Assembly (NCBI GenBank): GCA_903832665.1 | Contig: CAILCG010000024.1 | Span: 124,001 to 188,000, forward strand | Length of the DNA: 64,000 nt | Direction: 5' to 3' | From: an uncultured Methanomicrobiales archaeon | GTDB lineage: Archaea > Halobacteriota > Methanomicrobia > Methanomicrobiales > Methanospirillaceae | In this document: one piece after another, positions 1 through 64,000 of the stretch | Layout: each line of letters starts with the position of its first letter | Numbering within the stretch: the first letter of the stretch is position 1 | Notes under the pieces: model-generated | The model's input: the letters and a program-made list of their open reading frames with translations, nothing else | What the model was told of the DNA's origin: nothing | Database searches by the model: none | Translations under genes and position numbers: made by a program

Positions 1-129
1 ATGGTATCATCTTCTGAAGAGGATGACGAAGAGGACAATGAACCGGCACCCGCTCCGGTCAAACCCCCGATTAAAAAAGCTCCTCCGAATAGTGAGATGA
101 CCATTCTCCATAAATTCCTGCGACGATAA
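1..129 (+). CDS. C-terminal end of an unknown gene (partial)
   Basis: An open frame runs from the first base to a TAA at 127-129 and encodes 42 residues: an acidic stretch (SSSEEDDEEDNE), a Pro/Lys linker, and a basic end (HKFLRR). The frame begins with ATG at base 1, but that is probably an internal Met of a longer gene cut by the window edge. Such an acidic/Pro-rich linker is typical of a disordered C-terminal tail. No function can be assigned. Confidence 0.4.
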   Translation: MVSSSEEDDEEDNEPAPAPVKPPIKKAPPNSEMTILHKFLRR

Positions 130-459
130 CGTTCATTGAATCATTCATAAGACTATTTTTTTTAAATCAGTCAGGCTTTTTCGTTTTTTTCTGACGGACC
201 TTGTCAGATATAACCTGAAGAGATATTTTCATCGAATCCGTTTCGGAATCGATCCCGTACAATGTCGTAATTCATGGTGTTTTACCCGATGGGAAACAAA
301 TCTGTCCCTGAGGGGAAAGGAAAAAATTTCCTGAATTTTTTGGTTTTCCGGTAGAAAAACTACCGTTTCCATTACTCCGGGTCATTTTTGGGCATCAGAA
401 GAAAACGGTTATATCACTCCCAGTCCCTTTTATTATTACGAACTCTCACGAGGAACGGC
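130..459. promoter_or_regulatory. Upstream region of SAM synthetase
   Basis: This 330-base AT-rich spacer has no convincing gene. A pyrimidine-rich inverted repeat around 167-193 (gtcag...ctgac with T-runs) could end transcription of the preceding gene. A perfect 6-bp inverted repeat with a 5-base A loop lies at 349-365 (cggtag/ctaccg). A possible TATA element (gttatat) is near 407-413 and an SD-like cgagga at 449-454, before the ATG at 460. The roles of the inverted repeats are inferred. Confidence 0.35.
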
Positions 460-1662
460 ATGAAGAGAAATATCCAGATTGAAGCACTAGACCAGATCCC
501 CCTAGAGAAACAGCGGATTGAACTTGTTGAACGCAAATGCCTTGGGCACCCGGACAGCCTTGCTGACGGGATTGCAGAATCGATCAGTCAGGCACTTTGC
601 AGGACATATCTCGAAGTGTTCGGGGTAGTGCTTCACCACAATACCGACCAGGGAGAAGTTGTAGCCGGAGAATCCCGCCCGAAGTTTGGCGGTGGCCGGA
701 TGATTCGCCCGATCTATGTCCTGCTTGACGGGCGTGCAACCAAGCAGTTCAACGGGGTCACGATTCCCGCAGATTCCGTTGCGGTCGAAGCTGCCCACAC
801 GTATCTTCACAAGATCCTTCCCGAACTCAATCTCAACCGCGATCTGATGGTCGATTGCCGCCTCGGGACCGGATCAACCGATCTCCGGGATGTCTTCAAG
901 CCCTCACAGGGAAAATCCCCGCGCTCCAACGACACATCGTTTGGTGTCGGGCATGCCCCCTTCTCCGAAGTTGAGAATATCATCAAAAATTCAGCAGAAT
1001 ACATCGATCTCAAACTCCGGAAAAAATATCCTGCAATCGGACAGGATATCAAGATCATGGGCCTGCGCGATGGCAACACCATCACCCTCACGGTTGCCTG
1101 TGCGATCGTTGACAAGTACTGCGCAGACATCAAGGAGTACCAGGAATACATGGCCATTCTCAATGAAGAGATTGTCAAGGTGGCCAAGAAGTCAACCAAG
1201 CGCAAGATCGTTGTCCACGTCAACACCGCAGATGACATCAAGAAAGAGAGCGTCTTTTTGACGGTGACCGGTACCTCCGCTGAGATGGGCGACGATGGTT
1301 CTGTTGGTCGCGGCAACCGCTGCAACGGCCTGATCACGCCCAACCGCCCGATGAGCATGGAAGCCACCAGCGGGAAGAACCCGATCAACCACATTGGCAA
1401 GATCTACAACCTCCTCTCGACCCAGATTGCAACGGAGTGTGTCAAGAAGGTTGACGGAATTGACGAGATGTACGTCCGTCTCCTCTCGCAGATCGGAAAA
1501 CCGATCGACCAGCCGCTCGTTGCGAGCGTGCAGGTGCTCCCGCAGTGCGGCATCAAACTCAAGGACATCAACGGTGAGATTCTCTCAATTGTGGATGAAA
1601 AACTTGCAATGGTCACCCAAGTCACCGAGAAAGTTATCCGCGGGGAACTCAAGACGTTCTGA
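460..1662 (+). CDS. mat: Archaeal S-adenosylmethionine synthetase
   Basis: Makes S-adenosylmethionine from methionine and ATP in the cytoplasm. The 400-residue protein matches the archaeal MAT family (COG1812 type), which differs strongly from bacterial MetK. The N-terminus has the conserved ERKCLGHPDSLADGIAES stretch, and a Gly-rich GDDGSVGRGNRCNGLI segment lies past the middle. The ATG at 460 is preferred because an SD-like cgagga lies six bases upstream and it gives the usual family length; a TTG 72 bases upstream would add an unconserved tail. It is followed after 18 bases by hisG on the same strand. Confidence 0.95.
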   Translation: MKRNIQIEALDQIPLEKQRIELVERKCLGHPDSLADGIAESISQALCRTYLEVFGVVLHHNTDQGEVVAGESRPKFGGGRMIRPIYVLLDGRATKQFNGVTIPADSVAVEAAHTYLHKILPELNLNRDLMVDCRLGTGSTDLRDVFKPSQGKSPRSNDTSFGVGHAPFSEVENIIKNSAEYIDLKLRKKYPAIGQDIKIMGLRDGNTITLTVACAIVDKYCADIKEYQEYMAILNEEIVKVAKKSTKRKIVVHVNTADDIKKESVFLTVTGTSAEMGDDGSVGRGNRCNGLITPNRPMSMEATSGKNPINHIGKIYNLLSTQIATECVKKVDGIDEMYVRLLSQIGKPIDQPLVASVQVLPQCGIKLKDINGEILSIVDEKLAMVTQVTEKVIRGELKTF

Positions 1663-1680
1663 TCGATAACGGGAACGATC

Positions 1681-2610
1681 GTGAAAGCAATAAAAGCAGA
1701 AAAAATAAAGAAAGTTTCCAAAAAACCTGGAAATCCCACTCCTTTTTCCGACATTGTGCGTCTTGCAATCCCCAACAAGGGCAGGATCGCAGCGCCCATC
1801 ATGGAGCTGGTGGAAAAGAGCGGGTTGCACCTCGCAGAGACCAGGGAACGGCGGCTTATTACCCGTACCCTTGATCCCCATGTAGAGATCCTGTTTGCCC
1901 GTCCGGTCGATATTCCCGAGTACGTGGCAACCGGCGCTGCGGATCTTGGTATCACCGGTCACGACATGGTGGTTGAACGGGAATCCGATGTGGAGGAGTT
2001 GCTCGACCTCCAGTTCGGCAAAGCAAAACTGGTGCTTGCCGTGCACGAGGATTCTCCCGTCACTTCCGCTAAACAGCTTGCAGGAAAGAAGATAGCCACG
2101 GAATTTCCGGTCATCACCCGCACCTATTTCGGGGAGCAGAAGGTCAAAGTCAATGTCGTGCTGGTGGGCGGTGCCTGCGAAGCAACTCCCCAGTTGGGAA
2201 TCGCCGATGCGATCATCGATCTCTCAAGTTCGGGAACTACGTTAAAGACCAACCGTCTCCGGGTGATCGATGAAGTGCTCCAGACATCAACGTTCCTGAT
2301 CGCAAACAGGGAATCGCTCCGCACCAAGAAAGAGAAGATCGACGAGATCCATCTCGCACTTGAGAGCGTGATTCGGGCCCGGGGACAATGTTACCTGATG
2401 ATGAACGTGAAGCGTTCCTCTCTCGATGCCGTGAAAAATGTGTTGCCCGGGCTCTCGGGTCCGACGGTGATGGACGTTGCGTCGAACGAAAATCTTGTGG
2501 CAGTGCATGCCGTGGTGAACGAGGAGCGGGTCTATTCCCTGATCAACTCGCTGCGACGGGCCGGCGCAAAAGATATTCTCGTGATGGCTATTCAACGGAT
2601 GATCCGCTGA
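1681..2610 (+). CDS. hisG: ATP phosphoribosyltransferase (long form)
   Basis: First step of histidine synthesis: joins ATP and PRPP to give phosphoribosyl-ATP. The family core starts at VRLAIPNKGRI (about residue 26) and contains ARPVDIPEYVATGAADLGITG and VGGACEATPQLGIADAIIDL, the PRPP-binding region. The last 80 or so residues form the C-terminal regulatory domain of the long (HisZ-independent) type. The GTG at 1681 gives 309 residues with a Lys-rich leader. A GTG at 1756 gives about 284 residues, the usual archaeal length, and may be the true start. The gene lies six bases before hisA. Confidence 0.93.
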   Translation: MKAIKAEKIKKVSKKPGNPTPFSDIVRLAIPNKGRIAAPIMELVEKSGLHLAETRERRLITRTLDPHVEILFARPVDIPEYVATGAADLGITGHDMVVERESDVEELLDLQFGKAKLVLAVHEDSPVTSAKQLAGKKIATEFPVITRTYFGEQKVKVNVVLVGGACEATPQLGIADAIIDLSSSGTTLKTNRLRVIDEVLQTSTFLIANRESLRTKKEKIDEIHLALESVIRARGQCYLMMNVKRSSLDAVKNVLPGLSGPTVMDVASNENLVAVHAVVNEERVYSLINSLRRAGAKDILVMAIQRMIR

Positions 2611-2616
2611 TCTTTT

Positions 2617-3327
2617 ATGAAAATTTTTCCTGCTGTTGATATTCTCGGGGGGAAGTGTGTCCAGCTGGTGCAGGGCAAGCGCGAGAGTGCGACCGCCTAT
2701 GGCGATCCCCTTGCCTGCGCAACCCGCTGGCTTAATGAAGGAGCCGAAGCCCTGCACGTGGTGAACCTGGATGGCGCATTCGGCAGTTCTGCAAGAAATG
2801 CCGACCTGATTGCTGAGCTGATCAAAAAGACCGGTGTCGAGATCGAGCTGGGGGGCGGGATCCGCTCGGTGGAGGATGCCGCACACTGGCTTGAGACGGG
2901 AGTTTCGAGGATCATCATCTCTACGCTTGCCACCCGGAATCCCGAATGCATCCGGATCCTTGCCGAGGAATATGGCAGCGAACGGGTGATGGCGGGGGTG
3001 GATGCAAAGGGCAACCAGATCGCAGTGAATGGCTGGCAGGATACGGTCGGCAACTACCTGGACTGGACCACCCGGTTCGAGGAACTGGGAGCCGGTTCCC
3101 TGCTCTACACCAACGTGGATGTGGAAGGCCTGCAGCAGGGAGTCCGGTTCGAACCGGTGAAGCGGCTGATTGAACACACCTGCCTGCCGGTGGTAGTCGC
3201 GGGCGGGGTATCTGCACGGGCAGATGTTGCGGGCCTGCGGGAGATCGGGGCGTTCGGAGCGGTGCTCGGCTCTGCCCTGTACAGCGGTAAGATTGGACTC
3301 AAAGAAGCACTGGAGGAGAGTCAATGA
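2617..3327 (+). CDS. hisA: Phosphoribosyl-ProFAR isomerase
   Basis: Fourth step of histidine synthesis: an Amadori rearrangement of ProFAR. This 236-residue TIM barrel opens with [19 protein letters not shown], carrying the catalytic Asp at residue 7. [15 protein letters not shown] and VVAGGVSA phosphate-binding loops follow. The stop codon overlaps the hisB start as ATGA, so hisA and hisB are probably translationally coupled. Confidence 0.95.
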
Positions 3328-3902
3328 GAGTTGTGGAAGTGAAGCGCGAAACAAAGGAGACCAACATTGCCATCACGCTCAATCCCGATGGCACCGGGAA
3401 GATCACGATTGATAGCGGCGTCCCGTTCTTTGATCATATGCTCAATGCGATGGCGCGGCACGGGGGATTCGATCTCACCTGCATCGCTAAGGGAGACCTT
3501 GGGGTGGACTGCCATCATACGATCGAAGATATCGGGATCGTTCTTGGGGATGCAGTGAAGCAGGTGATGGTGGATGGTAAGGGAATACAGCGATTCTCCC
3601 ATGCCATCATCCCCATGGACGAATCGATCTCCACTGTAGTACTGGACTGCGGAGGCAGGGGGTACCTGGTCTTTACCGGCACGTTTGGCAGCCGGACCAT
3701 TGGCACTATCCCTGCAGATATCTTCGAACATTTCTTCTACAGCCTCTGCACCCGGGCGGGAATCACGGCACATATCGCGTTTACTGGGAAGAACGATCAC
3801 CACCAGTGCGAAGCGGTATTCAAGGCATTCGGTATTGCGCTTGGTGAGGCGCTGTCCATGGGCGGGGATGGGAAGGTTCGGAGTACTAAGGGGAAGTTCT
3901 GA
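3324..3902 (+). CDS. hisB: Imidazoleglycerol-phosphate dehydratase
   Basis: Dehydrates imidazoleglycerol phosphate to imidazoleacetol phosphate in histidine synthesis. The 192-residue monofunctional enzyme has the His-rich metal-binding motifs [17 protein letters not shown] and [15 protein letters not shown] expected of the family. It ends a hisG-hisA-hisB block; the other his genes are not in this window. A T7 run just after the stop (3907-3913) is a likely archaeal terminator. Confidence 0.96.
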
Positions 3903-3906
3903 AGAA

Positions 3907-3930
3907 TTTTTTTCATCCCTGTCATTTTTT
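3907..3930 (+). terminator. T-rich terminator after hisB
   Basis: A T7 run and a second T6 run follow the hisB stop within 25 bases. Oligo-T tracts without a hairpin are the usual archaeal termination signal. Inferred from position and composition. Confidence 0.45.
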
Positions 3931-4080
3931 AACAAAAACAGTTTAGTAATACTTTTTTTAATTCTTCACAGATGACTGTCTGCGATGATTTCTTTTGCTT
4001 TTTCGGGATTCGTGAAGGAGTTTTTGCGATAACGGAATGTCCTATCAGTAAAGGATGAGTTAAAAAAAATTTTCGTATTG

Positions 4081-4130
4081 GGGAGTCTCCCACCCCATTC
4101 AGGGGTCGCTCGGCCGCCTCGCCGGGCAGA
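4081..4130. repeat. Degenerate hairpin-rich segment in the hisB-histone spacer
   Basis: Contains small inverted repeats (ggga/tccc at 4081-4090; cccc-attca-gggg at about 4092-4104) followed by tcgctcgg. The sequence resembles the ttcagggg hairpin of the dispersed element 130 bases downstream and may be a decayed third copy. The rest of the 3903-4456 spacer is AT-rich and holds no supported gene. Confidence 0.3.
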
Positions 4131-4230
4131 TCGGTTTAATGTTGATACAGGTCAGCCTGTTCTGGTTTTGAAACGGTTACGAACCTGAAACGTTCACACC
4201 ATATCGATGAATCTCAATGAGTTGCTATCT

Positions 4231-4343
4231 TCCCCCGCATCAGGGCTTCTCGGAGGTAAGGCGGGGCAAAGAGGTTAATATTTTTCTTTTTTTAGTCTGT
4301 GATCCGCCGGGGGGCGTCCCTTCAGGGGCGTCGTCGTTCATCG
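4231..4343. repeat. Dispersed double-hairpin element, copy 1
   Basis: About 113 bases closely matched by 13290-13398. Each copy has a first hairpin (ccccgc...gcgggg) and, about 40 bases on, a second hairpin in which cgtccc pairs with ggggcg across a four-base loop, followed by a shared ttcatcg end. The loop here is ttca; in copy 2 it is ttcg. No protein is encoded. It may be a small non-autonomous mobile element or a structured RNA. Confidence 0.6.
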
Positions 4344-4456
4344 CAATAGTAAAAAAAGGCCAAGATATAGCTGGAAAATACGAATTTCCATAGTAAAGCA
4401 ATACGAGAAAAATTTACAAAAACACAACAGATTCTGCGAGAAAAAAGAGAGTTAAT

Positions 4457-4660
4457 CTAGGACTTTGCAGCCAGATCAACGTCTTCTTTCTTGATCGTCT
4501 TTCTTCCAGCGTGCTCGGCAAGCTTGTTGGCTTCCTTCGTGAGCGTGGCAATGTACTTCTCTGCCCTGACAACCAGTGCCTCTGCTGCATCGCTTCCCAC
4601 GCGTTCGGCTCCATTCTTCTTTGCAATCCTTACAACTGCTGCGATTGGTAAATCGGCCAT
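4457..4660 (-). CDS. Archaeal histone
   Basis: A 67-residue single histone fold of the HMf family that dimerises and wraps DNA. It begins ADLPIAAVVRIAKKNGAERV, continues with the alpha-2 helix (DAAEALVVRAEKYIATL) and ends with GRKTIKKEDVDLAAK, where the RKT of loop 2 contacts DNA. The ATG at 4660 has a strong SD (gaggta) a few bases upstream and a TATA box at 4691-4700. The gene stands alone between the his block and mmp4. Confidence 0.96.
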   Translation of the reverse strand: MADLPIAAVVRIAKKNGAERVGSDAAEALVVRAEKYIATLTKEANKLAEHAGRKTIKKEDVDLAAKS

Positions 4661-4690
4661 TTTTCTTACCTCTAAAAGAAATCAAATTGA

Positions 4691-4700
4691 TATATATAAA
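4691..4700 (-). promoter_or_regulatory. TATA box of the histone gene
   Basis: On the minus strand the sequence reads tttatatata, 31-40 bases before the histone ATG. This fits an archaeal TATA box with a short leader that contains the gaggta SD. Confidence 0.65.
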
Positions 4701-4856
4701 AACTTTGTGGGCAAATGGCCCAAATAATGCTTTAATATGATTTTAAGAGGCATCCTATTTAGCAAGGGGGAATCTGGCTTCAGAATTTCGCAGAATATTT
4801 TTTATTCCTTGAATAAACGTTTTTTTTACGAAAAAGAGGCAATTTATTGATTTAAA

Positions 4857-5621
4857 TTATTCTAACAAAGATGCTGCGAGCAATAGCGCATCGGCATAAT
4901 TTGGTGAGGCGCGCGAACTATCCACGAATATTCTGCTGATATTTACTACGGGCGCGCCATGCCCGTGTCCACCCCCCAGAAAGACGAGCGTACGAAAGAC
5001 CAGGTTGCCGGAAATACCATCGGGTGCGATGATCAGACCGCAGGTCTCCACCGCATCCTCAATCAGGATCTCGCAGTGTGTGGCATTCCCCAGCAGGGCC
5101 ACCTTTTCAGCGGCAGCAATACTCGCATCCACCTTCGGGTGCCTCCCGATGTCCCCGAGCCGGCCCCCTGAAAGGATGCCGACTTTCTCCGGCAGGCCGA
5201 ATTTCCTGGCTATGTGCCTTCCTTTCTGGATGAGTGCGAGTTTCTCATCAACTGTCCAGCCCTCATCCACGCCAACCGGGGCGAAGAGGAATTTTTTTCC
5301 ATGGACCGTTTCCAGGAGCGCGATGCGTTCAAGATGGTCGACCCCCGCAGCTTTTTTCAATGCCTTCAGCGTGGCATTGGCAGGAAGCGTGCCCCTAACG
5401 GCAGCGTCGATCTTCCCCGCCATCAGATCATCGACAAGCGCCTGTCCCGGGTTTTCATACTCCGCAACACTTATTCCGGGCCGGGCGATGTTCCGGTCAA
5501 CAACGCCCGGGCTGCAATAACAGCAGATATCGAAGTTCCCGCTCACGCGGCTTGCGCTCTCAATAACTTTCTCCGGGTCCCCGGCAATTCCGATACCGAT
5601 GCGCCTTACCGGCCCTGACAT
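4857..5621 (-). CDS. mtxX: Methanogenesis marker protein 4 (MtxX-like)
   Basis: A 254-residue protein of the Mmp4/MtxX family (COG4002), found essentially in methanogens and distantly related to phosphotransacetylases. Visible features are the GIGIAGDPEKVI N-terminus, DAAVRGTLPAN, KVGILSGGRLGDIGRHPKVD and the C-terminal VVNISRIFVDSSRASPNYADAL. The biochemical role is not established. Its ATG at 5621 lies inside the 3' end of mmp2, overlapping by 16 bases, so the two are coupled. Confidence 0.88.
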   Translation of the reverse strand: MSGPVRRIGIGIAGDPEKVIESASRVSGNFDICCYCSPGVVDRNIARPGISVAEYENPGQALVDDLMAGKIDAAVRGTLPANATLKALKKAAGVDHLERIALLETVHGKKFLFAPVGVDEGWTVDEKLALIQKGRHIARKFGLPEKVGILSGGRLGDIGRHPKVDASIAAAEKVALLGNATHCEILIEDAVETCGLIIAPDGISGNLVFRTLVFLGGGHGHGAPVVNISRIFVDSSRASPNYADALLLAASLLE

Positions 5622-6619
5622 GCCACATCCTCTTCGGACAGGTGCATAATACCGTTCTTGATAAAATCAAAGACCTGCGTATCCTTCCCTTCGTACCGGA
5701 TCCGCAGTTCCCTGGTTGCATTTACCTTGCCAATCTCCTGTGCTGTCATGCCCACGCTGGCAAAGAGCTGGATCAGTTCTTCCACATGGGCCTTGTTGGC
5801 CGTCAGGATGAAGCCCATACCCGGGTACATCCGGACCCACTGCTCAAATGAAAGATTATTCGCCGCGAGATTCGGTTTGGGAATCAGGCCCAGATCGATC
5901 TCTGCACCCTTTCCGCTCACTTCAAGCAGCATTCCCAGGGTTCCGATAATGCCCGGATTGCTGATATCCTTACCGGCCGTCACCAGGTGCCTGGTGCCGA
6001 TCAGCTGCATGATGGAGATCTGTGCCCGGACTTCGGCAGCGGACTTCATGGTGACCGAGTCCCAGTTCAGTGCACAGGATGGGTGAACCCGGCCCGATAT
6101 ATCGATGGCTGCAACAACGCTGTCGCCAACCTGTGCCGTGTGACTGTAGATGACCGAATCCATCCGGGCCGACCCGAGAATCGAGACATCGATCACGCTG
6201 TACGGTGCGTCAGGGTGCAGGTGGCCCCCGACAATCGGGACCCCGAACTGTGCGGAAGCATCGTGCATTCCCTTGACAACCTGCTCCTGTACGGTCGTCT
6301 TGGCAATGGAGAAGATATCGACCATTGCAATCGGGACACCACCCATTGCGGCAATATCATGGATATTGACCAGCACCGAGCAGAATCCCGCCCAGTACGG
6401 ATCGGCCTCCATGAGTTTGCTCCAGATACCGTCTGCCGCGAGCAGCAGCGCTTCCCCGTTGTGATCTATTACGGCCGCATCCTCGCCAAACGAGGCTACA
6501 ACATGCGGGGCATCGATCTTCAGTGCCCTGACCATCTCTCCAATCGTATGTTTGCGCCGGACACCCTCATATTCCCGGACTACTTTTGCAATCGATTCTG
6601 TTGAGCAGTTGTGGGTCAC
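5606..6619 (-). CDS. Methanogenesis marker protein 2 (AIR synthase-like)
   Basis: A 337-residue protein of the PurM/HypE/SelD fold (COG2144; Mmp2). The N-terminal ATP-binding half contains SFGEDAAVIDHNGEALLLAADGI, where the Gly-Asp-Asp-like GEDAA segment replaces the usual metal/ATP-binding GDDAA. SVLVNIHDIAAMGG follows and the PurM C-terminal half completes it. The GTG start at 6619 is supported by a strong SD (ggtgatg) just upstream. The family is conserved in methanogens, but its substrate is unknown. It heads a two-gene operon with mtxX. Confidence 0.88.
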   Translation of the reverse strand: MTHNCSTESIAKVVREYEGVRRKHTIGEMVRALKIDAPHVVASFGEDAAVIDHNGEALLLAADGIWSKLMEADPYWAGFCSVLVNIHDIAAMGGVPIAMVDIFSIAKTTVQEQVVKGMHDASAQFGVPIVGGHLHPDAPYSVIDVSILGSARMDSVIYSHTAQVGDSVVAAIDISGRVHPSCALNWDSVTMKSAAEVRAQISIMQLIGTRHLVTAGKDISNPGIIGTLGMLLEVSGKGAEIDLGLIPKPNLAANNLSFEQWVRMYPGMGFILTANKAHVEELIQLFASVGMTAQEIGKVNATRELRIRYEGKDTQVFDFIKNGIMHLSEEDVACQGR

Positions 6620-6761
6620 GGCATCACCTGAAATCTATGAAAAAATTATTGCTTACATCCTCATTTCGTTTCATCAGAGATAATTTATTTGTTCTAACTC
6701 CGAGAGCCGGAACCGTGCGATACGAGCGTGATTTTATTTGATATCCAGACAACGTGTCTGT

Positions 6762-8417
6762 ATGGACTGGGCTGAGAAATACCGCCCCGCACATCTCCAG
6801 GATATCGTCGGTAATGGCACGGCGGTCCGGCAGATGGCGGAGTGGGCAAAGAACTGGACGAGGAGATCGAAACCTCTCCTGATCTACGGCAAGCCCGGTA
6901 TTGGTAAGACGTCGAGTGCGTACGCGCTGGCAAACGACATGAAGTGGGAGTCTATCGAGCTCAATGCGAGTGATACCCGGACTGCCGGGGTCATTGAACG
7001 CATTGCCGGAGCGGGGAGCCAGACCGCAAGCCTGACGGGGGCCTCGCGAAAATTGATTGTGCTCGATGAAGCAGACAACCTGCAGGGGACCTCGGATCGC
7101 GGCGGTGCCAAAGCGATCATCGATTGTGTAAAAAATGCCCAGCAGCCGATCATCCTGATCGCAAACGACCTCTATGGACTTTCCCCGGAACTGCGGACAC
7201 GGTGCGAACCGGTCCAGTTCAAGGCGGTTCCTGCGCGGTCGATCGCCCCGCGGCTCAAGTATCTCTGTTCTGCCGAGAAGATCAGTTGCAGTGAATCCGC
7301 GATTCATGCAATCGCCGATAGTGCTGAGGGGGATATCCGGTCAGCGGTCAATATGCTGTATGCCGCAGCGATCGGGCGGGATACCGTTGACGATGCACAG
7401 GTCCATACTTCCCAGAAAGATGAGCGGGTATCCATCTTCTCGCTGATCTCTGCCCTCTTCGGGCACGCATCTGACGAAGAACTGTTGCGCCTCTCGTACG
7501 ATGTGGATGACACCCCCGAGACAATTGAGCAGTGGGTGGAGGGAAATATAGGTCACCTCACCGATCCCACTGCCGTAGCCCGGGCATACCGGCACCTGTC
7601 CCGGGCAGACGAATTTCTTGGGAATACGTACCGGCGGCAGTACCACACGCTCTGGCGCTATGCAACCGCGATCATGCTGCTGGGGGTTGCCGATGCTGCC
7701 GGCGGGAAAGGTATCCACGCCCGCATCATGCCCCCTGAGCGGTGGCAGAAGATGTCTACGGCAAAAAAGCAGAAGGCGATCCGGATTGCCCTGCTCAACA
7801 AAATAGCCGGCAGTATGCACATCCCGCAAAGTACCCTGCGCGAAGAGTACCTCGGCACTTTTTCCGTCCTGGTCGAAAACGATCCGGTGGGATATACCCG
7901 CGCGATGATGCTGGATGCAGACCAGCTCAATTTCTTCCTCAATGACCGGGCAAAGGCCTCGGAGATTGTCAAGGCGATAGAGAAGACCGAGAAGGAAAAA
8001 GAGAAAGAGCAGCCGAAGGCTAAAGAACCCCAGAAAAAGGCAGCCCCGAAAAAGGCGAAGAAAGAACAATTGCTTGTTCCTGAGTCCACACCTGAGGTAA
8101 AACCTACGCCGGGAACGGAACCGGCGAAATTGCCAGAACCCCTGAAAGAATCAGAACCTCTGAAGAACCCGGAACCGGAAAAATTACCGGAACTCCTGAA
8201 AAAACCTGAAGCTCTGAACGCGCCGGAGCTGGAAAAGTTACCGGAACTCCTGAAAAGATCAGAACCCCCGAAAAAACCTGAACCCGAGAAATTACCGGAA
8301 ACCCCGGAAGAACCAGCTCCCGGTAAAAAACCTGAACCGGTTCCTGCCTGCCCCCCGGAGCCGGCAGAGAAGAAGACCCCCGCCCGGACCCAGTCAACCC
8401 TGTTCGATGGTTTCTGA
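6762..8417 (+). CDS. rfcL: Replication factor C large subunit
   Basis: Large subunit of the clamp loader that opens the PCNA ring. AAA+ motifs are visible: Walker [14 protein letters not shown], Walker B VLDEADNL, and sensor 1 near IANDLYG. The ATG at 6762 starts [10 protein letters not shown], the family N-terminus; an in-frame TTG 24 bases upstream is rejected. The Lys/Glu/Pro-rich tail contains an exact 54-bp (18-residue) repeat from 8130, then QSTLFDGF at the C-terminus, a PIP box (Q-x-x-L-F-x-x-F) that would bind PCNA. It converges with and overlaps the UPF0146 gene by 24 bases. Confidence 0.95.
8130..8310 (+). repeat. 54-bp tandem repeat in the rfcL tail
   Basis: Leucine-proline starts of successive units fall at 8130, 8184, 8238 and 8292, an exact 54-base period. 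Each unit encodes a LPELLK..EP.K.PEPEK-type 18-mer. Because the period is a multiple of three, unit number can change without a frameshift. The repeat forms a charged flexible linker ahead of the PIP box. Confidence 0.8.
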
Positions 8418-8813
8418 ACGGGTATGGTACCGGTGGAGGAGGATCCCGCAGTCAATGATCTCCCCGCCGTTTTCATAGGATTCAAAGCCCAGGTGGTACA
8501 CGATCAGGTCCGCATTGATCTGTCCGGCCAGCTCGATCAGGGGTGGGATCATCTCAGGTGCCGGGCGGATCGCAAAGAGGACTTCTGCACCTCTGTACAG
8601 GGACACGTCGGGAGAAAAGATATCATCCCGGGAAAAGGGCAGTTCACCGGAAATCTCCAGTGGCCTGACATCCGTGCAGCGGAGAAGGATGCCGGCATTG
8701 CTCACTATCCGGGCGGCCTCCTCATTACGGCCAATACCTACCTCGATAGCCCGGGTATAGTGCGAGGCGATATAATTCCCTACGCTTCTCTCAATATGTT
8801 TATAGTCGCCCAT
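8394..8813 (-). CDS. UPF0146 family protein
   Basis: A 139-residue protein of the archaeal UPF0146 family (COG1909), whose function is unknown. [16 protein letters not shown] and CTDVRP resemble the SAM-binding loop and following acidic strand of a Rossmann methyltransferase, but no catalytic motif is clear. The ATG at 8813 ([12 protein letters not shown]) is chosen over an upstream start at 8864, which would run into the archaemetzincin gene. The gene is divergent from amzA with only 17 bases between the two ATGs, so both transcripts may be leaderless. Confidence 0.75.
8798..8806 (+). promoter_or_regulatory. TATA element for archaemetzincin
   Basis: A gtttatag-type TATA element lies about 27 bases before the amzA ATG at 8831, inside the start of the divergent UPF0146 gene. 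That spacing fits a leaderless transcript. On the other strand an A/T-rich element (aaaaaatat, around 8843-8852) lies inside amzA at the matching distance from 8813. Confidence 0.5.
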
Positions 8814-8830
8814 TCCAACAGAATATAGCG

Positions 8831-9373
8831 ATGCATGTCCATATTTTTTGGGATGCCCAGTCACCGGCCGGGCTCCAGATGCCCATATCCCGGAAAATTT
8901 CTTCGGTGCTGGGGGTGCCTACAACGGTTTCCGAGAACCATGTGCGCATGATGGGCTATGTGACCGGGCGCCGGCAGATCGATGCCGCGGCCCTTCTCGA
9001 CAGTATCCAGACCTACAAGCACCGCCATGAGATCGAAGACCCGATCCTCCTGGTGGTCAACCAGGATCTTTTTAAAGACGGCAGCAGTTTCGTTTTCGGG
9101 CTGGCAAGGGAATCAACCGGTGTGGCGGTGGTCTCTTCGGCCCGGCTGGAAAATGAATATTACGGGCTTTCCGGCAGTGACGATGACCTGATGGACCGGA
9201 TTGTCAAAGAGGGTGCGCACGAGATCGGGCACCTCCTGGGTCTCGGGCACTGCACCAACCGGGAATGTGTGATGTTCAAGCCCGATACGCTGGATGAACT
9301 GGATCGCAAGAAAAAACAGCTCTGCTCTTCCTGTTATGGACAGATGGCTGCATTCCTAAACCCCCCACAATAG
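8831..9373 (+). CDS. amzA: Archaemetzincin zinc metalloprotease
   Basis: A 180-residue metzincin peptidase (MEROPS M54). The active-site motif HEIGHLLGLGHC has three zinc-binding His and the catalytic Glu, and runs into CTNRECVM, where the Met makes the metzincin Met-turn. A CSSC pair follows, giving the four-Cys structural zinc site of the family. Substrates are unknown. The start is leaderless, with TATA about 27 bases upstream. Confidence 0.95.
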   Translation: MHVHIFWDAQSPAGLQMPISRKISSVLGVPTTVSENHVRMMGYVTGRRQIDAAALLDSIQTYKHRHEIEDPILLVVNQDLFKDGSSFVFGLARESTGVAVVSSARLENEYYGLSGSDDDLMDRIVKEGAHEIGHLLGLGHCTNRECVMFKPDTLDELDRKKKQLCSSCYGQMAAFLNPPQ

Positions 9374-9846
9374 GGCGTTAGGTTCCTTGAATAAACCGTG
9401 CTGCTCTCCACGACCCGGGGATTGTTCAATTTCTCTGTGTGGGAACCGGAAGATCCTTAGAAGGGTCGGTTAAAAGATCCGCAGCCGGCTTTTTTGTGCT
9501 TTTTTTGTACCAGGCCCTGCCCGGAAAATTTTTCGCCAGGATGCAGGAGTGTCAGAAAACCGGCCAACCTTTGGGTAATTATCCAACCGTTTGTGTTTTT
9601 CTGGCGGGAAATTTTTCCCTTGCGTGAAGATCCGGCGTCTTGGGCAAGGGTCGGTTGATAAAAATGAGCGGGGGTGAAGGATCGATTGAAAATTTTTTGC
9701 CGGCAATCGATTTGCAATTTCGAGCTGGGATTTCGATTACGATTTTTTTGGGTGAGATGATTCCCGGTTTTGCGTTGCATAGTTGCCGGCACGTATCCGA
9801 AATGACTATTCAGACTTGCCGGGACATCGCAGACTGCTCTCACTCA
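9374..9846. other. Gene-free spacer with imperfect repeats
   Basis: No supported gene in this 473-base stretch. An imperfect inverted repeat links 9521-9539 with 9601-9618 (ggaaaatttttcgccag against ctggcgggaaatttttcc). An imperfect direct repeat containing aagggtcggtt occurs near 9461 and 9646. A further 8-bp inverted repeat (atcgattg/caatcgat) lies near 9681-9716. This looks like decayed repetitive DNA. Confidence 0.4.
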
Positions 9847-10410
9847 TTACGATGAGGGAACAATCTCGATCTCCATCTCGCTGATCTTCTGGTATACTTT
9901 TTTCATCTTCAGGATTGGCCAGAGTTCGTAGAGGATCACCGTGACCGGCTCCCACATGGCCGCCCATCCGCAGATCAGGAGGGCGTCGGCAAATATTTGT
10001 GCCACGAGTTGATTGTTCAGGTGCGAGACCATCTGCCGGGCGATAAGGGCAATGGTCAGGAATGAGAGCCCGATTACCATGGTACTCCTGCCATGCCGGA
10101 AATGCAAACGGTATTTCCGGTCCATTGTCATTACCCGGTATTCAAAATGGTGCTGAATGGCGGGTTTGATCTTCCTTGCCTGGTCGCTGGATGCAAGGTC
10201 TCCGGGCAGGTAGATCACCATTTTGAACTTCGTCTTTTCGGGAAAGTCCTGCACCGTATCGACAATATAATGTTCGGCTGCAGTATCCAGCTCCTTTTCA
10301 TGGAACGGGGCCGGATCGAACGAATTGAAGAGCTGCATGATCGATGAGAGCTTGATCTCGATCAGGATCATCCCATCGACTTTTTTGTAGAGTGATTCGA
10401 TATCGGCCAT
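9847..10410 (-). CDS. Conserved-looking membrane protein, unknown function
   Basis: A 187-residue protein. The first 110 residues are soluble (MADIESLYKKVDGMILIEIK start). Two hydrophobic segments, about residues 112-128 and 138-160, could form a helical hairpin in the membrane, followed by a charged C-terminal helix. I do not recognise the family. The ATG at 10410 is the natural start. It is co-directional with the two genes upstream but separated from them. Confidence 0.65.
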   Translation of the reverse strand: MADIESLYKKVDGMILIEIKLSSIMQLFNSFDPAPFHEKELDTAAEHYIVDTVQDFPEKTKFKMVIYLPGDLASSDQARKIKPAIQHHFEYRVMTMDRKYRLHFRHGRSTMVIGLSFLTIALIARQMVSHLNNQLVAQIFADALLICGWAAMWEPVTVILYELWPILKMKKVYQKISEMEIEIVPSS

Positions 10411-10542
10411 GTGCCCGTGCCTGTGTTCCTGTTATTCGTGAGGAACAGATAAACCTGTCTTTATGCCCACTGGTATTCCTGAAATAACAACGACCCGTTA
10501 TGATCCCGATGACGGAAAAAATATACAATATTTTTTACAACG

Positions 10543-10875
10543 TTATTGCCCGCTGGCTGCCCGGTTGATCGCTTCGACTGCCTCATCGATCATTTCCCGG
10601 TTATCATCGTTTTCGATCCGGTAGAGTTTTTTGAGCGCCGGGATCCCCCGGGGATCGCCGATTGCCCCCAGCGCCCATATGGCTTTTAACCTGACTCGCC
10701 AGTCCTCATCGCCCAATGCGCCAATAAGCGCATCAACCGCCCGCGGATCTCCCAGTCTGCCAAGAGAGACGGCCCCGTTCCAGCGGTTCATGGGATTCTC
10801 ATCGGAAAGGAGGTCAAGGTAGTGTGCGAGTTTCGCCTCGTTGTCGTACGATTGCGGTTCGGTTTCTTCTTCCAT
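10543..10875 (-). CDS. Small HEAT-repeat protein
   Basis: A 110-residue alpha-helical protein with two to three HEAT/PBS-lyase-type repeats (RWNGAVSLGRLGDPRAVDAL, then RVRLKAIWALGAIGDPRGIPAL). Such repeats act as protein-protein adaptors. A short acidic N-terminal tail precedes them. The gene sits 56 bases downstream of an RDD membrane protein on the same strand. The partner is unknown. Confidence 0.85.
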   Translation of the reverse strand: MEEETEPQSYDNEAKLAHYLDLLSDENPMNRWNGAVSLGRLGDPRAVDALIGALGDEDWRVRLKAIWALGAIGDPRGIPALKKLYRIENDDNREMIDEAVEAINRAASGQ

Positions 10876-10931
10876 AATGGCTCAACCATGAAAAAGGGGA
10901 AGTCGGAAGTGCCCGCACAACGGGGAGACAC

Positions 10932-11447
10932 TCATTCTTTTTCTTTTATGTACATGACCCCGTCGGGTTCCTTGTAATCGGTCTTGATCACGATGGTATT
11001 GGATATCCGGTTAAATACCCTCAGTTTTGTGTTGGGCATCGCGAGCCAGCCGATAAGACAGTCCAGTGGCAGGAGGAATGCTTTCCCGATAGTCTCGATC
11101 GCTGCGGTACCGTAGTGGATTTTTGATCCATCACGGTTGACCACTTTTAAGTTCATCACCATCTTACCGATAGACTGTCCCCGGAACCCTTCCATTACGG
11201 TCCAGTACAAAAAGAAGAAGACTGTTTCAAAACCGATTGCAAAGATCTCCCAGTGCCCGTAATCCCAGAGCAGGGGAAGTCTCCAGAACGGCTCGAAGAT
11301 CCCGCGAACAATGTTCAGGAAGAGAATGACGAGGATAATGTCTACGATCCAGGCCCAGAACCGGGAACTCCACTTGGCAAGATGAAGTGTTCTTTCAGGA
11401 ACCGGGTTGATGCATACCGGTTCCGTTATCATATTCTCATCAGACAT
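10932..11447 (-). CDS. RDD family membrane protein
   Basis: A 171-residue integral membrane protein of the RDD family. WSSRFWAWIVDIILVILF is the first membrane segment with its conserved Arg and Asp. A second segment includes FAIGFETVFFFLYWTVMEG, and GQSIGKMVMNLKVVN is the typical loop before the third. The family is linked to ion transport in some bacteria, but the substrate here is unknown. Confidence 0.85.
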   Translation of the reverse strand: MSDENMITEPVCINPVPERTLHLAKWSSRFWAWIVDIILVILFLNIVRGIFEPFWRLPLLWDYGHWEIFAIGFETVFFFLYWTVMEGFRGQSIGKMVMNLKVVNRDGSKIHYGTAAIETIGKAFLLPLDCLIGWLAMPNTKLRVFNRISNTIVIKTDYKEPDGVMYIKEKE

Positions 11448-11589
11448 TGCCTGAGCTATTTGCGAGCTTAACGCATGAAGTTTACTCTCATGTATGGATG
11501 GTTGATGCCGTCTTTGGGGAGAGAAGAAACTATTTCTGTCCCTGAAAAAGAATCAGAATAAAGAATTGGTATGGAGTGAATGGGCACCT

Positions 11590-12837
11590 ATGACCGATGC
11601 AGTCATCACTGAGTATGCGGGAACCCGCAGGAACGATACGATCTCCCGTCTTTACCAGTACGGCAATGGCGGTGTGCGGGTACTTGACGGGAGAAAGAAT
11701 CTGAAAAGACTCTACCGATTTGATCCGGCATCGGACATGATGACTGAACACGATCCCGCCCGTCCGGATACAATGCTCCGGCGTTTTGTCTTTGACCGGA
11801 TGGGGATGCTCGAAGAGACCTTCTCATTCGGGAGCCGGCCCCGTACATTCCGCTACGAGCAGGGTTGCGAGCGGATTGTTGTCCGGGAGGGAGGGGAGCA
11901 CGGGCAGGTGGGCAAGACCTTCACATTTGAGGCGAACGGGATTGCCGAGACCGCTTGGGGTCGGAACGGGGAGATCGAGCGGGTCTTTATCTTCGAGCCC
12001 GGCAATGATACGATAACAGAACGGACCGGTGGCTGGTTCGGTGATGTGGAGCGGACCATCTTTTTCAAGGGTATCAATGCCTCGCTCTTCCGGGAGCCGG
12101 AAGCATTCCTGCAGTTCCTCATCTTTACCGAATGGAGTGCCCGCGACCGGGAAGAGGTCATCGATGAACAGGTAGCGAAGATCCGGGGCGGGAATACCGG
12201 CACAGCAAGCCGGAATCCCTATGCCTTCACTGGAGAGCGGCGGACTTCGGGTGACTCCGGAATGGCTGGTGGAAGAGGCCCGGCCCCGCGCAGCCCGGGA
12301 CAGCGCCAGGATGCACGGCCGGCCCGGGCGTCCCCCGGCGGAATGACCGATGCCGGCATTGAATTTATTCCGGAGGGGGGATCACCTGCGGAGAATAGTC
12401 CCCGGGAGCGTGCCCCGATTTCCCAGCAGAGCAGCAGGATCTCCTTTGAAGAGCGCTTGCACCCGGAAAAAAATGATGACCAGCGGTTTTCTCCTGGGAG
12501 AAGTGTTGAAATTCCTCTTGAAGAGCGTTTTGGAAATGCCCGGGGTGAGCGCGAGCCGCTTTCGCGAGGGAGGAGCGCGGAGATCTCTGTGGGCGAACGT
12601 TTCGAGAGTGCCCGCGGCGAACGCGAAGCACTCTCGAAAGGGAGAAGTGCCGAGATCTCCCTGGAAGAACGGTTTGGGACAGCCCACGGCGACCGGGAGA
12701 AACTCGCAAAAGGGGCAAGTGCCGATATCTCCCTGGACGAACGGTTTGAAAAGGCCCGCGGTGAACGGGAGAAACTCTCGAAGGGGAGAAGTGCTGAGAT
12801 CCCGTACAGCGAGCGCAAAGCCGGTAGGGATCGTTAA
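11590..12837 (+). CDS. Repeat protein of unknown function with 24-residue tandem repeats
   Basis: A 415-residue protein that I do not recognise. Residues 1-190 are beta-rich, with recurring F-x-F/Y plus Gly-turn motifs (RFVFDRMGMLEETFSFG, TFTFEANG, VFIFEPGND), reminiscent of antiparallel hairpin repeats. A Pro/Gly/Arg-rich low-complexity linker follows. The C-terminus is a run of 24-residue repeats of the form GRSAEISLEERFG-ARGEREKLSK. No signal peptide or membrane segment is seen, so it is probably cytoplasmic. The ATG at 11590 is preferred to a TTG at 11566. Confidence 0.75.
   Translation: MTDAVITEYAGTRRNDTISRLYQYGNGGVRVLDGRKNLKRLYRFDPASDMMTEHDPARPDTMLRRFVFDRMGMLEETFSFGSRPRTFRYEQGCERIVVREGGEHGQVGKTFTFEANGIAETAWGRNGEIERVFIFEPGNDTITERTGGWFGDVERTIFFKGINASLFREPEAFLQFLIFTEWSARDREEVIDEQVAKIRGGNTGTASRNPYAFTGERRTSGDSGMAGGRGPAPRSPGQRQDARPARASPGGMTDAGIEFIPEGGSPAENSPRERAPISQQSSRISFEERLHPEKNDDQRFSPGRSVEIPLEERFGNARGEREPLSRGRSAEISVGERFESARGEREALSKGRSAEISLEERFGTAHGDREKLAKGASADISLDERFEKARGEREKLSKGRSAEIPYSERKAGRDR
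12424..12830 (+). repeat. 72-bp tandem repeat array
   Basis: The conserved Gly codon of each unit falls at 12496, 12568, 12640, 12712 and 12784, an exact 72-base spacing, with a degenerate leading unit at 12424. It is read in frame as a charged 24-mer. The in-frame period allows unit gain or loss without breaking the gene. Confidence 0.9.
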
Positions 12838-12960
12838 TTTTTTTATAAATCCGTGAGACCCTTCGCTGTTAGGCATCCACACCCGTTCTGGAACACAGTA
12901 TCCCGTTTTCAGAAGTCAGGATTTTTTCACGGTGCTAAAAAAAAGTTCTTTCCTTAATGG

Positions 12961-13146
12961 TTACGGATCACAGCGAAGTTTTCCCGCCTTGCCGATATTT
13001 TCGAGATCATGTTCATCGATCATGATCGTAACCAAATCGGGATCAATACCCAGTGTCTTTACCAGGGTATTGGTGAATTCCTTTACTACGGTGCGTTTCT
13101 GTTCCGTGGAAAATCCTTTTCGCATCTTGATAACTACGACGGGCAT
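12961..13146 (-). CDS. Small 4-oxalocrotonate tautomerase-like protein
   Basis: A 61-residue protein of the 4-OT family. With the start at 13146 the mature chain begins with Pro (M-PVVVIKMRKGFS), the catalytic base of this superfamily; TEQKRTVVKEFT and TIMIDEHDLENIGKAG fit the family fold. An SD (ggagg) lies 12-17 bases upstream. A longer reading from 13248 would bury the Pro and is rejected. The substrate is unknown. Confidence 0.85.
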   Translation of the reverse strand: MPVVVIKMRKGFSTEQKRTVVKEFTNTLVKTLGIDPDLVTIMIDEHDLENIGKAGKLRCDP

Positions 13147-13582
13147 GGGTACTCCATTTCCTCCGCATATTCTGGTAAGGGAGAATAAGTAATTTACATT
13201 CGTTCCGGCTACGTCTATTTTTATTATCAGTGTCCTGTCGAAACGCAAACGTGAATGAGCTTCCGAACGATGAAAATAGTTTTAGGATGTCCCCCGCCTC
13301 AGGGCCTCTCCGAGGCACGGCGGGGCGGATTACCGTTTTCCTTCTTAGGCAATAGAACCGCCGCGGGGGCGTCCCTTCGGGGGCGGCGGCATTCATCGTT
13401 TACGGGGGTATGGGGGTCTCAACCCCATTATAGTTCAAGAAATGGAGATCCCACTCAAAATCTCCCGACCGCTTAAAAAACCGAATACTGTATCAAGATA
13501 AAGACAAGCTGCGATTATTTCTCATTCTTTAGATCAGTAATCAAAATCCCCAGTATCATTAAAAAGGGAGAGTCTTCCCCCC
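13147..13582. other. Gene-free spacer carrying the dispersed element
   Basis: Between the tautomerase start and the pyrophosphatase stop there is no supported gene. The spacer contains the second copy of the double-hairpin element, described separately. The rest is AT-rich. Confidence 0.4.
13290..13398. repeat. Dispersed double-hairpin element, copy 2
   Basis: Matches 4231-4343 over its length. The first arm pair is ccccgcc/ggcgggg, with a nested gcctc/gaggc. The second hairpin pairs cgtccc with ggggcg around a perfect ttcg tetraloop, flanked by ccgccg/cggcgg. The conserved end is ttcatcg. Loop and stem differences from copy 1 largely keep the pairing, which suggests selection on structure. 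Confidence 0.65.
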
Positions 13583-15199
13583 TCACAACGAACGGAGTTT
13601 GTCCCCAAACCACGGGATCAGATCTTTTTTCCGGGACATCATCCCGGCCAGGGAAACGGGCTGATCGCGGAGATCCAGCCGGGTCAGGAGATTACTGTCC
13701 GCGGAGGCAAAGAGCTCGCTTCCGTTCTCGATGATGCTGGTAAACAATCCCAGGTATATATCAGTGCCCTGTTGCGTGCGCAGCCGGGAGAGTTCCGTCT
13801 GGATCTCATCTGCGTGGGCCCGGGGGTACACATACGAGGGTACCATGACCTGGGAGATAATGACTTTTTTGCCAAAGAGTTCGTACCGTTTTGTGTCCCG
13901 GACAAGGAGATCTTCCATGGTTGCGCCTTCAATATTCATCCCGCGTTCCAGCAGTTGTGTGCCGAAGGCGAGCGGGTCGATGCCGGTGATTGCCGTGAGG
14001 TATGCCACCATCTTATGATCTTCGGGAGTTGTGGTGGACATTTTCAGAATGAGCGTATCGGAGAGGATACCGGCAAGAAGAATACCGGCAACTGCGGTTG
14101 TGGGGGTGATGCCACTGTCAGCATATTTCCTGGTGATGATGGTTGAGGTGGAGCCAACGGGGTCATTGAGGAACCTGACCGGCTTTAATGTCGAGATTGC
14201 TCCAAGCCGGTGGTGATCGATAATCTCGATGATCTCTGCGGTATCGATCCCCTCCACGGCTTGTGCAAATTCATTGTGGTCGAGAAGGATGACCGGCCTG
14301 TGTACATCATCCAGGAGGGTAGTGCGGGTAACGATGCCCCGCAGCGTCCCGTCTTTTTCCACTACACATGCGGAACGGAACTTAGAGGAGTACACGATCT
14401 GCTTTGCATGGACGAGCGTGTCGTCGAGCGAAAGGCTGGGGATATCCGTCTCCATCACCATCCGGGCCGGAAGGGAAAGGTTGATCATGCTTCCCACGCC
14501 GAATGCATCGAGATCGGTTGCCAGCACCGAAACGCCCCGTTCCTGGGCTTCCGTGCGGATCTGTTCGCTCACCGGGGCCCTCCCGGCAATGATAAGGGCC
14601 GCAATGCCGGATGCGATCAGTGCGTGCTGCATCGGCTCGTTATCACCGGCCACGACGATATCCTTGTCTGAGAGTTTCTTCGAGATGATGTCGGGCGCAT
14701 CGGTTGCAATGGAGACGCGCCCCTCGAGGGTCCCGGCCGCCCTCACTACGACGCGGGCGCTGATGATCCGGGCAAGGGTATCGAGCGGAAGGGGCGCAAT
14801 TGCCAGTTCTCCTATTTTCAGGCGCCGGACATAGGCCTGGGCGAGCCCGTGCTCGCCAACGATTCCGATAAGTTTCCCGTCATCATCGGTGATCGGCACA
14901 TTGCGGATATCGTGGAGATCCATGAGGGCCGCAACATCAACGGTCGGCACATCGTGGGTCACACTGATCCGGTGGATGGCAAGATCCGAGACCCGTGGTT
15001 CGATGCTGTCGATCAGTGCGGGTGGTCTGATGCCAAAGGTCTCAAGCGCAAAACAGGTCTCTGCATTCAGTTCCCCGCACCGGGCAGGAATGTACCTGCC
15101 CGGTTCGGCGATATTCAGAAGCGCCGCATATCCCGTTACGCTCGCGATCGAGTCCGTGTCCGGCTGCCGGTGCCCGATGACTATCACGCTCTTTCCCAC
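13583..15199 (-). CDS. ppaC: CBS-regulated family II (Mn) inorganic pyrophosphatase
   Basis: Hydrolyses pyrophosphate, driving biosynthesis in the cytoplasm. This 538-residue DHH-family enzyme has VIVIGHRQPDTDSI (motif I, metal-binding His/Asp) at the N-terminus, a regulatory insert with two CBS regions (SVTHDVPTVDVAALMDLHDI and the later TLVHAKQIVYSSK) around a DRTGG-like segment, then VILLDHNEF, EIIDHHRLG and PVGSTSTI of the catalytic core. CBS inserts bind adenine nucleotides in characterised relatives. The GTG at 15199 follows an aaggaaggg SD; a longer upstream reading adds an unconserved leader. Confidence 0.92.
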   Translation of the reverse strand: MGKSVIVIGHRQPDTDSIASVTGYAALLNIAEPGRYIPARCGELNAETCFALETFGIRPPALIDSIEPRVSDLAIHRISVTHDVPTVDVAALMDLHDIRNVPITDDDGKLIGIVGEHGLAQAYVRRLKIGELAIAPLPLDTLARIISARVVVRAAGTLEGRVSIATDAPDIISKKLSDKDIVVAGDNEPMQHALIASGIAALIIAGRAPVSEQIRTEAQERGVSVLATDLDAFGVGSMINLSLPARMVMETDIPSLSLDDTLVHAKQIVYSSKFRSACVVEKDGTLRGIVTRTTLLDDVHRPVILLDHNEFAQAVEGIDTAEIIEIIDHHRLGAISTLKPVRFLNDPVGSTSTIITRKYADSGITPTTAVAGILLAGILSDTLILKMSTTTPEDHKMVAYLTAITGIDPLAFGTQLLERGMNIEGATMEDLLVRDTKRYELFGKKVIISQVMVPSYVYPRAHADEIQTELSRLRTQQGTDIYLGLFTSIIENGSELFASADSNLLTRLDLRDQPVSLAGMMSRKKDLIPWFGDKLRSL

Positions 15200-15582
15200 G
15201 ATTCTGCCCTTCCTTTCACTAGTATTACGGGAGGGTGAATAATTAATGTCGCGTTGGAAAATCTCGCTCAGGAAATGTTGTTCAGGAAAAATTTTTGTTA
15301 ATTCCAAAAAGGAACCCTCCGGCTCATCAAAAAAGATGAATAATGCGCTCATGAAAGATCAGCGTACTACCTCCTGGTGTTTTTCTCTTCGCCACTTTTG
15401 GGGTCGTAGCATCTGTTCAGATAAAAATTCGACTTTTTTCCCGGGACTTTCATTCAGGATATTTTTCCTCTCGGAATTATTTCGGTAATATTATAGACAA
15501 ATGAACTAATAGTTGGGAATCATACTTGCGAGTTCATTTTTATAATCTCTACAAAACAACCCTTCAACCAGGCATTAGTACC
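15200..15582. other. Gene-free spacer upstream of the 15.6-kb kinase
   Basis: The divergent spacer between the pyrophosphatase and the histidine kinase is T-rich and encodes nothing convincing. A tttttataat TATA-like element near 15537-15546 could drive the kinase gene. Confidence 0.35.
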
Positions 15583-16846
15583 ATGTCCTCAAAAATTTCC
15601 CCCCCACCATCGCAGCAGATCTTTCTTCTCCTGGCTCCTGGTAGCGATGGTGCTCCTTACGATAATTGTGGTGGGGTTAATGAGCCTGAACAATTTTATC
15701 ACTACCCATGATCTGATCGATGAAAATTATGCACACACCCAAAGCCAGACCGAGGAGAATATCATTGCCACAATCCGCCTGGTGGATGCAAGTTTTACCC
15801 TTTTTGAGATAAACCAGACGAGCAAGACGCTTGTCTCAGGCAACCAGTATTTGTGCAACCGGTTTGGGGTCGCCTCACTGAATGAGATGATCGGTGCAGG
15901 CAATTTCCAGGATTACGCAAATCTCTCCGACCTGGAAGAGGCCCGGTCGGCATTATTCCGCGACGGGTTTTTGACCGGGTACAAAATGAAGTTCCGGAGC
16001 CCGGTAACCGGGAGGGTCTTCTGGGGAGAGGTATCGGTCCGGATAAAAAATAATGTGGATGTTGCCGAAGGATCGATCATCGATATCACTGCCAGAGAAG
16101 AGGCTGAAGAGAAACTCCGGGTATTATACGCTGAACTGGAAACCCGGATTGCGGACCGGACATCGGAGCTGAAAACCGCACAGGATGCATACCAGCGGGC
16201 AAATACCAAGCTCAATCTGTTAAACGCGGTCACCCGTCACGATGTCCTGAACCAGCTCACGGTACTGAACGGATACCTGGCCCTCCTTGAGATGCGGGCA
16301 TCTCCCTCCGATCCCCAGATCCTGGAGTTCATCACCCCGGCTGAACTGGCTGTCCGGAATATTGAGCGGCAGATCCTGTTCACGAAAACCTATCAGGATA
16401 TCGGGGTATATGCCCCGACCTGGCAGAATGTGGAAGGACTGATCCGGAAGGCAAAAACGGGCCTCCTCCCGGATTCCGTCTCCCTGATCCTGGATATCGA
16501 TAATCTTGAGATCTATGCCGATCCCCTGCTGGAAAAGACCTTTTATACGCTCCTGGATAATGCCCTGCGGCACGGGGTCCATGTTACTGAGATCCGGTTC
16601 TCGTATCTCGTTGCTGATGACGAAGTCCTTCACCTGGTCTACGAGGATAACGGGGTCGGTATCAGCCTGGATGACAAGGCGCATATCTTCCAGCGGGGAT
16701 ATGGGAAAAATACCGGCTTCGGTTTATTCCTTGCCCGGGAGATCCTCTCCATAACCGGGCTGGTAATTACCGAAAATGGCAAGCCGGGCAAGGGAGCCTG
16801 GTTCGATATTGCCATTCCCAAAGAAGGCTACCGGTTCGTATCGTGA
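15583..16846 (+). CDS. PAS-domain histidine kinase, apparent 5' frameshift
   Basis: A membrane-anchored sensor kinase. Read from the ATG at 15583, the frame must change at a C7 run (15599-15605) to join the main frame, which is open to 16846. Without the shift, the first start in the main frame is the ATG at 15647. The joined protein has one membrane helix (FFSWLLVAMVLLTIIVVGL), a PAS domain ending in GSIIDITAREEAEE, a coiled coil, an H-box TRHDVLNQLT with the phospho-His, and an ATPase domain with NALRHG, DNGVGIS and GFGLFLAREIL. The signal and partner are unknown. Confidence 0.8.
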
Positions 16847-17042
16847 TCCGGTGGTAACGATGGTTCCGCAGGGATGTTCGAAGCTCGACAGCCAAACAAT
16901 TTCTCCCATACGACAAAACAACTACCAAACAATTACAAAATTACTGCCACACTACTGCTTCTTTACTGCTTCCTTACTGCCACACTTTCATGCCTCAACC
17001 CTCAACCTGATAAGCTCCTGAGCAGATGCGTACAGCACACGA

Positions 17043-19850
17043 ATGAAGAATATTATTATCAAAGGTGCACGTCAGCACAATCTCAAAAATGTCAGCGTGG
17101 AGATTCCCCGCGACAAGCTTGTTGTCATTACGGGCGTTTCCGGTTCCGGGAAATCCACGCTTGCATTTGATACTCTCTACGCGGAGGGACAGCGGCGCTA
17201 TGTCGAGTCACTCTCCACGTATGCCCGCCAGTTTCTCGGCATGATGCACAAGCCGGATGTGGACAGCATCGAAGGGTTGTCCCCCGCGATCTCCATTGAA
17301 CAGAAGACCACAAGCAAAAATCCCCGCAGCACGGTTGGGACCACGACCGAGATCTATGATTATCTCCGCTTGCTGTTTGCCCGTATCGGGACCCCCTATT
17401 GTCCTGAGCACAACATTCCGATCGCTTCCCAGACGCCCGACCGGATCGCTGACCAGATCGCAGCCGAACACCCGGGCCAGGTCACCATCCTCTCTCCGGT
17501 GGTCCGGCAGAAGAAAGGCACGTACCAGCAACTCTTAAAAGACCTGAACAAGGAAGGCTATGCCCGCGTGCGGGTGAACGGGAAGATCATCCGCACCGAT
17601 GAGGAGATCAGCCTTGACCGGTACAAGAAGCAGGATATCGAGATCGTGATCGACCGGATTGCATCAACCGATCGCTCCCGGCTCACCGAAGCAGTGGAGA
17701 ATGCGCTGAAGAAATCCGAAGGACTGGTCCTTGTCACGGGAGAGGATGAGAAAGAGTCCACCTACTCCTCGCTCATGGCCTGCCCTGTCTGCGGTCTCGC
17801 CTTTGAGGAGCTCCAGCCCCGCATGTTCTCGTTCAACAGTCCGTTCGGGGCCTGCGAGGACTGCCACGGCCTTGGCGTGAAGATGGAGTTCGACCCGGAC
17901 TTAATCATCCCGGACAAGACCCGCTGTATTGCTGACGGTACCGTTGCCCCGTACCGCAACCCCATGGACGGATTCCGGGGGCAGTATCTTGCCACCGTGG
18001 CAAAGCATTTCGGGTTCGATGCCCTGACCCCGATCAAGGATCTCACCGAGAAGCAGTACCATGCCTTGATGTTCGGTTCCACCGAACGGATGCATTTTGC
18101 CATGAGCATGAAGAACGGGGATGCCCAGTGGTCCCATAACGGGGAATGGGAAGGGCTTCTCCCCCAGACCGCCCGGCTGTACTCGCAGACCCAGTCCGAG
18201 TGGCGGAAACGCGAGCTGGAGAGCTACATGCGGATCTTTGACTGCCCCGCGTGCAAAGGCCAGCGTCTCAAGGACAAGGTGCTCGCGGTCCGGATACAGG
18301 GAAAATCCATCATTGATGTGACGGATCTTTCCATCAGCAAGAGCATCGTGTTCTTCAACGAGCTCAAACTTACGGAAAAACAGACCGAGATCGCCCGCCA
18401 GATCATCAAGGAGATCCGGTCCCGGATTGAGTTCCTGGAAAAAGTCGGGCTCGGGTACCTCACGCTCTCCCGCAATGCCGGCACATTGTCGGGCGGGGAA
18501 GCCCAGCGTATCCGGCTCGCCACCCAGATCGGCTCGAACCTTATGGGCGTGCTCTACGTACTCGATGAACCCTCCATTGGCCTGCACCAGCGGGACAACC
18601 GGAAACTGATCGAGACCCTGCGGACGCTCCGCGATCTTGGGAACACGGTCATTGTCGTGGAGCATGACGAGGATATGATCCGTTCGGCTGATCACCTGAT
18701 CGATATGGGACCCGGGGCAGGCCTTCATGGGGGGGCTGTTGTTGCGGAAGGAACGCCCCCGCAGATCCAGAAGAACAAGAAGTCCCTGACCGGCCAGTAC
18801 CTTGCCGGCACAAAAAAGATCGATATTCCGGCAAACCGCCGCAAATCTGATAAATTTATTACTGTCAAGGGCTGCCGCGAGAACAACTTAAAGAAGATCG
18901 ATGCAAAGTTCCCGATCGGCCTGCTCACGGTCGTGACCGGGGTCTCGGGGAGTGGTAAATCCACGCTCGTGTACGAGACGCTCTACAAGGGCATGATGCA
19001 GATTCTCAACGAGTCGCGGGACCAGCCGGGTCTCCACGACAAGATCATCTTCGATGCCGAGATCGACAAGGTGATCGTGATCGACCAGTCCCCGATCGGC
19101 AAAACCCCCCGGTCCAACCCGGCCACCTACACCAAGGTCTTTGATGAGATCCGGACGGTCTTTGCCGAGACGAAAGAGGCGAAGATGCGGGGCTACAAAC
19201 CTGGCCGGTTCTCGTTCAATATCCGGGGCGGCCGGTGCGAGGCCTGCGAAGGCGACGGGCTGATCCGGATCGAGATGAACTTCCTGCCCGATGTCTACAT
19301 CGAGTGCGAGGAATGCAAGGGCTCCCGGTACAACCGCGAGACGCTCGAAGTGAAGTACAAAGGCAAATCGATTGCGGATGTCCTGAACATGAGCGTGGAA
19401 GAAGCTCTCGCCCTCTTCACCAACATCCCGTCAATCCGGACTAAGCTCGAGACCCTCTCCCGCGTGGGGCTCGATTACATCAAGCTCGGGCAGAGTTCCA
19501 CTACCCTCTCCGGTGGCGAGGCCCAGCGGATCAAGCTCACCCGGGAACTGGCCAAGCGGGCGACCGGCAAGACTCTCTACCTGCTCGATGAACCGACCAC
19601 CGGGCTCCACTTCGATGACACGAAGAAACTGATCAAGGTGCTCGACGACCTGGTGGAGAAGGGCAACACGGTCGTGGTGATCGAGCACAACCTGGACGTG
19701 ATCAAATCGGCCGACCACATCATCGACATTGGCCCTGAAGGTGGTGATGGTGGCGGGAAGATCGTGGCAACAGGAACCCCGGAGCATGTGGCAAAGGTGA
19801 AGGCGAGTTATACCGGGGAGTTCTTAAAGCCGCTGCTTACCTCCGTATGA
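17043..19850 (+). CDS. uvrA: Excinuclease ABC subunit A
   Basis: Damage-recognition ATPase of nucleotide excision repair. At 935 residues it is full length. It has two ABC modules: Walker [13 protein letters not shown] and [12 protein letters not shown], and signatures [12 protein letters not shown] and [12 protein letters not shown]. Zinc-binding Cys pairs include CPVC/CEDC in the first half and CEAC/CEEC in the second. The Uvr system is bacterial in origin and reached methanogens by transfer. The last four bases (ATGA) overlap the uvrC start. Confidence 0.97.
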
Positions 19851-21403
19851 TCGATCTCACCCGCCTGCCCCACGCCCCCGGCTGCTATCTTTTTTCCGAC
19901 GAAGCCGGCACCATCATCTATGTGGGCAAGGCCAAGGATCTCAAAAAACGTGTAACGAGTTACTTCCAGAAGACCGAGCACAATGCCAAGACCCAGAAGC
20001 TGGTCGAACGGATCGTATCGCTCGATTTTCTCGCAACCACGACCGAGACCGAAGCGCTTCTTTTAGAAAATAACCTGATCAAGAAGCACCAGCCGAAGTA
20101 CAATATCGACTTAAAGGATGCCAAGCGGTTTGCCTACATCGAAGTGAGCAATGACCCGTATCCCCGCATCGGGATCGCCCGGAAGCGATCCAAGGGAGCT
20201 GCTTATTACGGGCCGTTCGTATCTTCGGGAGAGCGCGACGCGGTGCTCCGCGTTATCAAACGTACCTTCACCCTCCGCTCGTGCCGGAAACTGCCGAAGC
20301 GTGCCTGCCTGCGTTTTCACATGCATTCCTGCAGCGGACCCTGCAGCGGTGCCATCAGCCCGGAAGAGTACCGGGTTCAGGTTGAACGGGCAGTGACCCT
20401 GCTCAAGGGAAAAGGGAGCGAGGTGGTAAAGCAGCTCCGGGACGAGATGGCGATCAAATCCGCTGCCCAGGATTACGAGAAGGCCCTCTCCCTGCGCAAC
20501 CAGATCGGTGCCGTCGAGCGCCTCTCGGAACGCCAGTCCGTTGAGCGGCCCAAAGAGAGCGACCAGGATGTGATCGCGTACACGGTTGCCGATGGCATGG
20601 TCTCGCTGATGGTCTTTGCCGTCCGGAAGGGCACGCTTATCCAGAAACAGGAATATTCCTTTGAAGCGGTTGAGGAGTTCTTTGAAGAGTTCCTTGTCCA
20701 GTATTACGCGGATCATTCCCCTCCCACGGAACTGATCCTCTCGGGGGAGATCGACCCGGCCCTGTCAGAGTACCTGGCCGAACGCCGGGGAAGTGATGTG
20801 CAGGTCACCATCCCGAAGATCGGTGAGAAGAAGAAACTTCTCGACCTGGTGTACATCAACATCGAGCTCAGTTTCCAACGCGGGGCACTCAAGACCGGTG
20901 ACCTCCAGGCATCCCTGGAACTGCCCGACACCCCGCACGTGATCGAATGTTTCGATATCTCGCATCTCTCTGGGACCTCAATGGTCGGCTCCATGGTGCA
21001 GTTCCGTGACGGCTCTCCCGACAAGAAAAATTACCGCAGGTTCAAGATCCGGACGGTCGAGGGAATCGATGACTTTGCTTCGATCGCAGAAGTGGTGACG
21101 CGCCGGTACCAGCGCCTTTCCGTAGAAGAGGCCGATATGCCGGATCTCATTGTCATTGACGGGGGGAAAGGTCAGCTCTCTGCAGCCCAGCAGGTTCTCA
21201 TGGACCTCGAACTGGAAATTCCCGTGATTGCGCTTGCAAAGCGGGAAGAGGAAGTGTACGTTCCGGGGGAGGTGCTCCCCCGGCGCCTTGATCCAAAAGG
21301 CGTGGCACTCCGGTACCTGCAGGAGATCCGGGACGAGGCACACCGGTTTGCCGTGGCATATCACCGGCTGCTGAGGGGAAAGAAGATGAAGGGCGAAAAA
21401 TGA
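19847..21403 (+). CDS. uvrC: Excinuclease ABC subunit C (no C-terminal HhH domain)
   Basis: Dual-incision nuclease of nucleotide excision repair. The GIY-YIG domain is at residues 5-85 (GCYLFSDEAGTIIYVGKAKD), the UvrB-binding UVR motif at about 200-235 (AAQDYEKALSLRNQIGAV), and the RNase H-like second nuclease after it (IECFDISHLSGTSMVGSMV, VIDGGKGQLSAA). At 518 residues it stops just after DEAHRFAVAYHRLLRGKK, where most bacterial UvrC proteins continue into a helix-hairpin-helix domain. The missing HhH is either a lineage feature or a loss. It is coupled to uvrA by an ATGA overlap. Confidence 0.96.
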   Translation: MIDLTRLPHAPGCYLFSDEAGTIIYVGKAKDLKKRVTSYFQKTEHNAKTQKLVERIVSLDFLATTTETEALLLENNLIKKHQPKYNIDLKDAKRFAYIEVSNDPYPRIGIARKRSKGAAYYGPFVSSGERDAVLRVIKRTFTLRSCRKLPKRACLRFHMHSCSGPCSGAISPEEYRVQVERAVTLLKGKGSEVVKQLRDEMAIKSAAQDYEKALSLRNQIGAVERLSERQSVERPKESDQDVIAYTVADGMVSLMVFAVRKGTLIQKQEYSFEAVEEFFEEFLVQYYADHSPPTELILSGEIDPALSEYLAERRGSDVQVTIPKIGEKKKLLDLVYINIELSFQRGALKTGDLQASLELPDTPHVIECFDISHLSGTSMVGSMVQFRDGSPDKKNYRRFKIRTVEGIDDFASIAEVVTRRYQRLSVEEADMPDLIVIDGGKGQLSAAQQVLMDLELEIPVIALAKREEEVYVPGEVLPRRLDPKGVALRYLQEIRDEAHRFAVAYHRLLRGKKMKGEK

Positions 21404-21709
21404 TACCCTCACCTTGGATCCTACAGTAATTTTTCACCGGACCGGTATCGTTCAATGGTTCTCTTTTCCCGGACCCTTTTGCCAATTCAACAAGTCCGCA
21501 TATCTCATGGAGACTCTGAAATCCTTTTTTGCCGGCTGGCACCTGTGTCCGGCCGGAGAGCCGGAAATTTTATACCGGAAAACCGGAGAAAAAATAAGAA
21601 AAATTTTCTATAAATAGGAAGAAGGTAAACACCATCAGTACTTACTGAATTATGATCCCTGGAAACAGGGGAATCCGTTCAATAAAAAAATTCAGGGAGG
21701 GCCCGAACA
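21404..21709 (+). promoter_or_regulatory. Promoter and structured leader of corA
   Basis: This spacer has no gene. A TATA element (ctataaata) at about 21608-21616 predicts a leader of some 70 bases before the CorA start. The leader has two inverted repeats: cagta/tactg at 21635-21646, and tccctg/cagggg closing on a gaaa tetraloop at 21656-21671. The sequence gaggg-type SD precedes the ATG. A regulatory role for the hairpins is inferred. Confidence 0.45.
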
Positions 21710-22657
21710 ATGATGCAGATTTTTAAGACCCGGAAGGACTCAGAACCCCTGGTTACCGAGCGGATAGAGGCAATCGAGGATGGTTGCTGGATCCAGTTGT
21801 TCAGCCCTACCGAAGAAGAACTCTTCGCAGTTACCCAGAAGTGTACCATCCCCCCGGATTTTTTGAAGGCAGCTCTCGATGATGAAGAACGCCCCCGCAT
21901 CGACTACGATGAGGGAGTAGCGCTCATCGTGATGGATATCCCGGTCACGAATGCCAATACCGAGATCAACAACCTGACCACTCACCCATTGGGCGTCATC
22001 ATGACCAATGAGCACATCATCACGGTCTGCAGCCGCCAGACCCAGATCCTTGATGATTTTATTGCCGGCAAGGTGCGCCACTTCAGCACGATCAAAAAGA
22101 CCCGGTTCCTCTTCCAGATCTTCTACCGGAATGCGTCGAACTATCTTCACCACCTCCGCCAGATCGAGAAGTCGATCTCCCGGATCGAAGTCAATCTCCA
22201 CCGCTCCATGAAGAACGAGGAACTCTTCCAGATGATGGAGCTTGAAAAGAGCCTGATCTACTTCTCGACTTCGCTCAAGAGCAATGAAGCAGTCCTTGAG
22301 CGGATCCTCCGGACAAAGCCGTTGAAGATGTACGAAGAGGATGCCGAGCTGCTCGAAGACGTCATCATCGAGAACAAGCAGGCAATGGAGATGTCCCAGA
22401 TCTATTCCCACATCTTGAACAGCATGACCGAGACCTTTGCCACCATCGTCTCGAACAATCTCAACATCGTGATGAAGTTCCTTGCATCGGTGACGATCAT
22501 CCTGGCCGTCCCGACCATGATCGCCAGTTTTTATGGCATGAATGTGCAGGGCATTCCCCTCTCACAGATGCCCTTCTCGTTTGAGCTTATCTTCGGCATG
22601 TCCTGTATGATCTCGCTCTGTCTTGGCATCTGGATGTGGAAGAAGAAGATGTTCTGA
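21710..22657 (+). CDS. corA: CorA-family divalent metal transporter
   Basis: A Mg2+/Co2+ channel of the inner membrane. The 315-residue protein has a large cytoplasmic alpha/beta domain, a long helical stalk (residues about 150-240) and two C-terminal membrane helices. The first helix ends in the family's signature Gly-Met-Asn (FYGMNVQGIP) at the pore mouth. The tail is Lys-rich (WMWKKKMF). The start is one of two adjacent ATGs at 21710/21713. The gene is transcribed alone from a structured leader. Confidence 0.95.
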   Translation: MMQIFKTRKDSEPLVTERIEAIEDGCWIQLFSPTEEELFAVTQKCTIPPDFLKAALDDEERPRIDYDEGVALIVMDIPVTNANTEINNLTTHPLGVIMTNEHIITVCSRQTQILDDFIAGKVRHFSTIKKTRFLFQIFYRNASNYLHHLRQIEKSISRIEVNLHRSMKNEELFQMMELEKSLIYFSTSLKSNEAVLERILRTKPLKMYEEDAELLEDVIIENKQAMEMSQIYSHILNSMTETFATIVSNNLNIVMKFLASVTIILAVPTMIASFYGMNVQGIPLSQMPFSFELIFGMSCMISLCLGIWMWKKKMF

Positions 22658-22941
22658 TCTTTTTCTCTGAAAAATTACTCTGCATTTTCCCGCCACATAG
22701 TTTTTGAATATGAGGAATCACATGGTTTTTTTCCCGGTTGAAATGTGTCTGAACGTGTGTTCGTATCTTGCGCATGAAAAACCCTGGTCCTGACCCGGTC
22801 TCCTGCCTCCGATTCTAGCATTGAGAACCCAGGAAACATGATTCACCTGCCGGCGCCAGAATCCCATCCGCATCTCATCTGTCTTCAACAAATATTGTTA
22901 TCTCATTGCGGACAATAGCTGGAGCAGCAAAGGGAAGCCCT

Positions 22942-23511
22942 ATGGAAAACCAAGTTACACCAAAACCTTCTGCAAAGGGTGGAAAAGATCTTGCCGAACA
23001 GGGTATTATTGAAAACATCTTTGAACGTGCGCTCTGGAGCGTCCGGATCATTGTAATTCTCGGCGTAATCTTCAGTGCACTCGCCGCGATTGTCCTGTTC
23101 CTTGCCGGTTCGTTAGAGATATACCATGTTCTTGTCCTGTTTGTTCAGCACAGTGGCTCGCTCGACAAAGTGGAACTCCTGAAGGGGATTATTGGAGCAG
23201 TGGACTATTACCTGATAGGTCTTGTCCTCATCATCTTCAGTTTCGGCATCTATGAACTCTTTATTTCTGAGATCGATGTGGCGCGGATTGAGGGCGGGAT
23301 CGGGTCTATTCTTGATATCGACAACCTTGACGATCTCAAGAACAAGATCATCAAAGTCATCATCATGGTGCTGATTGTGACATTCTTCGAGCGGATCCTT
23401 GCCATGGCGGGGAGTGAGACAACTTTCGTTATGTTCGATATGCTGGCAATGGCAGTGTCGATCTGTCTGATCTGTATCGGGGTATATTTCCTCGGCAGGC
23501 ACGGCCACTGA
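22942..23511 (+). CDS. UPF0114 (YqhA-type) membrane protein
   Basis: A 189-residue membrane protein of the UPF0114 family. After a polar N-terminal tail (MENQVTPKPSAKGGKD) come FERALWSVRIIVILGVIFSA, the first membrane segment with the conserved Arg, then at least three more hydrophobic segments (YYLIGLVLIIFSFGIYELF, VIIMVLIVTFFERILAM, AMAVSICLICIGVYFLG). The function is unknown. The ATG at 22942 is preferred to a TTG 36 bases upstream. Confidence 0.85.
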   Translation: MENQVTPKPSAKGGKDLAEQGIIENIFERALWSVRIIVILGVIFSALAAIVLFLAGSLEIYHVLVLFVQHSGSLDKVELLKGIIGAVDYYLIGLVLIIFSFGIYELFISEIDVARIEGGIGSILDIDNLDDLKNKIIKVIIMVLIVTFFERILAMAGSETTFVMFDMLAMAVSICLICIGVYFLGRHGH

Positions 23512-23513
23512 TC

Positions 23514-23542
23514 GTTTCTTTTTTTATTTTTTGAATTTTTTG
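23514..23542 (+). terminator. T-rich terminator after the UPF0114 gene
   Basis: Several T-runs (T7, T6, T5) occur in the 30 bases after the stop, typical of archaeal termination. Confidence 0.45.
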
Positions 23543-23769
23543 AGCTGAGATCCTTATGATGAGCCACGCCAGTGAGCGGCTCTTCTTTGCCGGGTTTACT
23601 GTGGTTTTGGGATTGTCACAATCATCGTTATGGTGAAGGATTATTTTTTGGTGATGGATTATTCCTGCCAGGTATTCCGGAGCGTGTTTCCTCGCTCTGC
23701 AATTATGTAAAAAAAAATGAAAAGAAGACGGGCAGGTACCTGAAGTGCTTCGGTAATTCCGGTTATTTG

Positions 23770-24276
23770 CTAATCCCAACACTTCTTGCTGGCGCAGTAT
23801 CCCCTGCCCATCTTCTCAAAATATTGCTGGTGATACTCTTCTGCTTTCCAGAACTGCGGTGCAGGAACGATCTTGGTTGCAATCGTTCTGCCCCGGTATT
23901 TTTCCGATGCCGCAAGCCAGGCCTTCGATGCCTCGGCCTGTTCCTTCTGTTCCGGTGAGTGGTAAAAAATCGCTGACCGGTAACTCGAACCGATATCCGG
24001 TCCCTGCCCGTTCACCTGGGTGGGAGCATGGATGCTCCAGAACGTGTCCAGCAGTTTTTCGTAGCTCACTTCTCTGGGATCGAAGAGAATTCCTACCGCT
24101 TCCGCGTGCCCGGTCCGGCCCGAACAGACCTTCTGGTAATCCGGTTCAGGGACCGAGCCCCCCGTATATCCAACAACGGTATCGACAACTCCCGGGATCT
24201 GTCGGAAGGCAGCTTCGATTCCCCAGAAGCACCCAGCAGCAAAGGTTGCTTTCTCCAGTTCTCGTGTATCATCCAT
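23770..24276 (-). CDS. msrA: Peptide methionine-S-sulfoxide reductase
   Basis: Repairs oxidised methionine in proteins. This 168-residue MsrA has the catalytic Cys in [12 protein letters not shown] near the N-terminus, the conserved GYTGG and GHAEAV segments, and a C-terminal pair of Cys (CASKKC) that can act as resolving residues. The gene stands alone; no MsrB is adjacent. Confidence 0.96.
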
Positions 24277-24369
24277 GCACAGGGATGATTCGTGAAGCCT
24301 GATGGATATTGCGGTGAGGGCAACTTTTCTTCCGGAGTTTTAGGACCTCGGGAATAAAAAAAGAAAAAA

Positions 24370-24783
24370 TTATTCTGCCGGGTAACCCGCCGTTACCCTG
24401 GATGCGTAACCGCCCTTCAGCCGGTATACCGGGGAAAATCCGGCCTTCACCAGTTTTGTGGCGCCGGCGATGCCGGCATCATCGGTCTGGCCATACACAA
24501 GGTAAGGTCTTGACTTGTCAAGCCCCGGGATTTTTGAATCCAGAGAGTCGAGGGGAATATTGATCGCCATGGGCAGGTGACCGTCCTCATATGCGGTGGA
24601 GAGATCGATGATCACAAGTTTTCCCTCGCTCGCATGTTTAAGGGATCGTGCCTCCTGGGCGGTGACATCGTTATAGCCTGCCGGGGTTTTCGAACCGGAC
24701 TGGGCAGGCTGCATGCACCCGGCACAGATCACGGCGAAGGCAATAAGGAGCAGTGCTCCTGCGTACTTTGACGGGAAGGCCAT
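24370..24783 (-). CDS. Rhodanese-like lipoprotein without the catalytic Cys
   Basis: A predicted lipoprotein: an N-terminal hydrophobic segment ends in the lipobox-like CAGC. A rhodanese-like domain follows (VTAQEARSL, VIIDLSTAYEDGHLPMAINI, YRLKGGY). Where active rhodaneses have the Cys loop (VYC...), this one reads YLVYGQTDDAG with no Cys, so sulfur transfer is unlikely and a binding role is more probable. The ATG at 24783 is preferred; an upstream start at 24807 adds eight residues. Confidence 0.82.
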   Translation of the reverse strand: MAFPSKYAGALLLIAFAVICAGCMQPAQSGSKTPAGYNDVTAQEARSLKHASEGKLVIIDLSTAYEDGHLPMAINIPLDSLDSKIPGLDKSRPYLVYGQTDDAGIAGATKLVKAGFSPVYRLKGGYASRVTAGYPAE

Positions 24784-24807
24784 GAATACCGGATGATTGT
24801 TGTGCAA

Positions 24808-25888
24808 GAGTGATTAAGACCATTGCCTTTTGAAATCGGTTATCTACTTCAGAAAAAATCCGGTTGTTCGAAAATATTTGTCACCGAAAAGAACTATCCG
24901 GAAATATGGTTCTTGAAAAGGGGGACGCATGCGTGGCGAGGGGGACCCGCTCTCTCTGGATGAACGGCCCCGGAACCGGAGCGGTACCAGACCTTCATCA
25001 ATTGCTGGTACCTAAGGCTCTGGGCAGCGTCGGTAAAGATACCGTGACAAAAAAGTGTGCCAAAAACTCAGATCCGGCCTCCCGCCGGAACCCCCAACCT
25101 CATAAACATCATCCTGTCCTGACTTTTGCCATCCAAATGCGGCTAAATATGACCTCATCCATTCCCGTCGACAAACCTTGGTAAATTCCAGGCTCTGTTC
25201 CTGTGTTTTTACGAATTATGACCTCTGAATTTGGCATGTTTGGGAAAAGAGGTACAATCGGCACCGTAGCGGGCTCCGTTGTACCAGAATTCCCTAGGGG
25301 GCACCCAGGTCTAGCGGGAGAAGAGTCTCCGACGAAAGATATCCTTGAGATTACGGGCAGTGGGGCCAGGGTGTTTTCCACCCGGGCCGGATCAATCCGG
25401 AAAATATTTTTGCCTGCACACGTTCCGGCTGGAACAAAATCCGCCCGTGACCGGAGTTAAAGCGGCCCGGGAAATTTTTTTGACGATGACTTCTGGAGCG
25501 GACAAAATCTTACGCTCTTCCGGTTCTACCGGGAAAATTCCAGTGCTATCCCCGGTTGGGATCCGGGAAATTTTCTGATCGCTGGGATGAATGCGACTGA
25601 TAGGTCCGGACCGGGTTTGGTTGAGGCTGGCTTGCTCCTCTCGTCTCGGCCGCGTGCGGTGGGGGGGCATCTTCTCTGGATGAGCGGACCCATGACCGGA
25701 GTGTTTGAAGGACCCGTTGTTACTTCTCGGAAAGAATGCGCCGGACGGGTCGGGTTGGTTTTGCCGGGGCTGGCTCGCCCGCCCTCACGGCAGGACAGAG
25801 GCCGGGAAAAGATGAGAGCAGGAGGGACGGCAATGAAAAAAAAAGATTGGGATCAGTATTTTCCCGGTCACTCGGCCGGTGATGTGGG
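24808..25888. other. Long gene-free region with degenerate repeats
   Basis: About 1.1 kb without a convincing gene; open frames here have skewed, low-complexity translations. A roughly 50-base imperfect direct repeat links 24931-24983 and 25651-25703 (shared core tctctggatga.cgg and accggag). Between them a ccggGAAAWTTT motif recurs at about 25397, 25467, 25529 and 25563. This suggests decayed repetitive or mobile DNA. Confidence 0.45.
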
Positions 25889-26563
25889 TTATTCTTCCTT
25901 GTCCTTCTTCTCATCTGCCGTAAGAGCCCGGGCCGTCCGGAAGATCCCGACAAAAATGGACGCAACTGCAAAGAGCGATATGCCGATGATTGCGTAGATA
26001 ATTAAATTAAAATTCTGCTGCACTATCGGGATTCCGCCAAAGAAATACCCGGCCAGCGTAAACCCGAGGATCCAGAGACCGGCCCCAATAACATTGTAGG
26101 TAAGGAACCAGCGGTAGCTCATCTTTCCCACGCCCGCCAAAAACGGGGCAAATGTCCGGATGAAGGGGATGAACCGGGCGATCACAATGGTAACCCCGCC
26201 GTACCGGGTGAAATATTCCTGCGTCTTCACCAGGTGTTCGCGGCGGACAAGCGAATAGTTCTTCTCCAGCAGTTTCATGCCGGTGATATTCCCGATCCAG
26301 TAGTTGACGGTGTCTCCCAGAACCGCCGCGGCAAAGAGGGCCAGGAGCAGCATCTCGATATTGAGATACCCGGCACCCGCCATGGCCCCCGCAACAAAGA
26401 GGAGAGAGTCCCCGGGAAGGTACGGCATCACCACGAGCCCGGTCTCGCAGAAGATGATCACAAAGAGGATCAGGTACGTCCACAGGCCGTACGTATCGAT
26501 GATACCCGGGAGGTATTTATCGAAGTGAAGGACAAGGTCGATGAGGGAAAAAACTGGGTCCAT
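25889..26563 (-). CDS. DedA family membrane protein
   Basis: A 224-residue polytopic protein of the DedA/VTT family. It has ETGLVVMPYLPGDSLLFVAG (conserved Glu and Pro-Gly-Asp), GDTVNYWIGN, and RFIPFIRTFAPFLAGVG with the conserved Arg pair. Family members act in lipid scrambling and membrane homeostasis. It lies 85 bases downstream of the P-type ATPase on the same strand and may be cotranscribed with it. Confidence 0.93.
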   Translation of the reverse strand: MDPVFSLIDLVLHFDKYLPGIIDTYGLWTYLILFVIIFCETGLVVMPYLPGDSLLFVAGAMAGAGYLNIEMLLLALFAAAVLGDTVNYWIGNITGMKLLEKNYSLVRREHLVKTQEYFTRYGGVTIVIARFIPFIRTFAPFLAGVGKMSYRWFLTYNVIGAGLWILGFTLAGYFFGGIPIVQQNFNLIIYAIIGISLFAVASIFVGIFRTARALTADEKKDKEE

Positions 26564-26648
26564 TTCCTGTTATATGGGAAGTGTGGCCTCATAAACCGTG
26601 CGGGAATGCCTTCCCGTTCCCGACACAGGTGCGCAATAAAAAAAATGA

Positions 26649-29216
26649 TTATGCCGGTACAGTTTTTCTTCCCTGCCACAGGGGGTAAATAATCCGGAGC
26701 ACCAGGCCGCTGACCAGGATCGAAGCAGTGGCTGCCACGACCGTCACCCACTGGTTGAGCGAGAGGGGAACGGTACCGAATATTGCTCCTCCGTACTGGA
26801 TGATCAGGACCTGTGCAAGGACGACTGCCCCCATCACGACAAAAAACGTCGGGTTACCCCGGAAAAATGCCGGCATCTTCCCGTCAAGGGCCCGGCAGTT
26901 GATCCCGTTCCAGACCGCGGCAAGGATGAATGCGGCAAAAAAAACGGTATTGATCTCCGCAGCGGTCGTGCCGCCCAAAAATCCTGTGACAATCTGGAGC
27001 ATGCCCCCGATGATGAAGAATGCCCCGGTGACAATGACCGAGAGCCACATGAATGGCGTGATGATCTTCGCATCATGCGGAATCGGCCGGTGTTGCATGA
27101 GAGCCGGATGGGGGGCTTCCGAGCCGAGGGCAAAGGCAGCAAGCGTATCCATGATGATGTTGATCCAGAGAATCTGGATGATGGTGAAGGGTTCGGGATA
27201 GCCCATCACTGAGGCAATGAAGACGAGGATGCAGGCAGAAAAATTGATCGTGAGCTGGAAGAGCAGGAATCGCTGGATGTTCTCGTAGAGGGAGCGGCCC
27301 CAGAGGACCGCGTTGGTGATCGAGCCGAACGAATCGTCGAGCAGGATGATATCGCTGGCCTCCCGTGCGACTTCGGTCCCGGCAATCCCCATCGCGAGGC
27401 CAACGTCCGCATGTTTGAGTGCGGGTGCATCATTGGTCCCGTCGCCCGTCACGGCCACAACCGCCCCGGTCTTCTGGAGTGCCGTGACCAGCAGGAGCTT
27501 GTCCATGGGTTCGGCCCGAGCCATTACGTCGAGTCCTTCCGCGGCCGTGACCTGCTGGTCTTCGGTCAGGGACCGGAACTCCGGGCCAGTGACAACCGTG
27601 CCCTGCTGCAGGATCCCTGCATCCCGGGCAATCGCCCGGGCGGTCTCCGGGTTGTCCCCCGTTACCATGCGGATCCGGATCCCTGCATCCTGGCAGGTGG
27701 CAACCGATGCAGCGATATCGTCCCGCAGGGGATCACGAATCCCGACATACCCGTCCCAGGTGAGGCCGGTCTCGCTTTCGTCGCCGCCCGTGCCTTCCTT
27801 GTGGGCAAACGCAAGGGTTCGCATGGCCTGCGATGCCAGTTCGTTCACTCCCGCAAGATCGGGCGTTGCCGTGCAGAGTGTGCTGACGATCTCGGGTGCC
27901 CCCTTGACGAGCAGGTAGGGTTTCCCTCCGAGCGTCACAACCGAAGACATCCGTTTGCGGTTCCCGTCAAAGAGATACTGTTTTGTTACGGGAGTCTCGT
28001 CCCGCAGCTGCTGGTAGTTCAGGGAATGCGTGCGGAGCCACCGGTTCAGGGCACCTTCGGTGGAATTGCCAATGACAATTACCTTTCCCTCACACTCTTC
28101 GAGATGTGCAGTGCCATTCACTGCCGCGTTCAGGGTGATCCATTCGGCCGGAGTGGCCGGGAGATCCCCGGGGCTGACCGGGTTTCCTGCTGAAGCGGCC
28201 ACGACTTCCATCTGGTTTTTGGTCAGCGTGCCGGTCTTGTCGGTGCAGATCGTAGTTGCCGAGCCAATGGTCTCGCAGGCAATCAGGCGCCGGACCAGGC
28301 AGTTGGCCTTGGTCATCTTGCGCATGGCCAGCGAAAGGGAGAGGGCGACACTCATCGGAAGTCCTTCAGGTACTGCGGCCACTACGATGACGACCGCGAG
28401 CATGATGTAGTGCAGGAGGTGATTGGCCGTCGCAATATTGAGCCCCGTCACTTCGCCGAACATGAGGCCCCGGATGAGGAGGGAGCCAAAGATGAGTATG
28501 GCCATGGCGTACCCGAACTTGCTGATGATACCGGCCAGGGCCTCCAGTTTCTGTTCCAGGGGGGTCGGGGTGGCGTGATCGATCCCGAGGGATGCCGCGA
28601 TCAATCCCATCTGGGCAGAGTCCCCAACGGCCGCTGCGATCATGCGGCCTTTTCCCGCGGTGACAAAGGAACCTTTCAGCACCGGGGCCTGCACCTCTTT
28701 CCGGATCGGTTCGCTCTCACCGGTGAACGCGGATTCGTCGCTGTACAGGGCATCCGATACGGAAAGATAGCCGTCAGCCGGAATGGCGTCACCGGCTTCG
28801 AGCAGGATGAGATCGCCGACAACGATCTCGCGGGCCGGAACCGAGGTGGGGTGCCCGTCCCGGATCGCCTTGATCCCCATGTCGTCCCGGTGGGCATTCA
28901 GGATATCGAACTCCCGGCTGCTCCGGTACTCGTTGAAGAACGCGATACCGGTGGCGAGCAGGATTGCGGCAATGATCCCGATGGTGTCGAGAAAACCGCT
29001 GCCCTGCACCAGCGAGACTACCAGCGAGATGGTGACTGCGAGGAGGAGGATCTTGATGATCGGATCATCAAAATTCTGTAAGTATTGTTTCCAGAGCGGT
29101 TCCCGTACGGGGGGCGTCATCGCATTGGCGCCATGCTGTTTCCGCAACTCTTCTACCCGGGAGGATTCGAGTCCTGCATCCCCGGCCAGCCTGATTATCT
29201 CATCGAATGTCAGCAT
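26649..29216 (-). CDS. P-type calcium-type cation ATPase (P2 class)
   Basis: An 855-residue ATP-driven cation pump. It has an N-terminal cation-ATPase domain (residues 1-60), the actuator with TGESEPIRKE, M4 with AVPEGLPMSVALSL (the PEGL ion site), the phosphorylation motif DKTGTLTKNQME, the hinge TGDGTNDAPALKHADVG, and M5-M10 with ILWINIIMDTLAAFALGSE. The PEGL and N..D pattern in M6 resembles PMCA/SERCA Ca2+ pumps. Ca2+ specificity is inferred. The gene precedes dedA. Confidence 0.94.
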   Translation of the reverse strand: MLTFDEIIRLAGDAGLESSRVEELRKQHGANAMTPPVREPLWKQYLQNFDDPIIKILLLAVTISLVVSLVQGSGFLDTIGIIAAILLATGIAFFNEYRSSREFDILNAHRDDMGIKAIRDGHPTSVPAREIVVGDLILLEAGDAIPADGYLSVSDALYSDESAFTGESEPIRKEVQAPVLKGSFVTAGKGRMIAAAVGDSAQMGLIAASLGIDHATPTPLEQKLEALAGIISKFGYAMAILIFGSLLIRGLMFGEVTGLNIATANHLLHYIMLAVVIVVAAVPEGLPMSVALSLSLAMRKMTKANCLVRRLIACETIGSATTICTDKTGTLTKNQMEVVAASAGNPVSPGDLPATPAEWITLNAAVNGTAHLEECEGKVIVIGNSTEGALNRWLRTHSLNYQQLRDETPVTKQYLFDGNRKRMSSVVTLGGKPYLLVKGAPEIVSTLCTATPDLAGVNELASQAMRTLAFAHKEGTGGDESETGLTWDGYVGIRDPLRDDIAASVATCQDAGIRIRMVTGDNPETARAIARDAGILQQGTVVTGPEFRSLTEDQQVTAAEGLDVMARAEPMDKLLLVTALQKTGAVVAVTGDGTNDAPALKHADVGLAMGIAGTEVAREASDIILLDDSFGSITNAVLWGRSLYENIQRFLLFQLTINFSACILVFIASVMGYPEPFTIIQILWINIIMDTLAAFALGSEAPHPALMQHRPIPHDAKIITPFMWLSVIVTGAFFIIGGMLQIVTGFLGGTTAAEINTVFFAAFILAAVWNGINCRALDGKMPAFFRGNPTFFVVMGAVVLAQVLIIQYGGAIFGTVPLSLNQWVTVVAATASILVSGLVLRIIYPLWQGRKTVPA

Positions 29217-29388
29217 CGTGAATTATCCTGTCTGATGATAGGCGAAAAATAAATGCAGTATGAAATGGTCTCTTCAGCACTATAATCTGTATTATTGTAA
29301 TACTCTCCAGACTGCGGGATAAGTCTTAAAAAAAAAAAGCAACCCGCCGGATATGCGGATCGCCAGTTGGACGTGACCGGGAAAAAGA

Positions 29389-29826
29389 TCAGACCATGGT
29401 ATCAATCATGGATTTTTGGGAACCATCGGAGAAATAGCCGGTAACAAATACCCGATCTTTCCCGTCAAACGATCCGGTAATGGTACGGGAACTCCCGTAC
29501 GGGATGGGTGTTGTCGCCATCCGTGAACCCATGGACTGGGTCGTTACCTTCCCGTTACTGTCGGTAATGGAGACCTCAAGTTCCACGAGTTTGTCTGTCT
29601 TGAGACTGCCATGGTACGTAATCTGGATATGCGATGCATCGGGTTGATCAACAATTACCACGGGTGCCTCATCGGCCGGTGTGGCTGTTGAAGCCGCAGA
29701 ACCTGCTGAACCCGTAGTACCCGCAGGTGCCTGTGTACACCCGCAGGACAGGAGCAGGAGTGACAACACAATACACACGCAGAGGTACGGGCCCCTGCCC
29801 CGGGAAGTGAGTAACTGGTTTTTCAT
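29389..29826 (-). CDS. Small secreted lipoprotein, unknown function
   Basis: A 145-residue protein with a signal peptide ending in LLLLSCGC, a lipobox-like site, then a Ser/Thr/Ala/Pro-rich linker and a compact beta-rich domain (HIQITYHGSLKTDKLVELEV ... DRVFVTGYFSDGSQ). Probably anchored on the outer face of the membrane. I recognise no family with confidence. Confidence 0.72.
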   Translation of the reverse strand: MKNQLLTSRGRGPYLCVCIVLSLLLLSCGCTQAPAGTTGSAGSAASTATPADEAPVVIVDQPDASHIQITYHGSLKTDKLVELEVSITDSNGKVTTQSMGSRMATTPIPYGSSRTITGSFDGKDRVFVTGYFSDGSQKSMIDTMV

Positions 29827-29949
29827 AGTGAATCATGTGAGTTCACGGTTTTATTAACTCATCGTTGGGTACGCCGGCAAAATGCCGGGCTGGTGGCAGC
29901 ATCACAATCCTTAATGTGCACCGGCTCCCTGATACCCATTGAGATCATC

Positions 29950-30468
29950 ATGGCAGGCACCGTGAATAACCGCCAGGTAGCAGCGATACTGTACGAGATT
30001 GCCGATCTCCTCGAGATCGAGGACGTGAAATTCAAACCTGTTGCGTACCGGCGGGCAGCCCATGTCATCGAGACCCTGCCGGAAGAGATCGCGAGGGTCG
30101 CGGAGCGGGGTGGACTCGAAGAACTTCCCGGTGTAGGGACTCATATCGCAACCAAACTCAACGAGATACTTGCGACGGGACGACTGGGATATCTCGAACG
30201 GCTCAAACAGGAAGTGGGGCCCGGTGTGCGGGATCTGGCCGAGATCGGCGGGATCTGGCCGAAGAAAGCACTGCATCTCCACCGGGAACTGGGGATCGAT
30301 ACCACAGAGCAGCTTGAAGCGGCAGCACGGGAGGGAAAGATCCGCGTGTTGTCCGGGTTTGGCGAGAAGAGTGAGCAGAATATCCTGCAAAGTATTGCGG
30401 CACGGAAAGGTAATGCCGGCCGCTCCCATCTCGGTTCAATGCTGTCGGTGGCCGAGCCCCCCTCGTAA
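29950..30468 (+). CDS. Stand-alone helix-hairpin-helix protein (PolX N-terminal-like)
   Basis: A 172-residue protein matching the N-terminal portion of family X DNA polymerases: a helical 8-kDa-type domain (VAAILYEIADLLEIED, KPVAYRRAAHVIETL), the HhH motif LEELPGVGTHIATKLNEIL, and a second fingers-like region. It stops where PolX enters its palm, so there are no catalytic Asp residues and no PHP domain. It may be a DNA-binding remnant or a functional small protein. It sits 114 bases before uvrB on the same strand. The ATG at 29950 is preferred. Confidence 0.8.
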   Translation: MAGTVNNRQVAAILYEIADLLEIEDVKFKPVAYRRAAHVIETLPEEIARVAERGGLEELPGVGTHIATKLNEILATGRLGYLERLKQEVGPGVRDLAEIGGIWPKKALHLHRELGIDTTEQLEAAAREGKIRVLSGFGEKSEQNILQSIAARKGNAGRSHLGSMLSVAEPPS

Positions 30469-30582
30469 TTTGTTACCAGAGTATGATCGAACTACGTCAC
30501 CTGATTGCGTTAAGTTCCCACCCTTCATCTTCATGCCCCAATCCCATCCCTTATTATATTCCAGCAGGAATTCCTTAGTCAC

Positions 30583-32541
30583 GTGTCATCTTTCGAACTC
30601 GTATCCCCATTCGAACCAACCGGCTCCCAGCCGGAAGCCATACGGGAGTTAAAGGAAGGACTGGAGAAGGGCGAACGGCTCCAGACCCTCCTGGGCGTGA
30701 CCGGATCCGGCAAGACCTACACGATGGCAAACGTGATCGCGTCGGCAAACCGGCCAACGCTTGTGCTTGCCCACAACAAGACGCTCGCAGCCCAGCTCTA
30801 TGCAGAGTTCTGCGACTTCTTCCCCCACAACCGGGTCGAGTACTTTGTCTCCTATTACGATTACTACCAGCCGGAGTCGTACATTCCCTCAAAGGACCAG
30901 TACATTGAGAAAGACTCGGCAATCAACCCTAAGATCGAGATGATGCGGCTCTCTGCCACCGCTTCGCTCTCGTACCGGCGCGACGTGATCGTTGTCGCGT
31001 CCGTCTCCTGTATCTTTGGCCTGGGCAACCCGGAGAATTTCCGGAACATGGGTTTCGAGCTCGCGATCGTCCAGAAGATCTCCCGCACAGACATCATGAG
31101 CAAACTGCTCGATATCCTGTTCGAGCGAAACGATATCGAACTGATGCCCGGCCGTTTCCGGGTCAAGGGTGACACGATCGATATCATCCCGGGGTACTTC
31201 AACGACATCATCCGGATCGAGATGTTCGGCGATGAGATCGAGCGCATCAGCGAGGTGGACAAGAATACCGGAAACCGCAAGGAACAGCTGAAGTATTTCT
31301 ATGTCTATCCCGCCCGCCATTTCGTCACACCGGAGGGTGCCCGGAAGAAAGCTGCTGCAACCATACGAAAAGAGCTGGACGAGGTATTACCCACCCTGGG
31401 TATGATCGAGGCGCACCGTCTCGAACAGCGGACCAATTACGATCTCGAGATGATCGAAGAGACGGGATCATGCAAGGGAATCGAGAATTACTCCCGGCAC
31501 TTTGACGGGCGCTCGGCCGGTGAAAAACCGTACTGCCTGCTCGACTATTTCCCCGATGACTTCCTGATGATCATCGATGAGAGCCACCAGACTATTCCTC
31601 AGCTGCACGGTATGTATAATGGCGACCGCTCGCGCAAGAAAGCCCTGATCGATTACGGGTTCCGGCTGCCGAGCGCGTACGACAACCGGCCCCTCCAGTT
31701 CCATGAGTTCGAGCAGTACATGACGAGCACGATCTTTGTCTCTGCTACTCCGGGCGACTATGAACTGAAACATTCTGACCGTCTCGTGGAGCAGATCATC
31801 CGTCCCACGGGGCTCGTTGATCCCAATGTGGAAGTGCGCCCCATTACCGGCCAGACCGATGCTGTGATCCGCGAAGTGCAGGCAACTATCGCCCGGGGGG
31901 ACCGGGCCCTCATCACGACCCTTACCAAGAAACTTGCCGAAGAACTCTCCGAGTTCCTGGCTGACCGGGGCATCAAGACCCGCTACCTCCACTCCGATAT
32001 CAAGACGCTTGAGCGCACCGAGATCATCCGCCAGCTCCGGCTGGGCAAGTTCGATGTGTTGGTGGGCATCAACCTGCTCCGGGAAGGGCTCGATATACCG
32101 GAAGTCGGGTTCATCGGGATCCTTGACGCGGATAAGGAAGGCTTCCTCCGCGATGCCCGGAGCCTGATCCAGATCATTGGCCGGGCAGCCCGCAATGTCA
32201 ACAGCAGGGTGGTCCTGTATGGCGACAACATGACCGACTCCATGAAGAGGGCCATGGCCGAGACCCGGAGGCGGCGCGAGATGCAGGTCAACTATAACAC
32301 CGAACACCACATTGTTCCGCTGACCATCATAAAACCGGTCAAGGAAAAGGAAGTCGAGCTGACCGATACCAAACATGTGCCCAAGACCGAGATCCCCAAT
32401 GTCATCATCGATATCGAGAAACAGATGCGGGATGCGGCGGAAAGTCTCGACTTTGAACGGGCGATTGCCCTGCGGGACCAGATCAAGAAACTCAATGACC
32501 GGTTAAAAGAGGCGGGAAAGAATCCTCATCCCGCGTCATAA
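30583..32541 (+). CDS. uvrB: Excinuclease ABC subunit B
   Basis: Damage-verifying helicase-like subunit of nucleotide excision repair. The 652-residue protein has Walker A GVTGSGKTYTMAN, the beta-hairpin YYDYYQPESYIP that inserts between strands, the DESH box (IIDESHQTIPQL), helicase motif VI QIIGRAARN, and the C-terminal UVR motif (MRDAAESLDFERAIALRDQI) that contacts UvrC. It starts with GTG at 30583. It is about 9 kb from uvrA-uvrC, on the same strand. The 26-base gap to the next convergent gene is nearly all A/T. Confidence 0.97.
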   Translation: MSSFELVSPFEPTGSQPEAIRELKEGLEKGERLQTLLGVTGSGKTYTMANVIASANRPTLVLAHNKTLAAQLYAEFCDFFPHNRVEYFVSYYDYYQPESYIPSKDQYIEKDSAINPKIEMMRLSATASLSYRRDVIVVASVSCIFGLGNPENFRNMGFELAIVQKISRTDIMSKLLDILFERNDIELMPGRFRVKGDTIDIIPGYFNDIIRIEMFGDEIERISEVDKNTGNRKEQLKYFYVYPARHFVTPEGARKKAAATIRKELDEVLPTLGMIEAHRLEQRTNYDLEMIEETGSCKGIENYSRHFDGRSAGEKPYCLLDYFPDDFLMIIDESHQTIPQLHGMYNGDRSRKKALIDYGFRLPSAYDNRPLQFHEFEQYMTSTIFVSATPGDYELKHSDRLVEQIIRPTGLVDPNVEVRPITGQTDAVIREVQATIARGDRALITTLTKKLAEELSEFLADRGIKTRYLHSDIKTLERTEIIRQLRLGKFDVLVGINLLREGLDIPEVGFIGILDADKEGFLRDARSLIQIIGRAARNVNSRVVLYGDNMTDSMKRAMAETRRRREMQVNYNTEHHIVPLTIIKPVKEKEVELTDTKHVPKTEIPNVIIDIEKQMRDAAESLDFERAIALRDQIKKLNDRLKEAGKNPHPAS

Positions 32542-32567
32542 AAAATTTATAAAAAATATAAAAAAAC

Positions 32568-33920
32568 TCAGGGTAACGGGTATTTCTTCTTCTGCTCTTC
32601 TTTATTGGGGTCCATCTCCCCGGCACCGACCATATAATAGCGCTTGATGAAATCCCGCACTTTCTCGGATTCGATCCAGCCCATATCCAGCTGGGTGATA
32701 ATCCGGTCGATCTCCCGTGCCTGGAGAATAATCTTGTCGGTGATCTCACCGGGGGACAGGCTCGAAAGGCCCATGATGACTGCCAGCGGGTTCCGGATAT
32801 GGTCGCCGAGAATGGCGAACTGCTCGATGTTGTGCTCGATCTGCTCGAGAGCTTCGCGCTTGACTATCTCCATCTGTTTGCGTTCAGTGATATCGATGAA
32901 TGAAGCCATGATGCAGATCGGTTTTCCGTTCTCATCTTTCACCAGGTTGATCCAGATGAGGGCGTAGAACGGGGTCCGGGAGATCTTTAACAGAGCAACT
33001 TCTCCAAACCAGCTGCCTTTTTTGGGCAGCATCTCGCTGATCTCATGAAAAACCTCTTCTGAACCAAAGAACTCCCGGGTATTTTTCCCCAGGAATTCCA
33101 GTTCCATCCTGGCTTCCATCATCCTCAGCAGTGAACGGTTCACGTACTGGATATTGAAATCCAGGTCAAGGATTGCGATTGCATTGATCGATGAGCTGAT
33201 CGCATGATCCTTGATGAGCATTGCTTCTTCGGCTTTTTTCCGGTCCGTGATATCGACAATGGTACAGACAAACTGGTTATCGGGAAGTTTCCCGGCAGAG
33301 ATCAGCACCCACCGGACCTCATTATTCCCCGATCTGAACCGGGTCTCAAGGTTGTCGACGTTTCCGATGAGGTTGAGCTGGTGGAAGAAGGTATCCTTTG
33401 CCGCGGAATCCAGCCATAGGTCCGCAAAGGAAATGTGGGGGAATTCTTCCGGTGAGTGCGCCAGCAAGCGTGCAAAACGCTTGTTGACTTCAATGATGGT
33501 CAGGTCAGAACTGTTCACCAGGCTGATACCCGCTTCCGAGTGGTTGAAGAGACCACGATACTTTACTTCGTTCTTCCGCATGTGGGTGGCAAGGCTCGAG
33601 ACGACAACGGATACGCCAATCAGCACATAGCAGATCACGGACGATGAGATGAGCATCGCCACATCGCTGCCAAGGAAAAAGTACACGAGCGCCATGTAGG
33701 CACAGGAGATGAGGACGGCAAAGATTGGGCCACGGTTCGAGTACCAGTATGCAGCAATGACCACCGGGATGTAGAAGAGGTTGGGGGCAACATCATTGTG
33801 CCCGTAATGGAGGGAGAGGATATTGATCAGGAGGGTGAGAACGGCGGTGTTGAGAATGATAAACAGCCAGAGATTGGCGAGACTTTCTTCACCTTCTACA
33901 AAAATATTTGAACCCGTCAT
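32568..33920 (-). CDS. Membrane PAS-PAS sensor with a DHp-like helix but no ATPase domain
   Basis: About 450 residues. The N-terminus has a cluster of hydrophobic segments (about residues 15-120). Two PAS domains follow, each ending in the PAC-type IVDITDRKK or SFIDITERKQ. A helical segment then has ILGDHIRNPLAVIMGL, a DHp/H-box-like His, and GWIESEKVRDFIKRYY. The protein ends without N, G1 or G2 boxes, so it cannot bind ATP like a histidine kinase. It may receive or relay phosphoryl groups, or pair with another protein. The ATG at 33920 has a GGAG SD. Confidence 0.82.
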   Translation of the reverse strand: MTGSNIFVEGEESLANLWLFIILNTAVLTLLINILSLHYGHNDVAPNLFYIPVVIAAYWYSNRGPIFAVLISCAYMALVYFFLGSDVAMLISSSVICYVLIGVSVVVSSLATHMRKNEVKYRGLFNHSEAGISLVNSSDLTIIEVNKRFARLLAHSPEEFPHISFADLWLDSAAKDTFFHQLNLIGNVDNLETRFRSGNNEVRWVLISAGKLPDNQFVCTIVDITDRKKAEEAMLIKDHAISSSINAIAILDLDFNIQYVNRSLLRMMEARMELEFLGKNTREFFGSEEVFHEISEMLPKKGSWFGEVALLKISRTPFYALIWINLVKDENGKPICIMASFIDITERKQMEIVKREALEQIEHNIEQFAILGDHIRNPLAVIMGLSSLSPGEITDKIILQAREIDRIITQLDMGWIESEKVRDFIKRYYMVGAGEMDPNKEEQKKKYPLP

Positions 33921-34189
33921 CCATTCTCCAGTTTTACCGCATCTCATGGAGGCCTGCAGGTGGCATGCCGTTTAGTACACGAGATATATCAAACCTAATT
34001 GCACCAGTCGTTATTAATAAATTTTGTTTTTGTCTGACTATTTTACGCAGTATAAGCGGTTTTAGATCTCTATTTTTACAATCCCGCGTGCTTTTCTGTT
34101 GAATGTGTGAGCATAAAGCAGCGGGGTAGAAAAAACCGTGGTGGTATTTACCTTATCGCACACTATGGATCCGGTAAGGGTGCTGCACA

Positions 34190-35035
34190 TTGAACTCAGT
34201 CACAGGTTTCATCGGGTACGGAAGCATGGGGAGCATGATCGTCAACGGGATGCTGGAGAAAAAATGCATCTCTCCGGAAGCGGTGCTCATCAGCACCCGG
34301 CACCCTGAAACTCTTGCGGCCCTGACCGGAAAATACCCGTCCGTGCGGGTCGCAGAGAGCAACCGTTCCCTGGCCCGGAAATGCAGCCGTATCCTGCTCT
34401 GCACCAAACCCCTTGACGCGGTCCGTGTCCTTTCAGAAATTTCCGGTGACCTGCGTCCGGACACCCATATCGTATCCATTGCGGCCTGCCTTCCCCTGGA
34501 GCGGATCGCCCGCTTTTTTCCCGGCCCGGTCACCCGGGTGGTCCCGAGTCTCACGGGCGAGATGCAGGCGGGAGTCACGCTCCTCTGTCATAATGCCCGG
34601 GTCAGCCGGAAGGCTGCACAGGAGATCGAAGAGCTCTTCTCCGCTCTCGGGACCGTGGTGGTGATCGATGAGGAAAATATTGACGTGGCAACGGATCTCA
34701 CCAGCTGCGGTCCGGCCCTGATCGCGGTCCTGATGGAGGAGTTTGCCCGTGCCGCAGTACGGCACAGTACCCTTTCCCTGGAGCAGGCCCGGGCGCTCGC
34801 GGTCTCCACGCTTTCAGGTACGGCCCGGCTTCTCGATGAACAGGGGTCTCCCACCGGGACGATCCTGCGCCGGGTGGCAACCCCGGGCGGGATCACGGAA
34901 GAAGGAGTGCAGCAGCTCCGGTCCGATATGCCCCGGGTCTACGATACGCTCATACAGCGGACGCTCGCAAAATATGAGCTGAGGAAAGCGGATGTGGGAG
35001 CTGAAGGTGACCGGTTGCTGGACCCGGGACCCTGA
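34190..35035 (+). CDS. proC: Pyrroline-5-carboxylate reductase
   Basis: Last step of proline synthesis: NAD(P)H-dependent reduction of pyrroline-5-carboxylate. The 281-residue protein has the Rossmann loop GFIGYGSMGSMI at the N-terminus, and the C-terminal dimer domain with DLTSCGPALIAVLMEEFARA and SPTGTILRRVATPGGITEEG, the substrate-binding region. TTG at 34190 is the likely start, after a ggtaaggg SD; no ATG fits as well. Confidence 0.93.
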   Translation: MNSVTGFIGYGSMGSMIVNGMLEKKCISPEAVLISTRHPETLAALTGKYPSVRVAESNRSLARKCSRILLCTKPLDAVRVLSEISGDLRPDTHIVSIAACLPLERIARFFPGPVTRVVPSLTGEMQAGVTLLCHNARVSRKAAQEIEELFSALGTVVVIDEENIDVATDLTSCGPALIAVLMEEFARAAVRHSTLSLEQARALAVSTLSGTARLLDEQGSPTGTILRRVATPGGITEEGVQQLRSDMPRVYDTLIQRTLAKYELRKADVGAEGDRLLDPGP

Positions 35036-35156
35036 CCCGGCCTCAACTCAAAGCAAAATGCGATATAATTTGTCTTTTTGCGTTAACTTCGGAAAAAGTG
35101 CAAAGATAAACTTACTATTGCTTTCCTGATGGAAACGAACAATCAACTGTGGATTT

Positions 35157-36032
35157 TTAGAGACTTTTGGTTTTACTTTTATCGAACCAATATTTCACTT
35201 TAATCCAGAAACCCGTTTCTTCGATTTCCTTCCTTAAAATTGAATAATTTACTTCTACATCCATGAGAATCTCTTTAACATGCTCTACATTTTCCTTTCC
35301 GAGTCCATGAATTGTAACATAATTTACCCCATATTTCAAGTTTCTTCGTATTTTACTATGAATCATCGTGGGTAATGCATCTGCCATCATCCTACTATTT
35401 ACAAAAAGCGCAAATGCTTCCTCATCTACAATTAAACTGTATCTCTCTAAAAAAGCCGCTCCTGTGAAATTAGGATACTTTGCCATTTCATTATAGAGGG
35501 GAATTATCGTATCCTCAAAATATCCAGAGCTTAATAAATTATTGATTTTTCGCCCTCGATTACCATATTTTGCCATCAATTCCCCTTTAATGGCGTGAAT
35601 TTCTTCATAGGATGCCCCCTCATCCCATCTTTTGTTGATATAAATCGCCCCTCTTAGTGCGGCAAAATCGTCAGGGGGCATTTTTCCTCTGAAAAAATTC
35701 AATAATGCTATAGTATCTCGGTCACTTTCCTTTAGCTCTATATCCTCGACCCGTTTCTTTGAATTTTCCTCAAGAAGGGGAATGCCATCTTGGACAACTG
35801 CTTCAGCAATTAATTTTTTAAATTCTTCACGTTCAATCGGAGGAAGTTCAGAGAGAATTCTTCCTATATTTAAAGAAATTTTTTGGGGGTCTTGTTGCTG
35901 AAATATAGGAGCTGTGGGATTATTGTGATAATGAATTTGAGTTATGTGAATAAGATCGTGAATATCTACGTGGAGATGAACTCTTAATAATTGTACTAAT
36001 TTTTCAAAAAATGAAGCTTTTAAAAGAGACAT
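35157..36032 (-). CDS. Unknown protein of the AT-rich island
   Basis: I do not recognise this 291-residue protein. It is charged and mostly helical, with no signal peptide or clear membrane segment. Features include DRDTIALLNFFRGKMPPDDF, AIYINKRWDEGASYEEIHAI and a C-terminal VNYVTIHGLGKENVEHVKEI, where the Ile-His-Gly-Leu-Gly could be a small loop. The ATG at 36032 lies one base after the stop of the upstream small gene, with a ggatgat SD, so the two are coupled. An in-frame ATG at 36059 is also possible. Confidence 0.7.
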   Translation of the reverse strand: MSLLKASFFEKLVQLLRVHLHVDIHDLIHITQIHYHNNPTAPIFQQQDPQKISLNIGRILSELPPIEREEFKKLIAEAVVQDGIPLLEENSKKRVEDIELKESDRDTIALLNFFRGKMPPDDFAALRGAIYINKRWDEGASYEEIHAIKGELMAKYGNRGRKINNLLSSGYFEDTIIPLYNEMAKYPNFTGAAFLERYSLIVDEEAFALFVNSRMMADALPTMIHSKIRRNLKYGVNYVTIHGLGKENVEHVKEILMDVEVNYSILRKEIEETGFWIKVKYWFDKSKTKSL

Positions 36033-36033
36033 A

Positions 36034-36300
36034 TCATCCAAGAATATCGAGTAATTCAATTAAGGACGGTAGATCAGATTTTATATAAATTTCAGATCCT
36101 TTTGTGATTCCTGCAAAATCCTTTAGATTTATTTCATCTCCATCAAGGGTGACAACTCTTTGAGTTTTATCATCCTTCTCAACGAGGAAATTCCCAGCAT
36201 CAACAGTTTTTCCAAAGCACGAGAGTATCTCAATTCTTGTTGATGCGTCGAAAGTCATTACACCTTCTTGAAATTTCGCTATCATATTCCTGATTCCCAT
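36034..36300 (-). CDS. Small unknown protein, first gene of the island pair
   Basis: An 88-residue protein, not recognised. It looks like a compact alpha/beta domain: FDASTRIEILSCFGKTVDAG, then a short beta region (RVVTLDGDEINLKDFAGI) and a C-terminal helix (LPSLIELLDILG). Small size and tight coupling to the 291-residue partner fit a two-component module such as a toxin-antitoxin or defence pair, but nothing in the sequence proves this. Confidence 0.6.
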   Translation of the reverse strand: MGIRNMIAKFQEGVMTFDASTRIEILSCFGKTVDAGNFLVEKDDKTQRVVTLDGDEINLKDFAGITKGSEIYIKSDLPSLIELLDILG

Positions 36301-36720
36301 CTACTTTTTATAATAATATAAACATTCCGATTTTTCTCGATTTCAAAATCTTTCTAAACTATTGGTCATATTCACTATTTACCTTTACTTTATTTCCCTA
36401 AAACTCCATGATATGTTTATCCATTCTTTTACACCATTCCATCTCCTTCAGAGTAGCACATTGCACATTATCCCCCTCACTACGAAACATGATAACCCCC
36501 TGTTCGGAGCTAATCGGTTACCTGAAATAGGTGAAAAGGCACGCTAGGAGGTCGGTTGAGGATTGAGGGGTCGAAACTACACTACGCTTGGCCGGTGGGG
36601 AGAATTAGGAGAGGTTTTATTGTGACTCAAGCTATGATGTGGGAATTTCAGTTCACAGATGTTGACTCTCTGAATACTTGTAAAAAGATAAAGTGAACTT
36701 TAACCTGCTTAAAAAAAATA
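36301..36720. other. Gene-free AT-rich spacer
   Basis: No convincing gene, RNA or strong hairpin seen in this spacer between the island genes and the polB stop. Confidence 0.4.
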
Positions 36721-39195
36721 TCAGCCGAGTCCCCACTGGGCCAGGGTGGTTCGCGAGGGATCGACATCGTCCCAGCTCCATCCTAAGGCCTCGATGATAC
36801 GCGAGATCGGCTGCTTGATCGTCTTGTCCAGCATCAGCTCCAGGTCAACGACAAACTCGCAGGGCACCTGGTCGCCATACTCGAAGCAGAGCACATCGGT
36901 CTTGGGGTACTTCGATTTCACGGTCCGGATATAGATCCGCTTGGGCTTGCTCCCCTTGCCAAATTCGGTATGGAGATGGAGGTTGGCATATTTCGCCCCC
37001 CGGACCTGCGCATCGTCATTCTCGTAATCATCGAGCGATTTGCCGATCCCGCCGGGAATCCCGATCTCATCCAGGGAATATTTTCCCGCCCGGTATTTCG
37101 TGATCACGTCCGAGAGGAATGCCTTGATTATGGGATATTCCTCCCCTTTGAGGATCATCTCCATCACCCGCTGCTGCACGACCTTGGTGATCTGGGGCGT
37201 ATCGCTTCTTCTGATCTCAAAGCCCACGATGTCCACTTCATCGACATCTTTTCCCTCTTTCCAGACCAGGTGTCCCGCGTACCGCTTCTTCTTGCCGGCC
37301 TGGAAGAACCGTTCATAGATCTTCTCGAACTTGATCGAGAAGTAATGGACATCGGCATTGAGTTCCTTGTGGGCGAACTCCTGGTAACTCTCGTTGAGTT
37401 TCTTCTCGATTGCCCGGGCGGCTGCAATGGTCGCTTCCCGGTCAAGGTTCGGGGGCAGGTGCACCATGCACGAATCCGTGTCCCCATAGATGACCGTGTA
37501 ACCCTGCTGTTCGATCACGCGCCGGGTGTGCTCGATGATGGCACGCCCAACGGACGTGACGGCTGAACCGATCTCCCGGTCGAAGAGCCGGAAGCGGGTG
37601 TAGCCCGAGACGCCGTAGTACGTGTTCATGATAACCTTGAGCACGTTCTGCTGCATATCGTAGAGCACGTAGTTCGGGGACCCGAATTCATATTTATTGC
37701 GCAACGCCTTCTTATCGTCCCGCTCCTTGAGCAGCTCCGATATGATGCTCCTTGTTAAGCCGTCCGGCTTCTTCCTGAACCGGATCCCGTTGGGGGCCAC
37801 GAGTTCGCCGGCGGGATCCTTGGTCTCCATGGAGGCATTGATGGTCATCATGGCCATCGGGTACAGGGATTTTAAGTCCAGCACCACCACGTTCTCCCGG
37901 ACGCCCCTGCTCGGCTCGAAGACCGTTGCCCCTTCGAACTCATCCGCGTTTGCGAACCCCTTGGAAGGGAGCACGTATTTTCCGGACGCCTTTCGCAGGA
38001 TATAGACATCGATCACGCTCGAGGAGTTCAGGGTCTTGTCGAGCGGGCAGCCGACATAGCGGGCGATCTCGCGGTAGAACTCGATGATATTATCTTTTTT
38101 GTTGATCTTGACACAGAGTTCCACATCCTTGAAGTTGTACTCGACCAGCAGTGCCGGCTGGTCCCGCCAGAGATTCGAGATGGTGCCGGTGTACCGCACT
38201 TTCTGCTCGCCCACTTCCTCCAGCGCAACGGCATCAAGCCGGTAGGACTCCTTCTGGGTGAGGTGCATCTTCTTGTATCCCGTCAGGAGATCGAAGAGTG
38301 CCCGTCCCCGCAAGGCATTGCGTTCCGTCTGGCCCGGTAAGCGGGCGAGATGGGCGGCCGAGAGCCCGAGCCGCTCCATCCTGCCGGTGATATACGGCAT
38401 ATCGAACTCGACAAAGTTCCAGCCGGAGAGCACGTCCGGATCCCTTGAAACAATATATGCGGAGAAGGCCCGGAGCATCGCAACTTCTTCGGTATAGGTG
38501 CAGATCGTATGGGTCTCTTTCCGGAAGCACCCGTTGACAAGCCCGCCCTCTGCTTCTTTATCCGTAATATCCCCGGACTCGCCTTTGCTCCGGAAAAGGA
38601 AGGTAGTATAGTCGTTATCGAACGAGTCGTAACAGGTGATGCAGATGATCGCATCCCGCTGGGGATCGGGAAATCCGCGTTCATCCTCGCACTCGATATC
38701 AATGATGCAGGACCGGGCAGGAGCATCCACGTGTGCGGGTTTGAGATCCGTATACTCCGCGGTCATTGACGGGGCCGATACCCCGCCGGTGAGACCGCAG
38801 TCGATCATGAACCGGGTGGCAAACGGGATATCTGCTTCAAAGTGCCGGTACCGCTCCCGGGCATCCCGGACATCGCCTGGCTGCTGGACATACATGCGCC
38901 GCAGGGGTTCATCCCGGATCGAGCGGTATTCAGTCCCTTCCTCTACGGTTGCCTGTCCCGGGGGTGCAATCTCTTTTGCCTGGTCGACAGGTACGTAAAA
39001 ATACGGTCTGAACCCGATCACATCGAGCCGTAATGCTTTTCCCTGTGCATTGCGGCCGAAGATGTGGATGACCGGGCCATCCGGGGCCCGGCTGTACTCC
39101 ACCTGGTTGATCGCAAGGGAGATTTGGTTCGTGAACTGATCGAGCGTGCTGGGAACCGTCATGCATGCTTCCGTGCGCTGGGACTCTGACGCCAT
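36721..39195 (-). CDS. polB: Family B DNA polymerase
   Basis: Replicative or repair polymerase with proofreading. The 824-residue protein has exonuclease motifs I (IDIECEDERGF), II (LSGWNFVEFDMPYI) and III (YNFKDVEL), and polymerase motifs A (LDLKSLYPMAM), B (KVIMNTYYGVSGY) and C (IYGDTDSC), all with intact acidic residues. The N-terminal domain is consistent with archaeal PolB. The ATG at 39195 lies one base after the mdh stop (TGA-T-ATG), indicating coupling; a TTG at 39204 would overlap mdh. Confidence 0.96.
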   Translation of the reverse strand: MASESQRTEACMTVPSTLDQFTNQISLAINQVEYSRAPDGPVIHIFGRNAQGKALRLDVIGFRPYFYVPVDQAKEIAPPGQATVEEGTEYRSIRDEPLRRMYVQQPGDVRDARERYRHFEADIPFATRFMIDCGLTGGVSAPSMTAEYTDLKPAHVDAPARSCIIDIECEDERGFPDPQRDAIICITCYDSFDNDYTTFLFRSKGESGDITDKEAEGGLVNGCFRKETHTICTYTEEVAMLRAFSAYIVSRDPDVLSGWNFVEFDMPYITGRMERLGLSAAHLARLPGQTERNALRGRALFDLLTGYKKMHLTQKESYRLDAVALEEVGEQKVRYTGTISNLWRDQPALLVEYNFKDVELCVKINKKDNIIEFYREIARYVGCPLDKTLNSSSVIDVYILRKASGKYVLPSKGFANADEFEGATVFEPSRGVRENVVVLDLKSLYPMAMMTINASMETKDPAGELVAPNGIRFRKKPDGLTRSIISELLKERDDKKALRNKYEFGSPNYVLYDMQQNVLKVIMNTYYGVSGYTRFRLFDREIGSAVTSVGRAIIEHTRRVIEQQGYTVIYGDTDSCMVHLPPNLDREATIAAARAIEKKLNESYQEFAHKELNADVHYFSIKFEKIYERFFQAGKKKRYAGHLVWKEGKDVDEVDIVGFEIRRSDTPQITKVVQQRVMEMILKGEEYPIIKAFLSDVITKYRAGKYSLDEIGIPGGIGKSLDDYENDDAQVRGAKYANLHLHTEFGKGSKPKRIYIRTVKSKYPKTDVLCFEYGDQVPCEFVVDLELMLDKTIKQPISRIIEALGWSWDDVDPSRTTLAQWGLG

Positions 39196-39196
39196 A

Positions 39197-40063
39197 TCAG
39201 GCAATCGCCTTCCGGTAGAGTTCTGCTACAAATGTGCCTGCTTCGTTCATCTTCTCCTGCTCCCAGTTGTCGAGGTGCCATTCCTCGATCGACTGGATTC
39301 CCTCTTTGCCGATCCTGACCGGCACTCCCAGCGAACAGCCGGCAATGCCGTATTCCCCTTCCAGCACCGAGGAACAGATCACCAGTTCGCGGGCATCGGT
39401 CGTCACCATGCGGATGAGGTTTATGATATGGAGGGCCGGGCCAAAGACGGTCCCGCCTTTGCCCTTGATCACATCCATGCTCGCCCCCCGGAGTTCCGCG
39501 AGGATCTCCTCTCGCAGGGGGACGGGGATCTCCCGTGACTGGGTGGAGAAGACCGGCACCTGGTGCTCCCCATGCTCTCCCAGTACAAAGGAGAACCCGG
39601 TGATGCCCCGGTTCTGCAGGGCGAATGCAAACCGTGCGCTGTCAAGCTGGCCGCCAAACCCGATACACCGTTCCCGCGGAATTCCTGTCCGCTTGCAGAG
39701 CAGGTAGTTGTTCGCATCCATGGGGTTGGTCACCGTGATCACGATCCCGCCAAACCCCCTGAGCAGGGCAGCACATTCATTGACCGCTGCCGAATTGGCC
39801 TCCAGCAGATCGGCCCGGGTCTTTACTGAGGGGTTGCGGGGAAGACCCGCGGAAAAAATGCAGAGATCCGCATCGCGGATTTCCTGTTTTTCCGTAGAGA
39901 TACGGGTGGCAAGGCCCGTGTGCCGGAGATCAAGTACCTGCGCTTTGAGCAGGTCCGGTGCATTGTCATAGAGGACAAGTTCGTCTGCGATTCCCATAGC
40001 TGATGCAAGATAGGCGACCTCGCCACCTATCCTGCCAACTCCCACGACCGCAAGGCGCACCAT
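39197..40063 (-). CDS. mdh: Malate dehydrogenase (LDH/MDH superfamily)
   Basis: NAD(P)-dependent oxidoreductase of oxaloacetate/malate. The 288-residue protein has GVGRIGGEVAYLA (dinucleotide loop), LPRNPSVKTRADLLEANS, in which Arg replaces the Gln that marks lactate dehydrogenase, TVTNPMDANNYL, GFGGQLDSARF with the substrate Arg, and LGEHGEHQVP with the catalytic His. Methanogens use malate dehydrogenase in a partial TCA cycle. It is coupled to polB downstream, a metabolic-replication pairing with no obvious functional link. Confidence 0.93.
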   Translation of the reverse strand: MVRLAVVGVGRIGGEVAYLASAMGIADELVLYDNAPDLLKAQVLDLRHTGLATRISTEKQEIRDADLCIFSAGLPRNPSVKTRADLLEANSAAVNECAALLRGFGGIVITVTNPMDANNYLLCKRTGIPRERCIGFGGQLDSARFAFALQNRGITGFSFVLGEHGEHQVPVFSTQSREIPVPLREEILAELRGASMDVIKGKGGTVFGPALHIINLIRMVTTDARELVICSSVLEGEYGIAGCSLGVPVRIGKEGIQSIEEWHLDNWEQEKMNEAGTFVAELYRKAIA

Positions 40064-40115
40064 CTGGTAACAATATGGGTTATGCTAATAATAAATAACG
40101 ACCATTTCCTGATGG

Positions 40116-41003
40116 ATGGTGTCAATCAAACCCGGGCCGGTAACTGTGGGAGAGGTCTCTTTGAACAATCACCTCATACTCGCTGCCGGAGTCCTGGGAA
40201 CAACGGGCACATCGCTTGCGCGGATGCTCTCTTTAGGAGCCGGTGGCGTTGTGACCAAGTCAATAGGGCCTGTACCCAAAGAGGGTCATGCAGGACCCTG
40301 CCTCGTGGTACTGGACGACGGGCTCATGAATGCGATGGGCCTGCCCAACCCGTCGCAGGATTTTGTCGAAGAACTCGGGCCCCTGGCAAAGCAGCCCGTG
40401 GTCGCCAGCATCTTCGGGGGAAACCCCGAGGAGTTCGCAACCGTTGCTGGTTGGTTCAAGGGAAAAGTATCCGGGTTTGAGCTGAATCTCTCCTGCCCGC
40501 ATGCGGAGGGATATGGGGCAGCGATCGGCAGCGACCCGGCGCTGGTGGAGGCCTGCACCCGGGCGGTGAGCCGGACCGGTGTGCCGACATGGGTGAAACT
40601 CACGCCAAACGTGACCGATATTACGGCCATCGGGAAGGCAGCCGAGCGGGGCGGGGCGAATGCAATCGTTGCGATCAATACCGTAAAGGCGATGCGCATA
40701 TCAACCGATATCCGGCGCCCGGTGCTGGGCAACCGCTTCGGCGGGTTGTCCGGCAGCGCAATCTTTCCCATCGCGGTCCGGTGCGTGTACGAGCTGTATG
40801 TTTCCTGCCGGATCCCGATCATCGGGTGCGGGGGCATTGCGACCGCTGATAACGTGATCGAGATGATGATGGCAGGAGCCCGTGCCGTTGAGATCGGCAG
40901 TGCGGTACATCGCGATGTGAACGTCTTTGAGACGATTGCAAAGGAGCTCTATACGAAGAACGGGATAGCCTTCGAAGATATCGTGGGGTGTGCCCATGAG
41001 TGA
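40116..41003 (+). CDS. pyrD: Dihydroorotate dehydrogenase, catalytic subunit (class 1B)
   Basis: Oxidises dihydroorotate to orotate in pyrimidine synthesis. The 295-residue FMN TIM barrel has LAAGVLGTTGTSL, the substrate loop FELNLSCPHAEGYG, KLTPNVTD and the FMN-phosphate loop GCGGIATADN. Class 1B is supported by the adjacent pyrK. A TATA-like ctaataataaat at about 40085-40097 is about 26 bases before the ATG, so the mRNA may be leaderless. The 3' end overlaps pyrK by eight bases. Confidence 0.95.
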   Translation: MVSIKPGPVTVGEVSLNNHLILAAGVLGTTGTSLARMLSLGAGGVVTKSIGPVPKEGHAGPCLVVLDDGLMNAMGLPNPSQDFVEELGPLAKQPVVASIFGGNPEEFATVAGWFKGKVSGFELNLSCPHAEGYGAAIGSDPALVEACTRAVSRTGVPTWVKLTPNVTDITAIGKAAERGGANAIVAINTVKAMRISTDIRRPVLGNRFGGLSGSAIFPIAVRCVYELYVSCRIPIIGCGGIATADNVIEMMMAGARAVEIGSAVHRDVNVFETIAKELYTKNGIAFEDIVGCAHE

Positions 41004-41769
41004 GAAGGACCGGATGGAACTTTCAACCGTTACCATCGCCGGGGTCAAAAAGGAAACTCCGGCAATCCGGACATTCGTCTTTGAGGAATCCTTCGTGCAT
41101 GCGCCGGGCCAGTTCGTGATGGTCTGGGTCCCGGGCGTGGACGAGATCCCGATGGCCCTCTCTTCGGAAAACAGCATCACGGTCCAGAGAGTCGGGGATG
41201 CAACGAGCGCTCTCTTCGAACTGGAACCGGGTGCAAAGCTGGGGATCCGCGGTCCGTTCGGCAACGGGTTTACCAAGGGAGAGAAGATGCTGGCTATTGC
41301 CGGCGGTGTCGGGGCTGCCCCGCTCCTGCCCCTGGCCCGGGCTGACTGTGTCATGACGATGCTGCTCGGGGCCCGGAACGAATCCGAACTGCTCTTTGTC
41401 GACCAGCTGGATGAGTGCACGGATGTCCTCATTGCTACCGATGACGGCTCACTGGGGCAGAAGGGTTTTGTGACGACCCTCATGGACGATCTCAACCTCA
41501 GCCTCTATGACCGGGTGGCGGTCTGCGGCCCGGAAGTGATGATGCGTTCCGTGCTCTCAAAAGTGGATGAGAAGGGCATTGCACACAAGACCGAATTCTC
41601 CCTGCACCGGTACATGAAGTGCGGTGTTGGTGTCTGCGGTTCGTGCTGCGTGGATCCCTCCGGGCTCCGGGTCTGCCGCGATGGCCCGGTCTTCTCGGGC
41701 GATAAACTGCTCAAGAGTGAGTTTGGGAATTATATGCGGGACGCAAGTGGCAGGAAGAAGAAGATCTGA
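40996..41769 (+). CDS. pyrK: Dihydroorotate dehydrogenase, electron-transfer subunit
   Basis: FAD/2Fe-2S subunit that passes electrons from PyrD to NAD+. The 257-residue protein has an FAD-binding ferredoxin-reductase-like domain (HAPGQFVMVWVPG), the NAD-binding IAGGVGAAPLLPLA, and the C-terminal cluster motif CGVGVCGSCC...C, with Cys ligands. The ATG at 40996 overlaps the pyrD stop. A T8 run follows the stop. Confidence 0.95.
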   Translation: MSEKDRMELSTVTIAGVKKETPAIRTFVFEESFVHAPGQFVMVWVPGVDEIPMALSSENSITVQRVGDATSALFELEPGAKLGIRGPFGNGFTKGEKMLAIAGGVGAAPLLPLARADCVMTMLLGARNESELLFVDQLDECTDVLIATDDGSLGQKGFVTTLMDDLNLSLYDRVAVCGPEVMMRSVLSKVDEKGIAHKTEFSLHRYMKCGVGVCGSCCVDPSGLRVCRDGPVFSGDKLLKSEFGNYMRDASGRKKKI

Positions 41770-41777
41770 TTTTTTTA
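41770..41777 (+). terminator. Oligo-T terminator after pyrK
   Basis: Eight T residues begin immediately after the pyrK stop codon, a typical archaeal terminator. Confidence 0.5.
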
Positions 41778-41881
41778 TTGTGAATTCCAAACGGTGATAT
41801 TTTTACTTTTTAATAACGAGGGTTCTGTTGAAATAATTGCAGGGAAACACCTGGTCGCTTTTATGAGGTCCAGTACTTCGT

Positions 41882-42073
41882 TTATTCGCCCTCACCGCTT
41901 AGGGTCTCCTTTAAAATTGCGATAGCTCCTAAGCGTTGTATCACCCACGTGAAGGGGCTCCCCCTCACGATGATTAATCGATCCGATAACTGCAAATTTT
42001 TTTCACTCATAGCTGTGTTTATAATTTTTTTAAGCAGAATTTTGACTATGGGTGAATTTCCGGATTCTCGCAT
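41882..42073 (-). CDS. Possible small protein in the AT-rich spacer
   Basis: A 63-residue open frame from the ATG at 42073, with no good SD (RESGNSPIVKILLKKIIN start, GSPFTWVIQRLGAIAILKET middle). A strong hairpin (cgtga-gggg/cccc-tcacg, 41948-41969) lies within it, so the DNA may instead encode a structured RNA. I cannot choose between the two. It shares the AT-rich composition of the lipoprotein gene next to it. Confidence 0.22.
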   Translation of the reverse strand: MRESGNSPIVKILLKKIINTAMSEKNLQLSDRLIIVRGSPFTWVIQRLGAIAILKETLSGEGE

Positions 42074-42169
42074 GTAATTTTCAGGATCCTGACGCAATGT
42101 GATACTGGTTGGTCAATTTATTGGAGAAGGGAATGTCCCACAAATAATCGAAAAATTGGGAGTGTCTGA

Positions 42170-43420
42170 ATGAAAAAAAAATCTATAATTCGTGTAATTT
42201 CGTTATGCCTTTTTACTGCTGTCATGTTTTCAGGATGTATTTTTATTCAGACAACAAATCAAACCCCATCTCAATATTCCGGAACCGAATCCTTAAAGGA
42301 TCTTGTCACATCATCCCCGGTGAATGAATCTTACTGGATCCTGTCGAATCCTGTTAACAATGAAACACTATACGGCGTTGTCAATATATCCGGTGTAACG
42401 AACCTGCCCATTGAAGAAAAAATTCTGGTGAATGTCAGACCCGCCTGGCTGACTCGCCAGAAAAACGAAAATGGTGAATTTCCTTCCGAGACAAAAATTG
42501 CCGGGATATTACGAAAACCCGATGGAAAAAATATTTTTTCAGTAGAGTTTAATTCAACAAATTTCAAACCCAATTATTCCTTCCCCTATGTTGTAAGTAT
42601 TTATTCAATGAATTATCCTCAGGTTCAAGACGAGCAGTCTGTTTTTATTTTCGAGGCTCCGCCATTGATCCCGGGAGCCGCTTATACGTATAATGGCATT
42701 TCTCCAAACCGGAATATCACTTCTCTGCAGGTCTGGATCTTTGGCCCTTCATTTGCCGAGGAATCCACGGTCGATGTAAAACCGGATGGAACGTTTACCT
42801 ATCTTCTTGACCAGGATAAAACCCGACAGATAATCCCGAACTCAAAAAACAGTCCCAATTACAAGATGATTCTTCATTTTCCGTCCGCTGATAATCAATA
42901 TGATTTACCCTATTATCGTGATACGGGATGGCTGGTTGATAGAACCGGAAAAAAATGTTTTGACATTGTCCAGGTACGCACGTTGGAAGGGGATGGTGGA
43001 TCGAAACTCTTCATCGATAGCATACATCAGGCCGGAAATCATGATAGCTATAAGGCAATTGATCTCGTTGTCAATAACCCGTGGGTTTCTATCGACCCTG
43101 TTGGTGAACGTTCCAACGCAAGTAATTTTACGATTACCGGGTCAACAAACACCCCTGCGGGAAATGAGATACTCGTAGAAGTTTATGACATCAAATATCG
43201 AAATAAAGGTTTATGGAGCCAGAACGGTAAAATACCCGGAGAATTTTCTTATGTAAGAACATTGAAGGTTATGCAGGGGCCCTTTGGAAGAAATGTATGG
43301 CAAATGCCCATTCCGACAAATGGATGGGGACCCGGAACCTATGTAATTAATGTGGCAACAATTTATCAAAATGTTGTTGTCGAGCAGACGTTCAATCTGA
43401 CAAAGGGGACTGTGGTGTAA
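42170..43420 (+). CDS. AT-rich secreted lipoprotein with two related beta domains
   Basis: A 416-residue predicted lipoprotein: a hydrophobic signal ends in the lipobox-like FSGC at about residue 23. Two related domains of roughly 90 residues can be seen, one near residues 65-165 (VNISGVTNLPIEEKILVNV) and one near 315-410 (FTITGSTNTPAGNEILVEV). Each runs strand-rich to a long Lys/Asn-rich middle. They resemble the beta-sandwich domains of methanogen surface proteins. Base composition is AT-rich relative to flanking genes, a sign of transfer. The ligand is unknown. Confidence 0.75.
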   Translation: MKKKSIIRVISLCLFTAVMFSGCIFIQTTNQTPSQYSGTESLKDLVTSSPVNESYWILSNPVNNETLYGVVNISGVTNLPIEEKILVNVRPAWLTRQKNENGEFPSETKIAGILRKPDGKNIFSVEFNSTNFKPNYSFPYVVSIYSMNYPQVQDEQSVFIFEAPPLIPGAAYTYNGISPNRNITSLQVWIFGPSFAEESTVDVKPDGTFTYLLDQDKTRQIIPNSKNSPNYKMILHFPSADNQYDLPYYRDTGWLVDRTGKKCFDIVQVRTLEGDGGSKLFIDSIHQAGNHDSYKAIDLVVNNPWVSIDPVGERSNASNFTITGSTNTPAGNEILVEVYDIKYRNKGLWSQNGKIPGEFSYVRTLKVMQGPFGRNVWQMPIPTNGWGPGTYVINVATIYQNVVVEQTFNLTKGTVV

Positions 43421-43484
43421 TTTTTTAATCAGTTTTTCTTCGTGAGAAAATCAGTTCTCCAGAGCTAAAAAATTACTCCTAGGG

Positions 43485-44918
43485 TCACATCCCGCCCGCT
43501 GGTGGTGTGAACCGGAATTCTCCCGCGGGTATCCCGATCTCGAATCGTGCCCCAATGCCCGGTTCACCCGTCTCTTTGATGGTGAGACCGGTGATGCTCA
43601 AAACTTCGATCGCGAGGAAGAGGCCATAGCCGGTATTCCGGTAATACTCCCGCCGGAAGATACGCTCTTTCGCATTCAGGGGAATCCCTACTCCATCGTC
43701 TTCGCAGAAGATCGTGAGCCCTTCAGGAGTTTCCCGGTAATAAAACCGGATCTGTGTTACCTTCCCGCCATGGCGCATTGCATTTTCCACAAGATTGTAG
43801 AATACTTTTTCGAGCAGGGTATCGGTATAGATCTCAAGGTCGTCGAGCTTTATGTCAACCGTAACTGCCCCAAGGTCCAGGTCCGTGATCGCACTTTTGA
43901 CTGTGTCGGCCACGTACTGCCACTGGGGGGTGCAGGAACCAATATTCTGGTAATCGCGGGTGAACTGGATCTGTTTCTGGATCAACTGGGTGACCTGCTC
44001 GATCTTCTGGAGATGACCAGCCAGCGAGAGGTACATCACGATCGCGGTGATCTGGTTGAGAATATCATGGCGGGTGATCGAAGAAAGAGTGTTGAGTTTC
44101 CGGTTCGCCAGCTGGATCGCGGACTCAAAACGTTTGCGCTCATGGATCTCGGCCTTGAGTTCATCATTGGCCCGGAGGAGTTCATCCGTCCGCTCCCGGA
44201 CCCGCAGCTCCAGATCCCCCTTGGCTTTTGCAATCACGCTCTCTGCCAGTTTTCTTTCCGTGATATCGATCGCGGAACAGATCACGATATCGTCATCCGA
44301 CCGTGATGCGGAAACCAGGAACTGGCGCACCGTTCCCTCACGCGTATGGAAAAAAAGTTCACTTTCTCCGCTGGTGGGATGGTTGCGGATCCCGCTGATA
44401 AATGCATCGCGGTTCTCTGAATCCACAAGAATCCGCGAAAGGTCCTTGTCGATCAGGTCCGTGCGATCATACCGGAGCATCTGGGCACATTTGCCGTTTA
44501 TCGCCTGGATGCGCATGGTAATCAGGTCAAACGTAAATATCCCTGCCTGCGAATTTTCAAAGATCTCCCGGTATTTCCGTTCCTCAGTCCTGAGATTTCC
44601 GGCAAACGAGGATGTGACGACCCCAATGGTGATGAAGATCACGAACCATGCGGTCGATACGGCCACGAGATTCGGATCGAAGTTACTGAAATAATAGGCC
44701 AGCAGCAGGAACGCCGTGCTGATGATGAGCGTGAAGATGATGCCCCGGTGCGGGAAGAAATAGACAAAGAGGATGATGGGCAGGAAATAGAGAAAGGGAA
44801 AGACCTCATAGATGCCATGGGTGAGGGAGTAGATTGTTGAATAGATTGAGATAAGGATGGAGATTCCCAAAATAATTGACCAGAAGACCTGGTTCCTGCG
44901 GGCAACGGGAACGATCAT
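43485..44918 (-). CDS. Membrane PAS histidine kinase
   Basis: A 477-residue kinase. The N-terminal membrane domain has about four hydrophobic segments (SIILGISILISIYSTIYSL, FPFLYFLPIILFVYFF, IIFTLIISTAFLLLAYYF, VSTAWFVIFITIGVV). A PAS domain (about 115-220) ends in SAIDITERK. A coiled coil leads to the H-box ITRHDILNQIT, then an ATPase domain with NAMRHGG, EDDGVGIP and NTGYGLFL. Its start overlaps the upstream sensor as ATGA. It is a paralogue of that gene over the membrane and PAS regions. Confidence 0.9.
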   Translation of the reverse strand: MIVPVARRNQVFWSIILGISILISIYSTIYSLTHGIYEVFPFLYFLPIILFVYFFPHRGIIFTLIISTAFLLLAYYFSNFDPNLVAVSTAWFVIFITIGVVTSSFAGNLRTEERKYREIFENSQAGIFTFDLITMRIQAINGKCAQMLRYDRTDLIDKDLSRILVDSENRDAFISGIRNHPTSGESELFFHTREGTVRQFLVSASRSDDDIVICSAIDITERKLAESVIAKAKGDLELRVRERTDELLRANDELKAEIHERKRFESAIQLANRKLNTLSSITRHDILNQITAIVMYLSLAGHLQKIEQVTQLIQKQIQFTRDYQNIGSCTPQWQYVADTVKSAITDLDLGAVTVDIKLDDLEIYTDTLLEKVFYNLVENAMRHGGKVTQIRFYYRETPEGLTIFCEDDGVGIPLNAKERIFRREYYRNTGYGLFLAIEVLSITGLTIKETGEPGIGARFEIGIPAGEFRFTPPAGGM

Positions 44919-45763
44919 TTCTCCCTCTTCTTGTCGTCATCGACAAGGTTCCCTGAAAGGATCGTGCTCTCAAATCTCCGGCGTTCAAGGATCTCGGCCC
45001 GGAGTTCCTCGTTCATCTTCTCGAGATGGGCCGTGCGCTGCCGGACCTGTCCTTCAAGATCTTCCAATGTCTTTCTAATCTCTTCGTCAACGATCTTGCT
45101 GCCCGTGATATCGATAACGGAACAGAGTATCCGGTCTTTGGTTACGAGCACCGCCGAGATGACGAACCTCAGGAGAGTCCCGTCATGGGCAACAAAAATA
45201 ACTTCGGTCTCCGAGTGCCCCAGCCCCCGTTTCGCATTGGCAAAAAACTGTTCCTGTTCGTCTTTATCCTTCCAGATCAGGGATATTTCTTCCCCTATGA
45301 GTACCTGCCGTTCATACCGGAGCCACTGGGCACATTTTACATTGATCTCACGGATCCGCCGGGTGTGCAGGTCAAGGCAGAATATGCCGTCCTGGGAATT
45401 ATCCAGAACATTTGCAATCCGGGCGCGTTCCTCCACCAGCCGGTTGGCATAGGATGAGGAGACGACAGCAATCGCAATAAAGATCGCAAACCATGCCGTT
45501 GAGATGACGATGACTGCGGAGTTGGAATATCCAAGCAGGTAGACAATCGAGATGTACATGAGGCTGATGGCGAGAGCGAAGAGCACCGCTCTCCTGGGAT
45601 AAAAATATACCCCGAGAATGATCGGCAGGATATAGAGGAAGGGGTAAACCTCGATGATACCGTGGGTGAGGGAGAAGATCGTAGTAAGGACGGCACCGAT
45701 ACACGCCGCCGCGATGATGAACAGGCGCAGGACCGTTTCATTCTCGCTGGAAAGATGTTCCAT
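44915..45763 (-). CDS. Truncated duplicate of the adjacent kinase: membrane-PAS sensor without kinase
   Basis: About 282 residues, closely similar in layout and sequence to the first half of the kinase directly downstream: TIFSLTHGIIEVYPFLYILP against TIYSLTHGIYEVFPFLYFLP, and ELRAEILERRRFES against ELKAEIHERKRFES. It stops a few residues after this point (DDDKKREK), just before where the H-box would start. It can sense but not phosphorylate. The ATGA overlap couples it to the full kinase. The ATG at 45763 is taken as start; a GTG at 45778 is also possible. Confidence 0.85.
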   Translation of the reverse strand: MEHLSSENETVLRLFIIAAACIGAVLTTIFSLTHGIIEVYPFLYILPIILGVYFYPRRAVLFALAISLMYISIVYLLGYSNSAVIVISTAWFAIFIAIAVVSSSYANRLVEERARIANVLDNSQDGIFCLDLHTRRIREINVKCAQWLRYERQVLIGEEISLIWKDKDEQEQFFANAKRGLGHSETEVIFVAHDGTLLRFVISAVLVTKDRILCSVIDITGSKIVDEEIRKTLEDLEGQVRQRTAHLEKMNEELRAEILERRRFESTILSGNLVDDDKKREK

Positions 45764-45921
45764 ACTAGTAGGATCCACGGAAAAAGTCCCCGGTACTCTG
45801 ATGAATGTACACTATAGTAAACCGATGATCTCATTACATATATTCTTGCAGGAATGAGATCGACAGAAAATGGGGATCTTTCCGGGCCGCACCAAAAAAA
45901 CCTGCGGGTGCCGGATACTTT

Positions 45922-46515
45922 TCATTCAGCTCTGCCGTTGATCCACTCAAGTTCTTCAATTTTATTGATATTGATAAAGGTGGTGAGGTGCTGGTCGATC
46001 GTCCGAATCTCATCGACCGGCACATACCGGGCATCCAGGGCCCTGATCATGGTCCGCAGGGAAAGCGACTCGTGATCTTCCAGGTACCGGATCAGGGCCG
46101 AGCGCCGGTACACCGCATGCAGCGGCTCGAGCATCTCGGGATTCCAGCGGGGAATTGCGGCATCGTGGCCCTCGATGCGATCGAAGAGAAGGGCAACGAC
46201 CCGGGGATCGACACACGGCATGTCACACGCAGAGACAAAAATTTCCTCCCCGTTTGCTGCCAGGGCCCCGGCATGCAGCCCCCCGATGGGCCCGGTCCCT
46301 GTGCGGATATCGATGATGCACCGGACATTGCCCAGCTGGTGAAACCGCCGGCACTGCTCGGGATCCCGGGCTACCAGGATGATCTCGTCAACAACCTGCG
46401 ACAGGGATTCGATCAGCCGCTCGATGAATGTCTTTCCCTGGTACGTGAAGAAATATTTCTCCTGGCCGTTTGCACGTCGCGCTTCTCCCCCCACAAGGAT
46501 GACTGCAGATCTCAA
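45922..46515 (-). CDS. mobA: Molybdenum cofactor guanylyltransferase
   Basis: Attaches GMP to molybdopterin to make the dinucleotide form used by formate and formylmethanofuran dehydrogenases. The 197-residue protein has AVILVGGEARRANGQEKYFF, the nucleotide-binding loop with Gly-Gly and Lys (usual form LAGG.S.RMG.DK), GPIGGLHAGALAA and SACDMPCVDP with the metal-binding Asp. The first loop is less typical than in bacterial MobA. It lies 14 bases after ogt on the same strand. Confidence 0.88.
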   Translation of the reverse strand: MRSAVILVGGEARRANGQEKYFFTYQGKTFIERLIESLSQVVDEIILVARDPEQCRRFHQLGNVRCIIDIRTGTGPIGGLHAGALAANGEEIFVSACDMPCVDPRVVALLFDRIEGHDAAIPRWNPEMLEPLHAVYRRSALIRYLEDHESLSLRTMIRALDARYVPVDEIRTIDQHLTTFININKIEELEWINGRAE

Positions 46516-46529
46516 AACCGGCCTCCTTT

Positions 46530-47018
46530 TTAAGGTAATTGCCGCTCCTTAATTATCCTGTCCTTTTTCTCCTGGAGGATCTTTTTCTGGACTTTTGTTT
46601 CCATGGCCAGCAATGCTTCCTTGATCTCGATGGGTGGCGTGAATCCCCCGATCCCTTTCGCAGCCACGATCCGGTGGCAGGGGATCACCAGCGGGGTGGG
46701 GTTGCGGGCCATTGCCTGCCCAACCACCCGGGGCGATGTGCCGACAGCCCGGGCGATCTCCCCATAGGTCGCCGTTGTTCCATAGGGCACGTTGCGCACT
46801 GCCCGGTAAATCCGGCTGTACACGGACTCATCGTGCAGCGCGAAACTGTTGAGCGCTGTACAATCGACCGGCTGCCCCCCACAGAATTTCATGATCTGCG
46901 GGGGAACTTCCCCTTCGATTCCGGTCGGGGAAAAACGCACGCGCTGTACCGCGGTCTCATTCCACCAGACCTGGACATACCATAACCCGAAACGACAGGA
47001 ACCGCTTACGATCTCCAT
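46530..47018 (-). CDS. ogt: Methylated-DNA-protein cysteine methyltransferase
   Basis: Suicide repair of O6-alkylguanine. The 162-residue protein has PYGTTATYGEIARAVG, the Arg-finger region AMARNPTPLV and the active-site IPCHRIVA with the acceptor Cys. The start at 47018 (MEIVSGSCRF) overlaps the end of the helicase gene by 13 bases. A longer reading upstream is only the shadow of that helicase in another frame. A Lys/Glu-rich C-terminal tail (VQKKILQEKKDR) is unusual. Confidence 0.93.
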   Translation of the reverse strand: MEIVSGSCRFGLWYVQVWWNETAVQRVRFSPTGIEGEVPPQIMKFCGGQPVDCTALNSFALHDESVYSRIYRAVRNVPYGTTATYGEIARAVGTSPRVVGQAMARNPTPLVIPCHRIVAAKGIGGFTPPIEIKEALLAMETKVQKKILQEKKDRIIKERQLP

Positions 47019-49015
47019 GCACTCATCAGCTCCCGGAAGTGTGCGACATCGCACTCGATCATCTCCTGCTGAATCCAGGGGGGCAGAGCCTGGCGCACCC
47101 GACGTTCCAGGAAGCGCTTCTCTCCCAGCACCAGCACCCCGCGATCTTCCGGTGTGCGGAGCACCCTTCCCAATGCCTGGAGGGAGCGGTTGACGGCTGG
47201 CAAGGTGTAGCACAGGAACTCGCCCTCCTCGCCAAACTTGTGCCGGAAATATTCTATGGTCATCTTCCTGACGCGGTTGAACGGGGCGAGCGGGAGCCCT
47301 ATCACCATGGCGCCGTTCAGCATCTCGCCCCGGTAATCGAGCCCCTCGCTCCATTTCCCGCCGCAGACCGCGAACATGATCCCGGACTCCCCGCGTGAGG
47401 GAAGCGAGAGGAACTCGGTGAGGGCCGATGCCGCTGAAGCAGCATCGCGGGGTTCGATGTAGATCCGTTTTCCCCGGAGGTGCGGGACGGCGAGGCTGGC
47501 AAAGGATTCGAGGATCTGGTAACTGGGGAAGTAGCAGGCCCGGTTTCCCTTGAGAGCCGCAAATGCCCGGATGTAATCGCTGACCCGGGAGGTGTTGTCC
47601 TTGTTCTGCCGCATGGAAAAGGCCGTGGTGATGTCGTTGGCGCAGGCGATCAGCCGGTTCTCTTTGGGAAAGGCGTTCGGGAGCGAGAGGGTGGTCACCT
47701 TTGCATCGCCGAAATAGTACTTGCGGAAACTGTCCACGGGCGAGAGGGTGCCCGAGATCAGGATGCAGGCGGCATGTGCCCCGCATACTTCCGAGAGCGA
47801 GGCGGCTGGATCGATGTTGCGCACTTCGAGCGTGATGCCGGTCTCGGTCTTCCGGTACACGGTCAGGTAGGCCGGGTCGGTGGAGGAGTGGGAGAGCCGG
47901 ACTAAGAATTCTGTGAGGCGCTCAATCGCGGTCTCCCGGAATTCCCCTGCCTGCTGGTTCTTCTCCCGCATGGTCTCGGCGAGACCCATCAGGTCATCGA
48001 CAATCTCGTCCATGGATTTGTACAGGGATTCCCTGACGATCATCCGGTCAAAGATCGAAGGGTCAAACCAGTCTTCGGCTTCGACCGAATTGGTGAGACC
48101 CCGGATGAACTCGGTGAGCCGGGGCAGCACATGCTGGACCGCCTCGGCGCCCTTGTGCCGTTTCCGCATGCTGGAGAGTTCGCGGGAGGCCTGTTCGAGG
48201 TCACTCTCGACTAACGTCACGCTCTCGATGCCGGTGATGACATCGCCGCAGTTGTGGGCTTCATCGATCAGGAGCAGGACATCGACCGGCTCGACCCCGA
48301 GATTGGCATAGAGCTGCTCGCGGATGTCCCGGTCAAAGAGGTGATGGTAGTTGAGGATCACCACATCGGTGTTGCGGGCGGCCTGCATCATCATCTCGTA
48401 CGGGCAGCAGGTACCGGCAAACTCCGAGAGTTCCCGCGGGGGCACCGGGTGGGCGATCACCCGGTCGGCCTTGGACCGGAGTTCGGTCGAGGCGACCATC
48501 TTGAGTCCCATGGTTTCGGCCGGCACGAACTGCTTGCTTGCGATGAAGTAGGGGCAGAGGAGCGGATGTTCCTTGTCCATGGCCCGGATCTGCTGGATGA
48601 TGAACGGATCTTTTGCCGGCACAAGGGCTCCCTTGTCGGCCCGGTCCCGCATGAGGGAGGAGGAGAAGGCCTTGACCCCTTCGCACTTGCGGTAGATGTC
48701 GCCATCCCCGCCAAGGGGGCACATGCTCTTCTTTCCCACCAGGTACACGGTTTTTAAGTGCGGTGCTTTTTTGCGCACCAGTTCGAGTTCCCGGATGAAG
48801 GTGGTGAGCTGGCTCACGGTTCGTACGGCAATCACGATCTTCTTCTTGTTCCGCTCGGCCAGGAGCGAGGCAACAACACTGGACTTCCCGCTGCCGGTGG
48901 GGGCATCGATCATGGCGATCCCGCCCTCCCGGGCAACCTGCGCTGCGACTTCGAGCATGTGGCGCTGGCCCGGGCGGTATTCGCTGTACGGGAAGTAGGT
49001 GTCGATGCTTTCCAT
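47006..49015 (-). CDS. XPD/DinG-like DNA helicase
   Basis: A 669-residue superfamily 2 helicase of the Rad3/XPD/DinG group. Walker A is APTGSGKSSVVASLL, and the DEAH box is LLIDEAHNCGDV. Between them lie Cys residues (KSMCPLGG, YRKCEGV, LLCPYFIA, GTCCPYE) that could ligate a 4Fe-4S cluster, as in XPD. The C-terminal motif VI region is LQALGRVLRTPEDRG. It heads an operon with ogt and mobA, which suggests a repair role. Confidence 0.93.
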   Translation of the reverse strand: MESIDTYFPYSEYRPGQRHMLEVAAQVAREGGIAMIDAPTGSGKSSVVASLLAERNKKKIVIAVRTVSQLTTFIRELELVRKKAPHLKTVYLVGKKSMCPLGGDGDIYRKCEGVKAFSSSLMRDRADKGALVPAKDPFIIQQIRAMDKEHPLLCPYFIASKQFVPAETMGLKMVASTELRSKADRVIAHPVPPRELSEFAGTCCPYEMMMQAARNTDVVILNYHHLFDRDIREQLYANLGVEPVDVLLLIDEAHNCGDVITGIESVTLVESDLEQASRELSSMRKRHKGAEAVQHVLPRLTEFIRGLTNSVEAEDWFDPSIFDRMIVRESLYKSMDEIVDDLMGLAETMREKNQQAGEFRETAIERLTEFLVRLSHSSTDPAYLTVYRKTETGITLEVRNIDPAASLSEVCGAHAACILISGTLSPVDSFRKYYFGDAKVTTLSLPNAFPKENRLIACANDITTAFSMRQNKDNTSRVSDYIRAFAALKGNRACYFPSYQILESFASLAVPHLRGKRIYIEPRDAASAASALTEFLSLPSRGESGIMFAVCGGKWSEGLDYRGEMLNGAMVIGLPLAPFNRVRKMTIEYFRHKFGEEGEFLCYTLPAVNRSLQALGRVLRTPEDRGVLVLGEKRFLERRVRQALPPWIQQEMIECDVAHFRELMSAWRS

Positions 49016-49163
49016 TGTACTAGTATTGGTGCTGGTGGGTTTTATGAGTGTGGGGGTGCGGGGCGAAGGTGAATTATGAAATATGCTGGAGAATTCAAAA
49101 AAATGTTTTTAGGTTGAACCATTACTCTCTGGCGACAAATTCTCATGGGTATCTGACGCTTCC

Positions 49164-49192
49164 CGGGGCTAAAAGCCCCGCCGCGTTGGCGG
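49164..49192. repeat. Two adjacent GC hairpins
   Basis: A 7-bp stem (cggggct/agccccg) at 49164-49180 is followed directly by ccgcc-gcgtt-ggcgg at 49178-49192 and a short T-run. This resembles the tandem-hairpin layout of the dispersed element at 4.2 and 13.3 kb in a shorter form, or could be a bidirectional terminator. The rest of the 49016-49289 spacer shows nothing. Confidence 0.4.
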
Positions 49193-49289
49193 TTTTGTGA
49201 TGATGCTATTCTTACCCGTTTGAGAAAAATCTGCCAGCAATTTCCGTATCCGTTACATGTATTACCCCTGAAGAAGCAACTCTCATATC

Positions 49290-49523
49290 ATGATGAAGGG
49301 AACAAACATCAGGAAATCAGCGGACACTTCATTACGGTCAGACCGTACGGTCAAAGAAAATCTTTTCGATGAAGAATACTCGGATAATGGTGATAATAAA
49401 AAAGATGTGTGCGATTTTTTACGAACAATCGATCCTGCAATGCGTGCCGAGATTGCAGAATCCGTCAAGGCAGCAAAATATGAAATTGATTATATCAAGC
49501 CCTGCTTCTCAAAACAATTCTGA
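49290..49523 (+). CDS. Possible small acidic protein, unknown
   Basis: A 77-residue open frame starting with two Met codons. It is polar, with an acidic middle (NLFDEEYSDNGDNKKD) and a helical end (AEIAESVKAAKYEIDYI). No good SD is visible and no family is recognised. It converges on the VapC gene, with its stop 32 bases before the VapC stop. Confidence 0.35.
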   Translation: MMKGTNIRKSADTSLRSDRTVKENLFDEEYSDNGDNKKDVCDFLRTIDPAMRAEIAESVKAAKYEIDYIKPCFSKQF

Positions 49524-49554
49524 TGGATTGACCATCCAGATTCTCCGGGAATTA

Positions 49555-49947
49555 TTATGGGTACCCGATTACTTCAACACCCATTTCAGAGAAATGTGAA
49601 TCGTTGGTGACAACCGATGCCTCGACCGATAATGCAGACGCTGCGATGATCGCATCAGCTACGGAAATTCCCGGGCGTTTGAGCATCCCGGCCCGGATGG
49701 CGATCTCTGCACTCAGCGGAATTACGTTCAGTTTGGAATGGAGTACCTGCATTACCCGGAGCGTGCCCGAAGCCTCATCGCTGTTCCGGGAATAGATGTA
49801 TGCAAGTTCCGTTAACGTGATCGTTGCGACAAATCCTTCTGCCTCTCCTTCATGGATTGCATCCATATGTTTCTTGATCGTTTCAGACCCCTCCTCGCGA
49901 TTGAAAAATGCGAGGAACGCGTGCGTGTCAAAGAGCAGCTTTGTCAT
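49555..49947 (-). CDS. vapC: PIN-domain toxin (VapC family)
   Basis: A predicted RNase toxin of 130 residues. The PIN fold is marked by LLFDTHAFLAFFN (first Asp), TLTELAYIYS (Glu), GISVADAIIAASAL (Asp) and VVTNDSHF (last Asp). The ATG at 49947 gives the common N-terminus MTKLLFD; starts at 49956 and 49980 would add a short leader. It overlaps the upstream AbrB-type antitoxin by about 20 bases. Confidence 0.9.
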   Translation of the reverse strand: MTKLLFDTHAFLAFFNREEGSETIKKHMDAIHEGEAEGFVATITLTELAYIYSRNSDEASGTLRVMQVLHSKLNVIPLSAEIAIRAGMLKRPGISVADAIIAASALSVEASVVTNDSHFSEMGVEVIGYP

Positions 49948-50170
49948 CGAGCTCATCGTCCCACTCCATTCGCATCTCATTGAGCATTGGCCGGGTATCT
50001 TTCAGCGAGTCAACGCCCCAGAGGTCCGACAGGTTGACCAGCGGCTGGAGGCGGATGCCATCCTTCTCCTCAGTGACTACCAGCGAGTCGCCTTCTTTCA
50101 AGGAAAACTTTTTCCGGACTTTTGCGGGAATGACGATCTGGCCTTTTGAGGACAGGGTAACAACTTCCAT
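49928..50170 (-). CDS. vapB: AbrB/SpoVT-type antitoxin (VapB)
   Basis: An 80-residue protein with an N-terminal swapped-hairpin DNA-binding domain (VVTLSSKGQIVIPAKVRKKF, KEGDSLVVTEEKDG) and an acidic C-terminus (MEWDDELDDKAAL) that would wrap the toxin. It probably represses its own operon. It is paired with vapC by overlap. Confidence 0.9.
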   Translation of the reverse strand: MEVVTLSSKGQIVIPAKVRKKFSLKEGDSLVVTEEKDGIRLQPLVNLSDLWGVDSLKDTRPMLNEMRMEWDDELDDKAAL

Positions 50171-50637
50171 AGTAAGTCAGTTATTGCATTGTAAGAAAAT
50201 AATTGTTTTGGCTTACCTGTAAGAAATTTGTTGGACTTTTTTTTTAAACCGGTGACCGGATGAAAGCTGAGATGCACTAGGTCTCAGATGGGAGATAATA
50301 ACCGGGACTCAAAATCCCGTTTGAAGAGTCTCGGATTAAGAAGCTGGTGTGCGGGAGATCAGGTCATGTTTTTCTTTCAACCGGATGAGAAATTTTTCGT
50401 CCTTCCGACTACAAAGCGTATATCCCTTTGCCAATAATGTTTCCGGAATAACTCAGCCCGGCGAACTCTTCCGGTAAAAAAGATGGAGCGACAAGCCGGC
50501 CCAAAACAAAAATCCTAAAACAAAAATCATGGAGATGGTGCTATAGACCTGCATAACCCGTTCAAAAAAATATCCCGACTACCTGTTGAACCTGGTCCGG
50601 CTCACGAAAGCCTGGCAAAACGAATCGGAGCTCCCGC
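50171..50637. other. Gene-free spacer
   Basis: No supported gene between vapB and the 50.6-kb gene. One small hairpin (cggga/tcccg around 50303-50319) is visible. A tRNA was considered for it and rejected. Confidence 0.35.
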
Positions 50638-51003
50638 ATGACCCGCGGACGCCTGCCGGTCCGGGCCCGGGAGGAGGCCGACCCGGTCGCGGAAAAACGC
50701 GGGAAAGTCCAGCACTTCCAGTTCGAGCCGGGAGCCACCTTCAGCTTCACGATATTTGGACGAACCTGCGATGCCCATGTCAGGATGAAGTGTGTCCGCA
50801 GGCTCGGTGGCACGGTGCATGAACTCGAACGTGAGCTCGCGAATCTGCTTGCAGCTATCCGGCTCACGGCATCGGGCCCGGGGATCTCCCGCGAGCTCTG
50901 GCTCTGCTCCCCGCGATACGCGCTGCGGTTCTTCCGCGTGCTGGATGCCGGGCTTGTCGAGCTGGACCGGGATGGGGTGGTGATTCCGGTTGCAGGTGCA
51001 TAA
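50638..51003 (+). CDS. Hypothetical protein, unknown function
   Basis: A 121-residue GC-rich reading frame beginning with a basic tail (MTRGRLPVRAREE). It continues with strand-like FQFEPGATFSFTIFGRTCDA and helical ELERELANLLAAIRLTA, and ends FRVLDAGLVELDRDGVVIPV. Codon use is like that of neighbouring real genes, and an SD-like ggag sits close upstream. The family is not recognised. Confidence 0.55.
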   Translation: MTRGRLPVRAREEADPVAEKRGKVQHFQFEPGATFSFTIFGRTCDAHVRMKCVRRLGGTVHELERELANLLAAIRLTASGPGISRELWLCSPRYALRFFRVLDAGLVELDRDGVVIPVAGA

Positions 51004-52052
51004 CTTTTATTTGGCTGTTTTTAATCGTGAAGTCAGGCAAGGTACCTGGACCGGACGAACAACGATACCACTCATTACCAATTAGTAAAAAATGTGAAAT
51101 CTACTCATTGGCAGTTAGTAGCCGTCAGTAAAAAATTGCACCAGGAAAAAATCATCGACCTTTTTTGTTCCGGATTTTCCAGGAGCTACCGGTTTTTTTG
51201 GATAACATTCCTGATTGGATGAGACCCGTTATGGGTCTCCGTCGGAGAAGGAAGCCCCCAGGAGTATCGGAAAATGTCCGGGACCCCGTTTTCAGATCGG
51301 GCTCCTTTTGGAAAACGGAGGCTGTATAGCCATTTTCAATTTGGATCTGCCACATCCCGGATCGGGAAATGTGCGGAATTCAGGGCAAATGGATGTAAAT
51401 TCATTTTTTTCTCATTGCTGCGTGCCCGTATGGGAAAAATTTACGTCGGAGAGTCAAAAGTGCGCAATTAGAGCCCAATTGGAGGGCCGATCTCCTCTGT
51501 GATCAGGGGATTGTGGGTCTGTATGAAAGAAACCCCTGTTTTCCGGAGGGTGTTTACGTCGGAGAGGAGGAGTTCTCAGTCGGAGATAGTATGGGATACT
51601 TGGGATGGGTCAACTGACCCGTGACAGGTAAGTTACCCGTGACGGGTATTTTGCAAGTCCGGATCTGCACTAATATATAGGGGGATTTGGGTGTAGATTT
51701 ACGTCGGCAACCGTCGGAGGACCGGATGAAAGTATAGCAGCACCCGGATCCAATTTCGATCAGAGTCTGGGTTACTTTTTTCACCAGAATACGGTGGAAC
51801 ATTTTTTGTAACCTGGTATGGTGAAAATATTTCCCGCGAGGTCCGGTAAAAATTTTAAAAAATCAAGGTTTGAATCAGGATCCTGGAAAATAAAAATTCC
51901 TTTGCCGAGTCAGAGTCTTTTTGGCAGCGGAAAGATTTTTTTTTTAAATTTTGGAACTCTCTGCAAATAAAATTGTTCTCCTCATCGACATGGGAAAAAA
52001 ATCCCCCTCCGGATCCTCAACCACTATATCCCGGCAAAACCCATTTCTACCC
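51004..52052. other. Gene-free region with short repeats and inverted repeats
   Basis: About 1 kb with no supported gene. The motif ttacgtcgg occurs at about 51441, 51554 and 51699, with tccgtcggag near 51239. Inverted repeats include gagaccc/gggtctc (51221-51239). A direct repeat acccgtgac-ggta occurs twice within 51612-51650. Together these look like regulatory or decayed repetitive DNA rather than a gene. Confidence 0.4.
52023..52029 (+). promoter_or_regulatory. TATA element for purB
   Basis: actatat lies about 27 bases before the ATG at 52053, and there is no SD, so purB is probably leaderless. This supports 52053 over upstream in-frame starts. Confidence 0.55.
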
Positions 52053-53393
52053 ATGGCAGTCCACCCCATCGAGGAGCGATACGGCACGGCAGAGATGCGT
52101 GCCGTCTGGAGTGAGAAGAACCGTTTTTCCTGCGTGGTCAAGGCCGAGGTTGCCCTGGCGCGAGCCGAGGCGCACCACGGCATGATCCCCGCAGCCTCAG
52201 CAGTCGAGATCAGCGAGAAGGCCCACAATGCCTCGCTCGAACGGGCAAAGGAAATTGAGATCGAGATCAGCCACGACATGATGGCCATTGTCAAGGCGAT
52301 CTCGGAAGTGACGGGCGAATCCGGGCGCTGGGTGCATTACGGCGCAACGAGCAACGACATCCTCGACACCGCCACCGGGCTTCAGCTCGGCCAGACCCTG
52401 GACCTGATCGACCAGAAACTTCGCGGGCTTCTGGGTGTCCTTCTCAAGCGGTCCGCTGAGACAAAGTCCCTGGTCTGCATCGGGAGGACTCACGGCCAGC
52501 ATGGCGTGCCCACCACCTATGGCCTCCGCTTCGCCATCTGGGCAAGCGAAGTCGGGCGGCACATCGAACGGCTCGAACAGCTGCGCCCCCGGGTCGTGGT
52601 CGGACAGATGACCGGGGCCGTCGGGACCCAGGCAGCTCTCGGGCCCAAAGGGATCGAAGTCCAGGCTACCATGATGGAGTTCCTTGGCATGAGTTCAGTG
52701 GACGTCTCGAACCAGGTGATCTCCCGCGACCGGTACGCAGAATACTTCATGTTCTGCGCCGGCGTCGCCACCACGCTCGACAAGATCGGCATCGAGATCC
52801 GCTCGCTCCAGCGGACCGAGATCGGGGAAGTCGAGGAAGCGTTCGGCAAAAACCAGGTGGGATCCTCCACCATGCCGCACAAGAGAAACCCGATCAAATC
52901 CGAGCAGGTCTGCGGCTTGGCCCGGATCATCCGCTCATCGGTAGAGCCCGCTCTCCAGAACAACACCCTCTGGGACGAACGGGACCTCACCAACTCGTCC
53001 TGCGAGCGGGTCCTCTTCCCCGAGGCCTCGATCCTCACCGATCACTGCCTGCGGCTCATGACGGTTGTGCTGGAAGGTCTCGTGATCAACCGGGCGGGAA
53101 TCCGGAGAAACTTAAGCTTCCTTCACGGGATCAACATGGCCGAATCGGTCATGATCGAACTGACCAAGAAGGGCATGAGCCGCCAGGACTCCCACGAGCG
53201 GGTCCGCATGGCAAGTATGCAGGCGCTGGCCGAGAACCGGTCCCTCGCAGATGTGCTGGGGGCTGACCCGGAGATCGTGCGGTACTGTTCGAAGAACGAT
53301 ATTGCGGCACTTCTCAACCCGGACACGTACATCGGCACGTCCGCCCGGCAGGTAGAACGCGTGATAGAAAAACTCACCCCGCTCTGCGTGTGA
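52053..53393 (+). CDS. purB: Adenylosuccinate lyase
   Basis: Catalyses two fumarate-releasing steps in purine synthesis. The 446-residue protein has the fumarase/aspartase-superfamily signature SSTMPHKRNP, the catalytic-His region GRTHGQHGVPTTYG, and HYGATSNDILDTAT. The family start MAVHPIEERYG and a TATA element about 27 bases upstream favour the ATG at 52053. It stands alone. Confidence 0.95.
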   Translation: MAVHPIEERYGTAEMRAVWSEKNRFSCVVKAEVALARAEAHHGMIPAASAVEISEKAHNASLERAKEIEIEISHDMMAIVKAISEVTGESGRWVHYGATSNDILDTATGLQLGQTLDLIDQKLRGLLGVLLKRSAETKSLVCIGRTHGQHGVPTTYGLRFAIWASEVGRHIERLEQLRPRVVVGQMTGAVGTQAALGPKGIEVQATMMEFLGMSSVDVSNQVISRDRYAEYFMFCAGVATTLDKIGIEIRSLQRTEIGEVEEAFGKNQVGSSTMPHKRNPIKSEQVCGLARIIRSSVEPALQNNTLWDERDLTNSSCERVLFPEASILTDHCLRLMTVVLEGLVINRAGIRRNLSFLHGINMAESVMIELTKKGMSRQDSHERVRMASMQALAENRSLADVLGADPEIVRYCSKNDIAALLNPDTYIGTSARQVERVIEKLTPLCV

Positions 53394-53553
53394 ATGCAGT
53401 GCAGTGCTGGAATCCTCCCCCCCTTGTTTTTTTAAAAGAGCATAGAGCCGGGTGATTTACCCGGAAGCTGGTTGAACAGCGTTCCTTTGTGCAGGTGTTC
53501 CGGGTTTCGCGGGCGCCTGTCTCGCCAAACATAGTACATTTATCTTCTCATAC

Positions 53554-55371
53554 ATGCAACAAACGAAATTATCTATGGTGCAGTTCGGCCCTCTTAACCG
53601 TGTCAACATCTCCCACACGGATCTTGTACGGCTGATCGTCATCCTGTCCTTAACCATAAGCTGTATCGTCATCACGGCGGTCTCGCTCAGCGAGCATATC
53701 GGGACCATCTATGCCCAGCTCTTCTACTACCCTCTCCTCTATGCCACGTACTTCTATCCGAAATGGGGATTATACCTTGCCGGGGTTTGTGCGGTTGCCT
53801 ACGAGATTCTGGCGTACGTGTACCTCTATCCCGACACCGGTCTGCTGGTCTATACCACCGGGCAGGCGGTTCTCTTCATCTGCATTGTTGCGGTGGTTGC
53901 CTACTTTACCGAAAAAGTGAACACGAGCGAAACCCGGTACCGCAGCATATTTGAGACCTCGCTCCTGGGCATTGTCCTGTTTGACCAGAACAGCTTCGCC
54001 ATCCGCATGACCAATAATTTCCTCTCCCAGATGCTGGGCTACACCCCGGAAGAACTGGTGGGGATGACGCTCCCCCAGCTCTTTGTCTCGAAAGAAGAGC
54101 AGCGGAAATTTTTTGAATATCTCGGTTCGAGCGAGGATGTGAATAATTTTGAGACCCAGTTCATGACCCGGGGTGGAGAGCCCCTCTGGGTGAACCTGTC
54201 CTGGCGGAGGGTTGGCGATAACCAGGTGAGCTGTTCGGTCATCGACATCCACCAGCGCAAGTGTGCCGAACAGGCAGCAGAAGAAAATTTTACCCGGTAC
54301 CAGCAGGTGACCGAGGATTCTCCTACCTGTATCATCATCACCCGCGACCAGAAGATTATGTACACCAACCCGGCGTTCCATCATTTCTCCGGTTATACTG
54401 CGGAAGAGCTGGCAGGAAAGGATCTGCTCTCGTTCCTTCATGCAGATGATCGCCCGGATTTCTTTTCCCTCCTGGCAAATCCGGAAAAGTCGGGCGGAAA
54501 AACGGGCAAACTGGAGTACCGGTTTCTCTCAAAAAACGGGGAGATCCGGCTGGCTGCTGCTTTCTTCTCTTCAATCCACCAGAAAGGAGAGACCTCCCAG
54601 TTGGTCAACCTGGTGGATATTACCGAAAAAGAGCAGCTCAAGGAACGCATTGAACAGGATAACGAACGGCGTCGCGGTATCATCAGTACCGTTGCCCACG
54701 AGTTGCGCACGCCCCTCCAGCCGATCATGGGATACTTAAATCTCCTCACCGAAGACCCCAAGACGTACGGGGTGACCGATGAGACCCGGGTTATCCTGGA
54801 CCGGTGCGCAAAGAGCGTTGACCGGGAACGCCAGATCATCAACAAGATGCTCGAACTCTCGGTCCTGGATGCAGGGAAGATCCCGTTGAGCTACTCGGTC
54901 TTCTCCCCGGAAGAGATGATACGGTCGGTCATTGATGCGGGAGGATATGCAACAAAGGCCGAGATCACGGTTGACATCCCCCACACAATCACTTTCGAAG
55001 CGGACGCGGGGAAAATTTCGAGCGTCATAGTGTCTATGATCTCGAATGCGGTCAACTATTCAAAACCCCCCCGGAAGATAAGGATCTCGTACCAGTCCAG
55101 TTCATCGGATACCATGCACCGGATTGCGATCCAGGACAATGGCGTGGGTATCACCAACACCCAGCTCGACGAGATCTTTGAACCCTTCCAGCTGCCGGAC
55201 TCCGGTACTATCAGCAGGAAATACGATCGGATCGGACTCTCGCTCTCCATTGCAAAAAAATACGTCCAGATGCATGGCGGCTATATCAGTGTGGACAGTA
55301 TCGTGAACCTGGGGAGCACCTTTACCATTCATCTCCCCAAAAACCGAAATATGGCGGCGAAAAATTCATGA
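53554..55371 (+). CDS. Membrane PAS-PAS histidine kinase with classical HisKA
   Basis: A 605-residue kinase. The membrane domain has about three segments (residues 22-125). Two PAS domains follow (about 128-240, ending VIDIHQRK, and about 248-365, ending LVDITEKEQ). The HisKA H-box is VAHELRTPLQPI, the bacterial-type His-Glu-Leu-Arg-Thr-Pro, unlike the HD-type boxes of the other kinases here. The ATPase domain has SNAVNYS, DNGVGIT and IGLSLSIAKKY. Its last four bases overlap the response regulator start as ATGA, so the pair is likely a cognate two-component system. Confidence 0.92.
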   Translation: MQQTKLSMVQFGPLNRVNISHTDLVRLIVILSLTISCIVITAVSLSEHIGTIYAQLFYYPLLYATYFYPKWGLYLAGVCAVAYEILAYVYLYPDTGLLVYTTGQAVLFICIVAVVAYFTEKVNTSETRYRSIFETSLLGIVLFDQNSFAIRMTNNFLSQMLGYTPEELVGMTLPQLFVSKEEQRKFFEYLGSSEDVNNFETQFMTRGGEPLWVNLSWRRVGDNQVSCSVIDIHQRKCAEQAAEENFTRYQQVTEDSPTCIIITRDQKIMYTNPAFHHFSGYTAEELAGKDLLSFLHADDRPDFFSLLANPEKSGGKTGKLEYRFLSKNGEIRLAAAFFSSIHQKGETSQLVNLVDITEKEQLKERIEQDNERRRGIISTVAHELRTPLQPIMGYLNLLTEDPKTYGVTDETRVILDRCAKSVDRERQIINKMLELSVLDAGKIPLSYSVFSPEEMIRSVIDAGGYATKAEITVDIPHTITFEADAGKISSVIVSMISNAVNYSKPPRKIRISYQSSSSDTMHRIAIQDNGVGITNTQLDEIFEPFQLPDSGTISRKYDRIGLSLSIAKKYVQMHGGYISVDSIVNLGSTFTIHLPKNRNMAAKNS

Positions 55372-55733
55372 CGCATAAAATTTTTGTGATTGAGGATGAC
55401 CAGCCTATCCTGGAACTGATGGAACTCCTGATACGTAAACTGGAGTTTGAACCCGTCCTGGTATCAAACGCGATCGAATCGCTCGAGATGATCCACCAGG
55501 ATCCTCCCTCCCTCATCCTGCTGGATATCATGATGGCCCCGATGAATGGCTGGGAGTTACTTGCATGGTTAAGGAAGGATAAGAAAACCCGCGATATCCC
55601 GGTGATCCTTTTTACCGCTTCACCGTCTGTCCGGGAGAAGATGGCAGAGCTCAATGATCCTCACCTTGGCATGCTCCAGAAACCCGTCTCCTTTACCGAG
55701 CTGAAAAAAGAGATCGGACGTTTTCTTTCCTGA
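55368..55733 (+). CDS. Stand-alone response regulator receiver domain
   Basis: A 121-residue single REC domain. Acidic pocket VIEDDQ, phospho-acceptor Asp in LILLDIMM, the conserved Thr/Ser in LFTASPS, and Lys in LQKPVSF are all present. It has no output domain, as for CheY-like or Spo0F-like relays. It is coupled by ATGA overlap to the kinase upstream and followed by a hairpin/T-run terminator. Confidence 0.93.
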   Translation: MTHKIFVIEDDQPILELMELLIRKLEFEPVLVSNAIESLEMIHQDPPSLILLDIMMAPMNGWELLAWLRKDKKTRDIPVILFTASPSVREKMAELNDPHLGMLQKPVSFTELKKEIGRFLS

Positions 55734-55738
55734 AAAAA

Positions 55739-55772
55739 TCCCCTTACCCGCAGGGGAGTTGTCTTTTTTTAT
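55739..55772 (+). terminator. Terminator after the response regulator
   Basis: A short hairpin (cccc/gggg around 55749-55765) precedes a T7 run, which closes the kinase-regulator operon. The next 190 bases are very AT-rich and could carry the promoter of the next kinase. Confidence 0.55.
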
Positions 55773-55965
55773 CCACTCCGTTACTATATGGAGTTTAATT
55801 TTAAAAATGGAGTTTAATTTTACCATTTTTCGTGTGAAATGGGAAAATTTTTTGTTAAATTTGTTAAAAAAACTTTTTTTGTAAATCACTAAATTTAAAT
55901 ATTGAAATGTAAAACTAATTCTTGTGTGCCATCACTGACACCGCTGCACAAAGGTGTTCTTTGCA

Positions 55966-57779
55966 ATGATATCTGTCCTTCTCGTAGACGATGAACCCGA
56001 CCTTCTCGAAATTACCCGGATTTTTTAGAAGAGACGGGATCATTTGCAGTCGACACCTGCCTTTCCGGTCCGCAGGAGCTGGACATGCTCTCCGGGAAAC
56101 ATTACGATGTCATTGTAGTCGATTATGAGATGCCCGGGATGGACGGGATCCTGCTCCTCAGGACCTTAAAGGAGCAGGGAGACCTGACACCGGTTATTAT
56201 TTTTACCGGCAAGGGGCCCGAACAGGTGGTGATCGATGCACTGAATCATGGTGCTGCCTTCTACCTCCGGAAAGGATGCGATCCCCCGGCCGTGTTTGCC
56301 GAACTCGCCCATAAGTGCAGGATTGGGGTGCAGCAGCGCCGTTCTGAAATCGCGCTCCTGGAAAGCGAGGAAAAATACCGGTCCCTGGCTGAACATGCCC
56401 TCGAGGGAATACTGATCCTGGATCTGCAGGGAACGATACTGCTTGCCAACACCGCTGCGGCAGGAACGATGGAGTCCGAAAGTTCCACCCCGTTAACCAG
56501 CCACAATGTGATGGATTTTATTGCGCCGGGGTCGCGGGATGCTTTTGAGGCAGATTTTGCCCGGCTTGTCCAGAGCCGGGAAGTATATATTGCGGAATAC
56601 GAAGCGGTTACCCTGCAGGGTTCCCGGATCCGGGTTGAGAGCATCGGCAAGGTGATCAGTTATGCCTCGAAACCGGCCGTGCTTCTTTCCATCAGCCGGG
56701 TTACCGGACAAAAAAACTTAAGTCTGGAGCATTACCCCCACGAACTGATGTTCAAAACGCTCACGGAAAATGCAGAGCATGGCGTGTTCATTGTACAGGA
56801 AGATCACATCCGGTTTGCAAACCCGTGCCTGACTACGTTGACGGGATATTCTGCCGGTGAGTTACCGGATATTTTTTTCTGGGATCTTGTTCACCCGGAT
56901 TTTCAGAATCTGCTCCGGGACCGGCTGCAGGAAAAAGATGATGCCGGAACCCGTGACCCGGGTCCGGTTGAAATTATTCTTCGCACGAAGACGGGTGCTG
57001 AGAACCTTGTCCGGCTGGCCATCAGCCCTGTCGAGTTCGATCGAAAACCTGCAATGCTGGTCACGGCACGGGATGTTACGGTCCAGCGGTCAGCCGAGAG
57101 AAGGCTTGAGCAGCTGGACAAAAAACTGCATCTTCTGCACGAGGTCACCCATCATGATCTTCTCAATAACTTTACCGCCCTTTACGGGTATTTTGAGATC
57201 ATAAAACAGAATACCGTTGATGCCGGCAACCTGGCATTCATGAAAAAGCAGGAGTTGATCCTCTCGGCCATACGGGAACAGATCCATTTTACCGGGTATT
57301 ACCAGAACATTGGCATCCAGCAGCCCCAATGGCAGGACGTAAAAAATGCAATACGGGAAGCCGCATCGATATTGCCGCTTGACCAGGTCACGCTCTGCCT
57401 GGATCCCGGCAGCACAGAGATTTATGCAGACCCGCTCCTGGGCAGGGTATTCTATAACCTGATGGAAAATGCGCTGAGACATGGCGGGCATGTCACGAAA
57501 ATTTCCTTCCGGAATGTTAAGCATCCTGATGGTCTCCTGATCATTTACGAGGATAACGACACCGGGATTCCGCAAAAGGATAAAGACTGTATCTTTGTCA
57601 AGGGAATGGGGAAAAATTCCGGTCTCGGACTTTTCCTGATAAAAGAGATTCTTGCCATCACCGGGATCACGATCCGGGAGAACGGGGAGCCCGGTAAAGG
57701 GGCCCGGTTTGAGCTTTTTGTCCCTGCCGGCATGCACAGGGAGGTGACTGATTCGGGAGAAAAAGATCCTACTATTTAA
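55966..57779 (+). CDS. REC-PAS-PAS histidine kinase, apparent 5' frameshift
   Basis: From the ATG at 55966 the first 20 codons encode the start of a receiver domain (MISVLLVDDEPDLLEITRIF), then TAG at 56026-56028. Adding one T to the T6 run at 56021-56026 joins it to the main frame, open to 57779. The joined product has REC with Asp in VIVVDYEMPGMDG, two PAS-like regions, an H-box THHDLLNNFT, and an ATPase domain with NALRHGG. G1 reads EDNDTGIP: the first Gly of the usual DxGxG is Asp, so ATP binding may be impaired. No membrane segment is seen. Confidence 0.75.
56020..56028 (+). other. T6-plus-stop site in the 56-kb kinase
   Basis: The zero frame reads att ttt tag. A one-base backward slip on the U run gives att ttt tta gaa and continues the receiver domain. 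It is either a one-base loss or a U-run frameshift site followed directly by a stop. Confidence 0.5.
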
Positions 57780-57831
57780 CGTAGTAAAACGATGAACATT
57801 CATCCAGCGAAAGTCAATCGTAGTACCTGAC

Positions 57832-58650
57832 ATGGCGGTCCCTATGCTATCGATCCTTCTTGTTGATGATGAACCGGCAATCCTGGATATTGCAAAACTA
57901 TTCTTAGAAAAGACCGGAACCATATCTGCCGTTACCGTAAGTTCCGCACAGGACGCCCTCCTCCTTTTAAAAAAGCAGAGTTTCGATGCGATCGTTTCGG
58001 ACTACGAGATGCCGGAGATGAACGGGGTCCAGTTCCTGCGGGAGTTGCGCATACACGGAGATCATACACCGTTTATCATCTTTACCGGCAAGGGGCGGGA
58101 GCATATCGTTGTCGAGGCGCTCAATGCCGGTGCCACCTTCTACCTGGAAAAAGGTGCGAATCCCCGGGCTCTCTTTGCCGAACTCAGCAACCAGATTCAC
58201 CAGGCGGTCAACCGGAGAACTGCGGAGTCGGCGCTCAAGGAGAGCGAAGAGAAGTACCGGGCGTTAATCGAACACGGGCTTGAAGGTATTGCGATCCTGG
58301 ATCTCCAGGGAAAGATCCTCTTTGCAAACTATGCGGCGGCCCGTACCTTTGATATCGAGAATATTGAATCCTTTATTGGCAGAAACGTAGTGGAGTTCAT
58401 ATCCCCGAACTCTATGGCAGCAGTTGCCGATGACTTCAACAATGTGGCCAGGGGCACCGATGGCTATCTTGCCGTTTACCGGTGCGTGACTGACAAGGGA
58501 AATGAGATCTGGATAGATTCGATCGGCAAAAGGATCATGTACGAAGGTTCTCCTGCGGACCTTGTCTCTATCTGGAACATTATCCAGTTAAAGCGGGCGA
58601 CCGAGCGACTTGAGGTGCTGAATAAAAACTCAAACTGGTCAGCAATGTGA
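57832..58650 (+). CDS. REC-PAS part of a split histidine kinase
   Basis: A 272-residue product paralogous to the 56-kb kinase: REC domain (SILLVDDEPAILDIAKLFLEK, Asp in AIVSDYEMPEMNG, Lys in YLEKGANP), then one PAS domain (about 130-250). It ends at TGA (58648-58650) shortly after an A5 run at 58624-58628. With one more A, the frame would run straight into the transmitter (LNKKLKLVSNVMRHD). As written it lacks a kinase domain. It starts at the ATG at 57832, or at 57844. Confidence 0.8.
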   Translation: MAVPMLSILLVDDEPAILDIAKLFLEKTGTISAVTVSSAQDALLLLKKQSFDAIVSDYEMPEMNGVQFLRELRIHGDHTPFIIFTGKGREHIVVEALNAGATFYLEKGANPRALFAELSNQIHQAVNRRTAESALKESEEKYRALIEHGLEGIAILDLQGKILFANYAAARTFDIENIESFIGRNVVEFISPNSMAAVADDFNNVARGTDGYLAVYRCVTDKGNEIWIDSIGKRIMYEGSPADLVSIWNIIQLKRATERLEVLNKNSNWSAM

Positions 58651-59258
58651 TGCGGCACGATATCCGCAACAAGATCACCGCGGTGAGCGGGTATACTGAG
58701 CTTGCAAAAACCCTATCCTCCGATGCTGAAACCCTGGAGTACCTCCAGAAGCAGGAACCCCTCTTCGATGAGATCCTCCAGGAACTTGAGTTTGTTGAGT
58801 ATTACGAGAAACTGGGATCGGATCTTCCTTCATGGCATGATCTGGATTCCATTGTCCAGTCTTTCCTTCCTGTCCTGCAGAAGGAGGGAATCACGGTGGA
58901 ACATTCGGTCAAAGGGTTCCGCGTGTATGCAGATCCCCTGCTTGAGCGGGTGTTTTCCAACCTGTTCGATAATTCTATCCGGCACGGTGGAAAGGTAACA
59001 AAAATCCGGATTGTGGCGAACATCCGGGGTCCGCATCTTGTCCTCTCCTATGAAGATGACGGAATTGGAATCCCTGCCGACCAGAAGAAACGGGTCTTTG
59101 AAAAGGGGGTTGGGTCCAATACCGGGCTTGGCCTCTTCCTGATCAGCGAGATCCTCGCGATCACCGGTATCATGATATCCGAAACCGGGGAGCCCGGGAA
59201 AGGGGTACATTTCGAACTTCTGGTACCGGAGGGCGGGTATGAGTCTGAAGGAAAATAA
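58650..59258 (+). CDS. Transmitter half of the split histidine kinase
   Basis: About 202 residues that start right at the H-box (MRHDIRNKITAVSGY). DHp and ATPase domains follow, with NSIRHGG, EDDGIGIP and NTGLGLFLISE all intact. The ATG at 58650 overlaps the upstream TGA (TGATG), and a GTG lies at 58647, so it could be made by re-initiation as a separate kinase. A one-base insertion upstream would instead fuse it to the REC-PAS part. It overlaps the next gene by 20 bases. Confidence 0.8.
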   Translation: MRHDIRNKITAVSGYTELAKTLSSDAETLEYLQKQEPLFDEILQELEFVEYYEKLGSDLPSWHDLDSIVQSFLPVLQKEGITVEHSVKGFRVYADPLLERVFSNLFDNSIRHGGKVTKIRIVANIRGPHLVLSYEDDGIGIPADQKKRVFEKGVGSNTGLGLFLISEILAITGIMISETGEPGKGVHFELLVPEGGYESEGK

Positions 59259-59853
59259 GCGCAAAAAAAGTATCCTGCCGGCACTTTCCAACCTGCGGCT
59301 CCTGACATTTCTTTTTATTTTTTTCATCTTCCTGATCTTTGGCACAACTGTCCTGGTGATCTCATCCCAGACCAAAGAAAATATCATCTCTCTCACACGC
59401 AGTGAGGTCCAGTCTGATGCCGCGATTGCAGCTCTCCAGATTGACGGCGACACGCTGGCATCCCTGCATCCGGGTAATGAAAATGATCGCGGCTTTCTCG
59501 CGATTCGCGATCAACTGGATGCAATCCGGAAGACGGATGACAAAATCCGGTATGTGTATACCCTGCGGAAGTCTGCCACCGGGGTAGAATTTGTCGTTGA
59601 CGGGGATTACGGACATACTCCGGATGCAGCACAGATCGGTCAGGAATACCCGTACCTCTATCCTGGACTGCTCGAAGGGTTTGTAACTCCTGCCTCGGAT
59701 CCCGGTTTTAAGTCCGATACTACCGGGACCTATTTATCCGGGTATGCCCCGATACGGAACAGCTACGGCGATGTGGTCGGGATTGATATGGATCAAAAGG
59801 GTGTGGTCCAGAGATTCAATAATCTCGATGGAATTTTTTTCTTCTCGGTATGA
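59239..59853 (+). CDS. Extracellular-sensor half of a split kinase
   Basis: A 204-residue product. A basic N-terminus is followed by a membrane helix (LLTFLFIFFIFLIFGTTVLV) and an external domain of about 150 residues with RYVYTLRKSATGVEFVVDGD and SGYAPIRNSYGDVVGIDMD, like a Cache/PAS-type periplasmic sensor. It ends in the T7 run at 59834-59840 plus TGA, partway into what would be the second membrane helix. With one more T, it reads through into FFLLGMISILAAVVAIIII and the next gene. Confidence 0.78.
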   Translation: MSLKENKRKKSILPALSNLRLLTFLFIFFIFLIFGTTVLVISSQTKENIISLTRSEVQSDAAIAALQIDGDTLASLHPGNENDRGFLAIRDQLDAIRKTDDKIRYVYTLRKSATGVEFVVDGDYGHTPDAAQIGQEYPYLYPGLLEGFVTPASDPGFKSDTTGTYLSGYAPIRNSYGDVVGIDMDQKGVVQRFNNLDGIFFFSV

Positions 59854-60929
59854 TCTCTATCCTTGCCGCGGTCGTGGCGATTATCATCATTGAGCGCCGG
59901 CGCAGTATCGATGAAGAGATGATGAAGGCAAACCGGAATTACCTGACCCGGATCTTTGAGTCGGTCCGGGCCGGCATCATCATCGTTGATGTTGAATCCC
60001 AGAGGATCGTTGATGCAAATCCTTCCGCTCTTGCCATGATAGGGGAATCAAAAGAGGATTGCATTGGTAAGGTGTGCCAGTTGTTTATCAGCCCGGCCGA
60101 ATCCGAAAACAGCCCGGTTTCCGGTCAGGGGCAACCGCTGAACAGCCGGGAGCAGGTGTTGGTGACCACAAGCGGAGCACGCATTCCTGTCATAAAGTCT
60201 GTAGTCCCCCTGGAACTGGATGGCAGACCCTGTCTCCTTGAAACATTTGTTGATATTACTGACCGGAAAAACGCGGAAAATAATCTTATGAACGCACTGC
60301 AGAAACTGAAGATCCTCTCGGTTGTCACCCGCAATGAGATCATTACGGATATATACGCCCTGGAGGGGTACCTCGAGCTGATCCGGGGTGATCTGCCGGC
60401 ACTGCAGGCAAACCCCCTTTCAGAAAAGATCGACTGGGTGATGGCACGCATACGGCTGAAAATTGCGTTTTTCAAGGATTATGATGAATCCGGCACAAAA
60501 GAGCCGGTATGGCAGGATGTTTCCTCTTCTGTCGAGGTTGCCATGGAACGCCTTGGCACTCCGCATGTACCGGTCAGATCGGAGGTCAGTGGTCTCGAAA
60601 TATTTGCCGATCCCCTGCTGGAAAAAGTTTTTTTCAGTCTTCTTGATAACGCGGTGAGACACGGAATTCATGCCGACACTATCAGGATTACCTGGTATAG
60701 TTCCGGCAATTCGCTGGTGCTGGTGTACGAGGACAATGGCGCAGGAATTCCGGTCGAGAGCAAGGAGAGGATCTTTGAACGGGGGGTCGGGTCGTTAACC
60801 GGTCTTGGCCTGTTCCTGGCCCGTGAGGTCCTCAGCCTGACCGGCATCACGATCCGGGAATGTGGCGAACCGGGTAAGGGCGCCCGTTTCGAGATATCGG
60901 TGCCGGAAGGGAAGTACCGCCAGAAATAA
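59850..60929 (+). CDS. PAS pseudokinase half with Asn at the phospho-His position
   Basis: A 359-residue product starting on an ATG that overlaps the upstream TGA (ATGA). It opens with a membrane helix (ISILAAVVAIIIIE), then a PAS domain ending TFVDITDRKN, then the DHp region. The H-box equivalent is VTRNEIITDIYALEGYL, where the kinases nearby have TRHD: the phospho-acceptor His is Asn. The ATPase domain looks intact (NAVRHG, EDNGAGIP, TGLGLFLAREVL). It could bind ATP but not autophosphorylate in the usual way. It may be an allosteric partner of a neighbouring kinase. Confidence 0.82.
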   Translation: MISILAAVVAIIIIERRRSIDEEMMKANRNYLTRIFESVRAGIIIVDVESQRIVDANPSALAMIGESKEDCIGKVCQLFISPAESENSPVSGQGQPLNSREQVLVTTSGARIPVIKSVVPLELDGRPCLLETFVDITDRKNAENNLMNALQKLKILSVVTRNEIITDIYALEGYLELIRGDLPALQANPLSEKIDWVMARIRLKIAFFKDYDESGTKEPVWQDVSSSVEVAMERLGTPHVPVRSEVSGLEIFADPLLEKVFFSLLDNAVRHGIHADTIRITWYSSGNSLVLVYEDNGAGIPVESKERIFERGVGSLTGLGLFLAREVLSLTGITIRECGEPGKGARFEISVPEGKYRQK

Positions 60930-61126
60930 AAAAACAGATCTGTTTTCCCTGACCATGATGCCTGACTAAAAAAACATGCATGAAGTCAAAGATTTCGCAC
61001 CAAAGCAATGAAAATTTTGCGCTCAAAAATTCAATTTCCATTTTCCTGATCCATCGTTGGAAGTTTTCAAAAATTTCATGACAAAATATTCAGATGTACA
61101 GCGCTTTCTTTAAAAAAAAGTTCAGG

Positions 61127-61393
61127 CTAGGTTACAGGATGGGCGGAATGGTTTTTCCCGCGATTCTTTTTTTTATGAGTCAACACTCTTTTTTGTCCGG
61201 CCACCCGCTCAAGATATTCGCGTGATGTCAGGGGCATGTTCCGGGCGTTCAGGACAAAACTATCGACCAGTGCCGCCTGTTGCCGGCTCCATTCGGCATT
61301 CGGCATCCGTTTCACCCATGCAGCATAGGTCCGGACAAACGCGAGCCGCTCTTCCGCGTTTGCTTTCCGGTCAAACAACAATTCCATATTCAT
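61127..61393 (-). CDS. Small partner protein of the nucleotidyltransferase
   Basis: An 88-residue, mainly helical protein (ANAEERLAFVRTYAAWVKRM, SRQQAALVDSFVLNARNMPL, TSREYLERVAG) with a basic tail (KKKNRGK). It overlaps the end of the nucleotidyltransferase gene by 23 bases, and both are on the minus strand. The size and coupling suggest a toxin-antitoxin-like or regulatory pair. No family is recognised with confidence. Confidence 0.65.
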   Translation of the reverse strand: MNMELLFDRKANAEERLAFVRTYAAWVKRMPNAEWSRQQAALVDSFVLNARNMPLTSREYLERVAGQKRVLTHKKKNRGKNHSAHPVT

Positions 61394-61982
61394 CTCCGCT
61401 GACTTTGAATATCTCCATCTGTCTCTTCAAACCTGAATGATCGAGATCTTCTTTGAAGATCTCCCAGAGATACAGCGCATCCTCGATATCTTTCTGTGAA
61501 CCAAGATACAGTTTGTATGCAATCTGGATTTCAATCGGCGAGATAAATAATTTCGCGCCGGGGAGGTTCACTTCAGTTCGTTGCCGCAGAACCATCCGGT
61601 CAACCTCGTCTTTAAGGAATTTTAGTTCGATATTGGGTATAAACTGCTCTTTTCTCGCGATTCGGATACCCATCTTTTGTGTGAGCATATCGTGCAGACC
61701 GTCTGCATCCTCTGCATTCAGGAATTCAAAACCACTTCTGCACAGGGCATCATGCAGTTTTGTAAAATCCTTTTTCTCAAGAGTGGGGATGAGGATGTCC
61801 ACATCCTCCGTACCCCGGGAACGCCCGAACAGGATGGCTACATATCCGCTGACTATCACATACGGAGTTACCGGCTCCAGTATTCGGATGAAATCCAGCA
61901 CAAACAGATCCAGCAGGGTGAGATATTTTTCACTGGCAACAATCTTCCCGTGCGAGTACTGGATATCCATGGTCTCATGCAC
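61371..61982 (-). CDS. Nucleotidyltransferase-like protein
   Basis: A 203-residue protein. VIVSGYVAILFGRSRGTEDVDIL carries the Gly-Arg-Ser...Asp-x-Asp signature of polymerase-beta-type nucleotidyltransferases (GSxxxG...DxD). A helical C-terminus follows (PIEIQIAYKLYLGSQKDIEDA). This layout is seen in AbiEii/MNT-type toxins and in related uncharacterised proteins. The start may be the ATG at 61970 instead of 61982. The target is unknown. Confidence 0.78.
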   Translation of the reverse strand: MHETMDIQYSHGKIVASEKYLTLLDLFVLDFIRILEPVTPYVIVSGYVAILFGRSRGTEDVDILIPTLEKKDFTKLHDALCRSGFEFLNAEDADGLHDMLTQKMGIRIARKEQFIPNIELKFLKDEVDRMVLRQRTEVNLPGAKLFISPIEIQIAYKLYLGSQKDIEDALYLWEIFKEDLDHSGLKRQMEIFKVSGDEYGIVV

Positions 61983-62049
61983 TATTAGTCTGTTTATTCA
62001 CAAGAGGATATCGTCCGGATGCTTGGGGAAAAAATTCAAAAAAAAGAGT

Positions 62050-63882
62050 TCAGATATACCGGGCTTTCAGGGAAAGCTTCCGGGGAGTATACAACGGGCG
62101 GAACGGTTTTCCTTCCGTATCCTTTTTCACCGCGGCAATCAGGGCTTCGATCGAGAGCTGCTCCTTGAACGGCTTGTTGGGTGCCGACTTCTTCCGTACC
62201 GTGACCGTCAGGTTCTTCGATGCGACTTCCTCATCACCGACTACGATGACGTAGGGGACCCAGTCCATACCGGCTTCGCGGACCTTCTTGCCCATCGTCT
62301 CGTTCCGGTCATCAATATCGCACCGGACCTGAGCGGCATTGATCGTTTTTACCAGTTTCTCGGCAAACGCGATGTGTTTTTCCGTTACCGGTACGACCCG
62401 GACCTGCGTTGGCGAGAGCCACGTGGGGAGTGCGGGAACTTCCTGCGTGGAGATGTTCTCCAGGATTGCGCAGATGACCCGCTCGACACTGCCTGTTGGG
62501 GAGCAGTGGAGAATGGGGGGGTACACGGGGGTCCCGTCTTCCTTGTGGTACTTGATGTCAAACCGGGTTGAGGACTCGACATCGATCTGGACGGTCGGGT
62601 TCTCTATCGGGCGCTTCTGGCCATCAATTGCGGCGAGGTCGATCTTTGCCACCCAGTAGTGAACGCGGTCGGAGAGGATCTCGATGAGCATCGGGCAGTT
62701 GGATTCTTTTACGATCTTCTTTACCCATGCCTCGTGCTCGTCATAGAATGCCTTTGTGCAGCGGAATGCGGCAACGAGCTCGGTCTCGAAGTCCCTGCCG
62801 GTCTGCCATCCCATGGCAAGCTGTTCCTCGAAGCACTTGAGTGCCTGCGGCATGTCAAGGCAGAACGAGTGCATATCGGGCATCGTGAAACACCGGAGGC
62901 GCTTCAAGCCGATCACTTCTCCCTTCTGCTCGTGGCGGAAGGAGTAGGTGGAGAGCTCGTACATCTTCATCGGGAGGTGATTGGGTGAGATGTGCATGTC
63001 GCGCATGATCGAGAACATGCCAAAGCAGGCCGCGAACCGGAGCATCATGTCCCGGTTGTTGGACTTGAAGCGGTACTGGCGCTCGCCAAACTTTGCGGCA
63101 TGCTCCCAGATGGCCTTGTCGCCAAGGTCGTACATAACCGGGGTCTCGACCGGCGAGCCGCCATAGTCCAGCACGAGGCGGAGCACGTAATCGGCGAGCA
63201 GGTCGCGGACGAGCTTTCCTTTGGGCAGCCAGCGGAGGCAGCCGACATCGCTCGCGGGCTCGTAGTCCACGAGTTCTTTTCCACGCATCAGGTCCACGTG
63301 GGCCGGGTCGCTGCCGACCGGGACTGCAACCCCGAGTTCCTTCTTGACCATGCACCCAAAGGGGGTATCGTTGAGGTACTCCTTGTAGTCGTGCTGCTTC
63401 CCGTCCGGGGTCATGACGAACCAGTCGTGGGTGACCTCTGCCTTCTCCTTCTTGACCGTTATCTCTCCGGGAACGATCGTCTTGGAGAGCTCAGAGAGCG
63501 GGTGGCCCTTGCAGGAAAGTTTGAAGGATTTGTACCAGCCGAAGGGTGCACGCTTGACGGCAAATCCTTCCCCTTCAAGACCCGTCTTGAGAGCCTTGAG
63601 CACGGTAACCGCAGTTTCCGGTGAGGAGAGATCGCTGGAGAGGTGGGCGTACGGGTAGACAACGATCTTAGTGACGTTGACCTGCCCGGCCGTCTTTTTC
63701 ACTTCAGCAATGGCCTGGAAGACTACGCCATCAAGGTCTTCTTCATCGATCGATTCCACGGCACAGAAAACAGTGAGTGCCTCTTCTTCCCTGTCGGAAA
63801 GAACCGTGCACTCCTCGGCGATCTTTGTCTTCTTTTTAGCTTCGTATTCGATATAGTCAGAATGAATGAGAAGAAGTCGCAT
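62050..63882 (-). CDS. thrS: Archaeal threonyl-tRNA synthetase
   Basis: Charges tRNA-Thr. The 610-residue protein has the archaeal N-terminal D-aminoacyl-tRNA deacylase-like editing domain ([20 protein letters not shown]), which differs from the bacterial N2 domain. Class II motifs follow: motif 1 region with [19 protein letters not shown], the core [20 protein letters not shown] (zinc-ligand Cys and His), motif 2 [19 protein letters not shown], and the anticodon-binding C-terminus. The ATG at 63882 has a ggaga SD and an upstream TATA. Confidence 0.96.
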
Positions 63883-63913
63883 TAATTCATCTCCGATCCG
63901 AAATGATCATCCG

Positions 63914-63923
63914 TATAAAATAG
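63914..63923 (-). promoter_or_regulatory. TATA box of thrS
   Basis: On the minus strand ctattttata lies 32-41 bases before the thrS ATG, and a ggagatga SD follows. This is a standard archaeal promoter with a short leader. The rest of the window end (63924-64000) shows no gene. Confidence 0.6.
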
Positions 63924-64000
63924 GTTTTGATGGTATATAGTGTTAATAGTTTTTTAAAAACAGGATGCCGTGCGGTGGACGATCACAAATCTCCGGCAAG

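Follow-up and report, generated by a model that had tools for sequence, protein, structure and literature searches.

The window, by which we mean the whole 64-kb (64,000-nucleotide) stretch of DNA that was analysed, carries a two-gene unit on its minus strand (35157-36300), lying between a proC-like gene and a family-B DNA polymerase gene (polB). Both flanks were named from their translations, and the features of the locus are given in Table 1. The original prediction had described two overlapping, A/T-rich genes of 88 and about 291 residues, tightly coupled and set between housekeeping genes. Both ORFs, the 291-residue length, the flanking genes and the coupling (a stop, one base and a start, TGA-T-ATG) were borne out, but the overlap was not. 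The two genes are 1 base apart, and they overlap only if the large gene is made to begin at an upstream TTG, which is not conserved. The length of 88 residues is also doubtful. Homologues of the small protein begin 5 residues after the first ATG (i.e. at ATG 36285), an AGGAA lies just 5′ of that codon, and a TATA-like box is found 28-37 nt upstream of it. Because all three fit ATG 36285, the product is probably 83 amino acids long and not 88. From the position of the box, the transcript would start close to the same ATG.

Table 1. Features of the two-gene locus and its flanks (window coordinates).
Feature	Position	Strand	Description and basis
Left flank: proC-like gene	34190..35035	plus	translation, synteny
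Inserted AT-rich island between the proC and polB stop codons	35036..36720		empty sites in L137/L138, lowest GC
Large gene	35157..36032	minus	291 aa; ORF, conserved family A3, AlphaFold model
C-terminal beta-alpha-beta-alpha-beta-beta domain with IHGxGxxN motif (large residues 204-285), predicted	35178..35423	minus	model, Foldseek
Family signature YGxRGxxIxNLxSxGYF, also YG.RG.NI.NLCS.GYF (large residues 156-172)	35517..35567	minus	alignments
Coupling junction TGA-T-ATG (small-gene stop, one base, large-gene start)	36030..36036	minus	sequence
Small gene, likely form	36034..36285	minus	83 aa from likely start 36285; ORF, homologue starts, conserved family A4
Small gene, longer form	36034-36300	minus	88 aa from first ATG (36300)
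Putative TATA-like box TTTATATTAT upstream of small gene	36313..36322	minus	read from sequence
Right flank: family-B DNA polymerase gene (polB)	36721..39204	minus	translation, synteny

The predicted A/T bias is pronounced: GC content is 35.7% in the island vs 53.1% in the whole window, and lower than in any of 624 sliding windows of equal size. Most close-pair comparisons of the small and large genes gave dN/dS values of 0.04-0.19, with a value of 0.38 for the large gene in one pair of Methanoperedens-type copies. In most close relatives purifying selection therefore acts on the pair, and the small and large ORFs are genuine genes. Between the small gene and polB lie ~420 bp of non-coding DNA (36301-36720), in which neither an Rfam match nor a clear repeat was seen; this stretch could be an insertion scar. 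Elsewhere in the window, a second AT-rich stretch (42170-43420, GC 0.40) encodes a predicted lipoprotein of 416 amino acids beside a PAS/histidine-kinase gene.

Insertion, spread and conservation of the pair

The proC-polB gap is 1685 bp in the window vs ~75 bp and ~35 bp in two genomes of the same genus that have no island (L137 and L138). Both genomes keep the gene order uvrB, PAS-domain gene, proC, polB and mdh, with proC and polB as convergent neighbours. Since these two relatives show empty sites, the island is an insertion. A third relative (L136) has a gap of ~350 bp and also lacks the pair. At the island ends, searches for terminal repeats, a target-site duplication, a tRNA or an Rfam element were negative.

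Across relatives the large gene is patchy, being present in 9/232 Methanomicrobiales genomes, 3/39 genomes of the source genus (the window's own genome counted) and 17/242 haloarchaeal genomes, or eighteen when a transposon-truncated copy in genome G622 is counted. A housekeeping family holding a conserved position in all relatives had been named in advance as the pattern that would speak against a defence or toxin–antitoxin module; what we found was no family, few carriers in the order and the genus, and empty sites. At 59% identity, the closest relative of the window's large protein comes from another family (genome G017), while the copy from the same genus (G175) is 37% identical to it. The large-protein tree agrees with these identities, placing the closest copy outside the window's own genus, and is incongruent. 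Scarcity in both groups, an empty site and an incongruent tree together make up the patchy, horizontally moving distribution that is looked for in anti-phage defence.

Several copies have decayed. L018 has an internal stop in its large gene beside an intact small gene; L025 is a remnant. In G622 (L230, 1902-4846) a transposase gene occupies the place of the small gene and of the 5′ part of the large one, whose remainder survives together with a downstream gene for a transmembrane (TM) protein. The pair moves between chromosomal sites and often decays.

Homologues of the small protein were recovered with a profile as query, which matched twenty contigs. The archaeal matches came from Methanoregula, Methanoculleus, Methanospirillum, Methanoperedens, Woesearchaeota, Micrarchaeota and Marsarchaeota, and the bacterial ones from Omnitrophota, FCPU426, Elusimicrobia, Spartobacteria and one Planctomycetota bin. 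The large gene lies directly 3′ of the small gene in all of these contigs that are intact, the exceptions being L036 (contig end) and the decayed L025. Seen from the large gene, the small gene is directly upstream in every intact locus, archaeal and bacterial, and went unseen only in L010 (contig end) and L230 (transposon insertion); in haloarchaea it stands just upstream in all copies of the seventeen genomes. Several methanogens and one Omnitrophota bacterium (L020, L022, L019, L023, L028) retain the 1-nt junction, so that it is conserved from Methanoregula to a bacterium. The small and large genes are an obligate, tightly coupled unit, with the two-gene operon layout of type II toxin–antitoxin systems.

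Many of the bacterial and DPANN copies derive from metagenome bins, and the copies in Spartobacteria and FCPU426 are surrounded by bacterial genes. The Micrarchaeota (L034) and Planctomycetota (L035) copies share identical scores, the same third gene and similar isolate naming. Because its proteins score identically to those of the Micrarchaeota copy, the Planctomycetota copy may be misbinned, and the filing of one module under both bins is probably a binning error. In 31/237 Omnitrophota genomes, proteins of ~180-270 amino acids (L097-L115) gave weak matches of 18-26 bits to the large-protein profile over its residues 40-105; we judged these probably to be a different, common protein.

Third genes and genomic neighbourhood

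In haloarchaea the TM gene lies directly 3′ of the large gene, at a spacing of -4 to +12 bp (L080, L081, L086, L087, L089-L095 and others). Its products form a family (A6) of 129-219 amino acids with two to four predicted TM segments and an FLPxxNYxYL motif, for which neither Pfam nor PADLOC gave a match. This family was found in fourteen of the 242 haloarchaeal genomes, and in thirteen it adjoins the large gene: twelve are among the seventeen genomes with a large gene, and the thirteenth is G622 with its truncated copy. Away from the module there was a single weak match (G703). The TM gene is strongly linked to the pair in haloarchaea (13/18 large-gene genomes among 242 searched, Fisher P ~ 1e-16).

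Other third genes are of different kinds. In L083 and L088 the end of the large gene faces an unrelated, convergent 4-TM gene. The Micrarchaeota locus (L034) has a codirectional gene 16 bp downstream with an RX4H motif (RNIIVH), and L079 has a convergent gene with another (RNDVAH). Both were read by eye as instances of the HEPN RX4-6H motif, and PDB sequence searches returned no match for either, so we call these genes HEPN-like on the motif reading alone. The G175 large gene has a convergent neighbour 4 bp away (L011, 8265-9233) that encodes Cys-rich segments and a PD-(D/E)XK-like pattern (FDVDVCL...IAIECKD). This neighbour had no PDB match and is possibly a further partner or effector. A Fic gene in L013, convergent and 140 bp downstream, is missing from close relatives and was excluded as a partner.

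No third gene accompanies the window copy or most of those in methanogens and bacteria; they stand solitary between housekeeping genes and outside defence islands. In Methanospirillum stamsii (L017/L021; L017 7512-9770) the pair is flanked by a CRISPR array on one side and cas1 on the other; the L017 array has at least eleven repeats at 73-78 bp spacing, with type III-like genes further on. PADLOC matches near haloarchaeal copies were isolated singles, counted without control loci for comparison. Tyrosine-recombinase-like genes adjoin three loci (L079, L094 and L024).

Known families and predicted structure

As the original prediction had it, the pair belongs to no recognised family. The large protein and its homologues had no consistent match in Pfam, NCBIfam or PADLOC, and neither did the large protein in a PHROGs scan. 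The same held for the small protein in Pfam and NCBIfam (with its homologues) and in PADLOC (alone), while PDB sequence searches gave nothing consistent for either protein. Neither showed significant homology to known families of toxins or antitoxins in Pfam, NCBIfam or PADLOC, and the PADLOC defence profiles matched none of the large, small or TM proteins. Weak Pfam, PDB and NCBIfam matches (DNA topoisomerase VI, fimbrillin, ThiC etc.) were inconsistent between members and were dropped. Neither GTDB contigs nor IMG/VR yielded matches to single-sequence queries, nor did IMG/VR viral contigs to profiles A1 and A2. The large protein was not found in phage records and appeared in one plasmid record only (Halobacterium pSTJ002). 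A literature search likewise turned up no recognisable description of the module, which is weak evidence of novelty. None of the small, large and haloarchaeal membrane families has a match in the curated libraries searched, yet the unit is common to archaea and bacteria and its third gene varies.

Structure prediction, which had been proposed for both proteins, was informative for one of them. An AlphaFold2 model of the large protein, built on seventeen homologues, reached a pLDDT of 81 and a pTM of 0.62, and predicts an N-terminal part that is short and rich in beta structure, a helical middle domain (~89-204) that contains the family signature, and an Alba/IF3-C-like C-terminus. Among solved structures, the top Foldseek matches include Alba, Rpp20/Rpp25, Pop6/Pop7 (probability 0.99) and IF3-C, with weak E-values (best 0.017, none reaching 1e-3); phage Smr-like models were also among the fold matches. 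Profile comparison gave no support to membership of the Alba family (PF01918), with an hhalign value of 12.3 when at least 10 of 100 column-shuffled controls reached 13.0-18.0, and no significant Pfam match to Alba was found for the large protein. Nor was Smr (PF01713) significant for the C-terminal domain (hhalign P 0.2-0.5), though one of the seventeen members matched it weakly (E 0.0048). The resemblance in fold suggests nucleic-acid binding by the large protein, with membership of either Alba or Smr unsupported by sequence.

The best conserved residues of the large protein are G170, Y171, F210, V211, G243 and G245. Because its alignment has no conserved acidic/histidine (D/E/H) set of the catalytic kind, an enzymatic site appears unlikely. 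The small protein has a conserved GS...K.D segment, but its model was poor (pLDDT 64), and at that quality a fold search with it is meaningless.

A candidate conflict module and its alternatives

We think it slightly better than an even bet (probability about 0.52) that the pair forms the conserved core of an intra-genomic conflict module, hitherto undescribed and spread by horizontal transfer, of the virus-defence or abortive-infection type. The large protein, with its helical middle and Alba/IF3-C-like predicted nucleic-acid-binding fold, would be the sensor or regulator, and the small protein its dedicated partner, restraining or loading it. When foreign nucleic acid or infection is sensed, the small–large complex may release or drive an effector: the membrane protein in haloarchaea, and perhaps a HEPN-like RNase in a few loci. 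The window pair, which has no third gene, would act alone or through an unlinked effector. The original prediction had read the layout as that of a small defence or toxin–antitoxin module, and it is supported in part by the mobility, the decay and the effector-type partners seen in relatives. Defence or toxin–antitoxin function is still something we infer, because in the window a third gene is absent and the pair shows neither a recognisable catalytic site nor a known antitoxin domain.

Much of the same evidence could be claimed by a plain two-component toxin–antitoxin system, in which the upstream, small gene would encode the antitoxin and the large gene the toxin, with the haloarchaeal third gene as an accessory. 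Such systems would account for the small gene coming first, the tight coupling, the patchy spread and the decay, and the broken large gene beside an intact small gene in L018 resembles loss of a toxin with its antitoxin kept. We nevertheless consider this reading unlikely, though worth keeping in view: no known toxin or antitoxin domain was found, conserved catalytic residues are lacking in the large protein, L230 lost its small gene yet keeps most of the large gene along with the TM gene, and the near-exclusive link to a membrane gene in haloarchaea is left unexplained. An ordinary, non-conflict role for a mobile accessory operon (nucleic-acid binding, stress regulation or membrane physiology) seems to us a little less probable again. 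It would suit the fact that in most methanogens and bacteria the pair stands alone among housekeeping genes, the purifying selection, and an Alba-like predicted fold typical of chromatin or RNA-binding proteins, but it fits poorly with so patchy a distribution, frequent decay and effector-like partner genes.

That the two genes are cargo or hallmark genes of a mobile element or provirus, with no role for the host, we regard as improbable. The foreign GC content, the recombinase-like neighbours at three loci and the one haloarchaeal plasmid copy are what such an origin would leave, but IMG/VR contigs and phage records gave no match and plasmids a single one, no element ends were seen in the window, and purifying selection argues against it.

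A broader form of the conflict-module reading is more tentative than the reading itself. In it, the pair would be a cross-domain immune system with an obligate core, made of the 80-aa partner and the large Alba-fold sensor, and with effectors interchanged by lineage (two unrelated membrane families and HEPN-type RNases). If confirmed, the module would add an archaeal-centred defence or toxin–antitoxin system and give a function to genes now called ‘hypothetical’ in methanogens and haloarchaea.

Among known systems, type II toxin–antitoxin modules (e.g. HEPN-MNT and VapBC) share with the pair a small operon of two genes with the small one first, tight coupling, patchy mobile spread and decay. 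The pair differs in belonging to no known toxin or antitoxin family, in a large protein lacking a conserved catalytic set and in the effector-like third gene that often follows. Proteins of the Alba superfamily (Alba, Rpp20/Rpp25, Pop6/Pop7) and of IF3-C/Smr-like folds resemble the large protein in its predicted C-terminal beta-alpha-beta-alpha-beta-beta domain, and its [HR][GA]xG motif on the second strand is reminiscent of the Alba KARG; unlike Alba and Smr, to which it has no significant sequence-profile similarity, it carries this domain as one part of a longer chain that also has a helical domain. Kiwa, with its KwaA and KwaB proteins, provides an analogy among multi-gene abortive-infection systems with membrane effectors. 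The large and TM families have no PADLOC match, the module has an extra obligate small protein, and its methanogen and bacterial copies lack the TM gene, but the haloarchaeal form has the same arrangement as Kiwa: a soluble protein of ~300 amino acids, possibly nucleic-acid-binding, encoded beside a small multi-TM protein.
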